A stretch of 64,000 nucleotides of DNA from Paraburkholderia aromaticivorans. Lineage in GTDB: Bacteria; Pseudomonadota; Gammaproteobacteria; Burkholderiales; Burkholderiaceae. Position 1 is the first letter of the stretch, and every line of letters starts with the position of its first letter. This document shows, piece after piece, positions 1-64,000 of the stretch. The notes under the pieces were generated by a model. It saw only the letters and a list, made by a program, of their open reading frames with translations. It searched no databases and was not told the DNA's origin. The stretch is taken from the NCBI RefSeq assembly GCF_012689525.1, contig NZ_CP051516.1:682001-746000 (forward strand), written 5' to 3'. The translations under genes were made by a program, and so were the position numbers.

Positions 1-211
1 CCGGCAGACGGCTGTCGACGAGCGGCTGCGAGTCGTCCAATGGACCGTTCAGCGGGACTTTGAGCGAGGGAGGCGGCGCCGGACGCGCGCCGAACGAATC
101 GGCCGGACGCCGATGGCACGAAGGACAGGGCGTGAAGCGACCGGCTAGCGGGACACCGCAGTGCCCGCATCGGAAGGGATCGTGCTGATCGGAAGTAAAG
201 TCGCTAAGCAT
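1..211 (-). CDS. Zinc-ribbon protein, 3' end cut by window edge
   Basis: The reading frame opens with an ATG at 211 and runs without a stop to base 1, so only the first 70 residues are visible. They contain two Cys pairs, CGHC at about residues 16-19 and CPSC at about 29-32, the usual form of a four-cysteine zinc ribbon. A Pro-rich linker follows (RPAPPPS). The ribbon may bind a metal and act as a docking or nucleic-acid module, with the main domain beyond the window. No function can be given from the visible part. Confidence 0.55.
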   Translation of the reverse strand, partial: MLSDFTSDQHDPFRCGHCGVPLAGRFTPCPSCHRRPADSFGARPAPPPSLKVPLNGPLDDSQPLVDSRLP

Positions 212-291
212 CGCCGTGTCGCAAAGGGGCGTCGAATGCCGGCGCCACAATCAGAAAAAACAAGGCACCGTAACGAGGCTTGCAAGCAGGG

Positions 292-885
292 TTACTGTGC
301 GACGACGTAACCCCGCGCTTGCATGCACGCGCCATACGCGGCCCAATACTGTGTCATTGGCGGCTCGGGCGCCGGCAGAGGCGGCAGCTTCACGCTGGAT
401 GCCGCAGCCATCTGCGCCGCGCTCGCAGCGGCCGTTTCCGAGGCGCTGTTGTCCGCAGTCGTCGCCGATGCCGCCGTGGCGGCCGTAGTCGTGGTGGCCG
501 CCGAAGTCGCGCTCGCCGCCATGGGCGCCGAAGCACCCTTAGCCGTCGCCGCCGTGGTCGCTACGGGCGCACTCGCGCCCGGCGCGGCGGCGGCCGGCAT
601 GCTCGCGCCGATCGGCGCGGACGAGAAGGTGCTGGACGGCAACGGCGGCCGCGACGGCACGCCGGTCGTCGAAGTCTTGGTGGCAGCCGGCTTGCGCGGT
701 GGAATCTGCGACTCGTGGGCGATGTTGACCTTGGTCTGCTTGTTCGCCGCCGCATAGCACATCGCGGTATCGATGCTGCGCTGATAAGGGCTTTGACTTC
801 GGATTGGATAAGTGAGCGGCTGCCATGCGAAAGCAGCACTGCTAAACACCAATAGCGTCAGTACGGTATATGTTTTGATTTGCAT
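292..885 (-). CDS. Secreted Ala-rich low-complexity protein
   Basis: 197 residues. A typical signal peptide (MQIKTYTVLTLLVFSSAAFA) is followed by a short conserved-looking stretch, a long Ala/Thr/Ser/Pro low-complexity region (about residues 75-165), and a C-terminal motif YWAAYGACMQARGY. That last motif recurs in Burkholderia secreted proteins of unknown role. The protein is probably periplasmic or surface-exposed, with the repeat region as a flexible linker. A second, overlapping open frame on the plus strand is also Ala-rich but has no recognisable domain. No function is assigned. Confidence 0.75.
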   Translation of the reverse strand: MQIKTYTVLTLLVFSSAAFAWQPLTYPIRSQSPYQRSIDTAMCYAAANKQTKVNIAHESQIPPRKPAATKTSTTGVPSRPPLPSSTFSSAPIGASMPAAAAPGASAPVATTAATAKGASAPMAASATSAATTTTAATAASATTADNSASETAAASAAQMAAASSVKLPPLPAPEPPMTQYWAAYGACMQARGYVVAQ

Positions 886-1185
886 CGCAGTCGCTCCCGC
901 AGCGATGTTTCGCCTTTCGTAGGCAATGGCGCTTCGCGGTGTGTTCTATGGCTGCTAATTTTGCCGCTGGACGGCGGCTCACTACCGCGAAGGCTGCTTT
1001 AGTGAGCGTAACACCGTGTATTGTCAACGCAATACACTGGTATAGCGCGCGAAACCGCCATCCTGCAGTCGAATCAAGACAGATCGGCGTGAAATGGCGG
1101 AAAACGTAGGGAGTATCCCCAGGCGATGCGGCCGTCCCCGGGTTGATTGGGCGGGTGCGCCGCCGTGGACGGTGAGGAGTCGGAC
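886..1185. other. Divergent intergenic region
   Basis: This 300-bp spacer separates the leftward Ala-rich secreted protein from the rightward small secreted protein and should hold both promoters. Apart from the inverted repeat at 1016-1037 I see no gene. Confidence 0.5.
1016..1037. promoter_or_regulatory. Perfect 8-bp inverted repeat, candidate operator
   Basis: GTGTATTG and CAATACAC are perfect inverted arms separated by 6 bp (TCAACG). The site lies between two divergent genes. A regulator-binding site is the simplest reading; which regulator is unknown. Confidence 0.45.
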
Positions 1186-1581
1186 ATGAGGAAATGGCAG
1201 TACTGCTATCGAATGCTGTTGGCGGTGGCATCCGTGTTGTTGCTGTCGGTGGCGTGGCCGCTGCCGGGCGTGGCAAACGAGGAAACCGCGAACGCCAATG
1301 CGCAAGCTGCGGGTGAGCGGGCTCGTTTCGCCCAGACATACTGCGGGACCTCGCCCGAGCGCATCGGCGCGTATAAGGAGCGCTTGCGCAAGGTGCTGCA
1401 TGACGCCAGCAACTTCGACCTGCAATGGCAGACCGGCTGGCGCCGCGGCGAGAAGGACGGCATTCAGATGAACGCCCTGCGGTTGCACGATCCGCAGGAG
1501 TTCGCGTCGCGAGTCAAGGCTGATTGTGCACGGCTCAAGTGGATGGCGCAGAACGCCGTGCGGGCTCGTCCGCAGAAGTGA
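1186..1581 (+). CDS. Small secreted hypothetical protein
   Basis: 131 residues from the ATG at 1186, which has a GAGGAG ribosome-binding site 10 bases upstream. An upstream in-frame start at 1147 lacks one. An N-terminal signal peptide has an LLAVASVLLLSVAW core. The mature part is helical and charged, with two cysteines and a TGWRRGEKDG segment. I do not recognise a family. It is convergent with the lectin-like gene downstream. Confidence 0.7.
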   Translation: MRKWQYCYRMLLAVASVLLLSVAWPLPGVANEETANANAQAAGERARFAQTYCGTSPERIGAYKERLRKVLHDASNFDLQWQTGWRRGEKDGIQMNALRLHDPQEFASRVKADCARLKWMAQNAVRARPQK

Positions 1582-1586
1582 GGCGG

Positions 1587-1970
1587 TTATTTGCCCGCGC
1601 CGGCCTCTTCAACGCAACTCAGTACGAGTGTGCTGCCTGGCTCCGCGTTAGCGCTGAGCGCGGCGGTATGGAATTCGGTATCGGTGCAGAACCATTCGGC
1701 GCGGAAGTCCGTACGGCAGCGCACGGATGGCGTGCCCACAGGTGCCTCGCGCAGCACGTATCGGCAGGTCTGCAAACCGTCGCATTGGCGGGCGAGCTCT
1801 GCAGTCGCGTTGCCTCGTGATGCGCCGCAGTTCTTGCCATAGGTTCCCGACACGACCTTGATCTCGCGCGCTTCGGCGCTCCAGCTTGCCACCACGGCGA
1901 GCATGGCCAGGATCGGCCAGACACAGCGAAAGGTGCCGGCGAGGACGGTCGATTTGTATCGACGGCGCAT
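1587..1970 (-). CDS. Secreted protein resembling a SUEL-type lectin domain
   Basis: 127 residues from the ATG at 1970, preceded by GGAGAG; an upstream frame extension lies inside the sigma-factor gene. After a signal peptide ending in Ala-Glu-Ala, six cysteines appear in the order YGKNC, RQC, CRYV, VRC, WFC, LSC. The YGK..C.....C.G...C pattern recalls the D-galactoside/L-rhamnose-binding SUEL lectin fold, but this is a pattern match by eye. It starts 40 bp after the ECF sigma gene on the same strand and could be the last gene of that operon. Confidence 0.6.
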   Translation of the reverse strand: MRRRYKSTVLAGTFRCVWPILAMLAVVASWSAEAREIKVVSGTYGKNCGASRGNATAELARQCDGLQTCRYVLREAPVGTPSVRCRTDFRAEWFCTDTEFHTAALSANAEPGSTLVLSCVEEAGAGK

Positions 1971-2010
1971 GGGCGACTCTCTCCATCTGCCAACGGCGTA
2001 TAAACACATA

Positions 2011-2721
2011 TCAACCAGAAGTGGACGGCTGATTGTCCTCATCGGCTAGCCGATGCAGTACGTTGGCGACCACCCGGTCGCAATGCGCACCACCGAATTC
2101 GAAGACGTCGCGTTCGGCGAGATCGATCTCGTGCGCCAGCGATTCGCGCAGCAGGCTCTTGGCGCGGAAGTGCCGGCTGCGCACCGTCGCTTCGGGAATG
2201 CCGAGACATTGCGCGGTCTCCTCGACGCTCATTTCCTCGACTGAACGCAGCACGAACACAACGCGAAAGACTTCCGGCAGTTCGTCCAGCTTGCGCTCGA
2301 GCAATGTTCGCAGTTCGGCGCGCGCGGCCGCCTTCTCTGGGGAATCGGAATCTTGCGCGATCATGGCATCGATATCGACGTGAGTGTTGGCGTCCACCAT
2401 CGGAATCACGTTCTGACGGCGAGCTTCCCGGCGCAGGCGTCCATAGCATTCGTTGAGCACCAGACGGGACAGCCAGGTGAGCAGCGTGGCATCGCCACGA
2501 AACCGGGCGATCGATCTGTAGGCTGACAGATACGCCGCCTGCAGCGCGTCTTCGGCTTCCGCCGCGTCACGCAGCGTGGCGCGCGCCAGACGATACAGGC
2601 GCCGGTTGTGCCGGCGCATCAGCAATTCGAACGCCGAGCGATCTCCCGCGACGATGCGGCGGACTGTCTCGCGTTCGTCGTCCGCGGCAAAGCTTGAATG
2701 TGCTTCAGCGACGTCCGTCAT
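2011..2721 (-). CDS. ECF-family RNA polymerase sigma factor
   Basis: 236 residues from the ATG at 2721; a start 12 codons upstream is possible. Region 2 is clear (AFELLMRRHNRRLYRLARA, then EDALQAAYLSAYRSIARFRG and TWLSRLVLNECY). Region 4 has the helix-turn-helix MSVEETAQCLGIPEATVRSR followed by the RAKSLLRE recognition helix. Such factors redirect RNA polymerase to envelope or oxidative stress promoters. No anti-sigma gene is visible. The gene follows a DUF4142 gene and a cupredoxin gene on the same strand, a set that suggests periplasmic stress or copper/redox sensing. Confidence 0.9.
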   Translation of the reverse strand: MTDVAEAHSSFAADDERETVRRIVAGDRSAFELLMRRHNRRLYRLARATLRDAAEAEDALQAAYLSAYRSIARFRGDATLLTWLSRLVLNECYGRLRREARRQNVIPMVDANTHVDIDAMIAQDSDSPEKAAARAELRTLLERKLDELPEVFRVVFVLRSVEEMSVEETAQCLGIPEATVRSRHFRAKSLLRESLAHEIDLAERDVFEFGGAHCDRVVANVLHRLADEDNQPSTSG

Positions 2722-2760
2722 GACTGCCTCGCCAGGTTGCCTTCGCGCATTGTGCATCGG

Positions 2761-3147
2761 TCATTGCACGATCACTGTGCCATGCATCGTGGCGTGGAGG
2801 GTGCACAGATACGGATAGCTGCCGGTCTCCCGTGCCACATAAGTCCACGATGCATTCGGCGCGATTTCGCGTGAATCGAACGCTTTCGACGTGGCGCTCG
2901 CCGTATGGGGAAACAGATCCCGGTTGACCCACACCACGCGATCACCGCGGTGCACGGTGAGCACCGGCGGATCGAAACGCATCTGCTCGATCGCGATCAG
3001 ATAGGTTTTCCCCGCAGCGTTGGAAACACCGGCCAATGACGTCGCAATGATCGCAACGATCGCAAGGAAAGCGCAGGTGTGGACTAAACCACTCGCACGT
3101 ATCTCGCCACGGTGCTTCCCGGCCGCGCGAACGGTCGGATTACTCAC
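2761..3147 (-). CDS. Periplasmic cupredoxin-domain protein
   Basis: 128 residues from a GTG at 3147 that overlaps the stop of the DUF4142 gene, suggesting translational coupling. A signal peptide or membrane anchor (CAFLAIVAIIATSLAG) precedes a plastocyanin-like domain. The type-1 copper ligands are visible: His in LFPHTAS, then Cys, His and Met in YLCTLHATMHG. The protein probably binds one copper ion for electron transfer or copper handling in the periplasm. Upstream ATG starts would lie inside the DUF4142 coding region and are less likely. Confidence 0.85.
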   Translation of the reverse strand: MSNPTVRAAGKHRGEIRASGLVHTCAFLAIVAIIATSLAGVSNAAGKTYLIAIEQMRFDPPVLTVHRGDRVVWVNRDLFPHTASATSKAFDSREIAPNASWTYVARETGSYPYLCTLHATMHGTVIVQ

Positions 3148-3673
3148 CGCTCTTGCCCAGCGCCGCCTGCAAATGCCTCGCGTGCTCGAGATGCGCGACA
3201 AAGGCCGGCCGCACCTTGACGAGCAGCGCTTTCAGTTCCGCGTTCTGCGCGTCTGGAATCAACGTCTTGTCCAACGCGTCGAGAACGTTCTCGTGATAGG
3301 TGACCTCGTGGTCGATATACGCCCGGTCAAACGGCGCGCCTTTGAGCGACTTCAGATTGGCGAGGTTCGTATCGCCCCCTTGCTTGAGACTCTGGCTCGT
3401 CGGATTGTCTTCCGGTGTCACGCCCAGCTTGTGCACCAGGTCGGTGGCGGCCTTGTTGACGCCGCTATGATCGGTGACCATGCGTTGCGCGAACGCTTTG
3501 ACATCCTTCGACTTCGTTTTCGATTCCGCGAGCTTGCCCGCGTCGATATCCACCTGATTCGCCGTCACGACGATGGCTGCGATCTGCGGATCGGTGGGAG
3601 CGGCGCTCTGCGCCCAGCATGGAAGGCCGGTAAACGTGAGTGCGCTGAACAGTGCTGCGCTAATCATCTTCAT
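3140..3673 (-). CDS. DUF4142 secreted protein
   Basis: 177 residues with a signal peptide ending in CWAQSAAP. The mature part is a four-helix, ferritin-like DUF4142 domain: VTANQVDIDAGKLA, then FAQRMVTDHSGVN and HLEHARHLQAAL, with His and Glu residues spaced as in the family. The biochemical role of DUF4142 is unsettled. It is the first gene of the leftward set DUF4142, cupredoxin, ECF sigma, lectin-like protein. Confidence 0.88.
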   Translation of the reverse strand: MKMISAALFSALTFTGLPCWAQSAAPTDPQIAAIVVTANQVDIDAGKLAESKTKSKDVKAFAQRMVTDHSGVNKAATDLVHKLGVTPEDNPTSQSLKQGGDTNLANLKSLKGAPFDRAYIDHEVTYHENVLDALDKTLIPDAQNAELKALLVKVRPAFVAHLEHARHLQAALGKSGE

Positions 3674-3962
3674 CTTGCGTCTCCTGAATCATGATGTCGA
3701 GTGCGGGTCGGTCCGCACGCGATGGGCGGCTGATTCGATCGTCAATATGGTGTTGGATGTCACGTGTGCGAGCCCCGTTCCCAGTTGCGGCTTGCGAGGT
3801 GCGTTTCGTCGGAACGGTTGCGAAATAGCCATGAAGAGCGCGATGTGGCTTCGCGCCGTCGGGACGATGGTGTTCGGGGAACGGGTGCTGTGTAGCAGCG
3901 GGGAAAAGGCAGGGACGCGTGCCCCGGAAGGGGCACGGAAGAATCGCTTACAGGTCTGAGGC

Positions 3963-5753
3963 TTAAGGAACCGGCGGGAAGTGCCGCTTGCCGGTGTGCA
4001 CCCGCAAGCGCCGGAATCGCTCTTTCTTGTGTTCTTCGTCGAAGTGCGCAAGAGACGGTTTGACCAGATCGCTGCGCGACACAATGCCGACCAGTTGCAA
4101 CGTGGCGGAATCCGCAACCACGGGCAAACGTTCAAGACCGTGCACCGCAAGCCGCGTTGCGACGAGGCGGCAGGTTTCACCGGGCAATGCAAAAGCGGGC
4201 GAACGGTGGCGCAATACGTCGGAGAGGCGCGAGTCGAGCGCATTGTGCGCCTCGCCATCGCGGATTTTCTCCAGTACCGCGCGATCGACGACGCCCACCA
4301 GCGCGCCTTGACGCACGACCGGATAGGCGCGATGTGTCTGCGTTGCGCCGAAGTACGTTGCCAGCGCTTCTGCCACGGATACGTCGCCATCGATCGTCTT
4401 CACCGCGCGCGACATCATCTCGTCGACATGGTGGCGTTCGAGTGGATCGACACCGTATTCCCGGTAAATGTGATAGCCGCGCCGGGCAATTTTCTCGGTC
4501 ATGATGGAGCGCTTCATGACGACCGTTGCGAACCCGTGCGCGATCAGTGTCGCGGCGAGCAGCGGCAGCAGTGCGTTGCTGTCGTGCGTCAGGCCGAATG
4601 CGAACACGATGGCGGTTAACGGCGCGCCCAACGTGGCGCCGAGCGTGGCCGCCATGCAGACGAGCGGCCACAGAGCGGGTTCGCCGCCCGGCAGCACGTG
4701 GCCGAGCAGGACGCCGAGTCCCGCGCCCAGCATGAGCAACGGAGCAAGGACGCCGCCCGAGGTGCCCGAGCCCAGCGCGACAACCCAGATGACAGCCTTC
4801 ACGATGAGGATCGCCAGCGCGATCTGGATGGCAATGTGCTGATGCAACAGATCGCCGATCACGTCGTAACCGACGCCCAGCGCACGCGGTTCGAGAAATC
4901 CGCCGATGCCGACGACGAGTCCGCCGAGCGGGGGCCACCACATCCAATGGATGGGCAGCTTGCCGAACAGGTCCTCGACTTTATAAAGTGCGGCCGACAA
5001 GCCCGAAGCGAGCGCACCGGACAGCAAGCCGGCGATGACGCAGGACAGCAGCGACAGCGCGCCGGGCGGTGCGGTTTCAAGCGGAAACAGCGGCCCGGTG
5101 CCGAAGAATGCCGCGCGCGCAAAACCCGCGACGGCGCACGCAAGCGCGACCGGCAGAAAGCTGCGCGGGCGCCATTCGAACAGCAGCAACTCGACCGCCA
5201 GCAGCACGGCCGCCACCGGCGTGCCGAAGACCGCTGTCATGCCCGCCGCCGCGCCGGCCACCAGCAGCGTCTTGCGTTCCGCGGCAGTGACCTTCACGCA
5301 CTGCGCGATCAGCGACCCGAGTGCGCCGCCTGTCATGATGATCGGGCCTTCCGCACCGAACGGGCCGCCGCTGCCGATCACGATGCCGGACGACAGCGGT
5401 TTGAGAATCGCCACCTTCGGCGACATGCGGCTCTTGCCGAACAGGATGGCTTCAATCGCTTCCGGAATGCCGTGACCGCGAATCTTCTCCGAACCGTAGC
5501 GCGCCATGAGGCCGACGATCAGGCCACCGATCACGGGGATGACCACCACCCAGACACCCAAGGTATTGACGGCGGGTGAGCGGTCCGCAAACGAAAACTG
5601 CTGAAAGAAAAACAGATTGGTGAACAGATGAATCAGGCTCAGCAGCACGAACGCAGCGAGTGTGCTGAGCGCGCCGATTCCCGCGGCGAGTGCGGAAATG
5701 CCGGGAAGCCGCGCATTGACGGAAAAATCGCGCTTATGGGTATCGAGACTCAT
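3963..5753 (-). CDS. ClC-family chloride channel/antiporter with tandem CBS domains
   Basis: 596 residues. The ClC core carries GSGGPFGAEGP (about residues 127-137, with the gating Glu at 135) and GSGTSGGVLAP, the counterpart of the GxFxP motif. The C-terminal 170 residues form two CBS repeats, which often sense adenine nucleotides. The protein moves chloride or another halide across the inner membrane, either as a channel or in exchange for protons; the sequence does not decide which. It starts 7 bp after the MarR-family gene, so the two form an operon controlled by the palindrome at 6209-6225. Confidence 0.92.
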   Translation of the reverse strand: MSLDTHKRDFSVNARLPGISALAAGIGALSTLAAFVLLSLIHLFTNLFFFQQFSFADRSPAVNTLGVWVVVIPVIGGLIVGLMARYGSEKIRGHGIPEAIEAILFGKSRMSPKVAILKPLSSGIVIGSGGPFGAEGPIIMTGGALGSLIAQCVKVTAAERKTLLVAGAAAGMTAVFGTPVAAVLLAVELLLFEWRPRSFLPVALACAVAGFARAAFFGTGPLFPLETAPPGALSLLSCVIAGLLSGALASGLSAALYKVEDLFGKLPIHWMWWPPLGGLVVGIGGFLEPRALGVGYDVIGDLLHQHIAIQIALAILIVKAVIWVVALGSGTSGGVLAPLLMLGAGLGVLLGHVLPGGEPALWPLVCMAATLGATLGAPLTAIVFAFGLTHDSNALLPLLAATLIAHGFATVVMKRSIMTEKIARRGYHIYREYGVDPLERHHVDEMMSRAVKTIDGDVSVAEALATYFGATQTHRAYPVVRQGALVGVVDRAVLEKIRDGEAHNALDSRLSDVLRHRSPAFALPGETCRLVATRLAVHGLERLPVVADSATLQLVGIVSRSDLVKPSLAHFDEEHKKERFRRLRVHTGKRHFPPVP

Positions 5754-5759
5754 GGTGAC

Positions 5760-6173
5760 TCAAATATCGATCTGGGGGACGTTAAACGCGCCTTTGAGCG
5801 ACTTCAGCTCCGCACGGTGCATCTCGGCGAGACGGGCGAGGACCTGCTCGCCCGCTTTCAGCAGATGAACCTCAACCTGGCGGCGGTCCGTCTCGCTGAC
5901 TTTTCTGCGGACCAGATCGAGCGCCTCGCAGCGGGACACGAGCGCGACCACGCCGTGGTGCTGCGCCTGCAGCCGTTCCGCAAGCTCGCCGACGGTCGCC
6001 CAGTCGCGCTCCGGATAACCCTTGATGTGCAGGAGCAGCAGATACTGCAACGGCGTGATGCCTTCGCCTTGGGCGGCCTGTTCGGAAAAACGCTCGAAGC
6101 GCCGCATCTGGTAGCGAAACTCGGACAGTTGCTCGAAGTTCGCCTTGGTCAAGCCGCGCGTGAGTGTTTTCAT
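5760..6173 (-). CDS. MarR-family transcriptional regulator
   Basis: 137 residues, a typical MarR length. A winged helix-turn-helix is visible (TVGELAERLQAQHHGVVALV, then a wing with ETDRRQVEVHL), flanked by dimerisation helices. The family usually represses divergent or downstream genes until a small phenolic or oxidant ligand binds. The gene is followed at once by the ClC gene, and a palindrome is centred 44 bp upstream of its start. Related palindromes occur at three other promoters nearby, so it probably regulates the whole 5.7-9.5 kb block, including itself. Confidence 0.9.
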   Translation of the reverse strand: MKTLTRGLTKANFEQLSEFRYQMRRFERFSEQAAQGEGITPLQYLLLLHIKGYPERDWATVGELAERLQAQHHGVVALVSRCEALDLVRRKVSETDRRQVEVHLLKAGEQVLARLAEMHRAELKSLKGAFNVPQIDI

Positions 6174-6208
6174 CGGAGTGCCTTGGAGAAAGAGGTGAAA
6201 CGCGGATT

Positions 6209-6225
6209 ATATCATGACGTGATAT
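6209..6225. promoter_or_regulatory. MarR-type operator, copy 1
   Basis: ATATCA-TGACG-TGATAT is a perfect 6-bp inverted repeat with a 5-bp spacer, centred 44 bp upstream of the MarR start codon. The 13-bp core ATCATGACGTGAT is repeated exactly at 9497-9509. Confidence 0.75.
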
Positions 6226-6262
6226 GTATGTCCGTGCTCGACCTCGGTGTGGATGACGGTGG

Positions 6263-7489
6263 CTATGCCGCGGTTTGCTGCTTGGCGTAAGCCTGGCGAT
6301 ACAGTCCCGCGATGAGATCGGCCTGCGTGATCATGCCGGCTAGCCGCTGTTTCGAGTCCAGAACCGGGATATGGTGGTGCCCATAGTTAGCAAACACCGG
6401 CACCAGTTCGACGATCGGGGTCGTTCCGTCGACTGTCTGAACGTCCACGTTCATCAGTGCGCCAACGAGCGGCGCCGGGGTGACACTGCGCCTGAACCAG
6501 CGTTGCATGGACGACGACGGCCCGGGCGCTTTGCCGAACGCCCGTTTGTCGACGAGGTCGGCGCGGGTCACGATGCCGATCACGTGCTGCCTCTCGTCAG
6601 TGACAGGAAGTGCCTTGATGTGGCGCTGTTTCAGCAGACTCCATGCGGCGGAAGCTCGCGTGGTGGCCGACACCGCGACGAGAGATCGCGACATGATGTC
6701 CGCGCAGGTCAGTTCATTGAACGCGCGGGCGTAGGCCTGCAACTGAACATCGCGCAGCAGGGATTCCAGATCGTCCGTGTCGATATCGAGCAATTCGCCG
6801 CGCCGGTTCAGCACCGCCTCGAGGTCCGCGCGCGTGAAACCTTCGTTCGACGCCGATGCCGACGCTCCCGCGCCTTTGACCGAACTCGTCTGGGCGACGT
6901 GGGGGTATCGATGCCCGGTAGCGGCGTGATAGATGATGGCGCCGCACAGTAGCGTCACCGACTGGATCGCAATCGGCTCGGCCACAAAGCGGTAGCCCAG
7001 CGCGTGCACCGCCGGACCGCCGAGGACCGCGGTCAGCGCGACCGCGCCCGACGGCGGGTGAACACAGCGCAGCGCAAACATCGCACAGATCGCCAGCGCG
7101 ACGGCCAAAGCGGCGGCGCCCACCGGATCGCCGATCCAGCTTGCACAGGCCACACCGACCGTAGCGGAGACGATATTGCCGCCGATAATCGACCACGGTT
7201 GCGCAAGCGGACTGGCTGGAACCGCGAACAGCAGAACGGCCGAAGCGCCCATTGGTGCGACGAGGAGCGGAATGTTTGCCGCCGGTCCGAGCAGGACGTG
7301 CATCGTCCCGCCGGTGAACGCAATCCCAAGCAATGCGCCGAGACACGATCTCAGGCGCTCTGGCCACCGGACAGCCATGGGATGGGGGGCGAAGCTGGCG
7401 AGCCAGCGGATGAGAGCGTAGCGGGACAAGGTTCGAATAGGAAAATGAAAGGCAGTATCAGATGAGAGGAGGCCACACATTACGGCCAA
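6263..7489 (-). CDS. HPP-family membrane protein with two CBS domains
   Basis: 408 residues. The N-terminal half is an HPP domain: four to five membrane segments, the VAPMGASAVLLF segment at about 78-89, and the His-Pro-Pro signature (HPPSGAVAL) at 144-152. HPP proteins have been linked to nitrite transport in plants; bacterial members are mostly uncharacterised. Two CBS repeats follow (about 270-325 and 345-400). The pairing of membrane domain and CBS pair mirrors the adjacent ClC gene. The start could also be at residue 38. A MarR-type palindrome is centred 44 bp upstream of the start used here. Confidence 0.88.
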   Translation of the reverse strand: MAVMCGLLSSDTAFHFPIRTLSRYALIRWLASFAPHPMAVRWPERLRSCLGALLGIAFTGGTMHVLLGPAANIPLLVAPMGASAVLLFAVPASPLAQPWSIIGGNIVSATVGVACASWIGDPVGAAALAVALAICAMFALRCVHPPSGAVALTAVLGGPAVHALGYRFVAEPIAIQSVTLLCGAIIYHAATGHRYPHVAQTSSVKGAGASASASNEGFTRADLEAVLNRRGELLDIDTDDLESLLRDVQLQAYARAFNELTCADIMSRSLVAVSATTRASAAWSLLKQRHIKALPVTDERQHVIGIVTRADLVDKRAFGKAPGPSSSMQRWFRRSVTPAPLVGALMNVDVQTVDGTTPIVELVPVFANYGHHHIPVLDSKQRLAGMITQADLIAGLYRQAYAKQQTAA

Positions 7490-7522
7490 ATCCTCAGGAA
7501 ACGAAAGAACGCATCGTCATGA

Positions 7523-7543
7523 TTATATTTCATTGTGATATAA
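7523..7543. promoter_or_regulatory. MarR-type operator, copy 2 (imperfect)
   Basis: TTATATTTCA-T-TGTGATATAA has 8 of 10 paired positions. It is the weakest of the four copies, with a shifted spacer, but is centred 44 bp upstream of the HPP gene, the same distance as the MarR site from its own gene. Confidence 0.55.
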
Positions 7544-7653
7544 AACCGCGTTGCGGGTTGCCGCAGCGCAGCAGAAGTGGGCGGCGGCCAAGGGTTTAGC
7601 CTGGTCCTGCACGTGGCGTGGATTAGCCCTGCCGGTGGCATTCGCAACTTGCA

Positions 7654-7672
7654 TAGATCACGTTATGATATA
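7654..7672. promoter_or_regulatory. MarR-type operator, copy 3
   Basis: Contains ATCA-CGTTA-TGAT with further paired TA steps outside. Read on the minus strand its 13-bp core is ATCATAACGTGAT, one base different from the core at 6211-6223. It lies about 230 bp upstream of the DUF1840 gene. Confidence 0.6.
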
Positions 7673-7894
7673 AAATTAAAGCAGGCCTTCTCGTGACTGG
7701 TTCCTCAGCAGGAACAGTCCGGATGAAACTGCAAGGATGATTTGCCCGGATTGCACGCGCCTATGGGGACGCCGTGCTCCGCTCCGATGCACGAGGCCGG
7801 TTATGGTGAAGGCCCCAGCCGTCGTCGTGGGAGGCCATCACCGCCCGCCAGGATGGTGCGATGAACGCAATACAGATCGAAGCAAGGAGCCATC

Positions 7895-8212
7895 ATGCTG
7901 ATCACGTTTCAATCGCCCGCCACGCCCGATGTCGTAATGCTCAGGGATCTCGCGCAGTATCTGCTGGGTCTGGTGGGCAAGCGGCTCGATACGCGCGGGG
8001 TGATTCTCCACGACGAGCTGCCTCATGCAATCAGCCGTCTGGAAGCGGCGATCTCGGACGATGAAAAAGCGGAGATCGTCCTCGAATCGCTGCAGTATTC
8101 CCGCGAACGCCGTCAGGAATCCGGCAGTGGACTTTCGCAGCGCGCCTGGCCATTTCTCGACATGATGCGCGAAGCCTGCAAACAGGACGCCGACATCATC
8201 TGGGGACTGTAG
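7895..8212 (+). CDS. DUF1840 domain protein
   Basis: 105 residues with a strong AAGGAG site before the ATG. The sequence MLITFQSPATPDVVMLRDLA and the end DADIIWGL match the DUF1840 family of small cytosolic proteins common in beta-proteobacteria. The function is unknown. It sits within the MarR palindrome block, so stress-linked expression is an inference. Confidence 0.9.
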   Translation: MLITFQSPATPDVVMLRDLAQYLLGLVGKRLDTRGVILHDELPHAISRLEAAISDDEKAEIVLESLQYSRERRQESGSGLSQRAWPFLDMMREACKQDADIIWGL

Positions 8213-8265
8213 GCGCCGGTTTGTCGCCTGAGCCGATGCCGCGCTGCTTATTGAAGGATGCCGGG

Positions 8266-8469
8266 ATGAAACGATGGATTGCACAGAGCCTGTTCACCGC
8301 GGCTGTCGGTACGTGCGGCATTTGCGCGTCGACGTGGGCAAACGCGCAACCTGGCGCGCAATCGCAAGAGGGCTGCTGTCCGGAAAGCACACAGTGGCGC
8401 CCGGGAGACACACCACAAGGCCATTCTGGCGACGACCAGCATGTGAACTTTCTCTGGCCCGCACTTTAG
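8266..8469 (+). CDS. Small secreted hypothetical protein
   Basis: 67 residues from the ATG at 8266, preceded by GAAGG. A signal peptide (MKRWIAQSLFTAAVGTCGI...WANA) is followed by about 40 residues containing a CC pair and a C-terminal HVNFLWPAL. No family was recognised. It lies 54 bp downstream of the DUF1840 gene and could be cotranscribed. Confidence 0.5.
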   Translation: MKRWIAQSLFTAAVGTCGICASTWANAQPGAQSQEGCCPESTQWRPGDTPQGHSGDDQHVNFLWPAL

Positions 8470-8521
8470 ACGGTGCGTACAACGCGAATGACCCAGCGCC
8501 GGACCGATGCAGCCGGCAGCG

Positions 8522-8689
8522 TCAAGGCGGCCCGTGACGCGTGCGGTTCCACCAATGCCTGCCGGTCACACGTCGGAGAACGCGTTCACGCGGATTGGGG
8601 CGCGAATCCAGAGCGACGACGAAAAGAATCACGATCACCAGCACTGCGGCCGAAACAACAATCTGTACGAGAAGATCCATTAGCATCAT
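8522..8689 (-). CDS. Small single-pass membrane protein
   Basis: About 55 residues. The ATG at 8689 and two others within nine bases follow a GGAGG site; 8689 is used. One hydrophobic helix (LLVQIVVSAAVLVIVILFVVA) is followed by a basic tail. It lies 74 bp after the universal stress protein gene on the same strand and may end that operon. Function unknown. Confidence 0.5.
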   Translation of the reverse strand: MMLMDLLVQIVVSAAVLVIVILFVVALDSRPNPRERVLRRVTGRHWWNRTRHGPP

Positions 8690-8762
8690 CGCCTCCGTCA
8701 TGGTCGCGGTGTCCGGTCGCCGTCCGGACACTCGCATCCCGATCCAGGTTCTCGCAAGCCCG

Positions 8763-9197
8763 TCAGTCGTCTACCTTGAAGAGGACAGCGCAAGACACAC
8801 GATCAAGCAGCAATGCGTGGTTCTCACCCGTCCACCAGCGTGCAAAAAATCCGTGCGGGTGGTGTCCAATGACGATCAGGTCAACCCTCAATGAATCCGC
8901 CAGGTGGGAAATCTGATCAATCGCATTTCCCACCGAATAGTGTCCTGTGGCGGTCACGCCCCACGCCTGTAGTCGGTCGATACCTTCACTCAGCGTCTCT
9001 CTTGCCACCTGCTCATCGATCTCGAACTTCATCGACGACAGGACGTCGAATCCGCCGGACCAATAGGTGCAGTCGAAGATCGACAGCAGATGGGTTTCGG
9101 CGTGCAACTGCTGCGCGAGGGACGCGCCGCAGCGCAGTGCGAGCCGTCCCTCCGGCGTGGCGTCGTAGCAGAGCAGGATCCGGTTGAACGGAGCCAT
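8763..9197 (-). CDS. Universal stress protein (UspA family)
   Basis: 144 residues from the ATG at 9197, which has an AAGGA site; an upstream extension is unlikely. The fold begins with FNRILLCYDATPEGRLAL. The C-terminal ATP-binding signature is altered: GHHPHGFFARWWTGENHALLL stands where GxxGxxG-9-GS/T is usual, as is common in beta-proteobacterial Usp proteins. It is probably a cytosolic stress-response protein. It lies 70 bp after a small membrane protein gene that has a MarR-type palindrome upstream. Confidence 0.88.
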   Translation of the reverse strand: MAPFNRILLCYDATPEGRLALRCGASLAQQLHAETHLLSIFDCTYWSGGFDVLSSMKFEIDEQVARETLSEGIDRLQAWGVTATGHYSVGNAIDQISHLADSLRVDLIVIGHHPHGFFARWWTGENHALLLDRVSCAVLFKVDD

Positions 9198-9267
9198 GGT
9201 GGATTCCTTTGCCAACTTTCGCGGTGTTGCCGATTCGATCGATCGGATCGGCTCGCCACGCAATTTT

Positions 9268-9453
9268 TCAGGTGAACATAGGCACGGCCTCGATCAGCGC
9301 GAAACCCAGTAACGCGCCCACTGCTGCGCCCAGCAGCTTGGGGTGCCAGAGCCGCAATCGCGGCGTGCTGAGCAGGTCGCCGACCAGAATAGTCCCGAGT
9401 AGCGCAAATGCGATCAGCAGGTAGCTGATCTCAAAGTCGTTGCTGATGACCAT
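9268..9453 (-). CDS. Small two-helix membrane protein
   Basis: 61 residues with a GGGAGACGGG ribosome-binding region. Two hydrophobic segments (YLLIAFALLGTILVGDLL and LLGAAVGALLGFALIEAV) flank a short basic loop. No family was recognised. A MarR-type palindrome is centred 50 bp upstream, which places it first in an operon with the universal stress protein. Confidence 0.65.
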   Translation of the reverse strand: MVISNDFEISYLLIAFALLGTILVGDLLSTPRLRLWHPKLLGAAVGALLGFALIEAVPMFT

Positions 9454-9493
9454 CCCGTCTCCCTCGCATCACGTGGGTCCTTCGATTTGATTA

Positions 9494-9512
9494 TATATCA
9501 TGACGTGATGTA
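9494..9512. promoter_or_regulatory. MarR-type operator, copy 4
   Basis: The 13-bp core ATCATGACGTGAT at 9497-9509 is identical to that upstream of the MarR gene, with additional paired TA steps outside. It is centred 50 bp upstream of the small membrane protein gene. Confidence 0.7.
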
Positions 9513-9744
9513 TGTAATCAGAGGATCCACTAACGGCGAGGCTAGCAAGTTTGCTGCCGACAAGCACACCGTGAAGCGGGGATGAAAAGGCTTGTTAAAC
9601 GCCCTTCATTTTCTGCGGCAGTGCGGAACAGCGTCCCGCTTGATGAACCGAATAGATCGGTCGAATATCACAAAATGAGGTAATTCGGTGTCCCGCATAG
9701 AACTCGCGCGCCGCCTGTCCAGCGCGCAAAGCGGTCTTCCGCCG

Positions 9745-11205
9745 TTACGGCGCGCTTCCTAACGTCAAGTCGGCCTCGCTGCTGCCCAGCGACTGGAATA
9801 GCGCGGCCGTGTCGCTTAATCGGGCCGCCTGCGCGTGCGTCTGGTCGAGAGCGGTCTGCAGTGCCTGACGTTGCGTGTCGAGCAGACTGAACTGGCTGAC
9901 GCCACCCGCCAAATACTGCGCACGTGCGATATCGAGGTTCGCTTGAGCCTGCCGGGCGGCGTCGTCGCGAGCATGCAGTTCGTGCGCGTCGTTATGCAAC
10001 GCCGTCAGCGCGTCCGCAACCTGTTGCAAGGCCTGCAGCACCGTTTGCTGATAGCTCGCGAACGCAGCGTCATAGGCCGCTTGGGCAGCGCGCTTCTTCG
10101 CATGCAGTTCGCCGCCACGAAAAATGGGCTGCGTCAGATTCAGGCCGATATTCCAGATGTTCAGGCCGTTCACAATGTCCTGAATACTCGTGCGTTCAGA
10201 GCCGATTCCCGCCGATAGCGAAAACTGTGGATACAGGTTCGCTGTCGCGACGCCCACGTTTGCGCTGGCCTGGTGCAGTAGCGCTTCAGAGGCGCGAATG
10301 TCAGGGCGTTGCCGTGCAAGTGACGATGGCAGCGTGACGGGTATCTCGGTCGGCAGATGAAGCGAGTCCAGCGTAAGTTGATCGAACTCCGCTTTGGACG
10401 GCACGTCGCCCACCAGGATCGCAAGCTGGTGATCCGCCTGCGCCAACTGCGTGGCGAGCGGCGGCAGTGACGCGCGAGTCTGCGCGAGCAGCGTGCGCTG
10501 GCTGTTCACGTCGAGTTGCGATACGCCTCCGGCGGCCAAGCGTGCCTCCATGATGCTGAGCTGCTGCGCCTGCGCGTCGGCGAGACGCTGTGTCAGCAAG
10601 ACCTGTTGCTGCAACGAAGCGCGCTGTACCGCCGTCGATACGACGTTGCCCGCAATGGACAAGCGCGCTGCATCGAGTTGGAACGCCTCATAGTCGACCT
10701 GCGCCAACGTGGCTTCGAGCGCCCGGCGATTGCCGCCGAAAACGTCGAATGTATACGCCACCGTCACCGACGCATTGAATAGCGAAAACGGCCCGGGGTT
10801 CTCGACATGCGGAATACCGAAAGCCGCGAGATCGACTTGTTGACGCGTTCCGGAAATCTTCGCGTCAACGCTTGGAAATCGTGTCGCGCCCGACTGCGCA
10901 TTGTAGTTTTCGCGCGCCTCGATCAGCTTTGCGCGGGCTTGCGCCAGCGAGGGGCTTCGGCTCAGCGCCTGATCGACGAGACGGTCGAGCTCCGCCGAGT
11001 GAAATTGGCGCCACCACATCGGCAATGGCGCATCCGCGGTTGTGAAGGTTTGAGCGGAACCCTCTGTGCCGTCGGCCAATACTGTGCGAGACGGCTCGGC
11101 CTTGTGCGTGTAGGTTTGCGTGTCCGGCGCCGCGGGCGCGTGAAAGTCCGGTCCCACTGCGCAGCCGCACAGCACGAGTGAACACAGGAAAGCGAGTTGC
11201 TTCAT
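9745..11205 (-). CDS. NodT-family outer-membrane efflux lipoprotein
   Basis: 486 residues. A lipoprotein signal (LVLCGC) precedes the family opening AVGPDFHAP. Two OEP repeats follow, with long helical hairpins, typical of TolC-like channels that span the outer membrane and periplasm. It is the last gene of the leftward operon after the permease (12 bp gap), and completes the ABC-type pump with an outer-membrane exit. Confidence 0.92.
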   Translation of the reverse strand: MKQLAFLCSLVLCGCAVGPDFHAPAAPDTQTYTHKAEPSRTVLADGTEGSAQTFTTADAPLPMWWRQFHSAELDRLVDQALSRSPSLAQARAKLIEARENYNAQSGATRFPSVDAKISGTRQQVDLAAFGIPHVENPGPFSLFNASVTVAYTFDVFGGNRRALEATLAQVDYEAFQLDAARLSIAGNVVSTAVQRASLQQQVLLTQRLADAQAQQLSIMEARLAAGGVSQLDVNSQRTLLAQTRASLPPLATQLAQADHQLAILVGDVPSKAEFDQLTLDSLHLPTEIPVTLPSSLARQRPDIRASEALLHQASANVGVATANLYPQFSLSAGIGSERTSIQDIVNGLNIWNIGLNLTQPIFRGGELHAKKRAAQAAYDAAFASYQQTVLQALQQVADALTALHNDAHELHARDDAARQAQANLDIARAQYLAGGVSQFSLLDTQRQALQTALDQTHAQAARLSDTAALFQSLGSSEADLTLGSAP

Positions 11206-11217
11206 GATCGTGTCTTC

Positions 11218-12360
11218 CTAGTCGAGCGTGCGCCGGTAGAAGCGCAATGCAATGGCCATGACGATTGCCGTGAATAGCGCCATTGGCCACACAGAGGGCC
11301 ACAGGTCGGCCCAGCCATTGCCCTTGAGCAAGATGCCGCGAATCAGCCGGTTGAAATAGGTCAACGGCAAGAGGTTGCCGATAAATTGCGCCCACGCCGG
11401 CATGCCCGCGAAAGGGAACATGAAGCCCGAGAGCAGGATGTTGGGCAAGAAGTAGAAGACGGTAAGCTGCATCGCCTGCAACTGGTTTTGTGCGAGCGAA
11501 GAAAGCGTGATGCCCACCGTCAGATTCGCGGCAATGAAAAGCAGCGCCGAGAGATAGATGGCCAGAGCGCTGCCGACAAACGGAACATGGAAAACATAGC
11601 GTGTCGCGGCAAGAATGATCGACGCCTGAATGAGCCCAATGACGACATAGGGCACGATCTTGCCGGTCATCACTTCGATTGGCAAAACAGGCGTGGCGAG
11701 CAGGTTTTCCATCGTGCCGCGCTCGCGTTCGCGGGTCACGGCGAGGCCGGTCATCATGACGAGCGTCATGGTGAGGATCACGCCCATCAGCCCGGGCACC
11801 ACGTTGTATTGCGTTACGCCTTCGGGGTTGTAGAGGTTGTGAACCTGCACGTCGAAGGCGTTTTGCGTGCCGTTCAGGTGTGCGAGCGGACCCGTGAGAT
11901 CTTTATCCGCGACCGGCTGAACGAGTTTCGGCAGCGCGCCGACGGCGGTGTTCGTTGCGGTGGGATCGGTCGCGTCGGCTTCGACCAGCAGCGACGGATG
12001 CTCGCCGCGCAGCAGTTTGCGCGAGAAATCCACGGGCACGTTGAGGACGAATTGCACTTTGCCCTGCGCGAGCGCGCGGCGCCCGGCCTCTTCGTCAGGC
12101 AAGATTTCGACGATGTCGAAATAGGCCGAGTTCGTCATCGCCGCAACGAAGCTGCGGGAAAACTCGCTCTGGTCATGGATGATGACGGCTGTCGGCAGAT
12201 GCTTCGGGTCGGTATTGATCGCAAAGCCGAACAGTGCAAGCTGGACGATCGGCAGCCCGACGATCATGCCGAACGTGACGCGGTCACGCCTCAGTTGAAG
12301 AAACTCCTTGAGGACGATGCTCCACCAGCGTGTCAGAGAGAAAACGGTGCGATTCTTCAT
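11218..12360 (-). CDS. ABC-2 type efflux permease (YbhS/YbhR-like)
   Basis: 380 residues from the ATG at 12360, which overlaps the ATPase stop by 4 bp. One N-terminal membrane helix, a large periplasmic loop, and five C-terminal helices with TRERERGTMENLLATPV give the ABC-2 layout of YbhS/YbhR. In E. coli two permeases, YbhS and YbhR, are encoded; here there is only one, so it should act as a homodimer. The cargo is unknown; E. coli YbhFSR has been linked to cefoperazone and chloramphenicol sensitivity and cation export. Confidence 0.9.
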   Translation of the reverse strand: MKNRTVFSLTRWWSIVLKEFLQLRRDRVTFGMIVGLPIVQLALFGFAINTDPKHLPTAVIIHDQSEFSRSFVAAMTNSAYFDIVEILPDEEAGRRALAQGKVQFVLNVPVDFSRKLLRGEHPSLLVEADATDPTATNTAVGALPKLVQPVADKDLTGPLAHLNGTQNAFDVQVHNLYNPEGVTQYNVVPGLMGVILTMTLVMMTGLAVTRERERGTMENLLATPVLPIEVMTGKIVPYVVIGLIQASIILAATRYVFHVPFVGSALAIYLSALLFIAANLTVGITLSSLAQNQLQAMQLTVFYFLPNILLSGFMFPFAGMPAWAQFIGNLLPLTYFNRLIRGILLKGNGWADLWPSVWPMALFTAIVMAIALRFYRRTLD

Positions 12361-13301
12361 GACGGCGCTCCGAAGTTGTCCTTCGAATGACTCATCAGAT
12401 AGATGAACACATCCTCGAGTCCCGTGCCGATCGGTTCGATGCGCAGCGAGGTTCCGGCGACCGCTTGCCGCACCGCGGCTTCGAGCGCCTCGTGATCGCG
12501 CCCGCTGACGTGCAGCGCGGACCCGAACACGACGGTCTGGTCGACACCGGGCGTCGTACGAAGCTGGTCGGATAGCTTGCTCATGTGTTCGCCGTGGATG
12601 GACCACGTCGACAGACCTTGTGATTCGATCACCTCGCTCGCGGTGCCGCGCGCGAGCATCTTCCCGTAAGCGATATAAGCGAGCTTGTGACAGCGTTCCG
12701 CTTCATCCATGTAGTGGGTACTGACGAGCACGGATATGCCGGTGGCGGCGAGGCGATGCAATTCTTCCCAGAAGTCGCGCCGTGCGGTGGGATCCACACC
12801 GGCGGTGGGCTCATCGAGCAGCAGCAGTTTCGGCTCGTGCAGCATGCAGGCGGCCAGCGCGAGCCGCTGCTTCCAGCCGCCCGATAGCGAACCGGTCAAC
12901 TGGTTCGCGCGCGTTTGCAGGCCGAGCGATTCCAGCGAGCGATCCACCGCTTCTCGCCGGTTGCGCATCTGGTAGATGCGCGCGACAAAGTCGAGATTCT
13001 CGCGGATGGTCAGGTCTTCCCAGTAGGAAAAGCGCTGGGTCATGTACCCGACATTGCGTTTGATCTGCTCGCTCTCACGCACGATGTCGTAGCCGAGGCA
13101 GGTGCCGCTGCCCGAATCCGGCGTGAGCAATCCGCACATGAGGCGGATGGAGGTCGTCTTGCCGCTGCCGTTCGGCCCGAGAAAGCCGAAAATTTCGCCA
13201 CGGCCGACCTGCAACGAGACGTTGTTGACAACGTGTTTGTTACCGAAGCGCTTGTTCAGGTCATGCACGTCGATCACGTACTGTTGGGCGTCGTCGTTCA
13301 T
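12357..13301 (-). CDS. ABC transporter ATP-binding protein (YbhF-like)
   Basis: 314 residues. Walker A is GPNGSGKTT (42-50), the signature is LSGGWKQRL (about 143), and Walker B is LLLDEPTAGVD. It is a single ATPase module, shorter than E. coli YbhF, which has two. Four-base overlaps with the genes on both sides show tight translational coupling. It powers the permease encoded next. Confidence 0.93.
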   Translation of the reverse strand: MNDDAQQYVIDVHDLNKRFGNKHVVNNVSLQVGRGEIFGFLGPNGSGKTTSIRLMCGLLTPDSGSGTCLGYDIVRESEQIKRNVGYMTQRFSYWEDLTIRENLDFVARIYQMRNRREAVDRSLESLGLQTRANQLTGSLSGGWKQRLALAACMLHEPKLLLLDEPTAGVDPTARRDFWEELHRLAATGISVLVSTHYMDEAERCHKLAYIAYGKMLARGTASEVIESQGLSTWSIHGEHMSKLSDQLRTTPGVDQTVVFGSALHVSGRDHEALEAAVRQAVAGTSLRIEPIGTGLEDVFIYLMSHSKDNFGAPS

Positions 13302-14311
13302 TGCAGTACCACCGAGACAGGTTGGCCCGGGTGAAGCTTCGTCGCGTCCGCAACCGACGGGTGGGCTTCGACCATGAACACGAGCTTGGCGCGGCTTTCG
13401 TTGCTATAGATGACGGGCGGCGTGTACTCGGCTTGACTCGACACATAAGTGATCTTCGCAGGCACGTCAGCCGCGCAGCCGTCGCAATGCAGGGTCACGC
13501 CGCGATTGAGCGCCAGCTGCCCGACGATCGTCTCCGGAACGAAGAATCGCACCTTGACGTTCTGCGGCGGCAGCATCTGGACGATCGGACTACCGGCGGC
13601 CACCCATTCACCCTGGCGATAGAGTGTGTCATAGACAAGGCCTTCTGATGGGGCGCTGACGCGTTTCTGATCGAGCTTCCATTGGGCTTGCGCAACGACG
13701 GCATCGGCGGCGGCTACTTGCGCTTCCTGTCCGACGATCTGTTGTGAGCGGGCCGGCAGGTGAGCCACGTCGACCTGATGGGTGAGCTCCCGAACCTGCG
13801 CGGCGGTCGAGTCGGCGTTGGCGCGCGAATCGTCGAGTTGAGCCTTTGCGATGCCGCCTGCGTGGTATTGGGCTTCGTCCCGCGTCAGTTGCAGCGCGGC
13901 CTTGCGAGCGTTGGCGACGGCCTCGGCCAGTTGCGCACGGTTGACGTCGACCTCGGGCACGCGCTTGCCGGTCTGGATGTCGGCCAGTTGAGCGCGGGCC
14001 GCCGCGAGTTGCTGCTGCGCCTGGACGAGCGCGTGGGCTTCATCGTCGGATTCGAGGGAAAATAGCGAGGCGTTCGTCTTGACCGTTTGTCCGCGAGAGA
14101 CCGACAACGCCGTAAGCTTGCCGGCCTGCGAGGAGCCGAGGTAGACGAACTCGCCTTCGACGTAGCCTTGGTAGGTTGCCGTTTCGTGCCGCGAGCAGGC
14201 CGATAACAGGGCGACGAGCAGCACCGGAAGTACGGCGCCGGAAAATCGTTGTGCTCGCGTGGGCTTAGACAAAGGTTCCACCGAGAGGCGTTTATTTAGT
14301 AAGTAATACAT
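13298..14311 (-). CDS. HlyD/YbhG-type membrane fusion lipoprotein
   Basis: 337 residues from the ATG at 14311; a GTG ten codons further in, which gives VEPLSKPTRAQRF, is an alternative. A lipobox (LLSACS) follows the hydrophobic start. A biotinyl-lipoyl half (YVEGEFVYLGSSQAGKLTAL), a long coiled-coil hairpin (about 95-220), and a beta-barrel domain follow, as in YbhG. It links the inner-membrane ABC unit to the NodT channel and is the first gene of the operon. Confidence 0.9.
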   Translation of the reverse strand: MYYLLNKRLSVEPLSKPTRAQRFSGAVLPVLLVALLSACSRHETATYQGYVEGEFVYLGSSQAGKLTALSVSRGQTVKTNASLFSLESDDEAHALVQAQQQLAAARAQLADIQTGKRVPEVDVNRAQLAEAVANARKAALQLTRDEAQYHAGGIAKAQLDDSRANADSTAAQVRELTHQVDVAHLPARSQQIVGQEAQVAAADAVVAQAQWKLDQKRVSAPSEGLVYDTLYRQGEWVAAGSPIVQMLPPQNVKVRFFVPETIVGQLALNRGVTLHCDGCAADVPAKITYVSSQAEYTPPVIYSNESRAKLVFMVEAHPSVADATKLHPGQPVSVVLQ

Positions 14312-14495
14312 AATTAAAATCCTGTGGTGTCGCGATCGGGACACTAGCCGGATCGACTCAGCACGACGGCAAGCACGCGATGAGCTCGATCTGCGGTCTT
14401 CGCGAGGGCGATCCGGCTGCCTTGGTGACTCGGCATTCCATGCCGGCGCGTCCGTTCGCGGATCGGACGCAGATGAAGTAGAATGGATAGTATGC

Positions 14496-14513
14496 GAATT
14501 TGAATTCAAATTC
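14496..14513. promoter_or_regulatory. 18-bp perfect palindrome, probable TetR operator
   Basis: GAATTTGAATTCAAATTC is its own reverse complement. It lies 30 bp upstream of the TetR/CecR gene and 185 bp upstream of the divergent membrane fusion protein gene. This is the expected position for an autoregulating repressor that also controls the pump. Confidence 0.75.
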
Positions 14514-14542
14514 AAACTATTTTTGAACGAAAGCTTTCGACC

Positions 14543-15229
14543 ATGCCGACCAGTCCGAAAAAGACAGCCGCGACCCAGCCTAAGCGGGCCTCGCGCCCTG
14601 ATGGCGCGGCGACCCGTCAGCACCTGCTCGAGACCGCGGGCCAAGTGTTCGCCGAACGTGGTTTCGCGGATGCCACCAGCAAGGAAATTTGCGAGCGTGC
14701 CGGCACACCGATGGCGTCGGTGAACTATCACTTTGGAAGCAGGGAGGCGCTCTACGAAGCGGCGCTGGTCGAGGCGCACCGGCAAGTCGTGGGTCTTGAC
14801 GAGCTAGCGGCGCTTGCCGCGGGCCTCGACGATCCCAGGGATCAGTTGCGTGCCATGCTTTCCCGTTTCGTCGGTCTTTCAACGAGTGCAGGCACGCCTT
14901 GGGGCTTCATGCTGATGTTGCGCGAAGTGCTGTCGCCGTCGAAAGCTATTCCGGCGCTCATCGAGAAAGCGGTACGTCCGAAAGCCGCATTCCTGCTCAA
15001 GGTGATCGGCGAAGTACTGGGGCTGGACCCGGCCACGCCCGTGGTTCAGCGGGCTGTGATGTTTACGGTGTTGCCATGCATCGCCATGATGATCGCGCCC
15101 AAGCAGATGCAGTCAGCGCTATTGCCTGCTGTCGCAAAAGACAAGGATGCGCTTGCAGAGGATTTTGTGCGATTCGTGCTGGCGGGTCTCGATGCGATCG
15201 CACTCGCTCATCGTTCAGAAGCCAGGTGA
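14543..15229 (+). CDS. TetR/AcrR-family repressor, CecR-like
   Basis: 228 residues. The N-terminal helix-turn-helix is clear (ADATSKEICERAGTPMASVN then YHFGSREALYEAAL). The C-terminal half, with GFMLMLREVLSPSKAIPAL, resembles the YbiH/CecR ligand domain. In E. coli, CecR is encoded with and regulates the ybhG-ybhF-ybhS-ybhR operon, the same gene set found divergently here. It probably represses the pump through the palindrome at 14496-14513. Confidence 0.9.
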   Translation: MPTSPKKTAATQPKRASRPDGAATRQHLLETAGQVFAERGFADATSKEICERAGTPMASVNYHFGSREALYEAALVEAHRQVVGLDELAALAAGLDDPRDQLRAMLSRFVGLSTSAGTPWGFMLMLREVLSPSKAIPALIEKAVRPKAAFLLKVIGEVLGLDPATPVVQRAVMFTVLPCIAMMIAPKQMQSALLPAVAKDKDALAEDFVRFVLAGLDAIALAHRSEAR

Positions 15230-15239
15230 ACCCGGCACT

Positions 15240-15632
15240 TCAGACAGCTTCCTCCACTGGGGTAGCTTCCATGACCGTTGCCAGAATCATCGCATCGACA
15301 TTTCGCGGCGCAGGTCGAGCACGCCTCGGTCGATACACGGCGTCGCCTCTTGCAATCGTCTGACCGCTCAGCGCGCAAACCCCGGATTTCCTTGCGATGC
15401 AACGCCGCCATAGCTGTTCGCCGTAGCAGCAGGAGGTCGCGTCGCTCCACGCAATGGTTGCCGAAGTCTGTCCATTGCGCTCCAGAACCCGGATCGCGCA
15501 TTTCGAAAACTTGCCTTCGCCGCGCATCGGGCGCATGCGGCCGGACACAATGGGCAGTGGTATTTCGCCTCCGTTCGAGATGAGCGCCATCGTGGACCGC
15601 CACGTTCTGTCTTCTTCAAAGGGAGCATGCAT
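15240..15632 (-). CDS. DUF3331 domain protein
   Basis: 130 residues. The region TSCCYGEQLWRRCIARKSGV followed by CALSGQTIARGDAVYRPR, and the end NVDAMILATVMEA, match DUF3331, a small family largely limited to Burkholderiaceae. The cysteine pattern suggests a small metal-binding fold. The function is unknown. It is convergent with the TetR gene with an 11-bp gap. Confidence 0.82.
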   Translation of the reverse strand: MHAPFEEDRTWRSTMALISNGGEIPLPIVSGRMRPMRGEGKFSKCAIRVLERNGQTSATIAWSDATSCCYGEQLWRRCIARKSGVCALSGQTIARGDAVYRPRRARPAPRNVDAMILATVMEATPVEEAV

Positions 15633-16109
15633 GATGCGGTTCCTCGCTTCTCATTAGACAAAAAGATGCCGAGCGCAAATCAATGTGACGTGCCGGATTC
15701 TCGAGCCAACGCTCGACCCTGGCTGGATGATAGTCAGCGGAATTGCTGGCCGCTACTACATGAATGTGGAGTACGTCCGGGTTTGACCAGGAAGAGGAGC
15801 GATTGCGAACATTACATATTCATGTAATGCGGAATGCTTTTTTCGGCGTTATTGTGTCGACTGGGTGCGCCTGCAATCTGTCGGTGAGCGCCCCCCAGGC
15901 TACGGCCTTGAAAAATGCGCTATCGGGTTCTTCAGAAGGTCTTTGGATGACGGCGCGTTGTGGGAGACGTAAGGCAAGCGTCATCTCTCTAGTGCGCCCG
16001 AAGCCGTTTCCCTTGCTGCCCCAAAACCCGAAATCCGAGGCGAGACGCATCGGCGTATCTGCAAGGTGTGACATTGATTTCAACCACAGAGTCGACTTTG
16101 AAACGACAC
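15633..16109. other. Intergenic region upstream of ytcA-mdtNOP
   Basis: 477 bp between the leftward DUF3331 gene and the rightward efflux operon. It contains the palindrome at 15810-15829. An in-frame GTG at 16068 could extend ytcA but lacks a ribosome-binding site. Nothing else is recognised. Confidence 0.45.
15810..15829. promoter_or_regulatory. Perfect 8-bp inverted repeat, candidate operator
   Basis: CATTACAT-ATTC-ATGTAATG, a 20-bp site about 280 bp upstream of ytcA and 178 bp upstream of the divergent DUF3331 gene. No regulator gene is adjacent. Confidence 0.5.
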
Positions 16110-16394
16110 ATGCCACTAGCCAGAGGCAGATATTCAAGGCGTGCAATCGGCGCGGCCGCGATTGCCGCGATTCCGATGTCAGGGTGTACAAATTCGCCAT
16201 CCATTGGCGTGCTTGGCGCGTACTTTCCCGAATGGCTGTTCTGCATTGTCGCGGGCGTCGTGCTCACGGTCGTCATCTATCTGATCCTCAAGCGCTTACA
16301 GGCCGACCATCTGATGGGACCTTCCGCCGTCGTGTATCCCACGCTCGTCGCTTTCGTTGCGCTCGCTGTCTGGTTGATATTCTTCCAACATTGA
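16110..16394 (+). CDS. ytcA: YtcA-family lipoprotein of the MdtNOP system
   Basis: 94 residues from the ATG at 16110. A lipobox (IPMSGC) and two hydrophobic helices (LFCIVAGVVLTVVIYLIL and VVYPTLVAFVALAVWLIFF) match YtcA, the small lipoprotein encoded just before mdtN in E. coli. Its role in the pump is not established. A GTG at 16068 is an alternative start. It is the first gene of a tightly spaced operon (19 bp to mdtN). Confidence 0.82.
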   Translation: MPLARGRYSRRAIGAAAIAAIPMSGCTNSPSIGVLGAYFPEWLFCIVAGVVLTVVIYLILKRLQADHLMGPSAVVYPTLVAFVALAVWLIFFQH

Positions 16395-16413
16395 ATCTGT
16401 TTCGGGTGGATGA

Positions 16414-17472
16414 ATGGCGACCCTAGCCAGCAAGACATCGAAGAGAAAATGGCCGGCCATCGTGATGGTCGTGCTGACGCTGTTGCTGCTCGTCTACGTG
16501 ATCCGGCTGTGGGACCGCACGCCTCGCACCGACGACGCCTATGTCTACGCGGACACGATCGACGTCGTGCCCGAGGTCAACGGCCGCATCGTCGAACTCG
16601 CCGTGCGCGACAATCAGGCGGTGAAGCAGGGCGATCTGCTGTTCCGTATCGATCCGCGCCCGTATCAGGATGGGCTCGCGCGGGGCAACGCATCGCTCGT
16701 CGCGCTCGACCGCCAGATCGAACTGACCCAGCGCACGGTCAATGCGCAGCAGTACAACGCGCAGTCCGTACGTGCGGCCGTCGAGCGCGCGCGAGCCGCA
16801 GCCGGGCAGGCGTCCGATACGCTGCACCGCATGGAGCCGCTGTTGTCACACGGTTATGTGTCGGCGGAAGACGTCGACCGTGCGCGCACCGCGCAACGCT
16901 CCACGCAGGCCGAACTCAGCGCCGCGCAACTGCAGGCGCAGCAGGCGGCAGCAGCGGTGAGCGGCGTCGATGCACTGGTCGCGCAACGTGCCGTCGTCAT
17001 GGCGGAGATCGCGACTGCCGAACTGAACCTGGAGTATGCGACGGTGCGAGCACCGTTCGACGGACGCGTCGTGTCATTGAAGACATCGACCGGCCAGTTT
17101 GCCACGGCGCTCAAACCGGTCTTCACCTTGATCGACACGCGCCACTGGTACGTGGTCGCGAACTTTCGCGAAACCGAACTCAAGGGCGTCAGGGCGGGGA
17201 CGCCTGCCACTGTCTATCTGATGAGCGATACGGGCCAGCGTTTCCAGGGCAGCGTCGATTCGATCAGCTATGGCATCGCGCCCGATGAAGCCGGCCTTGC
17301 ATTGCCTGGCGGATTGCCACGCATTCAACGCACACTCAACTGGGTGCATGTATCGCAACGCTTCCCGGTGAAGATCCGCATCGACAAACCGAACCCGGAA
17401 CTGTTTCGCGTCGGCACCTCGGCGGTGGCGGTTCTGGAACCCGGACGCGGCAACGACGGCGAGCGCCATTGA
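16414..17472 (+). CDS. mdtN: MdtN-type HlyD membrane fusion protein
   Basis: 352 residues. One N-terminal membrane helix (IVMVVLTLLLLVYVIRLW), a lipoyl half (DDAYVYADTIDVVPEVNGRI), a coiled-coil hairpin (about 95-190), then the second lipoyl half and beta-barrel (VRAPFDGRVVSL). It connects the FUSC inner-membrane component to the outer-membrane factor. Gene order ytcA-mdtN-mdtO-mdtP supports the name. In E. coli the system is linked to resistance to acriflavine, puromycin and tetraphenylarsonium. Confidence 0.9.
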   Translation: MATLASKTSKRKWPAIVMVVLTLLLLVYVIRLWDRTPRTDDAYVYADTIDVVPEVNGRIVELAVRDNQAVKQGDLLFRIDPRPYQDGLARGNASLVALDRQIELTQRTVNAQQYNAQSVRAAVERARAAAGQASDTLHRMEPLLSHGYVSAEDVDRARTAQRSTQAELSAAQLQAQQAAAAVSGVDALVAQRAVVMAEIATAELNLEYATVRAPFDGRVVSLKTSTGQFATALKPVFTLIDTRHWYVVANFRETELKGVRAGTPATVYLMSDTGQRFQGSVDSISYGIAPDEAGLALPGGLPRIQRTLNWVHVSQRFPVKIRIDKPNPELFRVGTSAVAVLEPGRGNDGERH

Positions 17473-17479
17473 GGAGCCC

Positions 17480-19588
17480 ATGACTGCCGCCGACTATCTG
17501 CCCGTCACGCTGCGCGATGCAGGCGCTTTCCTGAGGCGCGAGCTTGCGCCTTTCCCCGGGCGTCTCAACGTGATGTTGCGTTGCATGCTGACGAGCGCGA
17601 TCGTGATCGTCGCGTCGAATACGCTCGAGGTGCCGGAACTCGCGCTGTCGCTGCTGGTGGTGTTCTATGTCACGCAGTCGAACGTGGTGGTCACGCGGCT
17701 GGTCGGCGTGATGTTCATGGTCGGATCGACGCTGGCCATCGGCCTGTCGATCCTGCTGCTGAAATTTACATTCGACTATTCGTTGCTGCGCATCGTCATC
17801 GCGAGCCTGATGTTCCTGGGCAGCGTGTATCTGCTGCGTGTGCTCAAGATCGGCATCGTGTTCTTCATCGTCGCGATCGTCGTGATCTACGTGCAGAGTT
17901 TCGTGGACCAGACCGATCAGGCCGACCTGTTGATCCGCGCCGTGTTGTGGGTGTGGGTCGCCGTCAACTATCCGATCGCGCTGACGCTCGTAGTCAATAC
18001 TTTGCTGCTGCCCGCCGAACCGCAATTGCAACTCAAGGCGGAAATCCATCGGCAACTCGCGGCGCTGGACACGCGACTGACCCAGCTGATCGACGGCAAC
18101 ACGAGCGCCGCGCCGATCACGCTGGCGGCCGTTCAGCAAGGCGCGCTCACGCTGCAGAAGCTGTTGCGGTTCACGACAATGCGTGATGCGCACTATCGCG
18201 AACATCAGGCGTCGCAGCTTGCGTGCATTGCGACCGTCTCGCGGCTTTATCGTGGAGCGAGTGAACTGCCGCTCAGTTGGCCGCGCGCGTCAGCAGCGCA
18301 ACTGGCGATGTTGCGTGAGTTGCGTGCGAACTGCGACGCGCTCGACCAATCGGTCATGACCGGCGAGCCGTATCGCTACGTGAGCACGGCGACACCTGAA
18401 GAGCGCAACGCCGCCGACACGATTCCTGCTGCCGCCGAATCGCAGCGGGCGCTGCGCGCATTCGCCGACCTGGCCGCAAGCGATTCGGCATCCGGCAAAC
18501 CGCCCGCGAGCGAGCCGATGGTTGCGCCGGACGCATGGACCAATCCCGCGTACCTGCGCTTTTCGCTGAAGACGTTGCTCGCCGTTCTCGTCTGCTACGT
18601 GTTCTACAACGCCGTGGACTGGCAGGGCGTCCACACGATCATGCTGACCTGCCTGATCGTCGCGCTGCCGAGCCTCGGCGCATCGACGCAGCGCGCGTTG
18701 CTGCGGCTCTCCGGAGCTGCCGTCGGCAGCGCGCTGGCACTGTTCATGGTCGTGTTCGTGGTTCCGCATCTCGACGACATTGTCGGCCTGCTGTTGATGG
18801 CGTTGCCTGTCGTCGCGTTAGGGGCGTGGATCTCGGCGGGCTCGGAAAGAATCGGCTATGCCGGCCTCCAGGTGGCGTTCACCTTCTCGCTGGCGCTGCT
18901 CGATCAGTTCGGCCCAACCACCAATCTCACCGAGATCCGCGACCGGATGGTCGGCATTCTGCTGGGTGTCTGCGTGGCGACCTTCGTGCAGATGTCGTTC
19001 TGGCGCGAGGGCGAGGGCGACGTGCTGCGGCAGAAGCTCGCCACCCTGTTGCGCGCGATTGCCGCACAGTTGCGCCCGTCGCCGGTCGGCGCCGAGAAAG
19101 GGGATGAGTTGCCATATGCACAGCGGCAGTTGCAGGCGTGGGCCGTGCTGGCCGATTGCGAGACGACGCTCTCGCGTGTCGCGCTCGAACCCGGCTGGCA
19201 GGAAAGCGAGCAGTCGCAACTGACACTGCGCGCGCAAACTGTCCTCGCACAGGGGCGCGAGATCATGCTGGCGGGCGACACGTTGCGCAACACTTTGGTG
19301 GCGCAAGCGGACTTGTCGAGCCAACACACGATCGACGCAGTGCGCGCAGCCCAGCAGCAGGCCAGCGCCGAACTCAACCGGTACGCGGATGATCTCGCGG
19401 TCAACCCACCTGATGCGCACGCGCCGCGACGCATCGAGATCGCTGCGCAAGCGGGCGCACCGGCCCAGCCGGTCTATCAGTCGCTCATCGCCGCAGCGGA
19501 CGAACTGTCGCGGCAGATCGCGGGCTTGCCGGACTGGCGCGTCGAGGCACCGGTCGCGGCTCGTGCATCACCGGCGGTACGAGCATGA
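17480..19588 (+). CDS. mdtO: MdtO-type FUSC inner-membrane efflux protein
   Basis: 702 residues with the FUSC layout: an N-terminal block of about six helices (30-180), a cytoplasmic region, a second helical block (about 360-500) and a C-terminal helical domain. FUSC proteins are named for fusaric acid resistance and export aromatic carboxylic acids (AaeB type). It starts 7 bp after mdtN and its stop overlaps the mdtP start by 4 bp. Confidence 0.92.
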   Translation: MTAADYLPVTLRDAGAFLRRELAPFPGRLNVMLRCMLTSAIVIVASNTLEVPELALSLLVVFYVTQSNVVVTRLVGVMFMVGSTLAIGLSILLLKFTFDYSLLRIVIASLMFLGSVYLLRVLKIGIVFFIVAIVVIYVQSFVDQTDQADLLIRAVLWVWVAVNYPIALTLVVNTLLLPAEPQLQLKAEIHRQLAALDTRLTQLIDGNTSAAPITLAAVQQGALTLQKLLRFTTMRDAHYREHQASQLACIATVSRLYRGASELPLSWPRASAAQLAMLRELRANCDALDQSVMTGEPYRYVSTATPEERNAADTIPAAAESQRALRAFADLAASDSASGKPPASEPMVAPDAWTNPAYLRFSLKTLLAVLVCYVFYNAVDWQGVHTIMLTCLIVALPSLGASTQRALLRLSGAAVGSALALFMVVFVVPHLDDIVGLLLMALPVVALGAWISAGSERIGYAGLQVAFTFSLALLDQFGPTTNLTEIRDRMVGILLGVCVATFVQMSFWREGEGDVLRQKLATLLRAIAAQLRPSPVGAEKGDELPYAQRQLQAWAVLADCETTLSRVALEPGWQESEQSQLTLRAQTVLAQGREIMLAGDTLRNTLVAQADLSSQHTIDAVRAAQQQASAELNRYADDLAVNPPDAHAPRRIEIAAQAGAPAQPVYQSLIAAADELSRQIAGLPDWRVEAPVAARASPAVRA

Positions 19589-21072
19589 AGGCGCGATCGG
19601 GTTGGTGCGATTGGCGATGGCGTCGAGGCTTTTTATGCCTCGCGTGGGTATCTTCCGTGCTGTCGGGTTGCGCGCTGATCCATCACAACGGCACGCCCCG
19701 TTCCGAGATCGCGCCCGAGCAGATCAATCTCGCGGACGACATCCATCTCGCGCGCGACGGCTGGCCCGCCGCGCGCTGGTGGACGCGCTATCACGACGCG
19801 CAGCTCGACGCGCTGATCGATCAGGCGCTCGCCGATGCGCCGACGATGGTGATCGCGCGCACGCGCGTCGCGCAGGCGAAGTCGGATGTGGAACTGACCA
19901 AAGCGGGATCCAACCTTCAGGTGGCCGCGCTGGCCTCGCTGGATCGCGAGCATATTTCCGCGAACGGTTTTCTCGGCCCGTTCGCGAAGAACGAGCCGGC
20001 TGCGGGGCTGACGGGGCCGTGGTACACCGAGGGCGTCGTCGGGCTTGGTGCAAGCCTGGATATCGACATCTGGGGCAAGCAACGCGCGGAGGTCGCCGCG
20101 TCGCTCGGCGTGAGCAATGCGCGGCTCGCCGAGACGTCCGCTGTCGAACTCGAAATCTCGACGGATGTCGCACAGCTTTACTACGGTATTCAAACGACTT
20201 ATCAGCTCATCGACCTGCTGAACGAATCGCATGAGGTCGCGGCGTTCGCGGTGCAAGCACACGAAGCGCGTGCGGCGCGGGGCCTCGAAGCTCGCACCCA
20301 GCTGGAAGAAGCACGCGCGCAGCAGCTGGCCATCGAACAGCAGATCGTGTCGGCGCAAGGGCAGATCAAGCAGCTTCGCGAATCGATGCGGGCGCTGGTC
20401 GGCGCGGGACCCGCTGGCCTGCCCGCGATCGAACCCGTCGCGCTGCCACGTTCGCAGGCGGCCTTGCCGGCGACGCTCTCGTACGAACTGCTGGCCCGGC
20501 GGCCCGATCTGCAGGCAATGCGATGGTATGTCGAGGCGTCGTTCGACAAGATCGATGCGGCGAAGGCGGCGTTTTATCCGAGCTTCGACATCAAGGCATT
20601 TTTGGGCTTCAACGCTTTGCACCTCGCCGATCTCTTCACGCATGCGAGCCAGCAGATCAACCTGATTCCGGGCCTGACTCTGCCGATCTTCGACGGCGGC
20701 AGGCTCAATGCGAACCTGAGCGGCGCGCGCGAGGGGAGCAACCTGCTGATCGAGCAATACAACCAGGCCGTTCTCAACGCCGTACGCGATGTCGCGCAGA
20801 CGGGAAGCCGTCTGCAGTCTCTCGATGCGCAGACTGCGTTGCAGAAGCAGCGGATCGAATCGGTTGCGTTCACGAGGGACAGCGTCGAAGCCTATTATCA
20901 ACGCGGACTGACGAGCCGGCTCGCGGCGCTCGACGCGCGCCAGCCCGTGATCGCGGAACAGGTCGCCCTGCTCACGCTCAACGGCCAAGTGCTCAGTCAG
21001 GAGATTGCGTTGACGAAGGCGCTCGGCGGCGGTTATCTCGCCGATCCGCCTGTTGAACTGAAGCCGCGTTGA
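19585..21072 (+). CDS. mdtP: MdtP-type outer-membrane efflux protein
   Basis: 495 residues. A lipoprotein-like signal (VLSGC) is followed by two OEP repeats typical of NodT/MdtP channels. A stretch DDIHLARDGWPAARWWTRYH near the start is a common MdtP-type opening. It provides the outer-membrane exit for the MdtN-MdtO pump. Confidence 0.92.
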   Translation: MKARSGWCDWRWRRGFLCLAWVSSVLSGCALIHHNGTPRSEIAPEQINLADDIHLARDGWPAARWWTRYHDAQLDALIDQALADAPTMVIARTRVAQAKSDVELTKAGSNLQVAALASLDREHISANGFLGPFAKNEPAAGLTGPWYTEGVVGLGASLDIDIWGKQRAEVAASLGVSNARLAETSAVELEISTDVAQLYYGIQTTYQLIDLLNESHEVAAFAVQAHEARAARGLEARTQLEEARAQQLAIEQQIVSAQGQIKQLRESMRALVGAGPAGLPAIEPVALPRSQAALPATLSYELLARRPDLQAMRWYVEASFDKIDAAKAAFYPSFDIKAFLGFNALHLADLFTHASQQINLIPGLTLPIFDGGRLNANLSGAREGSNLLIEQYNQAVLNAVRDVAQTGSRLQSLDAQTALQKQRIESVAFTRDSVEAYYQRGLTSRLAALDARQPVIAEQVALLTLNGQVLSQEIALTKALGGGYLADPPVELKPR

Positions 21073-21090
21073 ACGGCGCGCGTATTCGGG

Positions 21091-21540
21091 TTAGAACTGC
21101 TGTGATCGCAGGGACTCGAATTCCGCGCGGCACACGTCGCCGAACTTGCCGAGAATGTCGATCGAGCCGTCCGCGAGCATCCCGCGAATCTCGATGAAGG
21201 ACTTGTCTGGCGAGAGATAGGTGTCCACGATCTTGCGTCCTATCACGTCAGCTTCGTCCGCGACTTCGCGCGACGACTGGACGCGCATGCGGCTGATCTT
21301 CGCGTAGAGGTTGCCGAGCGCGGTGAGATCGGGCTCGTTGTGTTGCAGCGCGTGGACATAGCAATTCGTCGCTTCCTCGATGAACGCCTTGTACAGATCC
21401 TGCCGCCGGGTCAGTTCATGCGCCAGCCACTCCGCGCGAACCTGAGTGCGTTGGGTCAGCCACGAGGCAAGAACCGAAGTCATGCCGCCGATAGCGGCGC
21501 CGACAAGTGCAGCCAGGGCAGAGATAACCGATGCGTTCAT
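21091..21540 (-). CDS. Membrane-anchored hypothetical protein
   Basis: 149 residues. An N-terminal hydrophobic helix with small residues (ALAALVGAAIGGMTSVLASW) anchors a charged, alpha-helical cytoplasmic domain beginning QRTQVRAEWLAHELTRRQDL. Proteins of this build are widespread in soil proteobacteria without known function. The gene is convergent with mdtP. Confidence 0.72.
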   Translation of the reverse strand: MNASVISALAALVGAAIGGMTSVLASWLTQRTQVRAEWLAHELTRRQDLYKAFIEEATNCYVHALQHNEPDLTALGNLYAKISRMRVQSSREVADEADVIGRKIVDTYLSPDKSFIEIRGMLADGSIDILGKFGDVCRAEFESLRSQQF

Positions 21541-21684
21541 GGACTATTCTCACGTTGTCATTCAGCTATCCATAGTAACGCCGTGGTGTGTAATTTTGGA
21601 GTCGGCCAGTCTGGAACAGAACACGATGATGACCGAAGCGGGAGTGATGCGTGACGCCGCGTTGACGAGCGTTCGTATCAATGG

Positions 21685-22503
21685 TCAGCTTTGGACCACG
21701 ACCACGTGCGCCTGGATTTTACCGGCGACTGGCCCCGTGCCGAATCGCTCGGCGATCGCAGTGGCGCACGCGGAGGTCGCGTCGTCCACAGCGCCGCCGG
21801 AGCGAGCCTCGATCTCACTGCGCAAAGGCGTTCCCTGGCAAAGACCGACGGCCGGCACACGCGCCGATGTCGCACGGCTACGCGCCGCAAGCGTCTCGAA
21901 GCGTGGTGCCGCGCTGAAGCCCGCATCCGCGAGGTCGCGTGTAATCACCGCCGGGTCGAAATAACCGTACGGCGTACGCACCATGAAAAGTGGAGGATCC
22001 GCCGGGAAGAGACCGGCGAGCGTCGCCGTGACGGTGTTGGCAAACTCGTTTTCCTCGATGCGATCCCAGACGTTGAACAACAGCGCGCCGTCGCGCCGAA
22101 GTACGCGCCGAGCCTCGGAAAACGCGTGCGCTTTGTCCGGAAAGAACATGACCCCGAACTGGCAGACGACGATGTCGAAACTCGCGTCGTCGAACGGCAG
22201 CCGGGTCGCGTCTGCCTGTTGCCACTTTACCGGCCTCGAGGTGCCGATTGCCGCGGCGCGATCCAGCATCGGCTGATTCAGGTCGGTCGCAACCAGGTCG
22301 ACATGCGGGGGCAATGCATGCGCCATCGAGCGGGTCACTACGCCCGTGCCGGCGGCGGTCTCGAGCACGCGTGACGGATGACGCCCCGCGACCCTGTTTG
22401 CCAGATCCGCGGCGTAGGGTTCAAAGAGCATCGGAACAAGGTGGCTCTCATAGAGTTCGGGGATCGAGCCGGTGAAGCGAGTGTCGGTACCGAAGCTGTC
22501 CAT
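21685..22503 (-). CDS. Class I SAM-dependent methyltransferase
   Basis: 272 residues from the ATG at 22503, preceded by AGGGAGG. The SAM-binding motif is VLETAAGTGVVTRSMA, the acidic end of strand 2 is VATDLNQPML, and motif IV is FDIVVCQFGVMFFPD. It belongs to the UbiE/COQ5-like methyltransferase_11 group; the substrate cannot be predicted. Its promoter region holds a truncated glyoxalase gene on the other strand. Confidence 0.85.
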   Translation of the reverse strand: MDSFGTDTRFTGSIPELYESHLVPMLFEPYAADLANRVAGRHPSRVLETAAGTGVVTRSMAHALPPHVDLVATDLNQPMLDRAAAIGTSRPVKWQQADATRLPFDDASFDIVVCQFGVMFFPDKAHAFSEARRVLRRDGALLFNVWDRIEENEFANTVTATLAGLFPADPPLFMVRTPYGYFDPAVITRDLADAGFSAAPRFETLAARSRATSARVPAVGLCQGTPLRSEIEARSGGAVDDATSACATAIAERFGTGPVAGKIQAHVVVVQS

Positions 22504-22534
22504 ACGCCTCCCTACTGTGGTCGCGAAGGGCGCC

Positions 22535-22711
22535 ATGCCGCCTCTCGTCCTCCTGGTGTCCGATTGCCGCGCCAGCTATGCCCGGCTAAAAGCGAGTGGC
22601 GTGGAATTCACCCAGGAGCCGGTCGACCGCTTCGGTAGTGTCGACGCCGGTTTCCGCGACCCCGCCGGCAACGGTTGGAAGATGATTCAGGAGCCGGGAA
22701 CCACGACGTGA
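22535..22711 (+). pseudogene. Truncated VOC/glyoxalase C-terminal remnant
   Basis: The frame encodes the C-terminal half of a vicinal-oxygen-chelate domain: ASYARLKASGVEFTQEP and VDAGFRDPAGNGWKMIQ. About 60 N-terminal residues with the first metal ligand are absent. An open frame continues upstream to 22472 but without VOC similarity. A translated product could not form the paired beta-alpha-beta-beta-beta fold alone, so I call it a decaying fragment. Confidence 0.7.
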
Positions 22712-22747
22712 ATGGCCATTCAAACGTTGTTGCGGCTCGGACATGGC

Positions 22748-24169
22748 TTAGATCGCCATCCAGAACACGACGCCGGACAACGCAATGACCACCAGACTGG
22801 TTAAATCGCGCGCTGCAAACACGATCGGATCATCGTGCATGTTGCCGCGATGCGTAATGATCCAGATACGGCTGATCCAATACAGGAGTAGTGGGCAGGA
22901 AAGCCATATCACTTGAGGATGCCTGTAAAGAATGGTGGTGTCGTGGTCCTGGATATAAAGTGCGAGCACCAGCACGGCTACAAACCCGGAAGCTGCACCG
23001 AGCGAGGATAGCAGCGGCAGGTCGCTCGCCAGATAGCCACGCCCACGCACATTCGCACGGCCGTCCTTTTGCATCGCATAAAGTTCAGCGTAACGCTTGA
23101 CGAGCGCGAGGCTCAGGAAGATGAACATGGAAAACGCCAGCAGCCAGAATGTCAGATGCACGCTGATTGCGGTCACGCCGGCAATGATACGCGTCGTGTA
23201 TAGGGCCGCCAGCACGACTACGTCGACAATGACCTGCCGCTTCAGCGCCAGCGAATAGGCGAGTGTGAGCACGTAGTACCCGAGCATCACTACGCAAAAG
23301 CGCCAGGGAAGGAAAGCCCACGCGATGGCGAACGAAGCAGCGAGCAGCGCTGGAAAAAGCAAAACGCCCAATAGGAGCGGCATCGCTCCCGATGCGAGCG
23401 GACGACGGCACTTGACCGGATGATGCCGGTCATCCTCCAGATCCAGCAAGTCATTGAGCAGATACACGCTCGACGCGCACATGCCGAACGTAAGGAAGGC
23501 CACCAGCGCAAGCGCTACGAGCGGTAATGAAGCGATGTGGTGGCCGGCAAGTAGCGGGACAAAGATCAACAGGTTCTTGAGCCACTGGTGAAGGCGCAAT
23601 GACTTGGCCCACACCTTCAACGGGGGAGAACGATTCTCGAATACTCGCTCCACGTTGCCGTGCTTGCGCGCTGCGCGCTCGACGCCCGTGAGAGGATTGA
23701 CCACATAGGCCCGGTCCGCTGCTTGCCATACCGACATGTCGTCATGTGAGTTGCCCAGGTAGTCGAAGCCCTTCTCACCATATTCGGCGACCAGCGTATC
23801 GCGTTTGATATGCGCGGACCGGTTCAGTTTCTCGCCGGTGGCAAAGACCTTGTCGAAGATCCCAAGGTGTTCCGCGATGCGCATGGCCACGCGCTCGTGG
23901 CTTGTCGTAGCGAGTGCCAGTGTGCGGCCGGCGGCCCGCTGCCCACTCAGCCATTCAATCACCTGTTTGTCATAGGGCAGCACGGTGACATCGATATTGG
24001 CGTTTTCCTCGAGACGCGACTTCAGCGCGGACTTGCCACCGATGGTGAACCAATTGAGCGGCTGATAGAAGCGGTGAGGAGCCGATCTAAGGAATGCAAA
24101 GCCGCTCTCGACGAGGACGTCCGAGTGAAGCAGGGTGCCATCCAGATCCACGACGATAGGTTTGCTCAT
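22748..24169 (-). CDS. HAD hydrolase-UbiA prenyltransferase fusion
   Basis: 473 residues. Residues 1-200 are a HAD-family phosphatase (VVDLDGTLL at 6-14, TTSHERVAMRI, then DYLGNSHDDMSVWQAAD). Residues 200-473 are a UbiA prenyltransferase with about eight helices and the Asp-rich motif NDLLDLEDDRHHP near 240. The UbiA half resembles decaprenyl-phosphate phosphoribosyltransferases. A fused phosphatase could remove the phosphate from the phosphoribosyl-lipid product, making a lipid-linked sugar donor in one protein. That reaction is inferred. A divergent GT-C glycosyltransferase gene supports a lipid-linked sugar pathway. Confidence 0.88.
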   Translation of the reverse strand: MSKPIVVDLDGTLLHSDVLVESGFAFLRSAPHRFYQPLNWFTIGGKSALKSRLEENANIDVTVLPYDKQVIEWLSGQRAAGRTLALATTSHERVAMRIAEHLGIFDKVFATGEKLNRSAHIKRDTLVAEYGEKGFDYLGNSHDDMSVWQAADRAYVVNPLTGVERAARKHGNVERVFENRSPPLKVWAKSLRLHQWLKNLLIFVPLLAGHHIASLPLVALALVAFLTFGMCASSVYLLNDLLDLEDDRHHPVKCRRPLASGAMPLLLGVLLFPALLAASFAIAWAFLPWRFCVVMLGYYVLTLAYSLALKRQVIVDVVVLAALYTTRIIAGVTAISVHLTFWLLAFSMFIFLSLALVKRYAELYAMQKDGRANVRGRGYLASDLPLLSSLGAASGFVAVLVLALYIQDHDTTILYRHPQVIWLSCPLLLYWISRIWIITHRGNMHDDPIVFAARDLTSLVVIALSGVVFWMAI

Positions 24170-24866
24170 TCGATCGGCCAGTTGAACTAGAAGCGACCGG
24201 GCGCGAAAACCGTACAGGCGTCAGCCCCAGCACGTAAGCTAACTGCGCGTTGCCTCCGCTCCTATTTATCGTTCGATGCTCGAACCTGCCTCTATTTTGG
24301 TCGCTCTCCGGCACACGTCCCGTCAAGGGAGCAAACAAAGTTTCCGACGCAAGAAATTAAAGTTCTGTGGGGTAGCACTCAGTTGAGAAATATAAATGCA
24401 ATCCTCCTTGGAGCACAGGCAGATGAAAGTGTGACAGTGAGACACCTGTCTACCATAAATGATTTGGCAGACGGATCAGTCGCATCCTATCGATACCGCT
24501 ACATGCTCGTTATGTGCGTTAAGTAACATACGTGCAGGGCGGCCAAAGCGAATACTTGGGCCGACATTCGCGGACGCCTCTTTCGCGACGGCCACGGTAT
24601 TGTTCAGAGGTGGTCCGCGTTCGCTGCACTGCCGTTCGATTCAAGTCCCGCAAATAGCGCGGCTGCAAAGCGCGACCGGTAGCCCCAAGGCCGGATCGGC
24701 CTTGCCTGCAATCGACCGCCTCATTTAAAAAGTGTCATCTCCGGTTTCCTCCGGTTTCCATTGACTCTTCATCGCGCGTCAGTCGTCTTGAAGCAGCCAT
24801 GCGACGAGCGTCGCGGTACCGATAAATTCGGCTCATTTTCAACGTGCGACAGGAGAAGGACACCAT
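24170..24866. other. Intergenic region between UbiA fusion and GT-C gene
   Basis: About 700 bp between divergent genes. Apart from the hairpin at 24686-24704 I see no gene or RNA. The AT-richer stretch around 24330-24480 may hold promoters. Confidence 0.4.
24686..24704. other. Strong hairpin, possible terminator
   Basis: CAAGGCCG-GAT-CGGCCTTG has 8-bp perfect arms and a 3-base loop. No T tract follows, so termination is uncertain. Confidence 0.3.
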
Positions 24867-26465
24867 ATGGAACCTCTAACGACAGGCGCAACGTCATCCT
24901 GTCCGTCTGCCGATGCCGCGGTGCGTTCCAGCGCAATGCGTGATGGCTCGGTGACCCAGACGCTGTTCGTGCCGATCGTGATAGTGACCTTCGCAGTCGC
25001 AGTCATCCTCCGCGTGTTCCATCTCGATTATCTGTCGCTATGGAACGATGAGATTTTTTCGCGCTACTACTACGATCTGTTCGGCCCCAGGTTCCTGCTT
25101 ACGACCGGGATGACGATCGAGCCGACTCCGCCGCTGTACTACTTCGTGCTGCAAGGCTGGATGAGCTTGTTCGGCCATGGCGCCGTCGCATTGCGTTCGT
25201 TGTCAGTGCTCGCTTCGCTGATCGTGCTCCCCCTCGTCTATGCGATAGCCCGTGAAGTGTCCACGCGCAACGTTGCGTTGGTTGCGGCCGCGCTGTTCGC
25301 GGTGTCGCCGATGTCGATTTTTTTCGCACAGGAAGCGCGCGTCTACACGATGACGGCCATTCCCGCTTCGCTGATGCTTCTTGGCATCGCGCGCTGTCTG
25401 CGCACCGGGCGCGCGGCCGACCTCGTGCTGTACGGAGTCGGTGCCGTGATCGCCATGTACAGTCATGCGACGCTCACGTTCATGGTGGCCTCCTGCAACA
25501 TTGTCGTGATCGCGTATCTGCTGCTGACACCGTCGCGCGAACGTCGGCTCGCCTTGCGCAACTGGATCCTGAGCAACGTCGTCGTAGCTGTGCTTGCCGT
25601 GCCGCTCGCGTTTTCAATGCTTTCAAACATCAGTCATAACGCCGGGGGCCTGAACTGGATTCCGCCGATATCGATGCGTGACGTGATCGTTCACGTGACC
25701 GCGCTCGTGAGCGGGATGATTACGCCACCGCGTTTTCCCGGCGTCGAATTGACGGTGCTGTTGTTGCTCGTTCTCGGTATCGCGATCGTGATGTCGAAGA
25801 TGCCGCGTCGCACGCTCGCGGTGCTCGTGGCTATTCCGCTGGTGTATTTCGCCCTCGTGGTGATGATCAGTCTGAAGCAGACCATCCTGCTGCCCCGCAT
25901 TCTGTGCTGGCTCACCGTGCCGCTTTGCGCCGCACTCGCCTATGCTGTCACGGTCCCGTCGCGAGCGCGTCTCGCGACCCGCGTGATGTTGGTGTTGACG
26001 TTCGGCGTCGGCCTTTATTACCAGTTGGCCGTCGCGGACGGCGCCAAATCCGCCTATCGGCAGGTCTTCGCTGAGGCGCGCCCTGGTCTCTTGCAGGCCG
26101 ATGAAGTGGTGATCACGCCTTATACGTCGCCATTCCCGCTGATGTACTACGCGCCGGGTGTCGGTCATTTTCGCAAGTGGAGTGATCCGCAGGTGGGCGG
26201 GATAGAGCCGGTGCAGATACCTGAGCGTCTGGGCATTCCGACGATTGATGTGCGGCAGGTAAGCGCTGACATCAAGTCCGGCAAGGCGGTATGGCTGGTC
26301 GCGGATTCGCCTGATGCGAAATTCCTGCCGCAATTGCTTACGATCGCGCCACCGCCGGAGCGCAGCTATGAATCGATGTGTCACGATCTGGCGCAGGGCG
26401 TGGTCCAACCGTCATCGTGCATTGTCGTGTACGGCTGGAACGTCAATCGCCATCCGGTGAAGTGA
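24867..26465 (+). CDS. GT-C (family 39-like) membrane glycosyltransferase
   Basis: 532 residues with AGGAGAAGG before the start. An ArnT/PMT-like fold is shown by about 11 hydrophobic helices in the first 390 residues and the first-loop acidic motif WNDEIFS (59-65), which carries the catalytic Asp-Glu of GT-C enzymes. A soluble C-terminal domain follows. Such enzymes use a lipid-phosphate sugar donor on the periplasmic side. The divergent UbiA fusion is a plausible donor source. The acceptor is unknown. Confidence 0.85.
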   Translation: MEPLTTGATSSCPSADAAVRSSAMRDGSVTQTLFVPIVIVTFAVAVILRVFHLDYLSLWNDEIFSRYYYDLFGPRFLLTTGMTIEPTPPLYYFVLQGWMSLFGHGAVALRSLSVLASLIVLPLVYAIAREVSTRNVALVAAALFAVSPMSIFFAQEARVYTMTAIPASLMLLGIARCLRTGRAADLVLYGVGAVIAMYSHATLTFMVASCNIVVIAYLLLTPSRERRLALRNWILSNVVVAVLAVPLAFSMLSNISHNAGGLNWIPPISMRDVIVHVTALVSGMITPPRFPGVELTVLLLLVLGIAIVMSKMPRRTLAVLVAIPLVYFALVVMISLKQTILLPRILCWLTVPLCAALAYAVTVPSRARLATRVMLVLTFGVGLYYQLAVADGAKSAYRQVFAEARPGLLQADEVVITPYTSPFPLMYYAPGVGHFRKWSDPQVGGIEPVQIPERLGIPTIDVRQVSADIKSGKAVWLVADSPDAKFLPQLLTIAPPPERSYESMCHDLAQGVVQPSSCIVVYGWNVNRHPVK

Positions 26466-26779
26466 GCGCGTGAGAAGACGCTCGGCGAGTCCGGACGACC
26501 CACCATTCGCGTTCGATCTTCTGTCGAAACACCTCGGGATGGCTCTTCTCGCTGGTTTTTCGCTGTCGCCGAAAGCTGTCAAATGGGCCATACGGAGGGC
26601 ACCCGATCGGGCGAGGCAACGATTGTCGAGGAGCGCATCATTCGCCCGGTACCGCATATATCTCGCGTGGCGATTCGCTGCGCCGGTCCGTGATTCCGGC
26701 GCGCGAAGATCCGGCTGCAGCGCGGCGCTTGTTCATCACGCAGCCGCGCGACGCGGCGCTAGCCGGCCGATCCGGATCT
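26466..26779. other. Non-coding stretch
   Basis: 314 bp. Open frames here lack ribosome-binding sites and known domains. Nothing convincing is seen. Confidence 0.4.
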
Positions 26780-27196
26780 TCAGTCAGCCCTTGAAGTAAC
26801 TTGCTCGGCTGCTGCTTTCCAGTCAAGGGAATTGACAGCGCCCTTTAAGGATGAATAGAACTGCGTGTCAGCGTTATCTTGACTTGCGAGACCTGTATTG
26901 ACCCATGTACTTATACCGGTGCGGTCGCTTACGACCCCTTGGCTATTACCGAGCCGCACTACCGCCCATCCAACATTGACGCCATTCAAAACGGTCGCAT
27001 CACCGTCGACGAAAAGCTCCAAGTGCTTTTGTTTAAGCAGCGCGCATTGAGCATCTGAAATTGGAAATCCGCCCTGTGCCGCAATTTTCTGCCTTAGGGA
27101 ATCAGTAGCGGAGTTGGGAACGTTGCATGCCATTGCTGCATGAAACGGGAAACTGATCGACGCAGCAATCAGGCATCGTTTTAAAACGGATTTCAT
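26780..27196 (-). CDS. Secreted hypothetical protein
   Basis: 138 residues from the ATG at 27196; an upstream extension is unlikely. A signal peptide (CLIAASISFPFHAAMA) precedes a mature part with two cysteines and segments FPISDAQCALLKQKHLELF and VGWAVVRLGNSQGVVSDRTG. The codon usage is less GC-rich than in flanking genes, suggesting recent acquisition. No family was recognised. Confidence 0.65.
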   Translation of the reverse strand: MKSVLKRCLIAASISFPFHAAMACNVPNSATDSLRQKIAAQGGFPISDAQCALLKQKHLELFVDGDATVLNGVNVGWAVVRLGNSQGVVSDRTGISTWVNTGLASQDNADTQFYSSLKGAVNSLDWKAAAEQVTSRAD

Positions 27197-27874
27197 GTCA
27201 TTCACTCTAAGGGTTAGAAAGCGACGCCACGGCCGCAACCTGAACCGGTTCGTATGCCGACCCCGGCAATGGCTGTCGAGTGCATATCGGCAGTCTTCAG
27301 GCAAACTTTAGTAATAGAGTCTAAAAGCGTGTGATGGAAGCAACCGCCGGACACGTCAGTGTTTCCTGGGCGCGGCAACACTTTCTTCGCTCGACACTCT
27401 CGCTTACCGTTGCGGGGGCGGCCTGCCTCTGCTGCTCGGGAATATCCGTCTGCACGGCATCGTATCGAGCAAGCTCCTGTCGAGACAGAATCCGCCAAGG
27501 AGGCGGGTTCGCGTGCGTCTAAAGACATATTGCTCGACATCGGCGGTGGGTTGCTGCTGCAATTTTCCAGTCCCGCAATGGGGAAGGAAACAACGGCTGG
27601 CAGTGGAGTGAGTTTCCATAGATATCTGCTTTCAACCTGCACGTCCAACGACCGTTTACCGCTTATGCACCGACGATTGCGGTCGTAATCTCGAATGGCT
27701 CCTGAGGGGCGTATTGGGAACGTCGAGATAGAGCTGACATGCCGGCGTTAATGGCTGGACAGCGACGACAGCTTCCAAGGAACGTCGTTCACGCTTCCGA
27801 GCCGCCACATATCGTGTGGAGCGTTGGAGAAACACGCCGCGCATGCCATGACCAAACCGAACAGACTGTGCCGG
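27197..27874. other. Low-coding stretch with uncertain open frames
   Basis: 680 bp. A leftward frame at 27214-27648 is open for 144 codons but lacks a clear ribosome-binding site, domain or composition bias. I treat the stretch as decayed or non-coding. Confidence 0.35.
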
Positions 27875-28288
27875 TCAGTCGGTCGAAGCGCCGAAGCAGC
27901 GGCCGCACGAACGCGCCTTGCCCAGTCGCAGGCGCCCGGCGCTCACTGTTGCCTCACCACCGCAGTCGCACCGGCAAACCCACAAACCATCGCCAGCGTA
28001 CCGATCGGTTGTCAGCTGGCCAAACACCTCACCGCCCCGTAGCGCAGGTGAGCCTGGGCGGGACCGCCACACACGGCGCTGCTCACGGCAGCCACAATCA
28101 CGCGTTCTGCCGCCTTCTACCGCCTCCAACTCGGCAGTCACGTGGCCGCCGCAACGGCAGCTCCAGAGCCACACATCGGCGCCGCGATATTGAAGCGCGA
28201 CAAGGTAGCCGAAGGTGCGACCAGCGACATCGCGGCTAGGCGGAAAGGGCCATTCAGGCGGCAAAGGGGGACGGATACGCTGATTCAC
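27875..28288 (-). CDS. Protein with two tandem zinc-ribbon-like repeats
   Basis: 137 residues. Two repeats of the form W-x-C-x-C-x-C/G-G...C-G-C/R-C are seen: VWLWSCRCGGHVTAEL with CGCREQ (about 39-70), and GLWVCRCDCGGEATVS with SCGRCF (about 101-132). Similar units accompany AP2/HNH-type DNA-binding proteins of phages and mobile elements, so a nucleic-acid-binding role is plausible. No phage genes are adjacent. The repeat structure makes random occurrence unlikely. Confidence 0.72.
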   Translation of the reverse strand: MNQRIRPPLPPEWPFPPSRDVAGRTFGYLVALQYRGADVWLWSCRCGGHVTAELEAVEGGRTRDCGCREQRRVWRSRPGSPALRGGEVFGQLTTDRYAGDGLWVCRCDCGGEATVSAGRLRLGKARSCGRCFGASTD

Positions 28289-29103
28289 AAACGGGAAATG
28301 GGATTCGACATCCTACTCTCAAGGCATAAGTGCTGCCCGTCGCTTCGCGGGCGTGGCTCAGGAAGGCGGGGACAGGGTGGCTCCATACAATCGATGAATC
28401 GGCACCTCGTTAGACGGAGCGCGTGCGCAAGTTGGCGCCGCAGCAACATGCCGATGATAGTTCGTCGACATCCTCTTTGGTGAGTGACGCCGCTGAGACG
28501 GCGTCATGACGACTGTTTACAACGGACACGTGTCGGCCATGAAGGGACACCGGGCTAGCACAAATGAACGACCCAAGATGTAAGGTTTACGGCCATTCAG
28601 AAAGTCAGGTGACCAGGCGGATGCTCCACGCGTTGGCCCGATGTCGGAGTTTCGCTCCGGCTGAGAGCGCGGATCAAGTCGGGAGGTGGTCTGCCCTCCT
28701 GGCCCGAAATTTTTCGACGATCGGGTATAAATACGGAGAGCACCGAGCGACACAAGTACCAATTCACTTTCGCACAGGACGATGACCACTTCGACCTGTT
28801 CGCCTGAATTCCAACCGCCTGCACGAACCCCGGATTTGAAAGGTACGGCGTGACTTCATCAAGGTTGTTGAACGTGACTTGTGCCAACCGTGAAAGCTCC
28901 AGCAGCAATCGGGCATCGGTGACGCTTTCAGCAATCAATGCAAGCAGGTCGCCCAACGGAGCGACGGGTATCCGAGGGCTCCGTTCGGCGGCGGGTTACG
29001 GCAAGAGGCAACAAATCCTCCGCCAGCCTTTCCTCCATACTTGGCGTAACTCAACCGCCTCATACATGCCGCAGACAGTCTACTATTCCTCGGTTAGGCG
29101 AAT
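28289..29103. other. Low-coding accessory stretch
   Basis: 815 bp without a confident gene. A leftward frame at 28597-28956 has a helical N-terminal half (DARLLLELSRLAQVTFNNLD) that may be a remnant. A hairpin is at 28485-28506. Confidence 0.4.
28485..28506. other. Hairpin, possible terminator
   Basis: TGACGCCG-CTGAGA-CGGCGTCA has 8-bp perfect arms. It lacks a clear T tract. Confidence 0.3.
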
Positions 29104-29535
29104 TTACTGCGTACGCCATGGGTAACGAGCGGTATCCGCATCCTCGTAGTCGGGGTCCAGATAGATGAAACACCGCTGAATCTTGAAATCACGTATTTCG
29201 AAGACGTCACACCATCGTCCGGCCAACGTTTGACCGGCACTCCAGCGGACGCCGTTTGAAGTCATGCCCGAGCTGGTTCCTTCGACGACGACAACGTCTG
29301 CCTGCTGGATAACGTTCAGATAGGCGTGGTCGTGTCTAAACTCCGCAATCATCTTGCCGAGGTCCGAGAAAAGCCGCTCGTACTCCCTGCGCCCTGTTGC
29401 AAGTCCCCACTTCGGAAAATATACCTGGGCTTGGTCATCGAACAGCTCAAAAAAAGTACTCCTGGAGTCGAGGCGCCGCAGATACTCCAAAGCTATTGTT
29501 CGACGCTGCTCATCCGTCATTACCTTGCTCTCCAT
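29104..29535 (-). CDS. NTF2-like/SnoaL-like protein
   Basis: 143 residues with AAGGAG before the start; a second ATG five codons in is possible. The helical N-terminus (RTIALEYLRRLDSRSTFFEL), DDQAQVYFPKWGL and the strand-rich C-terminus ending in RCFIYLDPDYEDADT fit the cone-shaped NTF2 fold used by SnoaL-like cyclases and small hydrolases. No catalytic residues can be assigned. It lies downstream of the antiporter gene on the same strand, 101 bp away. Confidence 0.75.
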   Translation of the reverse strand: MESKVMTDEQRRTIALEYLRRLDSRSTFFELFDDQAQVYFPKWGLATGRREYERLFSDLGKMIAEFRHDHAYLNVIQQADVVVVEGTSSGMTSNGVRWSAGQTLAGRWCDVFEIRDFKIQRCFIYLDPDYEDADTARYPWRTQ

Positions 29536-29636
29536 GGCCGCTCCTTAAAAAAACCAAAGACCAGTTTGTTTGGGCACTGTCGCTCTCTGTCACCCGACGC
29601 ACGCCTGTCAAGACGCGGTCGGAAGGCAACGACGCC

Positions 29637-31217
29637 CTAAGGCTCAAGCAGGCGCAAGAGCCTCATCTCTTCGAAATCAAGTTCGGCTTCTATCCGATGC
29701 AGGACTGCATCGTCGATGCGACCTGCATCCTTGAGCTGCAAAAGCTCCCGACGTGAAACGCTCACCATGTCGAGTTCCAGGCGTAGTTGTCGCGCTCTGA
29801 CATCAGCCTGCTCGGCTCCTTCACGATGGGCTCGTTCGTTATTGCCCACTCGAACCTTGTATTCGTCGAGGAGCCGCTCGAACGCCGTATCATCGATGCT
29901 CTCTCTGCCTGCCTTTCTCGCTGATAGCTCCTTCAACGCCGCATTGAATGTTTTCGACCTCGCCTCCAATTCAGACATCGTCTGACGCCCTACCGGACGA
30001 ATTCGAATGAGACGAATCAAAAGGGAGAGCGTCCCGCCCTGAATGACCAGAGTGGAAATGATGAGCGAGAAGGCGCTGAAGATAATAAGGTCTCGCGCGG
30101 GAAATTCGTTGGGCAACGCTAGTGCGGCCACGAGGGTGACTACTCCTCGCATACCTGCCCAAGAGAGAATCAAGGCCTCCCGAAGTGACCAGACCCGAAC
30201 CGGGTTGGTCTTCTTGAGCAGTTGCCCAGGCACGTACATCGTGACGCCAACCCATACCAGCCTCGCAACGAACGTAGCGACGATGGTGGGTAAGGCCATC
30301 TTCAGTCCGTCGACCAGCAACGAATCTTGCTGCTGCATGCGGACCATGATGTCTCGCAGCGCGAGCCCGATAAGGATGAATACCAAAGAGTTGAGAATGA
30401 ACTCCACAGCTTCCCACGTGGCCTGCGCCTTCAGACGCATGCTCGCGCCGAAAATCCGATGTTGGCAAATCCCCAATATCAGCCCGCACGTAACAACCGA
30501 GAGCACGCCAGAGCCGTCCATTTCCTCAGCGAGGCCGTAGCTCGCCCACGCCATGATGAACGTCACGGTGATGGCGATTGCGACGTCTTCTATTCTGGCT
30601 ATCAACCAGGTCATCAGCGTGCCACTGAGCGCACCGACTGCAATTCCGATGGCAGTCAGCGATATAAAAAGATTGCCGCCCCTGGCCAGCGTGATATTGG
30701 CCGTGGACGCGGACAGAATGGCAATCTGGTACAGCAACAAACCGGACGCGTCGTTGACGAGGCTTTCCCCCTCGAGCGTCGTGACCAACCTGCCTGGCAG
30801 CGGATTTCGCTGGAGTATGGCTTTCGCCGCGACTGCATCAGGCGGAGACACGATGGCGCCCAAAGCAAAGCATGCGCTCCACGGCAGAGATGGATTGACC
30901 GCGTGCACAACGGCTGCGACGACGACGGTCGTAAAAAGCACGGCCCCCAGTGCCAGCGAAATGATTGGGCCAACTTCCCGGCGAAAGTCATCCCATGCGG
31001 TATAGAACGCGCTGGACATCAGAAGCGGCGGAAGGACTGCTGCTAGTACGAGTCTGGGGTCAATCTCAAGCGAGGGCGCTCCAACGAGGGCGGCGCAACA
31101 TCCGCCGACGAGGAGCACGAACGCCCGAGGAAATGCCACACGGTCAGCAACCCATGTCAGCACGCAAGCACCCGCCATCAGCATGAGCAGGTAATGGAAA
31201 AACCGGACGTTATCCAT
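29637..31217 (-). CDS. CPA1-family Na+/H+ antiporter
   Basis: 526 residues from the ATG at 31217 (MDNVRFFHYLLMLM); a start 26 codons upstream is possible. About 12 membrane helices with SPPDAVAAKAIL and EGESLVNDASGLLLYQ, the CPA1 signatures carrying the cation-binding Asp, and a C-terminal cytoplasmic helical tail. It exchanges Na+ or K+ for protons at the inner membrane. It follows the porin gene on the same strand. Confidence 0.9.
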   Translation of the reverse strand: MDNVRFFHYLLMLMAGACVLTWVADRVAFPRAFVLLVGGCCAALVGAPSLEIDPRLVLAAVLPPLLMSSAFYTAWDDFRREVGPIISLALGAVLFTTVVVAAVVHAVNPSLPWSACFALGAIVSPPDAVAAKAILQRNPLPGRLVTTLEGESLVNDASGLLLYQIAILSASTANITLARGGNLFISLTAIGIAVGALSGTLMTWLIARIEDVAIAITVTFIMAWASYGLAEEMDGSGVLSVVTCGLILGICQHRIFGASMRLKAQATWEAVEFILNSLVFILIGLALRDIMVRMQQQDSLLVDGLKMALPTIVATFVARLVWVGVTMYVPGQLLKKTNPVRVWSLREALILSWAGMRGVVTLVAALALPNEFPARDLIIFSAFSLIISTLVIQGGTLSLLIRLIRIRPVGRQTMSELEARSKTFNAALKELSARKAGRESIDDTAFERLLDEYKVRVGNNERAHREGAEQADVRARQLRLELDMVSVSRRELLQLKDAGRIDDAVLHRIEAELDFEEMRLLRLLEP

Positions 31218-31312
31218 GGGGAATTGTGAGCGAACGGGGGTAGCCTGGACAGGCATCATGAAGGATTGTTTTCTTCCGGAAGATGCGAAGCCCAAGCCTC
31301 GCCCGCGCGACG

Positions 31313-32749
31313 CTACCAGCCATACTTCAGCTCCAGCCCAACATAGTCGGCGTTGCTCCCGCCCAGTTCGCGGACAGAATCTCCGACCTGGAAATGAACG
31401 GCCTCAACGGAGGCAATCAGGTTGGTCGCCACGGTCCAGTCAGCACGTATTTGTGCGTAGGCGCCGGTCCATCGCGTGCCGTGGCCAGCAGTACCCGGGA
31501 CGACAGCACTTCCCTGCTGATAAATGGCGTCGTTCGTGCTCATCCGCCATTGGAATCCAACGGCGAATAACAAGGCCAGCTTGCTGGACGGCTTGAGGGT
31601 AATCGAGGGTTTCACATGGATGAGGTTGGCATACCCCGTGTAGCCCGCCAACGTGAAGTAATAACCGTTCGGGAAAAGCGGATTGAAGGTCTCGACGCGG
31701 CCGTCGTTCAAATGGCGGTCACCGGATGCCGCATCGACCTGCAAACCGAAGCGCGGCTTCCAGGGAGAATCGAGCGTGTAGCCGAGCAGCGAGCCAACCG
31801 CCCATGCAGCAATCGTCTTGTCGCCGACGTGGCCCGTTTGGTACATCGACTCCACGTCCCAATCCGTGGCAGCGATTTTCCCCGTATATCGCAGGTCAAA
31901 CACGTTGCGATGCTCATCGCCTTGCGCATCAAGGAACCGCGCATCGTCACGGGTGTAAAGCGAATAATATCCAGATAGGTCTCCAGGCCCAACGCCCTGC
32001 CGTTCGAAACGCACGCCGCTAAAGGTCAAATGGCTATTCGACGTGTCGTCGAATGCCGAGACGTCGCGGTACTGAACAGGCTGGGTCAGGTAACCGATGA
32101 AGCGCCATTTCTGATACTCGTAGTCGGCCCAGATAGCGTCGTACGCCTGGCGTACGTTCGGACCGTCGCGAACGGAAATGAACCGTTGAAGGTCGAATGC
32201 CATTTCCTGGCGGCCGACGCGGAATTTCACCGTTCCGGGCCCAAGCGGACTGACCCACGCAACAAATGCCTGTTCCAGATCCAGCGGATTCTTGTCAACA
32301 GGCGTCACCATATCCTTGCCGAACGGCCTGGCATCTTCGAGTTGCGCAAAGAACTGAAGGTACGGGCCAATACGCGCGTCGGCACTGACCTGCGCGCGCT
32401 GGATCACGTAGGTATCCGAATGTCCCGAGCCGATGCCGAATAGAGGCGCATCGTTGACCTCGAGGCGCTCGCGCAGATTGGCCCCGAGCGACAGATACGA
32501 ATATGGGTCACCTCCGAGCGGGATATATTTCAGGCTATCGAGTGGCTCGCGCGGTACACAGGGATTCTTGAGAACGGACCAATCTTCTTGCCAGCGATTG
32601 AACATGACGACCGGCCGCTTGGCGTCACACCTTTCAGTTGGCGTGACGGTCTGCTGAGAGGGTTGCCCCTCGCTCTCCGCCCGTGTGTCTTCGCCGAACC
32701 CGAGCGCAAGCCCAGCAACGGCAAGCCCGATACATGCCGCGAGTTTCAT
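31313..32749 (-). CDS. Alginate-export-family outer-membrane porin
   Basis: 478 residues with a signal peptide. The mature protein is a beta-barrel of the AlgE-like family: YSYLSLGANLRERLEVNDAP near residue 85, repeated amphipathic strands, and a C-terminal aromatic residue (LELKYGW). Many members outside Pseudomonas are not involved in alginate and act as substrate channels. Here it probably admits the compound handled by the neighbouring enzymes. Confidence 0.85.
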   Translation of the reverse strand: MKLAACIGLAVAGLALGFGEDTRAESEGQPSQQTVTPTERCDAKRPVVMFNRWQEDWSVLKNPCVPREPLDSLKYIPLGGDPYSYLSLGANLRERLEVNDAPLFGIGSGHSDTYVIQRAQVSADARIGPYLQFFAQLEDARPFGKDMVTPVDKNPLDLEQAFVAWVSPLGPGTVKFRVGRQEMAFDLQRFISVRDGPNVRQAYDAIWADYEYQKWRFIGYLTQPVQYRDVSAFDDTSNSHLTFSGVRFERQGVGPGDLSGYYSLYTRDDARFLDAQGDEHRNVFDLRYTGKIAATDWDVESMYQTGHVGDKTIAAWAVGSLLGYTLDSPWKPRFGLQVDAASGDRHLNDGRVETFNPLFPNGYYFTLAGYTGYANLIHVKPSITLKPSSKLALLFAVGFQWRMSTNDAIYQQGSAVVPGTAGHGTRWTGAYAQIRADWTVATNLIASVEAVHFQVGDSVRELGGSNADYVGLELKYGW

Positions 32750-32898
32750 CCCACCGGGCCTCCCGCCCTGTCGAATATTGTTCTTCCGGCCTCAGCGGAA
32801 TGGAATCCTCCGCCACCGAATACCCCATTCCATCAAGGCACCGTCGATGCCCCTCGTCCCTGTGGCGCGACCATCGAGTGCGCGCGCAGGCGAAGGTA

Positions 32899-33591
32899 TC
32901 AAGAGGCAAGCTTACCTACCGCGTTCCGGTGCATCCATGCTTGAATTGCCAGCCAGGCGAGCCCGATTACCGGCAACAGTAGAGCTCTGAAGCCAAAGTT
33001 TCTGTAAGCGAGAGCTCCTGCGACAGCGCCGAGCCCGAACGCTACGATTGCCGGAAGCATTTTGGCGACACGCGTTCGTGCCGCAACCTTGGCGTCCGCC
33101 GCAACGCGTGGCGAACACAGGTCAAGCGCGTCGAGAATGACCTGCGTCACATTACCGGTCATGACGGTGTTCGGCACGCCAGCCCGGGCAACAAGACGGC
33201 CGTGGGCGTTCTGGACACCCATCGCAGTCGCGCCAAACATCCCACACACGACCACTGCCCAATTTTCAGGGTTGAATCTGGGTCCGAGATTGACACCTGC
33301 AAAACAGAACGCCAGAAGCAAAAGCGCCTGCACGACGTAGAGCATGCAAGCGCCGCGCATCGGAGTCCCGGGATTACGGCCTCGGATGATGAAGCTGCTC
33401 AACGCAACGCCCAGGATGAAGGCAGGAAACGCCATCAGCTTCAGGAAGACGCCCTGCCCATATCCCGCGATGCCACCACCAATGAGCACGAAGTTCCCCG
33501 TCACGTGTGCTGTGAACAGCCCGAACAGTGAGACAAAGCTGAGCGTGTCGACATAACCAGCGGTTGCCGAGAGCAAATTGTCGTCATTCAT
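32899..33591 (-). CDS. DUF1275 (YoaK-type) membrane protein
   Basis: 230 residues with six to seven helices. The opening AGYVDTLSFVSLFGLFTAHV and TGNFVLIGGG, then GVQNAHGRL and NTVMTGNVTQV, are diagnostic for DUF1275. A transport role is suspected but unproven. It lies between the porin and the secreted glyoxalase-like gene, all leftward. Confidence 0.9.
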   Translation of the reverse strand: MNDDNLLSATAGYVDTLSFVSLFGLFTAHVTGNFVLIGGGIAGYGQGVFLKLMAFPAFILGVALSSFIIRGRNPGTPMRGACMLYVVQALLLLAFCFAGVNLGPRFNPENWAVVVCGMFGATAMGVQNAHGRLVARAGVPNTVMTGNVTQVILDALDLCSPRVAADAKVAARTRVAKMLPAIVAFGLGAVAGALAYRNFGFRALLLPVIGLAWLAIQAWMHRNAVGKLAS

Positions 33592-33667
33592 TGCGCACTC
33601 TGTGGAGGAGCGTTAGCGAGGATTGGCCTCTCAAATATCGGCGCTCTATCTTTGTCGTGACGCTGTC

Positions 33668-34585
33668 CTACTTCGCAGTTGCGTGAATTTCCGCGATGTA
33701 TCCTCCAGGGAACTGGACGATTGCAGATTCTCTATGTTCCGCCTTGAAAGGCTGCACGAGAACCGAAACACCAGCGGCCTGCGCCTTTTTCATGGTGTCA
33801 TCGAAATCCTTCACTTCATACCCGGTCATCTCGTGCCCGTAGGGGTACGGCAGATGGCCGTCAGTCACGAAGACGGTCATGTTCCCGAAGCCCGACGTCA
33901 GCCGAACGCGCCGGAAGGTGTCGTTCGGCCGCCCGATTTCGACACCCGGCGCGCGGCGGTTATCGGAGAGGACCTTCCCGTTCGAGAACGCGACCCAGTT
34001 CTTGATGAGTGCATCAGCGCGTCCCGACGAAACGTACACCCTGTTCTCGGGAACGGTTTCGAGCGGCCCGTAGTTCGGAGCCTGTGTGTGCCAGTAGAGC
34101 TGCATGTGCACGCCGCCCGGCCACGAGATGACTGCATCGCGCCCAATTGGGTCCGGGAACGTATCGACCACGACATCGGCGCCGTGAGCCTTCGCCGACT
34201 TCATCGCACCGTCCATGTCCGTGACGAGGTAGCCGGTACGCTCGTCACCAAAAGGGTACGGAATCGGCGTCTTGAAGCCGAACACCGAAATAGTGCCTAC
34301 CGGCGTGAACACCAGTTGAGACATCGTCTGGCTAGGCGCCGGCGTCACCTGAAAGACGCCCTGCTGCGATTTTTGGCCGCCGAACGTGGCGACGAAGCTG
34401 TCCGTGAACTTGTCGAAGTCCTCCGGTGCCACGTACACGTGCGTGGTGTCATATTGTGTCCCAACAGAGAAGGACGCCGACTGCGGAGTGCCGAGGTTTG
34501 CCTTTGCGAAAGAAATCGACGGGGCAGTCGCAACGAGGCTGAAAGCAAGGGCAACGGCGACACCGTGAGATTGAACGTTACGCAT
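33668..34585 (-). CDS. Secreted VOC/glyoxalase-like protein
   Basis: 305 residues with a signal peptide ending in ISFAKA. Two VOC repeats are visible: DTTHVYVAPEDFDKFTDSFV to the GGVHMQLYW strand, and FRRVRLTSGFGNMTVFVTDG to GGYIAEIHA. A secreted, tandem VOC protein is uncommon, as most act in the cytosol. It may be a periplasmic dioxygenase, isomerase or binding protein. Next in the operon after DoxX. Confidence 0.82.
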   Translation of the reverse strand: MRNVQSHGVAVALAFSLVATAPSISFAKANLGTPQSASFSVGTQYDTTHVYVAPEDFDKFTDSFVATFGGQKSQQGVFQVTPAPSQTMSQLVFTPVGTISVFGFKTPIPYPFGDERTGYLVTDMDGAMKSAKAHGADVVVDTFPDPIGRDAVISWPGGVHMQLYWHTQAPNYGPLETVPENRVYVSSGRADALIKNWVAFSNGKVLSDNRRAPGVEIGRPNDTFRRVRLTSGFGNMTVFVTDGHLPYPYGHEMTGYEVKDFDDTMKKAQAAGVSVLVQPFKAEHRESAIVQFPGGYIAEIHATAK

Positions 34586-34611
34586 GATAGTGAGTTTCCT
34601 GTTCTGTTTTT

Positions 34612-35043
34612 CTAGACGCGAGAGCGTCGCTCACCGCTGGCCAGATAGGTGACCATTACGAAGGCGGCAATCAGCCCGAGGTGCTCGAAGAAGCTGTTCA
34701 ACGCCATGAAGCGCGCCACACCTTCCAGACGCCAGAAGTTGTTCGCCGCCAGCATCGCCACCACCGTCAACGCAGCCAGCCCTCCCGCTCCGAGCCACGT
34801 GAACCTGTTGAAGACAACGCACAGGGAGCCGGCTATTTCCACGAGAATTGCCAAGGCGGCCCAGAGCCATCCCGGGTGGAGGCCGACGTGCACCTGCTCA
34901 GCGACCGCGGCCTCGAAATGCATCAGCTTGGTGACGCCGCCAATGAGGTACGCAGAGACGAGACAGATGCGGACCAGTGGCATTACCCACGGTTGGCGCA
35001 GTAGCGTCGCGACCCAGGATGGACTGTCCACCACCGGCCCCAC
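34612..35043 (-). CDS. DoxX-family membrane protein
   Basis: 143 residues from a GTG at 35043, directly before the stop of the amidohydrolase gene. Four hydrophobic helices with ICLVSAYLIGGVTKLMHFEA and a C-terminal FFEHLGLIAAFVMVTYLA fit DoxX, a small inner-membrane family linked to redox and thiosulfate metabolism. An ATG at MPLVRICLV is an alternative start. Start overlap suggests translational coupling. Confidence 0.8.
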   Translation of the reverse strand: MGPVVDSPSWVATLLRQPWVMPLVRICLVSAYLIGGVTKLMHFEAAVAEQVHVGLHPGWLWAALAILVEIAGSLCVVFNRFTWLGAGGLAALTVVAMLAANNFWRLEGVARFMALNSFFEHLGLIAAFVMVTYLASGERRSRV

Positions 35044-35044
35044 T

Positions 35045-36934
35045 CTAGACCGCCCAGCACGCGCATCCCAGCGCTCCCCAAAAGCCCTTGTAGTCAGATG
35101 TCGGCGCATTGCCGAGCCAGGCGCGTCCATGGTCGTGTCCGTGTACGCCACAAGCGCGCGCGCAGTCACATGCGGTGGACGCAACCTGCTGCAGTGGAGC
35201 ACCGGACGCGTCGCCCTGCTTCCAGGCGGCAAACCCGCCATACTTTCGCACCGGTGACCAGTCAGGCATCGCCGGAGGAGGTGGACTATCGTCCAGCGAG
35301 GCAAACTCGCCAGTCGCATACACTACCTTGCCGCCCACGACCGTAAGCAAAGACGACGTGCCAGCGATGTCGTCCTCGGCGCAGGCCAAGAAGTCGCGGT
35401 CAGGGACGATCAGGTCCGCGAGCTGACCCACTGCAATTTGCCCTTTCTTGCCGACTTCATTCGAGAACCAGGTGACGTTCTCGGTCCACATGCGCAGAGC
35501 CGTCTCACGGTCCAGACAGTTGCGCTGGGGATAAATGCGCAGGCCGCCGACCGTCTTGCCGGTCACCAGCCAGGAGAGGGAGACCCAGGGGTTGTAGGAC
35601 GCAACTCGAGTTGCGTCGGTCCCCGCTGACGTATGAATCCCTTTCTCGAGCATTCGCGCAACAGGTGGCGTTCCCTCAGCTACCTTCTCACCGTATCGCT
35701 CAACAAAATACTCGCCCTGGTACGCCATTCGATGCTGGACCGCAATGCCCCCACCGAGAGCAGCGATGCGGTCCATCGACTTTTCTGTAATCGTTTCCGC
35801 ATGGTCGAAGAACCAGTTCAGCCCGGCAAGGGGTGTATCGCGGTTTACCTTTTCGAACACATCGAGCGCACGATTGATGGTCTCGTCGTACGTCGCATGC
35901 ATGCGCCACGGCCAGCGATTCTCCACGAGCACGCGAATGACCCCTTCGAGGTCGCCCTCCATTTCCGGAGGCATGTCCGGGCGCGCCACCCTGAAGTCCT
36001 CGAAGTCTGCCGCAGAGAACGCGAGCATCTCGCCTGCGCCGTTGTGCCGGAAGTAGTCGCTCCCGTCCTTATACTTCGAGGTCTTCGTCCAGTTGAGGAA
36101 GTCTTCCTTCTCACCCTTGGGTTTTTGAGTGAACAGGTTGTAGGCCAGCCTGATGGTCAGCAGTCCCTCAGCCTCAAGCTTCTGGATGACCTCGTAGTCC
36201 TCCGGGAAGTTCTGGAAACCGCCACCAGCATCAATGGCTCCGGTGACGCCCAATCTATTAAGCTCGCGCATGAAATGCCGCGTCGAGTTCAGCTGATATT
36301 CGGGAGGAAGCTTGGGGCCCTTCGCCAACGTCGCATAGAGGATGGCCGCGTTGGGCTTCGCCAGAAGCAACCCTGTCGGATTGCCCGCGCTATCGCGCAC
36401 AATCTCGCCCCCGGGAGGTTCAGGAGTGTCCTTCGTGTAGCCGACCACCCGCAGCGCCGCAGCGTTCAGCAGCGCGCGGTCGTAGAGGTGCAGCATGAAA
36501 ACCGGCGTGTCTGGTGCTGCAGCGTTCAGCTCCTCAATGGTCGGCAAGCGACGTTCGTCGAACTGGTGCTCCGTGAATCCACCGACGACACGTACCCACT
36601 GAGGCGGCGGCGTGATAGCAACCTGCGCCTTGAGCATCTCCATGGCGGTTGCCAGTGAGCGCACACCATCCCACCGCAGTTCCATGTTGAAGTTCAGGCC
36701 GCCACGGATGATGTGGAGATGGTTGTCGATTAACCCCGGAAGAGCGGAGCGTCCCTTCAGATCGACCGTGCGCGTGCTATCGGACTTGAGCTGACTTATC
36801 TCGCTGTCGCCGCCGACGGCAATGAATTTTCCGTCCCTCGTAGCAACCGCAGTGGCAGCTGGCTTCGATTTATCTAGTGTCGTAAACCGGCCATTAAAAA
36901 GAATCAGGTCCGGCGCGTCCTGATGAGAGGTCAT
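35045..36934 (-). CDS. YtcJ-like amidohydrolase with Cys/His-rich tail
   Basis: 629 residues. An amidohydrolase_3 domain is shown by LPGLIDNHLHIIRGG (HxH at 72 and 74), a second His-rich loop NWFFDHAETI, and SAGTDATRV carrying the metal-binding Asp. It should hydrolyse an amide, formamide or cyclic C-N bond with bound metal. The last 45 residues are unusual: they contain six cysteines and four histidines (ACDCARAC, HGHDH, GCACWAV). The gene overlaps XapX by 4 bp. Confidence 0.9.
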   Translation of the reverse strand: MTSHQDAPDLILFNGRFTTLDKSKPAATAVATRDGKFIAVGGDSEISQLKSDSTRTVDLKGRSALPGLIDNHLHIIRGGLNFNMELRWDGVRSLATAMEMLKAQVAITPPPQWVRVVGGFTEHQFDERRLPTIEELNAAAPDTPVFMLHLYDRALLNAAALRVVGYTKDTPEPPGGEIVRDSAGNPTGLLLAKPNAAILYATLAKGPKLPPEYQLNSTRHFMRELNRLGVTGAIDAGGGFQNFPEDYEVIQKLEAEGLLTIRLAYNLFTQKPKGEKEDFLNWTKTSKYKDGSDYFRHNGAGEMLAFSAADFEDFRVARPDMPPEMEGDLEGVIRVLVENRWPWRMHATYDETINRALDVFEKVNRDTPLAGLNWFFDHAETITEKSMDRIAALGGGIAVQHRMAYQGEYFVERYGEKVAEGTPPVARMLEKGIHTSAGTDATRVASYNPWVSLSWLVTGKTVGGLRIYPQRNCLDRETALRMWTENVTWFSNEVGKKGQIAVGQLADLIVPDRDFLACAEDDIAGTSSLLTVVGGKVVYATGEFASLDDSPPPPAMPDWSPVRKYGGFAAWKQGDASGAPLQQVASTACDCARACGVHGHDHGRAWLGNAPTSDYKGFWGALGCACWAV

Positions 36935-37221
36935 GAACGCTTCTCCTCAGACGTTACCCCTGCCATGGGCCGAGGACTTCCGGAGTTCCGGCCAGGCAAA
37001 GACCCAAACAGGTGTTGGTCGCAATGCTCCTCCTTCCAGGCCAAACGAAAGTTGGCACCGGAAAGCATCTTTTTTGCAACCGGGAAAATTTGCTCGCCCG
37101 CGAGTATGCCTAGAAGCCCCACCAGGGCGACGACAGGAGGGGCTGGTGACGTCACGCCAATCAAGCTATAGACCACGCCTACCAGGATTCCAGCCAGCAG
37201 CGAAAGCACATAAGCTTTCAT
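36931..37221 (-). CDS. XapX-domain (DUF1427) small membrane protein
   Basis: 96 residues from the ATG at 37221. The XapX core is MKAYVLSLLAGILVGVVYSL followed by APPVVALVGLLGILAGEQ, giving two helices, and then a soluble tail. The family is small and uncharacterised. Its stop overlaps the amidohydrolase start. A second XapX gene lies at 38518 beyond the divergent hydrolase. Confidence 0.88.
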   Translation of the reverse strand: MKAYVLSLLAGILVGVVYSLIGVTSPAPPVVALVGLLGILAGEQIFPVAKKMLSGANFRLAWKEEHCDQHLFGSLPGRNSGSPRPMAGVTSEEKRS

Positions 37222-37698
37222 CGACCAACCCCCTCTGGTACACCGCAAGCAACCACTCGCGACGACAATGACCAAGCCGGAAAATAAGTACCTGCACTGA
37301 TGCGACGACTGATGAGCCGGCGTCAGAGGACGCCCGCCCGGATGGCGCACGGAATCCTCCGAGAGGTACACACACCGACCGAAAAATGTAAGCAGAACCC
37401 GGCGACCTGCGGACCGCAACTCCTTCGGTATCCTATCAGCTTAGGACTTTCAATCTCCAAAGAAAAGCGTCTTGTTAGCGTCGACCTCATACAAAAAACC
37501 CTGGTATCGCTATTGACAACTTCACATCCGGGCAATGTGGACTATGCTAATTTTGGACCACGAGACGCCATTGTTCATGTCCTGTTTTTTCATCGAGAAA
37601 CACGTCGTTAATGGAGTCGTTAGAGCAACGCGAGAGCTCGCCTGGCGCTCAAGTCTCGCGCGACGGTTTGTCGAAACCTCATACGGAGAGAGGACATC
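37222..37698. other. Divergent promoter region
   Basis: 477 bp between XapX (leftward) and the YcaC-like hydrolase (rightward). A TTGACA hexamer at 37513-37518 and a TATGCT at 37543-37548 are too far apart to make a standard promoter. No regulator gene lies next to it. Confidence 0.4.
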
Positions 37699-38388
37699 AT
37701 GAGCCAAGAGAAACTGGAGGTACTTACTCCCACCAACAGCCAGGTCATTTTCATCGACCAGCAGCCTCAGATGGCTTTTGGCGTCCAGTCAATCGACCGG
37801 CAAGTACTGAAAAACAACGTCGTCGGACTGGCGAAGGCGGCGAAAGCTTTCAACATCCCGACGACTATAACGACGGTCGAAAGCGAAAGCTTCTCCGGCT
37901 TCACGTACCCGGAACTGCTCGACGTGTTCCCCGACCAGCCCACTCTCGAGCGAACCTCGATGAACTCGTGGGACGACCAGAAGGTCCGCGACGCGCTCAA
38001 GAAGAACGGTCGGAACAAGGTCGTCGTGTCCGGCCTGTGGACGGAGGTCTGCAACACGACGTTCGCGCTCTGCGCGATGCTAGAAGGCGGCTACGAAATC
38101 TACATGGTCGCCGATGCATCTGGCGGCACGTCGAAAGACGCTCACGACTTCGCAATGCAGCGAATGGTTCAGGCCGGCGCCGTCCCGGTCACGTGGCAAC
38201 AGGTCCTGCTGGAGTGGCAGCGCGACTGGGCGCGCAAAGAAACATATGACGCGGTGATGGAAATCGTGAAGGAGCATTCGGGTGCATACGGAATGGGCGT
38301 CGACTACGCCTACACGAGGGTGCATAACGCCCCCCAGCGCACCGAGACAAAGCACGAATCTCTTGCTCCAGTCCCGGCGAAGACCTGA
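37699..38388 (+). CDS. YcaC-like isochorismatase-family hydrolase
   Basis: 229 residues with GGAGAGAGG before the start. The isochorismatase fold shows the catalytic Asp20 (FIDQQPQMAF), Arg85 in place of the more usual Lys, and the nucleophile Cys118 (LWTEVCNT). This matches the YcaC branch. Members hydrolyse amides or related C-N bonds; the substrate is unknown. It is divergent from the amidohydrolase operon and likely acts in the same pathway. Confidence 0.88.
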   Translation: MSQEKLEVLTPTNSQVIFIDQQPQMAFGVQSIDRQVLKNNVVGLAKAAKAFNIPTTITTVESESFSGFTYPELLDVFPDQPTLERTSMNSWDDQKVRDALKKNGRNKVVVSGLWTEVCNTTFALCAMLEGGYEIYMVADASGGTSKDAHDFAMQRMVQAGAVPVTWQQVLLEWQRDWARKETYDAVMEIVKEHSGAYGMGVDYAYTRVHNAPQRTETKHESLAPVPAKT

Positions 38389-38430
38389 CGTAACTACGCA
38401 CGCTGAGCAGTTGAGATGCGAGGCTCGTCT

Positions 38431-38448
38431 CCAGAATAATCATTCTGG
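38431..38448. other. Small hairpin after the YcaC-like gene
   Basis: CCAGAAT-AATC-ATTCTGG, 7-bp perfect arms, 43 bp after the hydrolase stop. It could be a weak terminator or an operator for the XapX gene. Confidence 0.3.
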
Positions 38449-38517
38449 TGCGGGCCTTTAGCCCAATGTCAAAATCATCAAGCACGCTGATACGCGAGTC
38501 CGAGGAATTTTCTACCG

Positions 38518-38796
38518 ATGAAGCCTTATATTCTCTCGCTCCTTGGCGGCATTCTCGCCGGGGCGATATACAGCCTAATTCGTGTTCGCTCGCCGGCACC
38601 GCCCATGGTTGCTCTAGTGGGATTGCTGGGGATAGTTATCGGGACTCAAATCATTCCGACGGGACGCCAGCTTCTGGCGAGCAATACGCTTCCGTTTCCA
38701 AAAACGGAGGCGGTGCAGACGCACACTCCGCGCCCGCTCCAATCGAACAACACCAAACTGATTTCGCGAGCACCGACCAACGTCTCACCGAATTGA
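38518..38796 (+). CDS. Second XapX-domain small membrane protein
   Basis: 92 residues. MKPYILSLLGGILAGAIYSL and APPMVALVGLLGIVIGTQ closely parallel the XapX at 36931, so the two are paralogs. The C-terminal tail differs and is Thr/Ser/Asn-rich. It lies 129 bp after the YcaC-like gene on the same strand. Confidence 0.85.
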   Translation: MKPYILSLLGGILAGAIYSLIRVRSPAPPMVALVGLLGIVIGTQIIPTGRQLLASNTLPFPKTEAVQTHTPRPLQSNNTKLISRAPTNVSPN

Positions 38797-38948
38797 ATCC
38801 CGCCAGGCTGCCTCGGCGATGTTGCCGGGCCCCGTGTCCCTCACGAATGTCTCGACGCTCAAAAACAGGTTCTTAAACGGGCATTGCATCGGTACTCTCC
38901 CCCAGAAAATCGCTGTCTTTTGGATTGCCCATATCGCACCTACGCTAG
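38797..38948. other. Short spacer with a possible minus-strand mini-ORF
   Basis: A 34-codon leftward frame starts at 38889 behind GGGGGAGAG and ends at 38785, reading MQCPFKNLFLSVETFV and onward. It has a good ribosome-binding site but no relatives that I recognise, so it is not called as a gene. Confidence 0.3.
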
Positions 38949-39323
38949 TGGGCGCACATCGAGGGCCCTTTTGTCGATTGGACGAGCCGAGATGAACTGC
39001 TGAGAAAGCAAGTGCTGAAAGCCGCGATTCAGCTCCGCTCGATGGAACCGCCGCAGCGGATTACAAAGGCGGCCATTATGCAAATAGTTGGACATCGCTC
39101 CTTTGCTGTCCATCTGCGGGATGGAAGGCTCCCGAGGGTAGAAGACGCGCTTCAACAGTCGGTTGAAACAGTCGAATCCATCCAGTGCCGACGCGTCCGC
39201 TGGTTTTATCAAAGGTGGCCGTCCGACATCCCACTGACGGTATGGAGGCTGGGCCACGAAGCGGGCGTTCAGTCGGGGCGGACTAGAGGCGCCGGCGGCC
39301 GCGCTTGTAGCGCGACTAGTTGA
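38949..39323 (+). pseudogene. Fossil C-terminus of a TnsD/TniQ-family transposition protein
   Basis: The frame opens right after a TAG at 38946-38948. It reads VDWTSRDELLRKQVLKAAIQ, RITKAAIMQIVG, LPRVEDALQQSVETVESI and RRVRWFY in the order seen at the C-terminal end of TnsD-type TniQ proteins (vDW-RD, RiT, LP, vET, RRv-W). The CHC2-type zinc finger and the N-terminal half are absent. It is the decayed end of a Tn7-like target-selection gene. Assignment is from motif memory, without a search. Confidence 0.6.
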
Positions 39324-39572
39324 CGGTTGGGGACCAGTAGACTTAGCCATGCCCCCGGGGTGCGAACCGGCCCAAACGGCGCAGGAGTCAAGCCAACGCA
39401 TTTGTGGTGTTTGATATCCGCCGGAAGCTCAAAGTTGGCTCCGCCGGTCACTCCGGTGCCCGTGGACAACGGGACTATCCAGGTTCGCATGAAAACTATG
39501 CTCGGCCGCGTTTTCCAGGATAAGGCCAACGCGTCTGCACGTGAAAAGTATCTTGCAAGACGCCTTAACTGA
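39324..39572. other. Uncertain region after the TnsD-like fossil
   Basis: 250 bp with open frames on both strands. A leftward frame at 39269-39529 reads FELPADIKHHKCVGLTPAPF and might be another remnant of the same element, but I cannot name it. Confidence 0.3.
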
Positions 39573-39794
39573 TCAATTCATTCTGATCCTCGCCACCTCG
39601 TCATGTGTGGCCGTAGCGGCAGCGTGGAGGCGCTGCAATGCATCGCAAACAGCGTGCAGTTCGTTTCTTACGCCGATGGCCGAAACAGGGTCGATCATGT
39701 CGACGCACGCAGCCATGGCACGAGTACATCCTTCATCGATCACCCGACAAGCTTCGTAACGTTCAGCCGCAGATTTTGCCCGTGTATCGTCCAT
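39573..39794 (-). CDS. Small hypothetical helical protein
   Basis: 73 residues from the ATG at 39794, which has an AGGAGG site; an upstream extension is less likely. The protein is helical with three cysteines (YEACRVIDEGCTRAMAACVD) and a His-rich end (LHAAATATHDEVARIR). Unnamed proteins of this kind are common in Burkholderia. Function unknown. Confidence 0.65.
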   Translation of the reverse strand: MDDTRAKSAAERYEACRVIDEGCTRAMAACVDMIDPVSAIGVRNELHAVCDALQRLHAAATATHDEVARIRMN

Positions 39795-40094
39795 AGGCCA
39801 GCCTCCTTTCAAATGAGTGACACTGCGTTGATCTTCCCGCTTCATTAAGGGCCAGGATTGCCAAGCGGGAACGCGTCCTTGGCGGGGCGATGCCGTCTGT
39901 CATTTTTTGCTTGCGGTCCGCTTTACCGCAAGCTGCGGCCCGTCAAACTTGGCCTTCAGGCGGCTGGAGTGGGTCGGGTGCGGCCGATCGCCCGTAGGAC
40001 AGCGGTCGGCCAGCAAGGGACGTTCGACACCGGCGTTCAGATCGATGAAAATCAAAGCGGATAACAACAATCACCGAACAACCACGGACAGCCG

Positions 40095-40592
40095 ATGCTG
40101 ACAAAATTCCGCGTGTGTATGCAGGAGACCAAACGTTGGACGTTTAGTTTACCAACGACAAAACTGATTGCATTTGCTTTGGTGGGTACGTATCTAGCTA
40201 TATTGCCCCTGTTTCTTTACGCGCCATTTGCTTCGTCCGGACAGGCGCTTGGCGGGCCCGATTTGGGAAGGCACGATATCCTCAAAATGGTCCTGATGGG
40301 CTGTATTGCGGCTCCCCTCATCGAGACGGCGATCAATCAGTGGGGATGTCTTAGGCTGTTGAAAAAACTCCATTGCAGAACCGGTGTAGCGATCTGTATC
40401 TCCGCTCTGATTTTCGGCCTTAGCCATGGTTACAGCGCGCCGTACGTGTTCTTGGGAACCCTTGTGGGTGCCATATTAGCCATGGTTTTTGTGATCGAGG
40501 ATGCGCGGAAAGGTCATCCCTTTATCGCAACACTCGCTGTACATGCTCTGCGTAATGGAATAACAGCGGCCCTTACGCTAGCCGCCTTTTGA
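40095..40592 (+). CDS. CPBP-family (Abi/Rce1-like) membrane protein with altered motif 1
   Basis: 165 residues, four to five helices. Motif 2 (FGLSH, 107-111) and motif 3 (HALRN, 150-154) of CPBP intramembrane proteases are intact. Motif 1, usually EExxxR, reads ETAINQ (77-82), keeping the first Glu but losing the second Glu and the Arg. It may be a variant protease or an inactive relative. CPBP proteins process peptides or confer bacteriocin self-immunity. The AT-richer composition suggests transfer. Confidence 0.78.
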   Translation: MLTKFRVCMQETKRWTFSLPTTKLIAFALVGTYLAILPLFLYAPFASSGQALGGPDLGRHDILKMVLMGCIAAPLIETAINQWGCLRLLKKLHCRTGVAICISALIFGLSHGYSAPYVFLGTLVGAILAMVFVIEDARKGHPFIATLAVHALRNGITAALTLAAF

Positions 40593-41123
40593 TATTGGAT
40601 CATTGCTGCGTGGCGAGGCCGGAAGCCCGTGACACTCTTACTCGAGGTGATCGAGCGGCGTGCCTTCCCCGCATCCCGGCGGCCGGGACGAATACGCAAA
40701 TCGCATGAGTCACTGGCCGGCCAGGCCAGGAAGCTTTGACGGGCGTCGCCTTGGACGCTGAAGTTGGTGTGCACGATGCCGGGCGCAAGTATCGGCGGCT
40801 CAGGCGGCAACAACAAGCGGCTTAGCGGTATAGCAGTGTGTAGCGGGTCGTCGTTCATTGCAGCGCTCATCGCTGATTTTCGTCCAGTTTTGATCCGCCC
40901 CGTGCGGCTGAACTGTATGTTGAGCACCAGCCCGTTCTGAGAGCGCTAGCGTAGGTTGGCAAGCTTACCAGTACTTGCTTTGCCGTAGCGCACAGCGACC
41001 GACTCACCGACAAATCGATCGCTTCAGTACTCGCAAACCACATCACAGCAGCAAGGCACAGTTAGCCCGCGACCTCGCAACACGCAAAGGTCGCGGGCTG
41101 CGCTCATTCGGTGTCAGCCCGGA
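40593..41123. other. Low-coding region before the aldehyde dehydrogenase
   Basis: 530 bp. A leftward frame at 40600-40860 (IPLSRLLLPPEPPILAPG) is open but has no recognised domain. A strong hairpin sits at 41064-41099. Confidence 0.35.
41064..41099 (-). terminator. Strong hairpin downstream of the aldehyde dehydrogenase
   Basis: AGCCCGCGACCT and AGGTCGCGGGCT form a 12-bp perfect stem around a 12-base loop, 25 bp past the dehydrogenase stop. No T tract follows, so it may be a transcript-end stabiliser rather than a classic terminator. Confidence 0.55.
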
Positions 41124-42701
41124 TCAGACTTTCGACAACTCGCCATCGACCAGACGCCAGAGACCGCGCGGATTGTCATGCTTCAACGCTTCGGGAAGTA
41201 GATCGTCGGGGAAGCCCTGATAGCAGACCGGCCGCAAGAAACGTTCGATCGCACTCATGCCGACTGAAGTGAAGCGGCTATCGGAAGTCGCGGGGAATGG
41301 GCCGCCATGAATCGATGCATACGACACTTCTTGCGGGTGCGCGAACGCGTTGACCACGATACGCCCAGTACGACGCTCGAGAATTGGCAACAGGCGCGCG
41401 GCGAGTGCGTGATCGGCCTGATCGATCTGCATCGTCGCGGAGAGTTGGCCGCGAAACTGCTTCGCGATCGCAATGAGCTGCTCGATATCCTTCACGCGCA
41501 CCAGCAGCGCAGCAGGGCCAAACACTTCTTCTGACAACGACGCATCATCAAGGATCCGCGCACCGTCGACTTCGAAGAGAACCGATTGCCCGTCCCACGC
41601 TCCTTGCGCATCGCCGCCCGCGGCGATGCGCTCTGCACCGGCTTCGAACTGACGCTCCACGTTCTTGCGATATGCCGTGTTGATCCCTGGTGTCAGCATC
41701 GTGCGCGCTTGCATCGCTTCGACGCGGGCGACCATCGCGTTCTTCAGTTCGACATAGCCGGGGCCGCCGATGGCGAGCAGAATTGCGGGCTTAAGACACG
41801 CCTGACCGACCGTGACCAGCATGCGTTCCGTAAAGCCATCGCCGATATTGCCACCGCGCGCAGCGAGCGCAGCCGGCAGCACGAACGTCGGGTTGACGCT
41901 CGTCATTTCGGTGAAGACGGGGATCGGATCAGGACGTTGTTGCGCGCGCCGGAACAGCGCCATGCCGCCGCCTTCCGAACCCGTAAAGGTCACGCCCTTG
42001 ATGAGCGGATGATCGACCAGCGCCTCGCCGATTTCATTACCGCCACCGCGGACCAGAGAGAACACGCCTTCGTGCAGGCCGGAATCCTTGACCGCCTGCT
42101 GGATCACGCGGCCCATCAGCTCCGATCCGCCAGGATGCGCGTTGTGCGCCTTCAGTATGACGGGACAGCCAGCGGCCAGCGCCGACGCCGTGTCGCCCCC
42201 TGCGACTGAATACGAGATCGGGAAGTTGCTTGCACCGAAGATCGCAACGGGACCGAGCGCGATCTTCTGCAATCTATGATCCATCCGCGCGCGCGGTTGA
42301 CGCTCCGGCTGGGCGGGATCGATGGTCGCCTGACGAAAACGTCCCTGACGGACGACAGTCGCGAACTGACGAAACTGGGTCGCGGACTTGGCGGCTTCGC
42401 CTTCGAGTTGCGCGACGGGCAAACCTGATTCAAGCGCAATACGTTGCGCGAGTTCTGGCGTGATCGCGTCGAGGCCGTCGGCGATGCGTTCAAGGAACGC
42501 GGCACGATCTTCGAGGCTGGTGTTGTTGTAACTGTCGAACGCATCATCCGCCAGTTGCGCGGCGCGATCGATTTCCGCGTTGCTGCCGAATGCGAAGGAC
42601 GGTTCAATTTCGGCGTTCGTCGCCGGGTTCAGCGCCTTCATGGTGCCAGCGGTCGCGGACACTTCCTGCGCGCCGATCAGCAAATTACCTGTGAGTTTCA
42701 T
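41124..42701 (-). CDS. Aldehyde dehydrogenase, 2,5-dioxovalerate dehydrogenase-like
   Basis: 525 residues. Aldehyde dehydrogenase residues are present: Asn159 (GASNFP), Lys184 (VILKAHNAHPGG), Glu265 (FTEMTSVNP) and the nucleophile Cys302. The Cys context GQACLKP differs from the usual GQFCTNP of alpha-ketoglutaric-semialdehyde dehydrogenases, though the remaining sequence resembles that branch. It should oxidise an aldehyde acid with NAD(P)+. It starts 19 bp after the isochorismatase-like gene, forming a two-gene operon under HxlR control. Confidence 0.87.
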   Translation of the reverse strand: MKLTGNLLIGAQEVSATAGTMKALNPATNAEIEPSFAFGSNAEIDRAAQLADDAFDSYNNTSLEDRAAFLERIADGLDAITPELAQRIALESGLPVAQLEGEAAKSATQFRQFATVVRQGRFRQATIDPAQPERQPRARMDHRLQKIALGPVAIFGASNFPISYSVAGGDTASALAAGCPVILKAHNAHPGGSELMGRVIQQAVKDSGLHEGVFSLVRGGGNEIGEALVDHPLIKGVTFTGSEGGGMALFRRAQQRPDPIPVFTEMTSVNPTFVLPAALAARGGNIGDGFTERMLVTVGQACLKPAILLAIGGPGYVELKNAMVARVEAMQARTMLTPGINTAYRKNVERQFEAGAERIAAGGDAQGAWDGQSVLFEVDGARILDDASLSEEVFGPAALLVRVKDIEQLIAIAKQFRGQLSATMQIDQADHALAARLLPILERRTGRIVVNAFAHPQEVSYASIHGGPFPATSDSRFTSVGMSAIERFLRPVCYQGFPDDLLPEALKHDNPRGLWRLVDGELSKV

Positions 42702-42719
42702 GTTGGGTCTCGACGCGAT

Positions 42720-43355
42720 TCAGGCGGTGGTGTTGGTGTTGAGGGCGCCGATGAGCTCGGCTGTCGTCAGGATCTCGTGGGCGTACGTCGGGCCGTTCAG
42801 TTCGTGCGCGGAGCGCATCATTTCCTGCGTGAAGGCGGCTGTTGCGTCGCGCACGAGCGTGACGTGATAGCCGAGTTCCATCGCGAAGCGGCTCGTGGAT
42901 TCAATGCAGGTATTGGCCAGCAGACCGACGACGATCACGTGCGTGATGCCTTTCTGCTTCAACTGGAAGTCGAGATCGGTGTTAGCGAAGCCGCTCTGGG
43001 CCCAGTGTTCCTTGATGATGATGTCGCCTTCCTGCGGCACGAAATCGGGGTGCCATTCGCCACCCCATGTGTCCTTTGCAAAGGTGTGGCGTTGCTGCAC
43101 GAGGCGTTGGGTCGGGTTCGGATGATCCCAGTTCTCGTAGTCGCCGGGTTGCCAGCGACGGTGTGGCACGTAGAACACCTGGACATCCGCCTCGCGCGCG
43201 GTCGCGACCATGTCGCGCAGGTTGTCGAGGAGGCGGACGTCGTCGGCGATTGCCTTGATCATCGGGAACAGCTTGCCGCCGTCCGAGAGAAAGTCGTTAT
43301 ATGGATCGACCAGCAACAGACCAGTGCGCTCCGCACGATAGATGAGATTAGCCAT
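42720..43355 (-). CDS. Isochorismatase-family cysteine hydrolase
   Basis: 211 residues with the full catalytic triad: Asp17 (LLLVDPYNDF), Lys115 (IIIKEHW) and Cys150 (LLANTCIES). Such enzymes hydrolyse amides, carbamates or vinyl ethers. Paired with an aldehyde dehydrogenase, it may convert a small amide or semialdehyde precursor. First gene of the leftward operon. Confidence 0.9.
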   Translation of the reverse strand: MANLIYRAERTGLLLVDPYNDFLSDGGKLFPMIKAIADDVRLLDNLRDMVATAREADVQVFYVPHRRWQPGDYENWDHPNPTQRLVQQRHTFAKDTWGGEWHPDFVPQEGDIIIKEHWAQSGFANTDLDFQLKQKGITHVIVVGLLANTCIESTSRFAMELGYHVTLVRDATAAFTQEMMRSAHELNGPTYAHEILTTAELIGALNTNTTA

Positions 43356-43471
43356 TTCGTTTTCCAGTTAGAAGATCTTTGCGAACAAGTTCGCGTTTCG
43401 TCGGCGCCGACATGCTTTTGTCAAACGATTCGTGACGTCTCACGCATCGCATTCAGTGCAAGCAGGATATA

Positions 43472-43488
43472 ACTATGAAAAACATAGT
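43472..43488. promoter_or_regulatory. HxlR-type operator, copy 1
   Basis: ACTATG-AAAAA-CATAGT, perfect 6-bp arms with a 5-bp spacer, about 117 bp upstream of the isochorismatase-like gene. The arms are identical to those of copy 2. Confidence 0.8.
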
Positions 43489-43605
43489 GTCAAGTGCCGG
43501 ATAAGTTGCGACGAGGTTTGATAGTTGGGCGAGCCCCTCCTCAAAGCCCGCGTGATGCCCGCATCACCGGCGTTTGTCCACGGGCCAGCTCTCTCAAAAT
43601 CTGTT

Positions 43606-43622
43606 ACTATGTAATTCATAGT
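43606..43622. promoter_or_regulatory. HxlR-type operator, copy 2
   Basis: ACTATG-TAATT-CATAGT, with arms identical to copy 1 and the same spacer length. It ends 17 bp before the HxlR start codon, in a position to block its own promoter. Confidence 0.8.
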
Positions 43623-43639
43623 TTGAGCGGAGAAGGGTT

Positions 43640-44137
43640 GTGGCACGTGATTCAGAAGCGGCAAATACCGTATGTCCGGTCGCGCGGTCCCTGGATGTTG
43701 TTGGTGATCGGTGGACAGTCCTGGTTCTGAGAGAGTTGTCGATGGGCGCGACGCGTTTCGAAGAGATACAGATCCAGACCGAAGCGACGCCGCAGATGCT
43801 GGCGTCGCGTCTCAAATCGCTCGAGGCCGGTGGGATGATTGAACGTCACCCGTACAGCGAGAGGCCTCTACGTCATGAATATCGACTGACAGAGAAGGGG
43901 CGATCGTTTTATCCGGTTATTTACGCGTTGCGCGCGTGGGGCGAGACCTGGTGCAAAGATCAGAACGAGGAGATCGCAACGCGTTTTGTCCACCGTGAGT
44001 GCGGTCACGATGTGGGTCTGGGTTCGGTATGTCCGAAATGTGAGGTGCCTGTCGAACGTAAAGATCTTGATGCGTCGATGAGCAATCAGTTTGCAACCGA
44101 ACGAGCAGAGCGGCGCGCGGCATTCAAGAGAAAGTAG
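43640..44137 (+). CDS. HxlR-family regulator with C-terminal zinc-ribbon motif
   Basis: 165 residues from a GTG with GGAGAAGGG upstream. The HxlR winged helix is shown by Cys12 (CPVARSLDVVGDRWTVLVLR) and MLASRLKSLEAGGMIER. After the usual 110 residues, an extra C-terminal segment has Cys121, His123, Cys131 and Cys134 (CGH...CPKC), a likely zinc site. It probably represses itself and the divergent operon through the paired operators. Confidence 0.9.
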   Translation: MARDSEAANTVCPVARSLDVVGDRWTVLVLRELSMGATRFEEIQIQTEATPQMLASRLKSLEAGGMIERHPYSERPLRHEYRLTEKGRSFYPVIYALRAWGETWCKDQNEEIATRFVHRECGHDVGLGSVCPKCEVPVERKDLDASMSNQFATERAERRAAFKRK

Positions 44138-44413
44138 GCAGGTCCGCGCTGACAATCGGGATGATCGGAGGCCGGCTTCACGCTTCCTGGCAGAGCAATC
44201 GCAACAATGCAGACGGTCGGTGAGTCGGCGTCGTATCGAGTTGAGTTGTCTGTCCATGCTGCGCGCCGCCCCGGTCACCTTGAACTCAATTCTGTCGCTT
44301 GGCGTTGATTGCAGCTTGTCACCAAGCTCCACTGAGCACAACGAACGCAACGACAATTTGCCGTTGGCAAGAGCAAAAGTTTCCGCCTTGGACAACTGGA
44401 GCAACAAAAGACA

Positions 44414-45427
44414 ATGAAGCAGTCGAAACTCGATCTCTCGCGATTCCCTCAAGCATCCCTGCGCGAAGGCTTTTCGCCCATTCAGCATCGTCCCCGTCTG
44501 AGTCGAGAATTAGGCGGCCCCGAAATCTATGTGAAGCGTGAAGATCTTGACGGCTTGGGCGGCGGCGGAAACAAGCTCCGCAAACTCGAATTTCTTATCG
44601 GGGAGGCGCAGGCGTCTGGCGCAGACACAATCATTACCGTTGGTGGCCGCCAGTCCAATCACGCGCGACTCACCGCGGCAGCGGCTGCTCGTGCAGGTTT
44701 GAAGTGCGAGCTTGTGCTTTCACGTCTGGTGCCTATCGAAGACGAGGACTATGTTAACAACGGCAACGTGCTGCTGGACGTTTTGTTCGGCGCCGTCATT
44801 CACGATATTCCCGGCACCGTTAGCGCGCTGGATTTTGCAGAGGAGCGTGCCGCGAAGCTTAGATCGCAAGGCAGCCGTGTCTACGTGTGTCCGCTTGGCG
44901 GATCGAGCCCGGTCGGCTGCCTCGGCTATGCGGCTTGCGCGGCCGAGATCGACGAGCAAGCCGCCGAACGAGGTCTTTCATTCGATCGTATTGTCGTTGC
45001 GAACGGAAGCGGGGGGATGCAGGCAGGTCTCGTGGCGGGATTCATTGCAATGGGCAAGGCTCCGGGCGCGATCGTTGGCTACACGGTCTTGGCGCCGCTA
45101 GAAAAAGCATTGGCGACAACTTTCGAGAAGACTCAGAAAACCCTTGAACTGCTCAATCCTGACTTATCAGTTCCTGCAGATGCAGTAGCAATACGAGGAG
45201 AGCAGCTTGGTAGTGGATATGGCCTGCCGACAGCGGCCATGCGAGAAGCGCTCAGCCTCGCCGCGACATTCGAGGGACTTCTGCTAGACCCTGTCTACAG
45301 TGCCAAGGCGTTCGCTGGCTTGATTCATGAGATCAGAGCGGGTGTACTGCAGCCCAAACACAACGCGCTATTTGTTGTCAGTGGAGGCACACCGTCATTG
45401 TTTGCATATCGTTGGGCATTGCAATAA
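44414..45427 (+). CDS. D-cysteine desulfhydrase-family PLP enzyme
   Basis: 337 residues. The ACC-deaminase/D-cysteine desulfhydrase fold has the PLP Lys54 in GGGNKLRKLE and the phosphate loop VGGRQSNHARLTAAAAA. The C-terminal VVSGGTPSLFAY closes the PLP site. The enzyme eliminates the thiol or amine from a small amino acid, probably D-cysteine. The stop is followed directly by an IS6-type fragment. Confidence 0.88.
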   Translation: MKQSKLDLSRFPQASLREGFSPIQHRPRLSRELGGPEIYVKREDLDGLGGGGNKLRKLEFLIGEAQASGADTIITVGGRQSNHARLTAAAAARAGLKCELVLSRLVPIEDEDYVNNGNVLLDVLFGAVIHDIPGTVSALDFAEERAAKLRSQGSRVYVCPLGGSSPVGCLGYAACAAEIDEQAAERGLSFDRIVVANGSGGMQAGLVAGFIAMGKAPGAIVGYTVLAPLEKALATTFEKTQKTLELLNPDLSVPADAVAIRGEQLGSGYGLPTAAMREALSLAATFEGLLLDPVYSAKAFAGLIHEIRAGVLQPKHNALFVVSGGTPSLFAYRWALQ

Positions 45428-45600
45428 CAGAATTGCTCCGCTGCGGTGTTTGTGCCGCCGTCGTTCTGCATCAGCTCTTTGCGGATCATGTGCGCGATTT
45501 CGATGCCGGACAGGATGATGCGCGCACAGCGGAAATCCTTGAACCCATCATCGGTCTGATGATGCGTTTGATGGCGCGGTGGTCCTGCACGGGCAGATGA
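45427..45600 (-). pseudogene. IS6-family transposase C-terminal fragment
   Basis: A leftward frame reads GFKDFRCARIILSGIEIAHM then AAEQF, the conserved end of IS6/IS26-type transposases. The catalytic DDE region is missing and no terminal repeats were seen. The fragment touches the end of the D-cysteine desulfhydrase-like gene. Confidence 0.72.
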
Positions 45601-45718
45601 AGAGTGACGGTGGTCGGCATAGTTCAGTCGCCTAGCAGTTCTACGATCTTGCGAAATAAGCAACCCTATTCGTGCCGTCTCGACTTTCCTGATTTTCGTT
45701 ACCGCGACAGATCCGATC
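45601..45718. other. Spacer next to IS6 fragment
   Basis: No gene recognised. It is probably scar sequence from the insertion event. Confidence 0.3.
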
Positions 45719-45868
45719 ATGGATGGTTTGGCAGGACTCTGGCCTTATTTCGGGCAGCTGGTGGCGATGCAGGTGCGCGCGTGGCTGGTTGCGCGGCCAC
45801 TGGCGCGTTTGCTGTTGATGCAATTGGGGCTGGCGCTGGCGGCAGTGCTGCTCATCGGTGTCTCGTAG
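45719..45868 (+). CDS. Possible small membrane protein
   Basis: 49 residues from an ATG at 45719 with no strong ribosome-binding site. The frame reads MDGLAGLWPYFGQLVAMQV then LLLMQLGLALAAVLLIGVS, a single hydrophobic helix with a basic middle. The same frame stays open upstream (FLIFVTATDP), so it could be the end of a decayed membrane protein. It precedes the DEAD-box gene by 135 bp on the same strand. Confidence 0.35.
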   Translation: MDGLAGLWPYFGQLVAMQVRAWLVARPLARLLLMQLGLALAAVLLIGVS

Positions 45869-46003
45869 AACAGCTTGCCGGCGCGGCGCCCGGCACCGCT
45901 GCGTTTTTCAGTGGCGATCAACGTCGATCTTTTTGACCATTGATCTGCGCGGCGCAATCAGGCGGTAACCGCTAGAATTGCGGCTTTAGTCCGGAATACG
46001 CCA

Positions 46004-47437
46004 ATGTCTTTTGCCTCGCTTGGCCTGATCGATCCCTTGCTGCGTAATGTGCAGGACCTCAATTACCAGACACCTACGCCGGTGCAGGCCAAGGCGATTC
46101 CTGCTGTGCTCAGTGGCAAGGACGTCATGGCTGCGGCACAGACCGGCACTGGCAAAACGGCGGGTTTTGCGCTGCCGCTGTTGCAACGGCTGGTGCAACA
46201 CGGCCCGGCGGTGTCCAGCAACCGCGCGCGTGTTCTGGTGCTGGTGCCCACGCGTGAACTGGCCGAACAAGTGCTGCAAAGCTTTATCGATTACGGCAAA
46301 GGCCTCGACTTACGATTTCTGGCCGCCTACGGCGGTGTGAGTATCAACCCGCAGATGATGACGTTGCGCAAAGGCGTGGATGTGCTCGTTGCCACGCCGG
46401 GCCGTTTGCTAGATCTCAATCGCCAGAACGCAGTGCAGTTTGATCAAGTACAAACGCTGGTGCTGGATGAAGCCGACCGCATGCTGGATCTGGGCTTTGC
46501 GCGCGAACTCAACGCCGTTTTTGCTGCCTTGCCCGCTCAGCGCCAGACCCTGCTGTTCTCTGCCACGTTTACCGATGATATCCGCGCCATGGCGGCGGGT
46601 ATTCTGCGCGGCCCGGTCAATATCAGCGTCAGCCCGCCCAATGCCACGGCCAGCAAGATCAAGCAGTGGGTGGTGACGGTGGATAAAAAGAACAAGCCTG
46701 ACCTGTTCATGCACCTCGTGGCTGAGAACAACTGGCAGCACGCGCTGGTGTTCGTCAAAACCCGCAATGGCGCGGATTACCTGACGGCCATGCTGGATGA
46801 AGCGGGCTATGCGGTCGACACCATCCACGGCGACAAACCGCAGCCCGCGCGCCTGCGTGCGCTGGAGCGCTTCAAGACGGGCGAAGTACATATGCTGGTA
46901 GCCACCGATGTGGCTGCGCGCGGGCTGGATATCGACGACCTGCCGCTGGTGATCAACGTTGATCTGCCGATCGTGGCGCAAGACTATGTGCACCGTATTG
47001 GCCGTACCGGCCGTGCGGGCGCCAGCGGCGTGGCGGTGTCCCTTGTGTGTGCCGATGAAGCGCCGCAACTGGCCGCGATTGAAGCGCTGATCCGGCAAAC
47101 GCTGCCCCGTGAAGAAGAGCCGGGTTTTGAAGCCGAACACCGCGTGCCGCAAACTAGCGCGACGGGCCAGATCATCAAGAAACCCAAAAAGCCTAAGAAG
47201 CCGAAAGTGCCGCAAGCTGCGCCGGGCGCCATGCAGGTGCTCAGCAAAAAACCGCACGCGCAAAGTGGCGAAAACAAACGCAAGCCCGCGGCGCAGCGCG
47301 CTGTGGCCGCGGGTAAAGGCACAAGCAACCCATTCAGCGCGCAAAAGCCGCGCAGCAAACCCGCCAGCAAGCCAGCTGCGGGTTCACGTAAGCCGGCGGG
47401 CAAACCCGCTGGTGGCCGCGGCAAACGCCAACCCTGA
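46004..47437 (+). CDS. rhlE: DEAD-box RNA helicase (RhlE-like)
   Basis: 477 residues. All helicase motifs are visible: Q motif (YQTPTPVQ), Walker A AQTGTGKT (45-52), PTRELA, TPGR, DEAD (VLDEADRMLDLGF), SAT, and HRIGRTGRAG. The C-terminal 100 residues are Lys/Pro/Ala-rich and basic, as in RhlE proteins acting on ribosomal RNA. Codon choice and composition differ from the neighbours, with more AAA, TTT and 'GCTGGATGAA'-type usage, suggesting transfer from another beta-proteobacterium. A hairpin follows. Confidence 0.92.
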   Translation: MSFASLGLIDPLLRNVQDLNYQTPTPVQAKAIPAVLSGKDVMAAAQTGTGKTAGFALPLLQRLVQHGPAVSSNRARVLVLVPTRELAEQVLQSFIDYGKGLDLRFLAAYGGVSINPQMMTLRKGVDVLVATPGRLLDLNRQNAVQFDQVQTLVLDEADRMLDLGFARELNAVFAALPAQRQTLLFSATFTDDIRAMAAGILRGPVNISVSPPNATASKIKQWVVTVDKKNKPDLFMHLVAENNWQHALVFVKTRNGADYLTAMLDEAGYAVDTIHGDKPQPARLRALERFKTGEVHMLVATDVAARGLDIDDLPLVINVDLPIVAQDYVHRIGRTGRAGASGVAVSLVCADEAPQLAAIEALIRQTLPREEEPGFEAEHRVPQTSATGQIIKKPKKPKKPKVPQAAPGAMQVLSKKPHAQSGENKRKPAAQRAVAAGKGTSNPFSAQKPRSKPASKPAAGSRKPAGKPAGGRGKRQP

Positions 47438-47454
47438 GCCGTGGGGATGAATAA

Positions 47455-47478
47455 CGCCAGCCCTGGAACAGGCTGGCG
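47455..47478 (+). terminator. Hairpin after the DEAD-box gene
   Basis: CGCCAGCC-CTGGAACA-GGCTGGCG, an 8-bp perfect stem 18 bp past the stop. Only a short T-containing run follows, so it is a moderate terminator candidate. Confidence 0.55.
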
Positions 47479-47952
47479 GTTTGCGGACTGCTGGCAGGCA
47501 GCGGCGCGGCTTCGGCGTGCATCAGGTCGGCGGGTAACGGCGCACTGAATTCAGGGTCGGTAACAACTTCGGGGCCGAACGGACGTTGAAATCATGGGTA
47601 GCGAGCCTCCGATCGAGGTCGTTTCTGGCGAATGTGTCCGCTTCTCACACGAAAGCCGTCATTTGATCGGCTCATTGCGAACTACCGCTTTGGGTCCGAT
47701 TTATGCATTCGCTTACTCGCTGCGATCAGCGAATGGTTGACGCGTGCGTTGGACGGAGTTCGGCCGAGAGCCGTCATTCACCGTATGTTCGCTGGCCCCG
47801 CAGCCGGAACGCCCGGTGCGCCAGTGCCCGCCTCGCTTTGTGGCCGGTGGGCGCCGCAAAGCGCAAGCGGCTCTTCACTCGTGCGGCCAGAAAAGAGACA
47901 GCCTTGCACGTCTGGTCGGCTATCATGCCTATCCTCTCCGAAGTAGCTCCTT
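47479..47952. other. Non-coding stretch before the ABC-F gene
   Basis: About 470 bp. Three overlapping open frames around 47632-47969 lack domains and ribosome-binding sites. The ABC-F promoter is probably near 47900. Nothing else seen. Confidence 0.4.
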
Positions 47953-49632
47953 ATGATTTCCGTCCGTAATGTCACGCTGCGCCGCGGCGTCAATGTCGTA
48001 CTCGACCACGCGTCCGTCACCTTCACCCCCGGCGAAAAGATCGGCCTTGTCGGCCGCAATGGCGCCGGCAAGTCGTCCTTCTTCGGCCTTCTCAACGGTA
48101 CGCTGCACGAAGACAGCGGCGAGTTCTCGATTCCCGCTGCATGGAAGATGGGCCAGGTCGCGCAGGAGATGCCGGAGACCGAGCAGAGCGCGACCGACTT
48201 CGTAGTCGAGGGTGACACCGTGCTGCTGGCCGCGCAGGCCGAAGTAGCTGCCGCTGAGGCCAGCGACGATGGCATGCGCATGGCGCACGCCTACATGGAC
48301 CTGCACGACGCTGGTGCACACGATGCCCCCGCACGCGCCGAAGCGCTGATCCAGGGCCTTGGCTTCAGTGCTGCGCAGCTTAGCCAGCCGGTCAACAGTT
48401 TCTCCGGCGGCTGGCGCATGCGACTGCAGCTGGCGCGCGCGCTCATGTGCCCGTCCGACTTGCTGTTGCTCGACGAACCGACCAATCACCTCGACCTTGA
48501 CGCGCTAGTCTGGCTGGAAGCGTGGCTCAAGCGCTATCAAGGAACCATGGTCGTGATCAGCCACGATCGCGAATTCCTCGACGCGGTGACGCAGGTGACG
48601 GTGCACGTCGACAACGCCAAGCTCGTGCGTTATGGCGGCAACTACAGCAAGTTCGAAGACATGCGTGCTGAGCAACTCGTGTTGCAGCAGGCCGCGATGG
48701 CCAAGCAGGGGGACAAGATCGCCCACCTGCAGAAATTCATCGACCGTTTCAAGGCCACGGCCTCGAAGGCGAAGCAGGCGCAGAGCCGGGTCAAGGCGCT
48801 CGAACGCATGGAGAAGATCGCACCCGTGCTTGCCGACGCAGAGTTCACCTTCGAATTCAAGGAGCCGCTCAACGTTCCGAACCCGCTGTTGTCGATGCTG
48901 GACGCGAACTTCGGCTACCCGGCGCCGACCGATGCACCGCCGGGCACGCCGCCGACGGTCATCGTGCGGGGCATCAACCGATCAGTGCTGGCCGGGCAGC
49001 GCATCGGCATCCTCGGTGCCAACGGCCAGGGCAAGTCCACGCTGGTGAAGACGGTGGCGCACGAGCTGGCGCCGATTGCCGGCGAAATCAGCGAAGGCAA
49101 AGGCCTGAACATCGGCTACTTCGCACAGCAGGAACTCGACGTGCTGCGACCTCTGGACACGCCGTTGGAACACATGATCCGCCTTGCCAAGGACACGCCG
49201 GCGAACATGCGTGCCCCCGGCCAGAGTGGCACCGAACAATCGCTTCGCACCTTCCTCGGCACCTTCAACTTCAGTGGTGACATGGTCCATCAGGCGGTCG
49301 GCACGATGAGCGGCGGCGAAAAGGCGCGGCTCGTGTTGTGCATGATCGTGTGGCAGCGTCCCAACCTGCTGCTGCTCGACGAGCCTACCAATCACCTCGA
49401 CCTGGCCACACGCGAAGCGCTAGGCATGGCACTCAACGAATTCGAAGGCACCGTGATGCTGGTCAGTCACGACCGGGCCTTGCTGCGCGCCGTATGTGAT
49501 GAGTTCTGGCTGGTTACCAAGGGCGGCGTCGAACCCTTCGACGGCGATCTGGACGATTACCAGCAGTTCCTGCGCGACGAAGCCCGTAGCATGCGCGAGC
49601 AGGCTGCCGGAGAGCAGAAGGTCATCGCCTGA
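47953..49632 (+). CDS. ABC-F family ATPase (YheS/Uup-like)
   Basis: 559 residues with two ABC modules and no membrane domain. Walker A sites are GRNGAGKSS (about 34-42) and GANGQGKST; signatures are FSGGWRMRL and MSGGEKARL; both Walker B motifs read LLLLDEPTNHLDL. The linker between modules is charged and Ala/Lys-rich (ATASKAKQAQSRVKAL). ABC-F proteins act on the ribosome E site to relieve stalling or give antibiotic resistance. Confidence 0.92.
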   Translation: MISVRNVTLRRGVNVVLDHASVTFTPGEKIGLVGRNGAGKSSFFGLLNGTLHEDSGEFSIPAAWKMGQVAQEMPETEQSATDFVVEGDTVLLAAQAEVAAAEASDDGMRMAHAYMDLHDAGAHDAPARAEALIQGLGFSAAQLSQPVNSFSGGWRMRLQLARALMCPSDLLLLDEPTNHLDLDALVWLEAWLKRYQGTMVVISHDREFLDAVTQVTVHVDNAKLVRYGGNYSKFEDMRAEQLVLQQAAMAKQGDKIAHLQKFIDRFKATASKAKQAQSRVKALERMEKIAPVLADAEFTFEFKEPLNVPNPLLSMLDANFGYPAPTDAPPGTPPTVIVRGINRSVLAGQRIGILGANGQGKSTLVKTVAHELAPIAGEISEGKGLNIGYFAQQELDVLRPLDTPLEHMIRLAKDTPANMRAPGQSGTEQSLRTFLGTFNFSGDMVHQAVGTMSGGEKARLVLCMIVWQRPNLLLLDEPTNHLDLATREALGMALNEFEGTVMLVSHDRALLRAVCDEFWLVTKGGVEPFDGDLDDYQQFLRDEARSMREQAAGEQKVIA

Positions 49633-50020
49633 GTTACCCCCTGGCAGCTCAACATTGAGAGCGGTCGTCATCAACGCCACGGTGAGCATGACGGCAGCGG
49701 GTCGGCTTCGCCAGTTTGAGGCATCGCGAAAGCGGTCACTCACGAGCGACTGTGATGCTTCCTGTCAGATGACCGCAATGGCCGACAATTCCCCGGCAGG
49801 AAGCGGCCCATACGAATGGCCGCTCCGGTTTGGAAGCTGCGATAGCGCTCGCATCGAGTCGAAGGGCCGCTAGGGTCGAACAGCGCCCGCCGATGACAGT
49901 GGTGAGCTGACAGGTTTGCGGCAGTCTCGCTGCCGCACTCGATGCCGGCTAACATCATGACTGGCATCCGGACTCGATTCATATCCGGACCAGGCCATTC
50001 GATCGACATGGGGCGGGGCC
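49633..50020. other. Non-coding stretch
   Basis: 388 bp of degenerate sequence without a convincing frame. It separates the ABC-F gene from the binding protein gene. Confidence 0.4.
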
Positions 50021-50818
50021 TTGACCATCCGCAAGCTGAAGATTCGCGTATTCGCGTTCTGCGTAGCGGGCGCGTTATTGAGCAGCGTGGCTGCATGGGC
50101 AGACGAAGTCAAGGTGATGATTTCGGGCGGGTTTGCGTCAGCCTATCGCGAACTGGGCCCACAATTCGAAAGGGCGACAGGCCGTAAGCTAGTCACCGTC
50201 TGGGGGCCCGCGGTGGGTACCGCCGCGAATGCGATCCCTGTGCGGCTTGCGCGCGGCGAGTGGGCCGATGTGCTGATCCTGGTCGAGTATGCGCTCGACG
50301 AACAGATCAATGCCGGCAAGGTCTTGCCGGACAGTAAGGTGGACTTCGCACGCTCGGCAATCGGTATGGTGGTTCGCCAGGGGACGCCGAAGCCGGATAT
50401 CAGCTCGGTGGACGCATTGCGGCAAGTGCTGCTCGCAGCAAAGTCCATCGTCTATCCGGACAGCCCGAGTGGCGTCTTTGTCGGCCGCGAACTGTTCTGG
50501 CGTCTCGGCATCGCGGGGCGGATGGAGAGCAAGAGCCGCATGATTCCTGCCGCGCAGGTCGCCGATGCCGTCGCGAATGGAGAAGCTGAGATCGGAATTC
50601 AACAGGTCGTCGAACTGTTACCGGTGAAGGGGGTGACGGTCGTCGGCAGTTTGCCCGGAGAAGTGCAAAGCTATACGGTGTTCTCCGGGGGCATCGCCAC
50701 CAATGCGAAAAATCCAGCCGGTGCCGAGGCGCTGATCCATTTTCTGTCGTCGCTGGACGCGACGCCCGCGATTTCGAGGACTGGGCTCGAACCGCTTTTG
50801 GCGACGCCTCCGAAATGA
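50021..50818 (+). CDS. Periplasmic substrate-binding protein (ModA-like fold)
   Basis: 265 residues from a TTG start that follows GGGGCGGGG; no in-frame ATG gives a better signal peptide. The signal peptide (FAFCVAGALLSSVAAWA) precedes a type-II binding fold with VMISGGFASAYRELGPQF and AIGMVVRQGTPKPDI, similar to molybdate or other anion binding proteins. No permease or ATPase is adjacent, so the ligand and partner are unknown. Confidence 0.82.
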   Translation: MTIRKLKIRVFAFCVAGALLSSVAAWADEVKVMISGGFASAYRELGPQFERATGRKLVTVWGPAVGTAANAIPVRLARGEWADVLILVEYALDEQINAGKVLPDSKVDFARSAIGMVVRQGTPKPDISSVDALRQVLLAAKSIVYPDSPSGVFVGRELFWRLGIAGRMESKSRMIPAAQVADAVANGEAEIGIQQVVELLPVKGVTVVGSLPGEVQSYTVFSGGIATNAKNPAGAEALIHFLSSLDATPAISRTGLEPLLATPPK

Positions 50819-50964
50819 GCGAAAAGCGTGTTCTCAGCGGCATTTCTCCCGATCACAGCTGCTTCGCTTCTGGTCTCGCCACCGCTCTATCCGCGCCCTG
50901 AGGCTGGAAATGATCCACTCAATCAGCGGACGCGCCGTTTTGCTCGACAGACCTTGATTTCCGG

Positions 50965-51693
50965 CTAACCCGGTAACGGCAACCGCGCAATCCTCTCCGC
51001 CTCCGCGCGCTTGAGCCCAAGTGCCTGTAGCACGACCGCCGCAGCGCGCTCAGCAAAGTTCAGTTTTCCGAGTCCAGATGCCTTCTGCCGCCGGACCGCT
51101 GGTGTGACAGAGGCGGAAAAGTGCAACTCAGCGGCGATCGCCGCGAAGATGATGCCCGTAACGGAAATGAGACACAGGAACTGGTCCGGGACGACGAAGC
51201 GTTTCGCGGAAATGCCATTTTGACTATCGCGCAGCAGTCGCTGACCGAGACCCCAGTTCAGCGCACGCACCGAAAAACCCTCGCGGATCAGGAGCTGTCC
51301 CCACACCGGCTCGCGGCGGGCGCGCATCAGCGTATGGCGCACACAGACAGCGACCACTTCGGCCGGGTCGGACAGTCCGCTGGCCAGGCGGTCAAGCGAA
51401 TCAGCGAACTCCTCGAATACCCACTCGACGAGCGCGGCGAAGATCCCGTCCTTCGACTCGAAGTGATTGTAGAAGGAGCCGAAACCGACGTCGGCGGCCT
51501 CGGTAATGTCGTTGATGGCAACTGAACCCACCCCTTTCTCGGCCATTAGCCTGAGCGCAGCGTCGAGCAGGCGGGCTCGAGTCTCCCGCTTGCGGCGGGC
51601 GCCGCGCGGCTGGCGCCCTTCGGTCGCCTCGCCCGAAGCTGGCGGCTTTTGTGTGCGCTGCCGGGTTGCACGGGAGTTCGGGGTATCAGGCAT
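50965..51693 (-). CDS. TetR-family repressor A (twin of the one at 58375)
   Basis: 242 residues. The helix-turn-helix is VAINDITEAADVGFGSFYNH. The ligand domain has LVEWVFEEFADSLDRLASGL, then RHTLMRARREPVWGQLLIRE. It closely resembles the TetR at 58375 along its full length, from RGARRKRETR to LGLKRAEAERIA. It faces the RND operon and probably represses it through the promoter at 51743-51776. Confidence 0.92.
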   Translation of the reverse strand: MPDTPNSRATRQRTQKPPASGEATEGRQPRGARRKRETRARLLDAALRLMAEKGVGSVAINDITEAADVGFGSFYNHFESKDGIFAALVEWVFEEFADSLDRLASGLSDPAEVVAVCVRHTLMRARREPVWGQLLIREGFSVRALNWGLGQRLLRDSQNGISAKRFVVPDQFLCLISVTGIIFAAIAAELHFSASVTPAVRRQKASGLGKLNFAERAAAVVLQALGLKRAEAERIARLPLPG

Positions 51694-51742
51694 CTCGGTT
51701 CCAGATTTCTGTAGCGTCGCATTGTAGATTTATGACTCATGA

Positions 51743-51776
51743 TTGACAATATCATCAGTTATGGGATGTAATGTCA
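51743..51776 (+). promoter_or_regulatory. RND operon promoter with TGACA/TGTCA arms
   Basis: TTGACA (51743-51748) and TGTAAT (51767-51772) are spaced 18 bp, a good sigma-70 promoter pointing at the RND operon. TGACA and TGTCA form inverted arms 23 bp apart around it, and ATGAT-TGACAAT-ATCAT overlaps the -35. The sequence is similar to the promoter at 59179. Confidence 0.65.
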
Positions 51777-52129
51777 CTGTCGCAAACGGATCAGCGACCG
51801 CATGGACAGACGAATTGAGTTGCGACGGTGCCTGGAACAGGACGTTGCAGCGCTGAAGATGAGTCGTCCACTGCCGTTTCGGTCCACCAGCGCCGGACTC
51901 GGGGCGAGGATCTATTTGACGCTCGTTCTCTAGCTGTTTCGTGGGGAGTGTCCGCGTGCGATGACGAAGTACGAAGAGTTGCGAGCGGCTTGTATCAGAC
52001 GCAGCGAGTAGGAATACTAAGTTACAGGCATGCCGAATCGAGCGCTAGCGCGCTTGGCAAAGCATGCCGCCAGACTCACCTTGTCTTCCGATGCCTCGCC
52101 CATTTTATTGCTGGACCATCACCTGCCTT
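51777..52129. other. Leader region of the RND operon
   Basis: About 350 bp between the promoter and the fusion protein start. An open frame from 51828 lacks similarity. A 5' leader role is possible but no structure is evident. Confidence 0.35.
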
Positions 52130-53308
52130 GTGAACATCGTGAAACTTTCCGGTCTTAACGCGCAGACGCTTGCGCGTCCCTTCCTGCCGTCCGTCGTCCA
52201 GCCATCCCTCCCAGGACGTCTTCTGATTGCGGCTTGCGGCGCAATGCTGCTAGCGGCCTGCCACCCGCGCGAAACCGTCGCTCCCGAGCCCAAGCCCGTC
52301 GTCGCTGTCACGGTTCATCCCGACGGGCGCACGGTGAGCGCCTCGTTGCCGGCTCAGGTACAGGCGCGGTATTCCACGCCTCTTTCGTTCAGGGTTGGAG
52401 GCAAGGTCACCGAACGGAGGGTGCGCATCGGCGATGCCGTCAAGGCGGGACAGACCGTTGCGCTGCTCGACCCCACCGACCTGCGCAATAACCTGGTCAA
52501 CGCGCGAGCGCAGCTCGACGCCGCCGAACATCGTCTCGTGTACGCCAAACAGCAGATCGATCGCGACCGCGTTCAGGCGCAGGCAAACCTGATCGCAGCG
52601 GCGCAGATGGAGCAGACCCAGGACGCCTACGCTTCCGCCCTCGCGCAGCGCGATTCGGCGCTAGCCCAGATGGCGCTCGCCACGGATCACCTGCGCTACG
52701 CCACGCTTACGGCAGACCACGACGGCGTCATTACGTCGGAGGACGCCGACACCGGCCAGAACGTTCAGGCAGATCAAGCCGTCTATCACCTCGACTGGAC
52801 GAGAGACGTGGATGTTGTCTGCGACGCGCCCGAGCGAACGCTTGGCGCATTGACCATCGGCAGCAATGCGCGCGTAAGCCTGTCTGCGCTGCCCGGTAAG
52901 ACCTTCGAGGCGCGCGTGCGCGAAGTGTCGCCCGCCGCCGACCCGCAAAGCCGCACCTGGCGCGTGAAGCTCACGCTGGCCGCGCCAAGCCCCGAAGTTC
53001 GCCTCGGCATGACGGCCAATGTCACGTTCGATGCCGTCGGCGACGCGCCAATGGCGCGTCCGTTCGCGCTGCCTGTAACGGCGCTCTTTCATAAAGGCGA
53101 GGACCCCGCTGTGTGGGTGGTGCGCGCGGGCAGCGACACCCTTGAGCTGCGCCCTGTCAGCATCGCGCGCTACGACGAGCGCACGGTCTCCGTCGCCGGC
53201 GGCCTGCACGACGGCGACCGCGTCGTGATGCAGGGCGTGCACGCAGTGAGCGCAGACCAACACGTGCAGGTGGTGGCTCCGTTGCATCCCGAGGATTTTT
53301 CGTCATGA
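52130..53308 (+). CDS. RND efflux membrane fusion lipoprotein
   Basis: 392 residues from a GTG at 52130; in-frame ATGs at 52064 and 52091 would add up to 22 residues before the signal. A lipobox (LLAAC) is followed by the lipoyl half (SFRVGGKVTERRVRIGDAVK), a short coiled-coil hairpin (about 95-160), and the beta-barrel and membrane-proximal domains. It overlaps the permease start by 4 bp (ATGA). Confidence 0.85.
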   Translation: MNIVKLSGLNAQTLARPFLPSVVQPSLPGRLLIAACGAMLLAACHPRETVAPEPKPVVAVTVHPDGRTVSASLPAQVQARYSTPLSFRVGGKVTERRVRIGDAVKAGQTVALLDPTDLRNNLVNARAQLDAAEHRLVYAKQQIDRDRVQAQANLIAAAQMEQTQDAYASALAQRDSALAQMALATDHLRYATLTADHDGVITSEDADTGQNVQADQAVYHLDWTRDVDVVCDAPERTLGALTIGSNARVSLSALPGKTFEARVREVSPAADPQSRTWRVKLTLAAPSPEVRLGMTANVTFDAVGDAPMARPFALPVTALFHKGEDPAVWVVRAGSDTLELRPVSIARYDERTVSVAGGLHDGDRVVMQGVHAVSADQHVQVVAPLHPEDFSS

Positions 53309-56300
53309 ACGCACGCGACCGTGAAACCGCGCGTGACAGCGCGCCCGTCACCCCGTCCGACGCCGAGGCACAGGGCGAAGGCGGCTTCAATCTCTCCGCG
53401 TGGGCGTTGCGCCATCAGCAGCTGGTGATCTTTCTGATCGGGCTTGCAACCCTGTTCGGCGTGATCGGTTATACGCAGCTTGCCCAGTCGGAAGATCCGC
53501 CGTTTACGTTCCGGACCATGGTGGTCAAAACTTACTGGCCGGGCGCGACCGCCCGCGAGGTGCAGGAACAGATCACGGACCGGATCGGCCGTCAGTTGCA
53601 GGCGGCACCGTACGTCGACAACATCAAGAGCTACTCGCGGCCCGGCGAGTCGATGATCTTCTTCGCCATGAAGGACTCGGCCCCGGTTAAGGAGGTCCCA
53701 GAGACCTGGTACCAGGTGCGCAAGAAAGTGGCCGACATCGCGGCGACGCTGCCCAAGGGGACGGTTGGACCGTTTTTCAACGACGAGTTCGGTGACGTCT
53801 ACACAAACATCTACGCGCTTGAAGGCGACGGCTTTACGCCTGCGCAACTGCACGACTACGCGGACCAGTTGCGCACGATCCTGCTGCGCGTGCCCGGCGT
53901 TGCCAAGGTCGACTACTTTGGCGACCCGGACCAGCACATCTTCGTCGAGATATCGAATGCAGAGCTGACGGGGCTCTCTATTACGCCACAGCAGCTCGCC
54001 CAGGCAATCGACGCACAAAATATCGTTGCACCCGTTGGCACCATTACGACGGCGGACGACCGGGTGTTCGTGCGCCCGAGCGGCGCGTTCAAGGACGTGC
54101 AGGCGCTCACCGACACGCTCATCACCGTGAACAAACGCACGTTCCGGCTCGGTGACATCGCGAAGATCACGCGCGGCTACGACGATCCGCCCGTCACCCA
54201 GATGCGCGTCGGGGGGCAGGCGGTGCTGGGCATCGGCGTGACGATGCAAAAAGGCGGCGACGTGATCAGCCTCGGCAAGGCGCTCGACGCGAAAGCCGCC
54301 GAACTGCAGGCGGCCATGCCGGCAGGACTCAAGCTGGCTCCCGTCTCGAGCATGCCTCACGCGGTCAAGCATTCGGTGGACGAGTTCGTCAGGTCGGTCG
54401 GCGAAGCGGTAGCAATCGTGCTGGTCGTGAGCCTCGTTTCGCTCGGCCTGCGCACCGGCATGGTCGTCGTGATCTCGATTCCGATCGTGCTCGCCGTGAC
54501 GGCGCTGTGCATGCATGTGTTCAATATCGGGCTGGACCAGGTATCCCTTGGCACGCTCGTGCTCGCGCTGGGGCTGCTCGTCGACGACGCGATCATCGCC
54601 GTCGAAACGATGGCCGTGAAGCTCGAGCAGGGGTGGAGTCGCACGCACGCAGCGGCCTTTGCCTACTCGAGCACGGCATTCCCGATGCTGACTGGCACGC
54701 TCGTGACGGTCTCGGGCTTCCTGCCGATCGCGCTCGCGAAATCGAGTACGGGCGAATACACGCGCTCTATCTTCGAAGTGTCGGCCATTGCGCTGATCGT
54801 TTCGTGGTTCGCGGCCGTCGTGCTGGTCCCGTTGCTCGGCTTCCACATGCTGCCGGAGCGCAAGGCCCACTGGCGCGACGGCGCTCATGACGAACATGAC
54901 GTCTATAACACCGGCTTCTACCGGCGCCTTTCGGATTGGGTCACGTGGTGTATCGAGCGCCGCTGGGCCGTGCTCGGCGTCACTGCCGTGCTCTTTGCGA
55001 TCGCGATGGCGGCCTTCACGCGCGTGCCGCAGCAGTTCTTCCCCAACTCTGAACGGCCAGAGTTGCTCGTGGACCTGCGGCTGCCGGAAGGCGCTTCGTT
55101 CGAGGCGACCCTGCGTGAAGCGAAGCGCCTGGAAAAGGCGCTCGACGGCCAGCCCGCGATCGAGCACTTCGTGGACTTTGTGGGCACCGGCGCACCGCGC
55201 TTTTACCTGCCGCTCGACCAGCAGCTTCGGCAGCCAAACTTCGCGCAGTTCGTGATCACGGCCAAAAGCGTCGAAAACCGCGACGAGTTGATGCAGTGGC
55301 TCGATGCCAAACTCGGGAGAGAGTTCTCCGGTGTGCGCACGCGTGTGGCGCGACTCGAGAACGGTCCGCCCGTGGGCTTCCCGATCAAGCTCCGGGTGAG
55401 CGGCAACGACATTGCGACCGTGCGCTCAATTGCTGAACAGGTCGCCGGGAAGGTGCGCGCCGATTCCCGCACGCGCGATGTCCAGTTCGACTGGGACGAG
55501 CCGGCGGAACGATCGATCTCGTTCGAGATCGATCAGAACAGGGCGCGCGAGCTTGGCGTGTCGTCGGAGGACGTATCGAACTTCCTGGCCATGACGCTTT
55601 CCGGCTATACGGTCACGCAGTTCCGTGAGCGGGACAAGCTGATCAACGTCGATCTGCATGCGCCGAAGAGCGAACGGGTCGATCCTGCGCAGCTCACGAG
55701 CCTCGCGATTCCGACGCCGAACGGCCCGGTCCCGCTCGGTTCCCTCGGACATGTTCGGGACGCGCTCGAGTATGGGGTGATCTGGCAGCGCGACCGCCAG
55801 CCGACGATCACCGTGCAGGCCGACATTCGGGGCAACGCGCAGGGCATCGACGTGACCCGCGATATCGAGCACGCACTCGCGAAGCAAAAAGCCACGCTGC
55901 CGGTCGGCTATCGGATCGACGTGGGCGGCTCGGTCGAAGAAAGCGTGAAAGGCCAGACCTCGATCAACGCCGAGATGCCGCTCATGATCATCGCCGTGCT
56001 GACGCTGCTCATGATCCAGCTGAAGAGCTTCCTGCGGACGTTTATCGTCGTGCTGACAGCGCCGCTCGGGCTGATCGGCGTCGTGGCCGCGCTGCTCCTG
56101 TTCGGCAAGCCATTTGGTTTCGTCGCGTTGCTCGGCGTGATTGCCATGTTCGGCATCATCATGCGCAACTCCGTGATTCTGGTCGACCAGATCGACCAGG
56201 ACATCGCGGCGGGATACGGGCGCTTCGACGCGATTATCGGTGCAACCGTAAGGCGCTTCAGGCCGATCATGCTGACGGCTGCAGCCGCCGTGCTCGCCTT

Positions 56301-56478
56301 GATTCCGCTCTTGCGTTCAGCGTTCTTCGGGCCCATGGCGACCGCGCTGATGGGTGGTATCACGATCGCCACGGTACTGACCATTTTCTTCCTGCCGGCG
56401 CTCTATGCGACGTGCTTCAGGATCCGGCGCGATGAGCGCGGGATGCAACCGGTTGTCGTCGAGCATACGGAGATCTGA
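53305..56478 (+). CDS. RND efflux permease (AcrB-type)
   Basis: 1057 residues, the usual HAE-RND length, with 12 helices and two large periplasmic loops. The proton-relay Asp pair is seen in LALGLLVDDAIIAVE. The periplasmic segment LPKGTVGPFFNDEFGDVYTN and PDQHIFVEISNAELTGLSI recall the TriC/MexK branch. It exports hydrophobic or amphiphilic compounds, perhaps phenolics given the neighbouring operon. It is encoded between the fusion protein and the outer-membrane factor. Confidence 0.95.
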   Translation: MNARDRETARDSAPVTPSDAEAQGEGGFNLSAWALRHQQLVIFLIGLATLFGVIGYTQLAQSEDPPFTFRTMVVKTYWPGATAREVQEQITDRIGRQLQAAPYVDNIKSYSRPGESMIFFAMKDSAPVKEVPETWYQVRKKVADIAATLPKGTVGPFFNDEFGDVYTNIYALEGDGFTPAQLHDYADQLRTILLRVPGVAKVDYFGDPDQHIFVEISNAELTGLSITPQQLAQAIDAQNIVAPVGTITTADDRVFVRPSGAFKDVQALTDTLITVNKRTFRLGDIAKITRGYDDPPVTQMRVGGQAVLGIGVTMQKGGDVISLGKALDAKAAELQAAMPAGLKLAPVSSMPHAVKHSVDEFVRSVGEAVAIVLVVSLVSLGLRTGMVVVISIPIVLAVTALCMHVFNIGLDQVSLGTLVLALGLLVDDAIIAVETMAVKLEQGWSRTHAAAFAYSSTAFPMLTGTLVTVSGFLPIALAKSSTGEYTRSIFEVSAIALIVSWFAAVVLVPLLGFHMLPERKAHWRDGAHDEHDVYNTGFYRRLSDWVTWCIERRWAVLGVTAVLFAIAMAAFTRVPQQFFPNSERPELLVDLRLPEGASFEATLREAKRLEKALDGQPAIEHFVDFVGTGAPRFYLPLDQQLRQPNFAQFVITAKSVENRDELMQWLDAKLGREFSGVRTRVARLENGPPVGFPIKLRVSGNDIATVRSIAEQVAGKVRADSRTRDVQFDWDEPAERSISFEIDQNRARELGVSSEDVSNFLAMTLSGYTVTQFRERDKLINVDLHAPKSERVDPAQLTSLAIPTPNGPVPLGSLGHVRDALEYGVIWQRDRQPTITVQADIRGNAQGIDVTRDIEHALAKQKATLPVGYRIDVGGSVEESVKGQTSINAEMPLMIIAVLTLLMIQLKSFLRTFIVVLTAPLGLIGVVAALLLFGKPFGFVALLGVIAMFGIIMRNSVILVDQIDQDIAAGYGRFDAIIGATVRRFRPIMLTAAAAVLALIPLLRSAFFGPMATALMGGITIATVLTIFFLPALYATCFRIRRDERGMQPVVVEHTEI

Positions 56479-56480
56479 TC

Positions 56481-57944
56481 ATGAAGCTTGCCTGTAAGAC
56501 ATCCGTTCTCGCCGTGGCTACGGCGCTCGCACTGGCGGCCTGCTCATTCGGTCCCAGTGGCGAGCCTCCGGTGATGCCTTCACCCGAGCACTTCGGGGCG
56601 CAGGCGCAGCCCTCGAAGACTGTTGCCGCAGGCGGTATCGCGCAGCAGTTCGATATCGGCGCGACGTCGATGCCGCAGTGGTGGCGGCTTTACCGGTCCG
56701 ACGCACTCGATGCACTCATCGATGAAGGCTTGCGCAACAGCCCGACGCTTGCAGGTGCGCAGCGAACGCTTGCGGCCGCGCAAGAGGAACTGCGCGCGCA
56801 GGTCGGTTCATCCACGCTGCCATCAGTCGACGGTGTCGCCCAGGTTGAACGCGCGCGTTCACCCGTCGTGCCGGGGCTCGGCCCTGAGCAGGTGCAGTAC
56901 AACTTTTTCGCCGGGCAGCTTCAGGCGCACTACACATTCGACTTCTTCGGCCAGACGCGTTACGCAAACTCGGCGAGCGCCGCTCGCGTGAACGTGCAGG
57001 CGTATGAACTGGAAGCGGCCCGGCGCGCGCTCGCGGCAAACATCGTCGGCACGGCGATCAATGTGGCGGCGCTCGATCGCCAGATCGCACTCACCGAACG
57101 GCTCGTCGCCGTGGCGAGCGCAACTGCAAACGAGGATCAGCAACGGTACGCGCTCGGGTCCATTTCGCATGTGCAGGCGCTCAACTCGACGCAGGATGCA
57201 GATTCGATCGCGGCGAGTCTTCCGGCCATGCGCCAGCAACGCACCTCAGCGGTCCACGCGCTGGCGGTACTGATGGGCCGGACGCCCGATAACGCACCGA
57301 CCGTTCCTGACCTCGACAGCCTGGCGTTGCCCGAGCATGTGCCCGTCGTTGTGCCGTCGGATCTGCTGCGTTCGCGTCCCGATATTCAGGCAGCCAACGC
57401 CGCCGTGAAGGCCGCCGCGGCCGACGCTGGCGCTGCTACCGCGCAACTCTTTCCGAGCCTGTCACTGACGGGCTCGATGGGCCGTGGCGGCTTTAGCTGG
57501 CCTGCGGTGCTCTCAGGCGCGGGCGGCCTCTGGGCGATCGGTGCGGGCCTGTCGCAGCCGCTCTTTCACGGTGGGGCGTTGTTCGCGCAACGCAGAGCCT
57601 CGATCGATACCTACGATGCGGCGGTTCTGCACTACAAGTCGACGGTCCTGTCGGCATTCCAGGATGTCGCGGATTCGCTTGCCGCACTGGACAACGACGC
57701 GCAGACGCTGGCATCGACCGAAAGAGCGGCACAGACAGCCCGTACGGCATTCGACGAAACGACGTCGCGCGCCCGCCTGGGTTCCCTGCCGTCAACGGCA
57801 CAGCATGCCAGCGAGCAGCGATTTCTCAATGCACAGCTTGGCGCCGTACGCGCCGGGAGCCAGCGCATGAGCGATACTGCCGCACTGTTCCAGTCGATGG
57901 GCGAAATGCCGGCCGATCCGCCGCACGTGACGTCAAGAGAATGA
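56481..57944 (+). CDS. NodT-family outer-membrane factor of the RND pump
   Basis: 487 residues. A lipobox (LAACSFGPSG) and two OEP repeats with hairpin helices (QSTL-type repeats such as LYRSDALDALIDEGLRNSP). It begins 2 bp after the permease and ends the three-gene pump. Confidence 0.93.
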   Translation: MKLACKTSVLAVATALALAACSFGPSGEPPVMPSPEHFGAQAQPSKTVAAGGIAQQFDIGATSMPQWWRLYRSDALDALIDEGLRNSPTLAGAQRTLAAAQEELRAQVGSSTLPSVDGVAQVERARSPVVPGLGPEQVQYNFFAGQLQAHYTFDFFGQTRYANSASAARVNVQAYELEAARRALAANIVGTAINVAALDRQIALTERLVAVASATANEDQQRYALGSISHVQALNSTQDADSIAASLPAMRQQRTSAVHALAVLMGRTPDNAPTVPDLDSLALPEHVPVVVPSDLLRSRPDIQAANAAVKAAAADAGAATAQLFPSLSLTGSMGRGGFSWPAVLSGAGGLWAIGAGLSQPLFHGGALFAQRRASIDTYDAAVLHYKSTVLSAFQDVADSLAALDNDAQTLASTERAAQTARTAFDETTSRARLGSLPSTAQHASEQRFLNAQLGAVRAGSQRMSDTAALFQSMGEMPADPPHVTSRE

Positions 57945-58374
57945 ACTTGATTCCGTCAGGTCGGGGAGCGTCGCGATGAACCGGTTCGCACGCCATTGGG
58001 TGACGCTTGCGGTGCCAGGTCAGCCCGGACCAGTTCGTTATGCAAGAAAGAGGGTACGCCGTCGGCTTAAGGAATTGAGCCGGCGCTATCGCCTGCGCCG
58101 GATGGCGACGAATTTCTCCGCTTGTCGCGTCCCAGTATGGAACATCTGAATCTGATTGCCTGCCACGAGTGCGATCTGCTATTGCGCAAGCTTCCACGGC
58201 TGCAGGGCCTTGCACGCGCTGCGGAGCGGGGCTGAAAGGAATGCATCGCACCGGCGGTTGAATGGAGTCCAGACCCAGAAACAGATTCATAGACAAGACC
58301 AGCCGGAAAGCACCGTCGCTCATCGTGCCGGGGCGATGGCTCCAATCCCGTCACTTACCTTATCGTCGCCCGCC
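57945..58374. other. Intergenic region with PqiA fossil
   Basis: 430 bp between the RND operon and the second TetR gene, which converge. It holds the PqiA-like remnant at 58137-58260; nothing else is recognised. Confidence 0.4.
58137..58260 (+). pseudogene. Frameshifted PqiA N-terminal zinc-ribbon remnant
   Basis: An ATG frame reads MEHLNLIACHECDLLLRKLP, the CHECD opening of PqiA-type proteins, then shifts. In the next frame TRCGAGLKGMHRTGG supplies the second Cys pair before a stop. The membrane domains of PqiA are missing. It is a decayed fragment, not a working gene. Confidence 0.68.
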
Positions 58375-59130
58375 TCATTCCCCATCGACTTGCGCCTCGA
58401 CGAGCGGTAACGCTCGCATTGCAATCTTCTCCGCTTCCGCGCGCTTGAGCCCGAGTGTTTGCAGAAGCGCTGCTGCCGTGCGCTCGGCGAAGTGCTCTCC
58501 GCTGAAACCAAGTTCGTCGAGCAGTTGCGCCGCCGGCGCGCCCGGCGCGACGAAATTCAGTTCGGCCGCGATTGCCGCGAGCACGGTGCCGCCCACCGAA
58601 AGAAAGCCGATGAAGGGGTCGGCGACCATAAAGCGCTTGGCGGCGATGCCATTTCCGATATCTCGCAGCAGCCGCTGACCCAGCCCGCGGCTCAGCATGC
58701 CCGCCGAAAACCCTTCGCGTATCAGGAAGCGTCCCCAGACGGGATCGCGCCGCGCACGCATCAGGGTATGACGCACCGAGACGGCGATCACTTCTGCGGG
58801 GTCGGACAGGCCCCCCGCGAGGCGATCGAGCATGTCGGCGAATTCCTCGAACACGTTGTCCACAAGCGTCGCGTAGATGACTTCTTTCGACTCGAAGTGG
58901 TTGTAGAACGAGCCGAAGCCGACGTCGGCGGCCTCGGTAATTTCGTTGATAGCTACGCCTTCCATGCCCTTTTCGGCCATCAACTTCAAGGCAGCGTCGA
59001 GCAGGCGGGTGCGCGTTTCGCGCTTGCGACGCGCGCCACGCGGCTCGCGTTCTTCGGGAACGGCAACCGGGGAGACGGACGCCGCACGGGTAGGGCGCTT
59101 TGCTGTCGGGCGATTTGAAGTGTTCGGCAT
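58375..59130 (-). CDS. TetR-family repressor B (twin of the one at 50965)
   Basis: 251 residues from the ATG at 59130, which aligns with the start of its twin (MPNTSNRP against MPDTPNSR). The helix-turn-helix VAINEITEAADVGFGSFYNH differs from the twin at one residue (Glu for Asp), so both may bind the same DNA. The ligand domains differ more. It faces the aromatic catabolic operon and the shared-type promoter at 59179. Confidence 0.92.
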   Translation of the reverse strand: MPNTSNRPTAKRPTRAASVSPVAVPEEREPRGARRKRETRTRLLDAALKLMAEKGMEGVAINEITEAADVGFGSFYNHFESKEVIYATLVDNVFEEFADMLDRLAGGLSDPAEVIAVSVRHTLMRARRDPVWGRFLIREGFSAGMLSRGLGQRLLRDIGNGIAAKRFMVADPFIGFLSVGGTVLAAIAAELNFVAPGAPAAQLLDELGFSGEHFAERTAAALLQTLGLKRAEAEKIAMRALPLVEAQVDGE

Positions 59131-59178
59131 GATCGGTCCAGTTTTGGCCATACCGAAGTATAGATGCTATTGTCTATG

Positions 59179-59211
59179 TTGACAAAACACTCAATTATGA
59201 ATTTAATGTCA
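59179..59211 (+). promoter_or_regulatory. Aromatic operon promoter with TGACA/TGTCA arms
   Basis: TTGACA (59179-59184) and TTTAAT (59202-59207) are 17 bp apart. TGACA and TGTCA flank the spacer as inverted arms 22 bp apart, and TTGTC-TATGTT-GACAA overlaps the -35. Much of the spacer and the AATGTCA end match the promoter at 51743. Confidence 0.7.
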
Positions 59212-59252
59212 TTAACGGACGCCTAGCGCCGGTCTAACAAACAACAGACGGA

Positions 59253-60950
59253 GTGACTGTGGAGACAGCAGCAAAAGATGGTTCCGCGCCTTGCAGCCGG
59301 GAAGGCGAGGGTCGTGCGCCGATTGAGGCATTGCCGTCGGCCGTAGATGTTTTATTGGTGGGTTGCGGACCGGTGGGTGCCACGATTGCGAATCTGTTGG
59401 CACGACACGGCGTGAACGTGATGGTTGTCGACAGGTCGACTGAGGTATTCATGGCGCCCCGTGCGATCGCGCTCGATAACGAAGCGCTGCGCATCCTTCA
59501 GCTTGCCGGCGTTGAGGAGAGCGATTTCGAGACGATTGCCATACCGTACGTCCGCATGCGATCGCCCATGCTGGGCCTGTTCGGCAGGGTGAATTCGCTG
59601 GGCAGTCTGGATGGCCACCCGAAGCTCGTCACCTTCTACCAGCCAGACCTGGAGCGGTGTCTGCGCGCCCGGCTCGAGACATACGACTGTGCGCATATCG
59701 CATTGGGGGTCGAGCTCAAGAGCTTCACGGAGGAACGGGATCACGTGTTCGCATCGTTAGATCTTGGCCAGGGGCGCACTCATCTGGTACGGGCTCGCTA
59801 TCTGGTTGGCGCGGACGGGGCGAGTTCATTGGTACGTCAGCTTATCGGGCAGGAATTCAAGGGCAAGACGTTCGCCGAGGACTGGCTGATCGTCGATGCC
59901 CGCCACGTACCGCGTCCGATCGATCACATCGAGTTCATCTGCGATCACCGTCGGCCGATCCCACATATGGTCGCGCCTGGCGGCCGTGAACGCTGGGAAT
60001 TCATGCTCCGGCCTGGCGAGAATCGCGAGGAAATGGAGTCCGAGACGCGTATCCGCGAATTGCTTTCCCCCTGGGGCAATGTGGAAGACATGATCATCGA
60101 GCGCAAGGCCGTGTATCGCTTCCATGCGCGCGCTGTCGATGCATTCAGCAAGGGCCGGGTGTTCCTGGCTGGCGACGCGGCCCACATCACGCCGCCATTT
60201 GTCGGGCAGGGGTTGGTAGCAGGTCTTCGGGACGCTGCCAACCTTTGCTGGAAGCTCGCATGGGTGGTGCAAGGACGTGCCGATCCAGGGATTCTCGATA
60301 CCTATGACGAGGAGCGGCGCCCGCACGCGAAGGCGATGATCAACCTCGCGAAGTTCATGGGCAAGCTGGTCATGCCCCGAAGCAGTGTCGTCGCCTTATT
60401 CACTCACGGGTTCATGCGTCTGTCGAGACTGGTGCCGCGCCTGCGCGCGCAATTCGAGGAGTTGCAGATCAAGCCGAAGAATGCATTCCGTCGAGGGCTG
60501 TTCGTTAAGGGCCGCTCGTCGGCGAAGCTCGTTCGTGGCGCTGTCATCGCGCAAGGCTGGGTGAGAGGTTCGGATGGCACCACCCGTCTGAGCGACGACG
60601 TGCTCGGACAGGGCCTCACGCTGATCGGGTTCGGCGTGGATGCGGCGGCTGCGCTCGAGCCCGCGACCGCCGCAGCGTTTGCGCGTGCCGGAGGCAGTGT
60701 TGTCCAGATTGCCCATCGGGGGCAACGGCTGCATCTTGCCTCGCGCGACAGCTGGGAAGACCTCGAAGGCGTATTTCTTCCCGGGCTGGTGCCTTTCGGG
60801 TGGGCTGCCGTAGTCCGGCCCGACAAGACGATCGTCCACGACGGTCCGGCCACGGACGCAAACCGTATCGTGCGCGAGAGTCTTGCCTTGCTGGGTAATC
60901 CCGTGAGCGTGCGGACACCGGAAGTCGAAACCGCTATTCGAACCGCCTGA
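59253..60950 (+). CDS. FAD-dependent aromatic hydroxylase (MhpA-like)
   Basis: 565 residues from a GTG; a second GTG two codons on has better ribosome-binding spacing. FAD motifs are present: GCGPVGATIANLLARHG (GxGxxG), VGADGASSLVR (DG motif), and VFLAGDAAHITPPFVGQG (GD motif). The length and layout match 3-(3-hydroxyphenyl)propionate hydroxylases, which add an ortho hydroxyl to a phenolic acid. It should form the catechol substrate for the next enzyme. Confidence 0.9.
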   Translation: MTVETAAKDGSAPCSREGEGRAPIEALPSAVDVLLVGCGPVGATIANLLARHGVNVMVVDRSTEVFMAPRAIALDNEALRILQLAGVEESDFETIAIPYVRMRSPMLGLFGRVNSLGSLDGHPKLVTFYQPDLERCLRARLETYDCAHIALGVELKSFTEERDHVFASLDLGQGRTHLVRARYLVGADGASSLVRQLIGQEFKGKTFAEDWLIVDARHVPRPIDHIEFICDHRRPIPHMVAPGGRERWEFMLRPGENREEMESETRIRELLSPWGNVEDMIIERKAVYRFHARAVDAFSKGRVFLAGDAAHITPPFVGQGLVAGLRDAANLCWKLAWVVQGRADPGILDTYDEERRPHAKAMINLAKFMGKLVMPRSSVVALFTHGFMRLSRLVPRLRAQFEELQIKPKNAFRRGLFVKGRSSAKLVRGAVIAQGWVRGSDGTTRLSDDVLGQGLTLIGFGVDAAAALEPATAAAFARAGGSVVQIAHRGQRLHLASRDSWEDLEGVFLPGLVPFGWAAVVRPDKTIVHDGPATDANRIVRESLALLGNPVSVRTPEVETAIRTA

Positions 60951-60963
60951 TTTCTTATCCGTT

Positions 60964-62034
60964 ATGAAACTGACCACTGCACAGCCGGCTCGTCACCCTG
61001 ATCCCACGACGAAAGCGTCGGCATTAGCCTATCTGATATTCGACCGGCCGGACCTCGGGAAAGCCGAACAGTTTCTCAATGATTTCGGGCTACAGACCGT
61101 ATCGCGAGGTGAAGCGCTATTGCTTCTGCGGGGAACGGGCGCTGCGCATTTTTGCTATGTCGTCCGGAAGGCGCCGAAATCCCGGTTCGTTGGTTTCGGG
61201 CTACAGGTCGACAGCAGGGCCGATCTTGATGCACTTGCACTGCTGCCAGGCGCCTCCGAGGCCGAACGGTCGTCCTTGCCAGGTGGCGGCTATATCGTAC
61301 GGTTGACCGACCCTTCCGGGTTTCGCGTCGATGCAATATGGGGCCAGGCGCCAGCATCAACCCTATCCCATCGACCGCCATTGCCGTTTAACTCTGTGGA
61401 TGCGGCCGTCCGGATTAACGGGACGCAGCGTCCGCCTGAGTGCTCACCCGAAGTTATCCGGCTCGGGCATATCGTGCTCGAACTCGCCGACTATCAGGAA
61501 ACCTGCGCATGGTATACGCAGCATTTCGGCTTCATCCCGAGCGATGTGCAGGTGCTTCCCGATGGCTCACCCGTCGTCGCGTTCATGCGGCTCGATCTTG
61601 GTGACAAGCCGGCCGATCACCATACGCTCGCGCTTGCACAAGGCTTCCTGCCCACCTACAGCCATAGCGCCTACGAAGTCGTCGATGCAGACGCGGTCGG
61701 CATGGGCCAGCGTGTCCTGCGCGAGAAGGGCTGGACGCACGCGTGGGGAATCGGACGCCATATCCTGGGCAGTCAGATCTTCGACTACTGGCAGGACGCG
61801 TGGGGCGACAAGCACGAGCACTATTGCGACGGCGATCTTTTTACGTCCGATGCGACGACCGGTGTCCATGGCGTGAGCCGTGAGGCGATGGCGCAATGGG
61901 GACCGACAATGCCGCGCAGTTTCACAAAACCCAAATTCACGCCCACGAGCATCGTGGCGCTATTCAGGAACCTGCGTCGCAGCCCCGACCTGACGCTGAG
62001 CAAGCTGCGCTCGCTGGCAAAGATTTTCGCCTGA
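60964..62034 (+). CDS. Extradiol-type (VOC) ring-cleavage dioxygenase
   Basis: 356 residues with two VOC modules. The C-terminal module has the three expected metal ligands: His in RLGHIVLEL, His in YSHSAYEVV, and Glu in KHEHYCDGD. This matches type-I extradiol dioxygenases such as 2,3-dihydroxybiphenyl dioxygenases, which cut the catechol ring next to the hydroxyls. It starts 13 bp after the hydroxylase gene. Confidence 0.85.
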   Translation: MKLTTAQPARHPDPTTKASALAYLIFDRPDLGKAEQFLNDFGLQTVSRGEALLLLRGTGAAHFCYVVRKAPKSRFVGFGLQVDSRADLDALALLPGASEAERSSLPGGGYIVRLTDPSGFRVDAIWGQAPASTLSHRPPLPFNSVDAAVRINGTQRPPECSPEVIRLGHIVLELADYQETCAWYTQHFGFIPSDVQVLPDGSPVVAFMRLDLGDKPADHHTLALAQGFLPTYSHSAYEVVDADAVGMGQRVLREKGWTHAWGIGRHILGSQIFDYWQDAWGDKHEHYCDGDLFTSDATTGVHGVSREAMAQWGPTMPRSFTKPKFTPTSIVALFRNLRRSPDLTLSKLRSLAKIFA

Positions 62035-62068
62035 ACCAATCCCTTCCATAGAATCCGGAGATCGAAAA

Positions 62069-63025
62069 ATGGCACTTCACGTTCTGCATTATTTGCATCA
62101 AGGCCGCGCCCAGTGGGGCGTTGTCGCTAATGGCGCTATCACGCCGATTCCCGGCGAGTACAAGTCGACTGCCGAGTTTATCGAGGCCAATCCGGTTGAA
62201 CGGCTGCTGTTGCTAGACGGCCCGACGATTCCCGAATCGGAAGTGCAATGGTTGTCGCCCGTAACCGCCAATCAGCAGTTCATCTGCCAGGGCGCGAATT
62301 ATCGCCAGCATATGATCGAGTCCGGCATGGACCCGGATGTGAAGAAATTCAACATGATCTTCACGAAGGCGACGAGCTGCGTCGTTCCGGCCGACTCGCC
62401 CGTGGTTAAACCAGACGGGGTGCAGTTCCTCGACTACGAAATCGAACTCGGTCTCATCCTCAAACGCGACGTTACGTCCCGCGAAACTGTCACCGAGGAG
62501 AATCTGCATGACTACATCGCCGGCGCCGTAATCGTCAACGACTATTCCGCGCGCGATATCCAGATTCCACAAATGCAGTTCTACAAGGGCAAGAGCTATC
62601 GCACATTTGGTCCTGTCGGCCCTTACCTTTGCCTCCTGGAGAAACAGGATATTTCAAAGCTGAAGGAACTCGTGCTGACGCTGACGGTGAACGGAACGGT
62701 CCGGCAGAATGACTCCACGGCGGGCCTGGTCTTCGGTCCGGCAGAGACCTTGACGGAGCTCTCAGGCATACACGACCTGCGCGCCGGGGACCTGCTCGCG
62801 ACCGGCACGCCTTCCGGCTGCGCACTGAGCATTCCGTCGCCCGAGAAGCAACGCGCTGCGGCGCAGCTTCCTGACGCGGAGAAATGGCGTCTTTTCCTGA
62901 AGATGCAGGAGGAAAGGCCACAGTACCTGCGCGTGGGTGACGTCGTCGAGGCGCATATCGCCAGCTATGACCGCTCGATCAATCTGGGCGTACAGCGCAA
63001 CGTCGTTATGGAACCGGCGGCATGA
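62069..63025 (+). CDS. Fumarylacetoacetate hydrolase-family enzyme
   Basis: 318 residues. The FAH metal site is seen in FLDYEIELGLIL (ExE) and VNDYSARDIQ, with KSYRTFGPVGP in the active-site loop. Such enzymes hydrolyse or decarboxylate ring-cleavage products. It fits the step after extradiol cleavage. The stop overlaps the start of the ligase by 4 bp. Confidence 0.9.
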   Translation: MALHVLHYLHQGRAQWGVVANGAITPIPGEYKSTAEFIEANPVERLLLLDGPTIPESEVQWLSPVTANQQFICQGANYRQHMIESGMDPDVKKFNMIFTKATSCVVPADSPVVKPDGVQFLDYEIELGLILKRDVTSRETVTEENLHDYIAGAVIVNDYSARDIQIPQMQFYKGKSYRTFGPVGPYLCLLEKQDISKLKELVLTLTVNGTVRQNDSTAGLVFGPAETLTELSGIHDLRAGDLLATGTPSGCALSIPSPEKQRAAAQLPDAEKWRLFLKMQEERPQYLRVGDVVEAHIASYDRSINLGVQRNVVMEPAA

Positions 63026-64000
63026 AAGGCGTCGCAAACGTACAGGATGTCCTTGCCATTGAAACGCGGGGGCAACCGGCGGATCTTCCGTCGAGTACCT
63101 TCGAGATGATCTGTCGGGGCGCGGCCATCAATCCAGTGGCACCCGCACTTTCGTTCTTTGCAACGGCTGACGACCACCAGAACGCTGAGTGCTGGACCTA
63201 TAGTGAACTCGTGCGCGATGTCACGCGCACCGCCAACATGTTTGCGCGCCTGGGAGTACAGCGGGACGCGGTTGTCGCATACGTTCTGCCCAACCTCCCT
63301 GAAACGCATTTTGTGATCTGGGGTGGGGAAGCTGCCGGGATTGTCTGCGCGATCAATCCACTGCTTGAGAGTGAAGCCATTGGTGAACTGCTCAACGCTT
63401 CCTGCGCGAGCGTGCTTGTAACCCTGGCGCCATTTCCCGGAACCGACCTTTGGCAGAAGGTGCAAGCGGTGCTGCACAAGCTCCCTTGCCTGCAGCATCT
63501 GGTGCTCGTGAATCCGGCCGACCGTATGCCGGGCGAAAAGGGTTTCGCGGCCCGGGCGCTTCAACGTGGCGAGTGTTCAAAACTGCATGGGCCTGGAGGC
63601 GTTCATAGTGCGGTTCCTTCGCACGTCGGCATCCACGATTTTGGCACCGCCATTGCGGGAGAGTCCGGGGTGGCGCTCAGCAGCGCACGTCGAACGAGCA
63701 TCGACGATGTATCGTCCTTCTTCTGCACAGGCGGCACCACGGGACTGCCGAAGATTGCGGTTCGGCGGCACGGCAATGAGGTGGCCAATGCGTGGAACGC
63801 AGGTCAATTCTTCGGCGAAAGCATTGGCCCGGGGAAGACGATTTTTTGTGGGTTGCCGCTTTTCCACGTCAACGCCGTGATCGTGACAGGTCTGCTTGCG
63901 TTCTCGCGTGGCGCCCACGTCGTGCTCGGCACACCGCAAGGTTATCGGGGCGAAGGCGTTGTCAAGCGTTTCTGGGAAATCGTCGAGCACTACCGCATCA
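63022..64000 (+). CDS. AMP-dependent acyl-CoA ligase, 3' end cut by window edge
   Basis: Open from the ATG at 63022 to the right edge (326 codons). The nucleotide loop is FFCTGGTTGLPK, and GLPLFHVNAV is the usual second motif. The N-terminal domain WTYSELVRDVTRTANMFARL matches acyl-CoA synthetases. It likely activates an aromatic or ring-cleavage acid for the same pathway. The four-base overlap with the upstream gene shows tight coupling. Confidence 0.9.
   Translation, partial: MKGVANVQDVLAIETRGQPADLPSSTFEMICRGAAINPVAPALSFFATADDHQNAECWTYSELVRDVTRTANMFARLGVQRDAVVAYVLPNLPETHFVIWGGEAAGIVCAINPLLESEAIGELLNASCASVLVTLAPFPGTDLWQKVQAVLHKLPCLQHLVLVNPADRMPGEKGFAARALQRGECSKLHGPGGVHSAVPSHVGIHDFGTAIAGESGVALSSARRTSIDDVSSFFCTGGTTGLPKIAVRRHGNEVANAWNAGQFFGESIGPGKTIFCGLPLFHVNAVIVTGLLAFSRGAHVVLGTPQGYRGEGVVKRFWEIVEHYRI

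Follow-up and report, generated by a model that had tools for sequence, protein, structure and literature searches.

The 64,000-nucleotide stretch of Paraburkholderia aromaticivorans DNA analysed here (the window) is likely, though by no means certain, to encode a regulon in which twin RolR-like repressors hold down a MexK-type pump and an aromatic ring-cleavage operon, the two being derepressed together by a resorcinol- or phloroglucinol-type signal. Since sister repressors and the same control site stand at both operons, one resorcinol-like chemical probably induces both. The regulon is defined by its sequences and places efflux and catabolism of probably the same chemical class under a common control site, and the idea of the pump as a relief valve thus becomes directly testable. 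At the same time, RolR-type sensing, until now tied to a single operon in an actinobacterium, is extended to a module that recurs in proteobacteria and for which the 32-bp operator can be used as a diagnostic.

Twin repressors and the operons beside them

The two repressor genes are both read from the minus strand, TetR_pump (50965..51693; Pfam matches to TetR_N and TetR_C_40) beside the RND operon and TetR_cat (58375..59151; Pfam TetR matches) beside the ring-cleavage operon. The first-pass annotation had described them as close paralogs with helix-turn-helix segments one residue apart, and so they are: pairwise alignment gives 66% identity (161/245), and the h2-h3 segments, VAINDITEAADVGFGSFYNHFESK and VAINEITEAADVGFGSFYNHFESK, differ at a single residue. 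The true start of TetR_cat is more likely the methionine at residue 8 (59130), because this residue is nearly invariant in 27 aligned relatives and no more than a few bases separate the upstream ATG from the leftward -10.

Both operons run on the plus strand and have the composition proposed for them in that annotation. The pump genes encode a complete AcrB-type tripartite set, with all three family matches (TIGR01730, PF00873 and TIGR01845) over their cut-offs: a periplasmic adaptor, MFP (52064..53308, with a start possibly later, for example at 52091-52139; TIGR01730), a MexK-like RND permease (53305..56478; PF00873) and a NodT-type outer-membrane channel, OMF (56481..57944; TIGR01845). The closest structures to the permease come from the MexJK and TriABC pumps of Pseudomonas aeruginosa, namely MexK (1154.6 bits) followed by PDB 6vej (927 bits), which we take to be TriC. 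The pump of the module has one adaptor, a permease and its own outer-membrane channel; TriABC has two adaptors, and MexJK is without a channel gene. PqiABC adjoins the pump genes in 27 of the 42 named loci with OMF and TetR_cat. An adjacent solute-binding gene at 50021-50818 was considered and set aside as a module member, since just one other locus among those searched has a homolog (L113, 51%).

The ring-cleavage operon opens with HYD, a flavin aromatic hydroxylase of the PRK06183 subfamily (59253..60950; PF01494; NF004829 at 421 bits against a cut-off of 390). Its identification as MhpA, a 3-hydroxyphenylpropionate hydroxylase, was rejected: the assignment holds at subfamily level only, and no listed equivalog cut-off is reached (for example, 443 of 546). 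Next come EDO, a class I extradiol dioxygenase (60964..62034; PF00903, with HpaD/BphC-type matches below cut-off) whose likely metal ligands are H169, H234 and E285, alignment columns that we take to be the metal-ligand positions, and a FAH-family enzyme, presumably a C-C hydrolase (62069..63025; PF01557). The last gene, for a PRK07529-like acyl-CoA synthetase of 673 residues, begins at 63022 and outruns the window at 64000 (L010:22-2043); in L010 an OmpW gene lies about 510 bases after its end.

The operators and their distribution

Each operon is preceded by a bidirectional palindrome, the pump operator of 33 bp, TGACAATATCATCAGTTATGGGATGTAATGTCA (51744..51776), recognised from the sequence and from comparative sites, and the catabolic operator of 32 bp, TGACAAAACACTCAATTATGAATTTAATGTCA (59180..59211), with a 14-N4-14 geometry. 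Within these operators lie the predicted rightward promoters of the pump operon (TTGACA-N18-TGTAAT, 51743..51772, plus strand) and the catabolic operon (TTGACA-N17-TTTAAT, 59179..59207, plus strand). Back to back with them, and sharing the -35 block on the opposite strand, are the predicted leftward promoters of TetR_pump (TTGTCA-N17-TACAAT, 51721..51749, minus strand) and TetR_cat (TTGTCA-N17-TATACT, 59157..59185, minus strand).

The first-pass annotation had called the operon promoters near-superimposable and had named alignment statistics as the point on which this might be refuted. The similarity survives them: the two intergenic regions score 19.5 in a local alignment, a value reached by 1 of 5000 dinucleotide shuffles and by 1 of 4953 random window pairs. 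In the organism's own genome (10.84 Mb, up to three mismatches), the 32-mer pattern matches the catabolic site only, the 33-mer pattern matches the pump site only, and a reversed control pattern gives no match; TGACA-N21-25-TGTCA sites occur at 18 places, and those other than the two that fit the fuller patterns within three mismatches were discarded. Across the genus, searched with a pattern drawn from the window sites (up to one mismatch), 36 of 117 genomes carry the operator, and all 36 are among the 37 that carry the TetR (E<=1e-40), while the 80 TetR-less genomes have none and the reversed control matches in none of the 117. We therefore reject, on the genome pattern searches, the genus survey and the shuffle statistics together, the idea that the promoters resemble each other by chance as ordinary sigma-70 hexamers, which we consider extremely improbable: the -35 and -10 hexamers do supply part of the match, but the spacer bases (ATCA...ATG) and the bases after the -10 are conserved too.

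A family-wide search extends this pattern to 39 of 299 genomes, again with no control match, and all 21 newly fetched sites (L206-L226, part of the listed sites, one of them from a genome already surveyed) adjoin a TetR, HYD, EDO or MFP of the module. Among 103 TetR_cat rows, 80 have an exact-armed site, as do 39 of the 47 TetR_pump rows. None of the operator counts, nor those for the 109 TetRs discussed below, represent independent events, because the pattern and the proteins alike were obtained from genes related to those of the window. The other 23 TetR_cat rows are without an exact-armed site, and for a TetR_cat subgroup (e.g. L102, L106, L107 and L108) no site was found alongside the gene. 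Upstream of MFP, where 620 bases were available, the pump site (up to two mismatches) is found in 49 of 52 stretches, or 46 of 48 distinct ones, the three siteless stretches being L076 and a single copy encountered twice, as L069 and L126. The rightward TTGACA-N17-TTTAAT type occurs in 75 of 80 catabolic rows, and the leftward promoter in all 78 of those rows whose -35 is TTGTCA (80 rows in all) and in 33 of the 34 pump rows whose site is 32 bp long. When catabolic and pump operators from the same locus are compared (31 loci, 22 distinct pairs), their mean identity is 78%, while the 30-bp flanks reach only 51% and 29%. One similar-looking locus, L032, was rejected; the genes around it give the impression of encoding a hydrolase of phosphonate type and an ABC binding protein.

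The synteny that was to be looked for in related genomes recurs, with pump and catabolic operon linked in named contigs of Paraburkholderia, Caballeronia, Burkholderia and Trinickia, but it does not hold in every genome: G032 has the TetRs and the pump with no dioxygenase match, and G104 has a TetR and the catabolic operon with no pump nearby, yet no operator match. In the open-access literature searched, no paper on the module came up under the terms used, nor did sorgoleone or alkylresorcinol lead to anything on the cluster.

Probable RolR-type sensing and possible cross-talk

Both repressors find their best PDB sequence match in RolR (E=6.6e-32 for TetR_pump, E=1.8e-35 for TetR_cat), which is likewise a TetR repressor of an aromatic pathway, rolHMD of Corynebacterium glutamicum (PDB 3aqs, 3aqt). 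For TetR_cat, the repressor whose model was used for the fold comparison, a Foldseek search of the PDB places RolR chains at ranks 1-4, with TM scores of 0.71-0.76 by target length and 0.56-0.57 by query length and with 34-35% identity in the structural alignment. RolR serves one operon and, to our knowledge, has no pump partner. Its resorcinol-binding tetrad of Asp94, Arg145, Arg148 and Asp149, given together with the h2-h3 motif residues in PMC3086911, is present whole in both window TetRs and is kept in 108, 109, 109 and 109, respectively, of 109 distinct intact TetRs; the residues of the h2-h3 motif IxxxAxxGxGxFYxxF (I56, A60, G63, G65, F67, Y68 and F71) are kept in 109 of 109. The tetrad and motif are thus common to RolR and the window TetRs, whereas the hydrophobic pocket looks looser in the latter. 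Position 142 is still Leu in 107 of 109, but F107 becomes Ile or Val (hydrophobic in all 109), L111 becomes Val (hydrophobic in nearly all), L114 is Thr throughout the 109, and F172 is replaced by Gly in 70 of 74 catabolic TetRs and by Ile or Thr in 34 of 35 pump TetRs. Because the residues at 107, 111, 114 and 172 differ from those of RolR, the actual ligand is probably not resorcinol itself. The earlier proposal of co-induction by one phenolic compound gains indirect support, since both regulators retain the tetrad. Gene context and enzyme types are compatible with control of a resorcinol-type catabolic operon.

We suggest that each TetR binds, probably as a pair of dimers, a palindrome 32-33 bp in length and built as TGA-N8-TCA, N4, TGA-N8-TCA. 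The palindrome would span the promoter that faces the operon together with the -35 of the divergent promoter from which the repressor itself is transcribed, and each repressor would therefore silence both its operon and itself. Two known systems, both described in PMC9210681, offer comparisons. The RolR operator consists of two palindromes, to which two homodimers bind, but it is located downstream of the start sites, where it reportedly works as a roadblock, whereas the operators of the module overlap their promoters. The CgmR operator, also of C. glutamicum, resembles the catabolic operator in being 32 bp long with a 14-N4-14 geometry and is occupied by two homodimers, but has another half-site sequence, and CgmR is a multidrug-responsive rather than a catabolic repressor. 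Once a phenol whose ring is of the resorcinol or phloroglucinol type fills the pocket, both repressors would release DNA. No switch element was found for the export-or-degrade decision that the first-pass annotation had envisaged; joint derepression suffices.

The least certain element is dual binding, with each TetR occupying its partner's operator as well as its own in vivo. The pump TetRs form a single clade (support 100/97), so that one duplication yields them, and it may be that since that event each TetR has served just the operon beside it and answered to a separate range of ligands, the promoter similarity being inherited and then retained since each site must work as promoter and operator at once. 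We regard such insulation as the less probable outcome, but a serious one. In its favour, besides the single duplication behind the pump clade, position 172 is class-specific, as described above, and so are the operator bases at positions 19-21, which read TGA in all 40 distinct catabolic sites of 32 bp and TGG in 24 of the 25 distinct pump sites of that length, a class difference that argues for some specialisation and suggests partial insulation; in another genus (g24), both pump-side sites that were read (L227, L228) have TGA. Against it, the recognition helices are nearly identical in the two classes, the similarity is centred on the operator, and in L193 and L157, where TetR_pump is broken, neither the pump genes nor the pump operator are damaged, with L219 similar as far as its pump operon was seen. 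The breaks themselves could be young, or artefacts of sequencing. Matching helices and operators that outlast their repressor make cross-regulation plausible, although shared ancestry of a duplicated tetR-promoter block could, without any cross-talk, lie behind the similarity.

Proposed pathway chemistry and first ring-activating step

Under joint derepression by a resorcinol- or phloroglucinol-type phenol, the MexK-type pump would expel the compound while the hydroxylase would add a hydroxyl group to give a vicinal diol, followed by extradiol cleavage of the ring, hydrolysis of the product by the FAH enzyme and activation of the resulting acid to a CoA thioester. The rol pathway uses a hydroxyquinol 1,2-dioxygenase, in contrast to this extradiol cleavage. 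A 72% relative of EDO (P0114) is annotated, in name only, as DntD, the 2,4,5-trihydroxytoluene oxygenase of the 2,4-dinitrotoluene pathway. The DntD pathway proceeds through a hydroxyquinol-type ring and then a FAH enzyme; unlike in that pathway, no nitroarene dioxygenase genes were seen beside the operon.

It is also conceivable, if rather unlikely, that the target is the A ring of a flavonoid, with a naringenin-type, fde-like operon and a pump that exports flavonoids. The fde pathway of Herbaspirillum has flavin hydroxylase, extradiol dioxygenase and FAH-type steps, and the operon matches these step types. FdeE is a flavin monooxygenase whose substrates are flavonoids (PMC11303751); however, fde has an activator, FdeR (PMC10799723), where the present operon has a TetR beside it. 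As the flavonoid A ring is itself resorcinol- or phloroglucinol-like, this alternative overlaps with the resorcinol-type regulon that we prefer, and the two are not exclusive.

More tentatively, and with rather less confidence than in the regulon itself, we propose a history in which a single RolR-like ancestor governed catabolism alone, its repressor and bidirectional operator were duplicated, and an RND pump was thereby recruited, giving a cross-regulating module in which one resorcinolic plant or microbial phenol may drive both export and degradation. The same proposal would have a flavin hydroxylase, which needs O2, and a molybdenum (trans)hydroxylase, which does not, interchange as the first ring-activating step into the same O2-dependent extradiol pathway, a non-homologous swap at what looks like one pathway step. 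In relatives HYD is often replaced by Th, a molybdenum enzyme of the transhydroxylase/resorcinol hydroxylase group, and one or both stand at 44 of 45 EDO copies (HYD only at 11, Th only at 25, both at 4, a HYD remnant with Th at 4, neither at 1). The closest structure to Th is pyrogallol hydroxytransferase (E=1.7e-270, residues 175-1020), whose Ser-coordinating molybdenum enzyme group includes the resorcinol hydroxylase RhL, as set out in PMC10100899; there RhL belongs to anaerobic respiration and PgtL, the pyrogallol-phloroglucinol transhydroxylase, to fermentation. Unlike both, Th accompanies an O2-dependent dioxygenase and carries an N-terminal extension, in which a portion of 151 residues has no Pfam match at E<=5. 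Th is absent from the window, the organism's own genome holding a 61% paralog elsewhere, in pieces; in the relatives it is located after OmpW, in the same operon.

A recurrent, probable two-output regulon

Overall, the locus is a real and recurrent two-output regulon, probably governed by RolR-like twin repressors. One repressor, TetR_pump (50965-51693, minus strand), faces the adaptor, permease and channel genes of an RND pump (MFP-RND-OMF), and the other, TetR_cat (58375-59151, minus strand), faces genes for a hydroxylase, extradiol dioxygenase, FAH-family enzyme and CoA ligase, the last of which ends in locus L010, where an OmpW gene comes next. The first-pass annotation of twin TetRs, promoters, pump and catabolic operon holds, while its reading of the locus as an export-or-degrade "decision module" exceeds the evidence. 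The window (G000:C3:682001-746000) lies in a 10.84 Mb genome with no third close TetR copy (next-best match to P0002, 33% identity over 107 residues), and the named relatives with a TetR_cat 91-96% identical to the window copy belong to Paraburkholderia. A solute-binding protein gene (PF13531; 50021-50818) adjoins TetR_pump and is not conserved with the module; a gene that gives a transposase-like impression lies downstream of the operon (L010:10627-11688).

Operators and their reach

In both intergenic regions a TTGACA promoter points rightward and a second promoter leftward, the two sharing one -35 block read on opposite strands; a palindrome, the predicted operator, overlies both promoters (pump, 51744..51776; catabolic, 59180..59211). 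The catabolic palindrome has 14-N4-14 geometry, each 14-mer holding TGA-N8-TCA; PMC9210681 reports this same geometry for the CgmR site, which two dimers bind, and describes RolR, too, as binding as a pair of dimers. Among distinct 32-bp sites, whose outer arms are fixed by the way sites were selected, TCA occupies positions 12-14 in 38/40 catabolic and 25/25 pump sites, and positions 19-21 are TGA in 40/40 catabolic sites and TGG in 24/25 pump sites. The window's pump site has one additional base in its right half, as do those of L064, L065, L070, L129 and L152. From it to the MFP start used is about 290 nt (51777-52063), far longer than the catabolic-side spacing; the MFP-TetR_pump gap in relatives is 137 to 506 bases.

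The promoter similarity noted at first pass survives alignment statistics: one in 5000 dinucleotide shuffles, and one in 4953 random pairs of windows, reaches its score of 19.5. The comparative genome test is stronger: the operator pattern (at most one mismatch) occurs in 36 of 117 genus genomes, all of them among the 37 encoding the TetR (E<=1e-40; G104 alone of these lacks the pattern), and in 39 of 299 family-wide, with no match to the reversed pattern in either set, although the pattern was derived from these same sites and so shows co-occurrence, not de novo discovery. Where 620 bases upstream of MFP were available, 49 of 52 stretches (46 of 48 distinct) contain a site with at most two mismatches. 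In the remainder, site and repressor are absent together: L069/L126, one genome copy seen twice, has also lost the front of TetR_pump, and L076 has no TetR_pump in the roughly 3.8 kb beyond MFP. Exact-armed sites adjoin 80 of 103 TetR_cat and 39 of 47 TetR_pump entries, and a profile scan finds near-sites in some of the others (e.g. L111, L113, L118, L121, L150). The scan finds no site adjoining TetR_cat in the subgroup L102, L106, L107 and L108, where the pump does have one.

We believe that joint control of both operons through a shared inducer is somewhat favored, and that strict insulation, with each TetR confined to its own operon, is rather unlikely. Insulation would account for the class-specific operator bases, but the recognition helices of the two TetR classes are near-identical, and operator likeness is centred on the palindrome (78%, versus 51% and 29% in the flanks; 31 loci, 22 distinct pairs). 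Also against it, pump genes and operator are intact beside a broken TetR_pump in L193/L064 (middle missing) and L157 (frame broken), and TetR_pump is likewise broken in L219, for which the pump operon is only partly covered; such damage could be of recent date or due to sequencing errors. In G006, G008, G097 and G109 a catabolic-type operator directly precedes a dioxygenase operon remote from TetR_cat, so a repressor would act there at a distance. Linkage is not absolute, since G032 has the TetRs, pump and operators and no dioxygenase match.

Additional operator-like sites follow the molybdenum enzyme genes of relatives (L192:6531, L232:16376) or lie away from the module (L191:7968), ahead of what look like an unrelated second TetR and/or a LysR-like gene, which hints at a cascade of regulators; the second TetR of L192 has a TetR_N domain match. 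Three genomes of another genus have a second such site downstream of OmpW (L229:3414, L230:9679, L231:9069), followed in L230 by a gene of response-regulator/AraC-like appearance and in L231 by sequence that could not be clearly assigned.

Sensor pocket and ancestry

The best PDB sequence match of both TetRs is RolR of C. glutamicum (E=1.8e-35 for TetR_cat, 6.6e-32 for TetR_pump), which also takes fold ranks 1-4 for the TetR_cat model (mean pLDDT 82.7). When RolR residues described in PMC3086911 are mapped onto 109 TetRs, the tetrad that binds the hydroxyls of resorcinol is kept in 108, 109, 109 and 109 proteins, and seven positions of a RolR-type motif in 109/109. The pocket wall differs from that of RolR: Leu114 is Thr in 109/109, and Phe172 is Gly in 70/74 catabolic and Ile/Thr in 34/35 pump TetRs. 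We infer a meta-dihydroxy ring ligand with a substituent larger than resorcinol's, and the two sensors possibly differ in sensitivity.

In a tree rooted by RolR, a long branch, all 35 pump TetRs form one clade (100/97) nested in a wider group. The outer members (L109-L113, L116-L118, L154) adjoin the catabolic operon with no pump alongside within the stretches covered, except in L117, where an RND gene starts about 9 kb off. Thus the catabolic repressor is probably ancestral, and the pump was probably recruited in a single event in which repressor and operator were copied jointly. Paraburkholderia sp. BL9I2N2 (L109:10001-12898, = L142) has two TetRs in tandem at a single catabolic operon, each sharing 67-68% identity with TetR_cat, a second case of repressor duplication in this TetR family. 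In Paludibacterium (Chromobacteriaceae; L117:18268-20732), genes for an OMF (42%) and an RND permease (64%, truncated at the end of the locus) are found some 7.5-9 kb away from the TetR, and linkage may extend past Burkholderiaceae.

Catabolic pathway and enzyme replacement

The hydroxylase passes the PRK06183 subfamily cut-off and reaches that of none of the listed equivalogs. The dioxygenase retains aligned columns H169, H234 and E285, which we take to be the metal ligands, and a 72% relative (P0114) is named 2,4,5-trihydroxytoluene oxygenase by one source. The FAH enzyme would then split the ring-fission product, and the CoA ligase would activate the product.

In many relatives the hydroxylase is absent and two genes follow OmpW, the larger encoding a molybdenum enzyme that matches pyrogallol hydroxytransferase (E=1.7e-270) and has an AhtL-like domain; PMC10100899 places pyrogallol hydroxytransferase in a Ser-coordinating group that includes the resorcinol hydroxylase RhL. 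Of the 45 dioxygenase copies that the 117 genomes contain, 11 are accompanied by the hydroxylase only, 25 by the molybdenum enzyme only, 4 by both, 4 by a hydroxylase remnant plus the molybdenum enzyme, and 1 by neither (G070, with a 66% dioxygenase and no TetR of the RolR-like module kind). These unrelated enzymes replace each other, and each belongs to a kind whose substrates are polyhydroxylated or phenolic rings, which agrees with the sensor; the two may perform the same step. Of 42 named loci that have both OMF and TetR_cat, 27 carry PqiABC beside the pump, a hint that the compound is membrane-active.

The window's own genome also encodes, apart from the module, a molybdenum (trans)hydroxylase paralog at 61%, whose match falls into two pieces (G000:C1:2072909-2075326; L204), and paralogs at 60-61% occur in the TetR-less genomes G067, G078 and G095.
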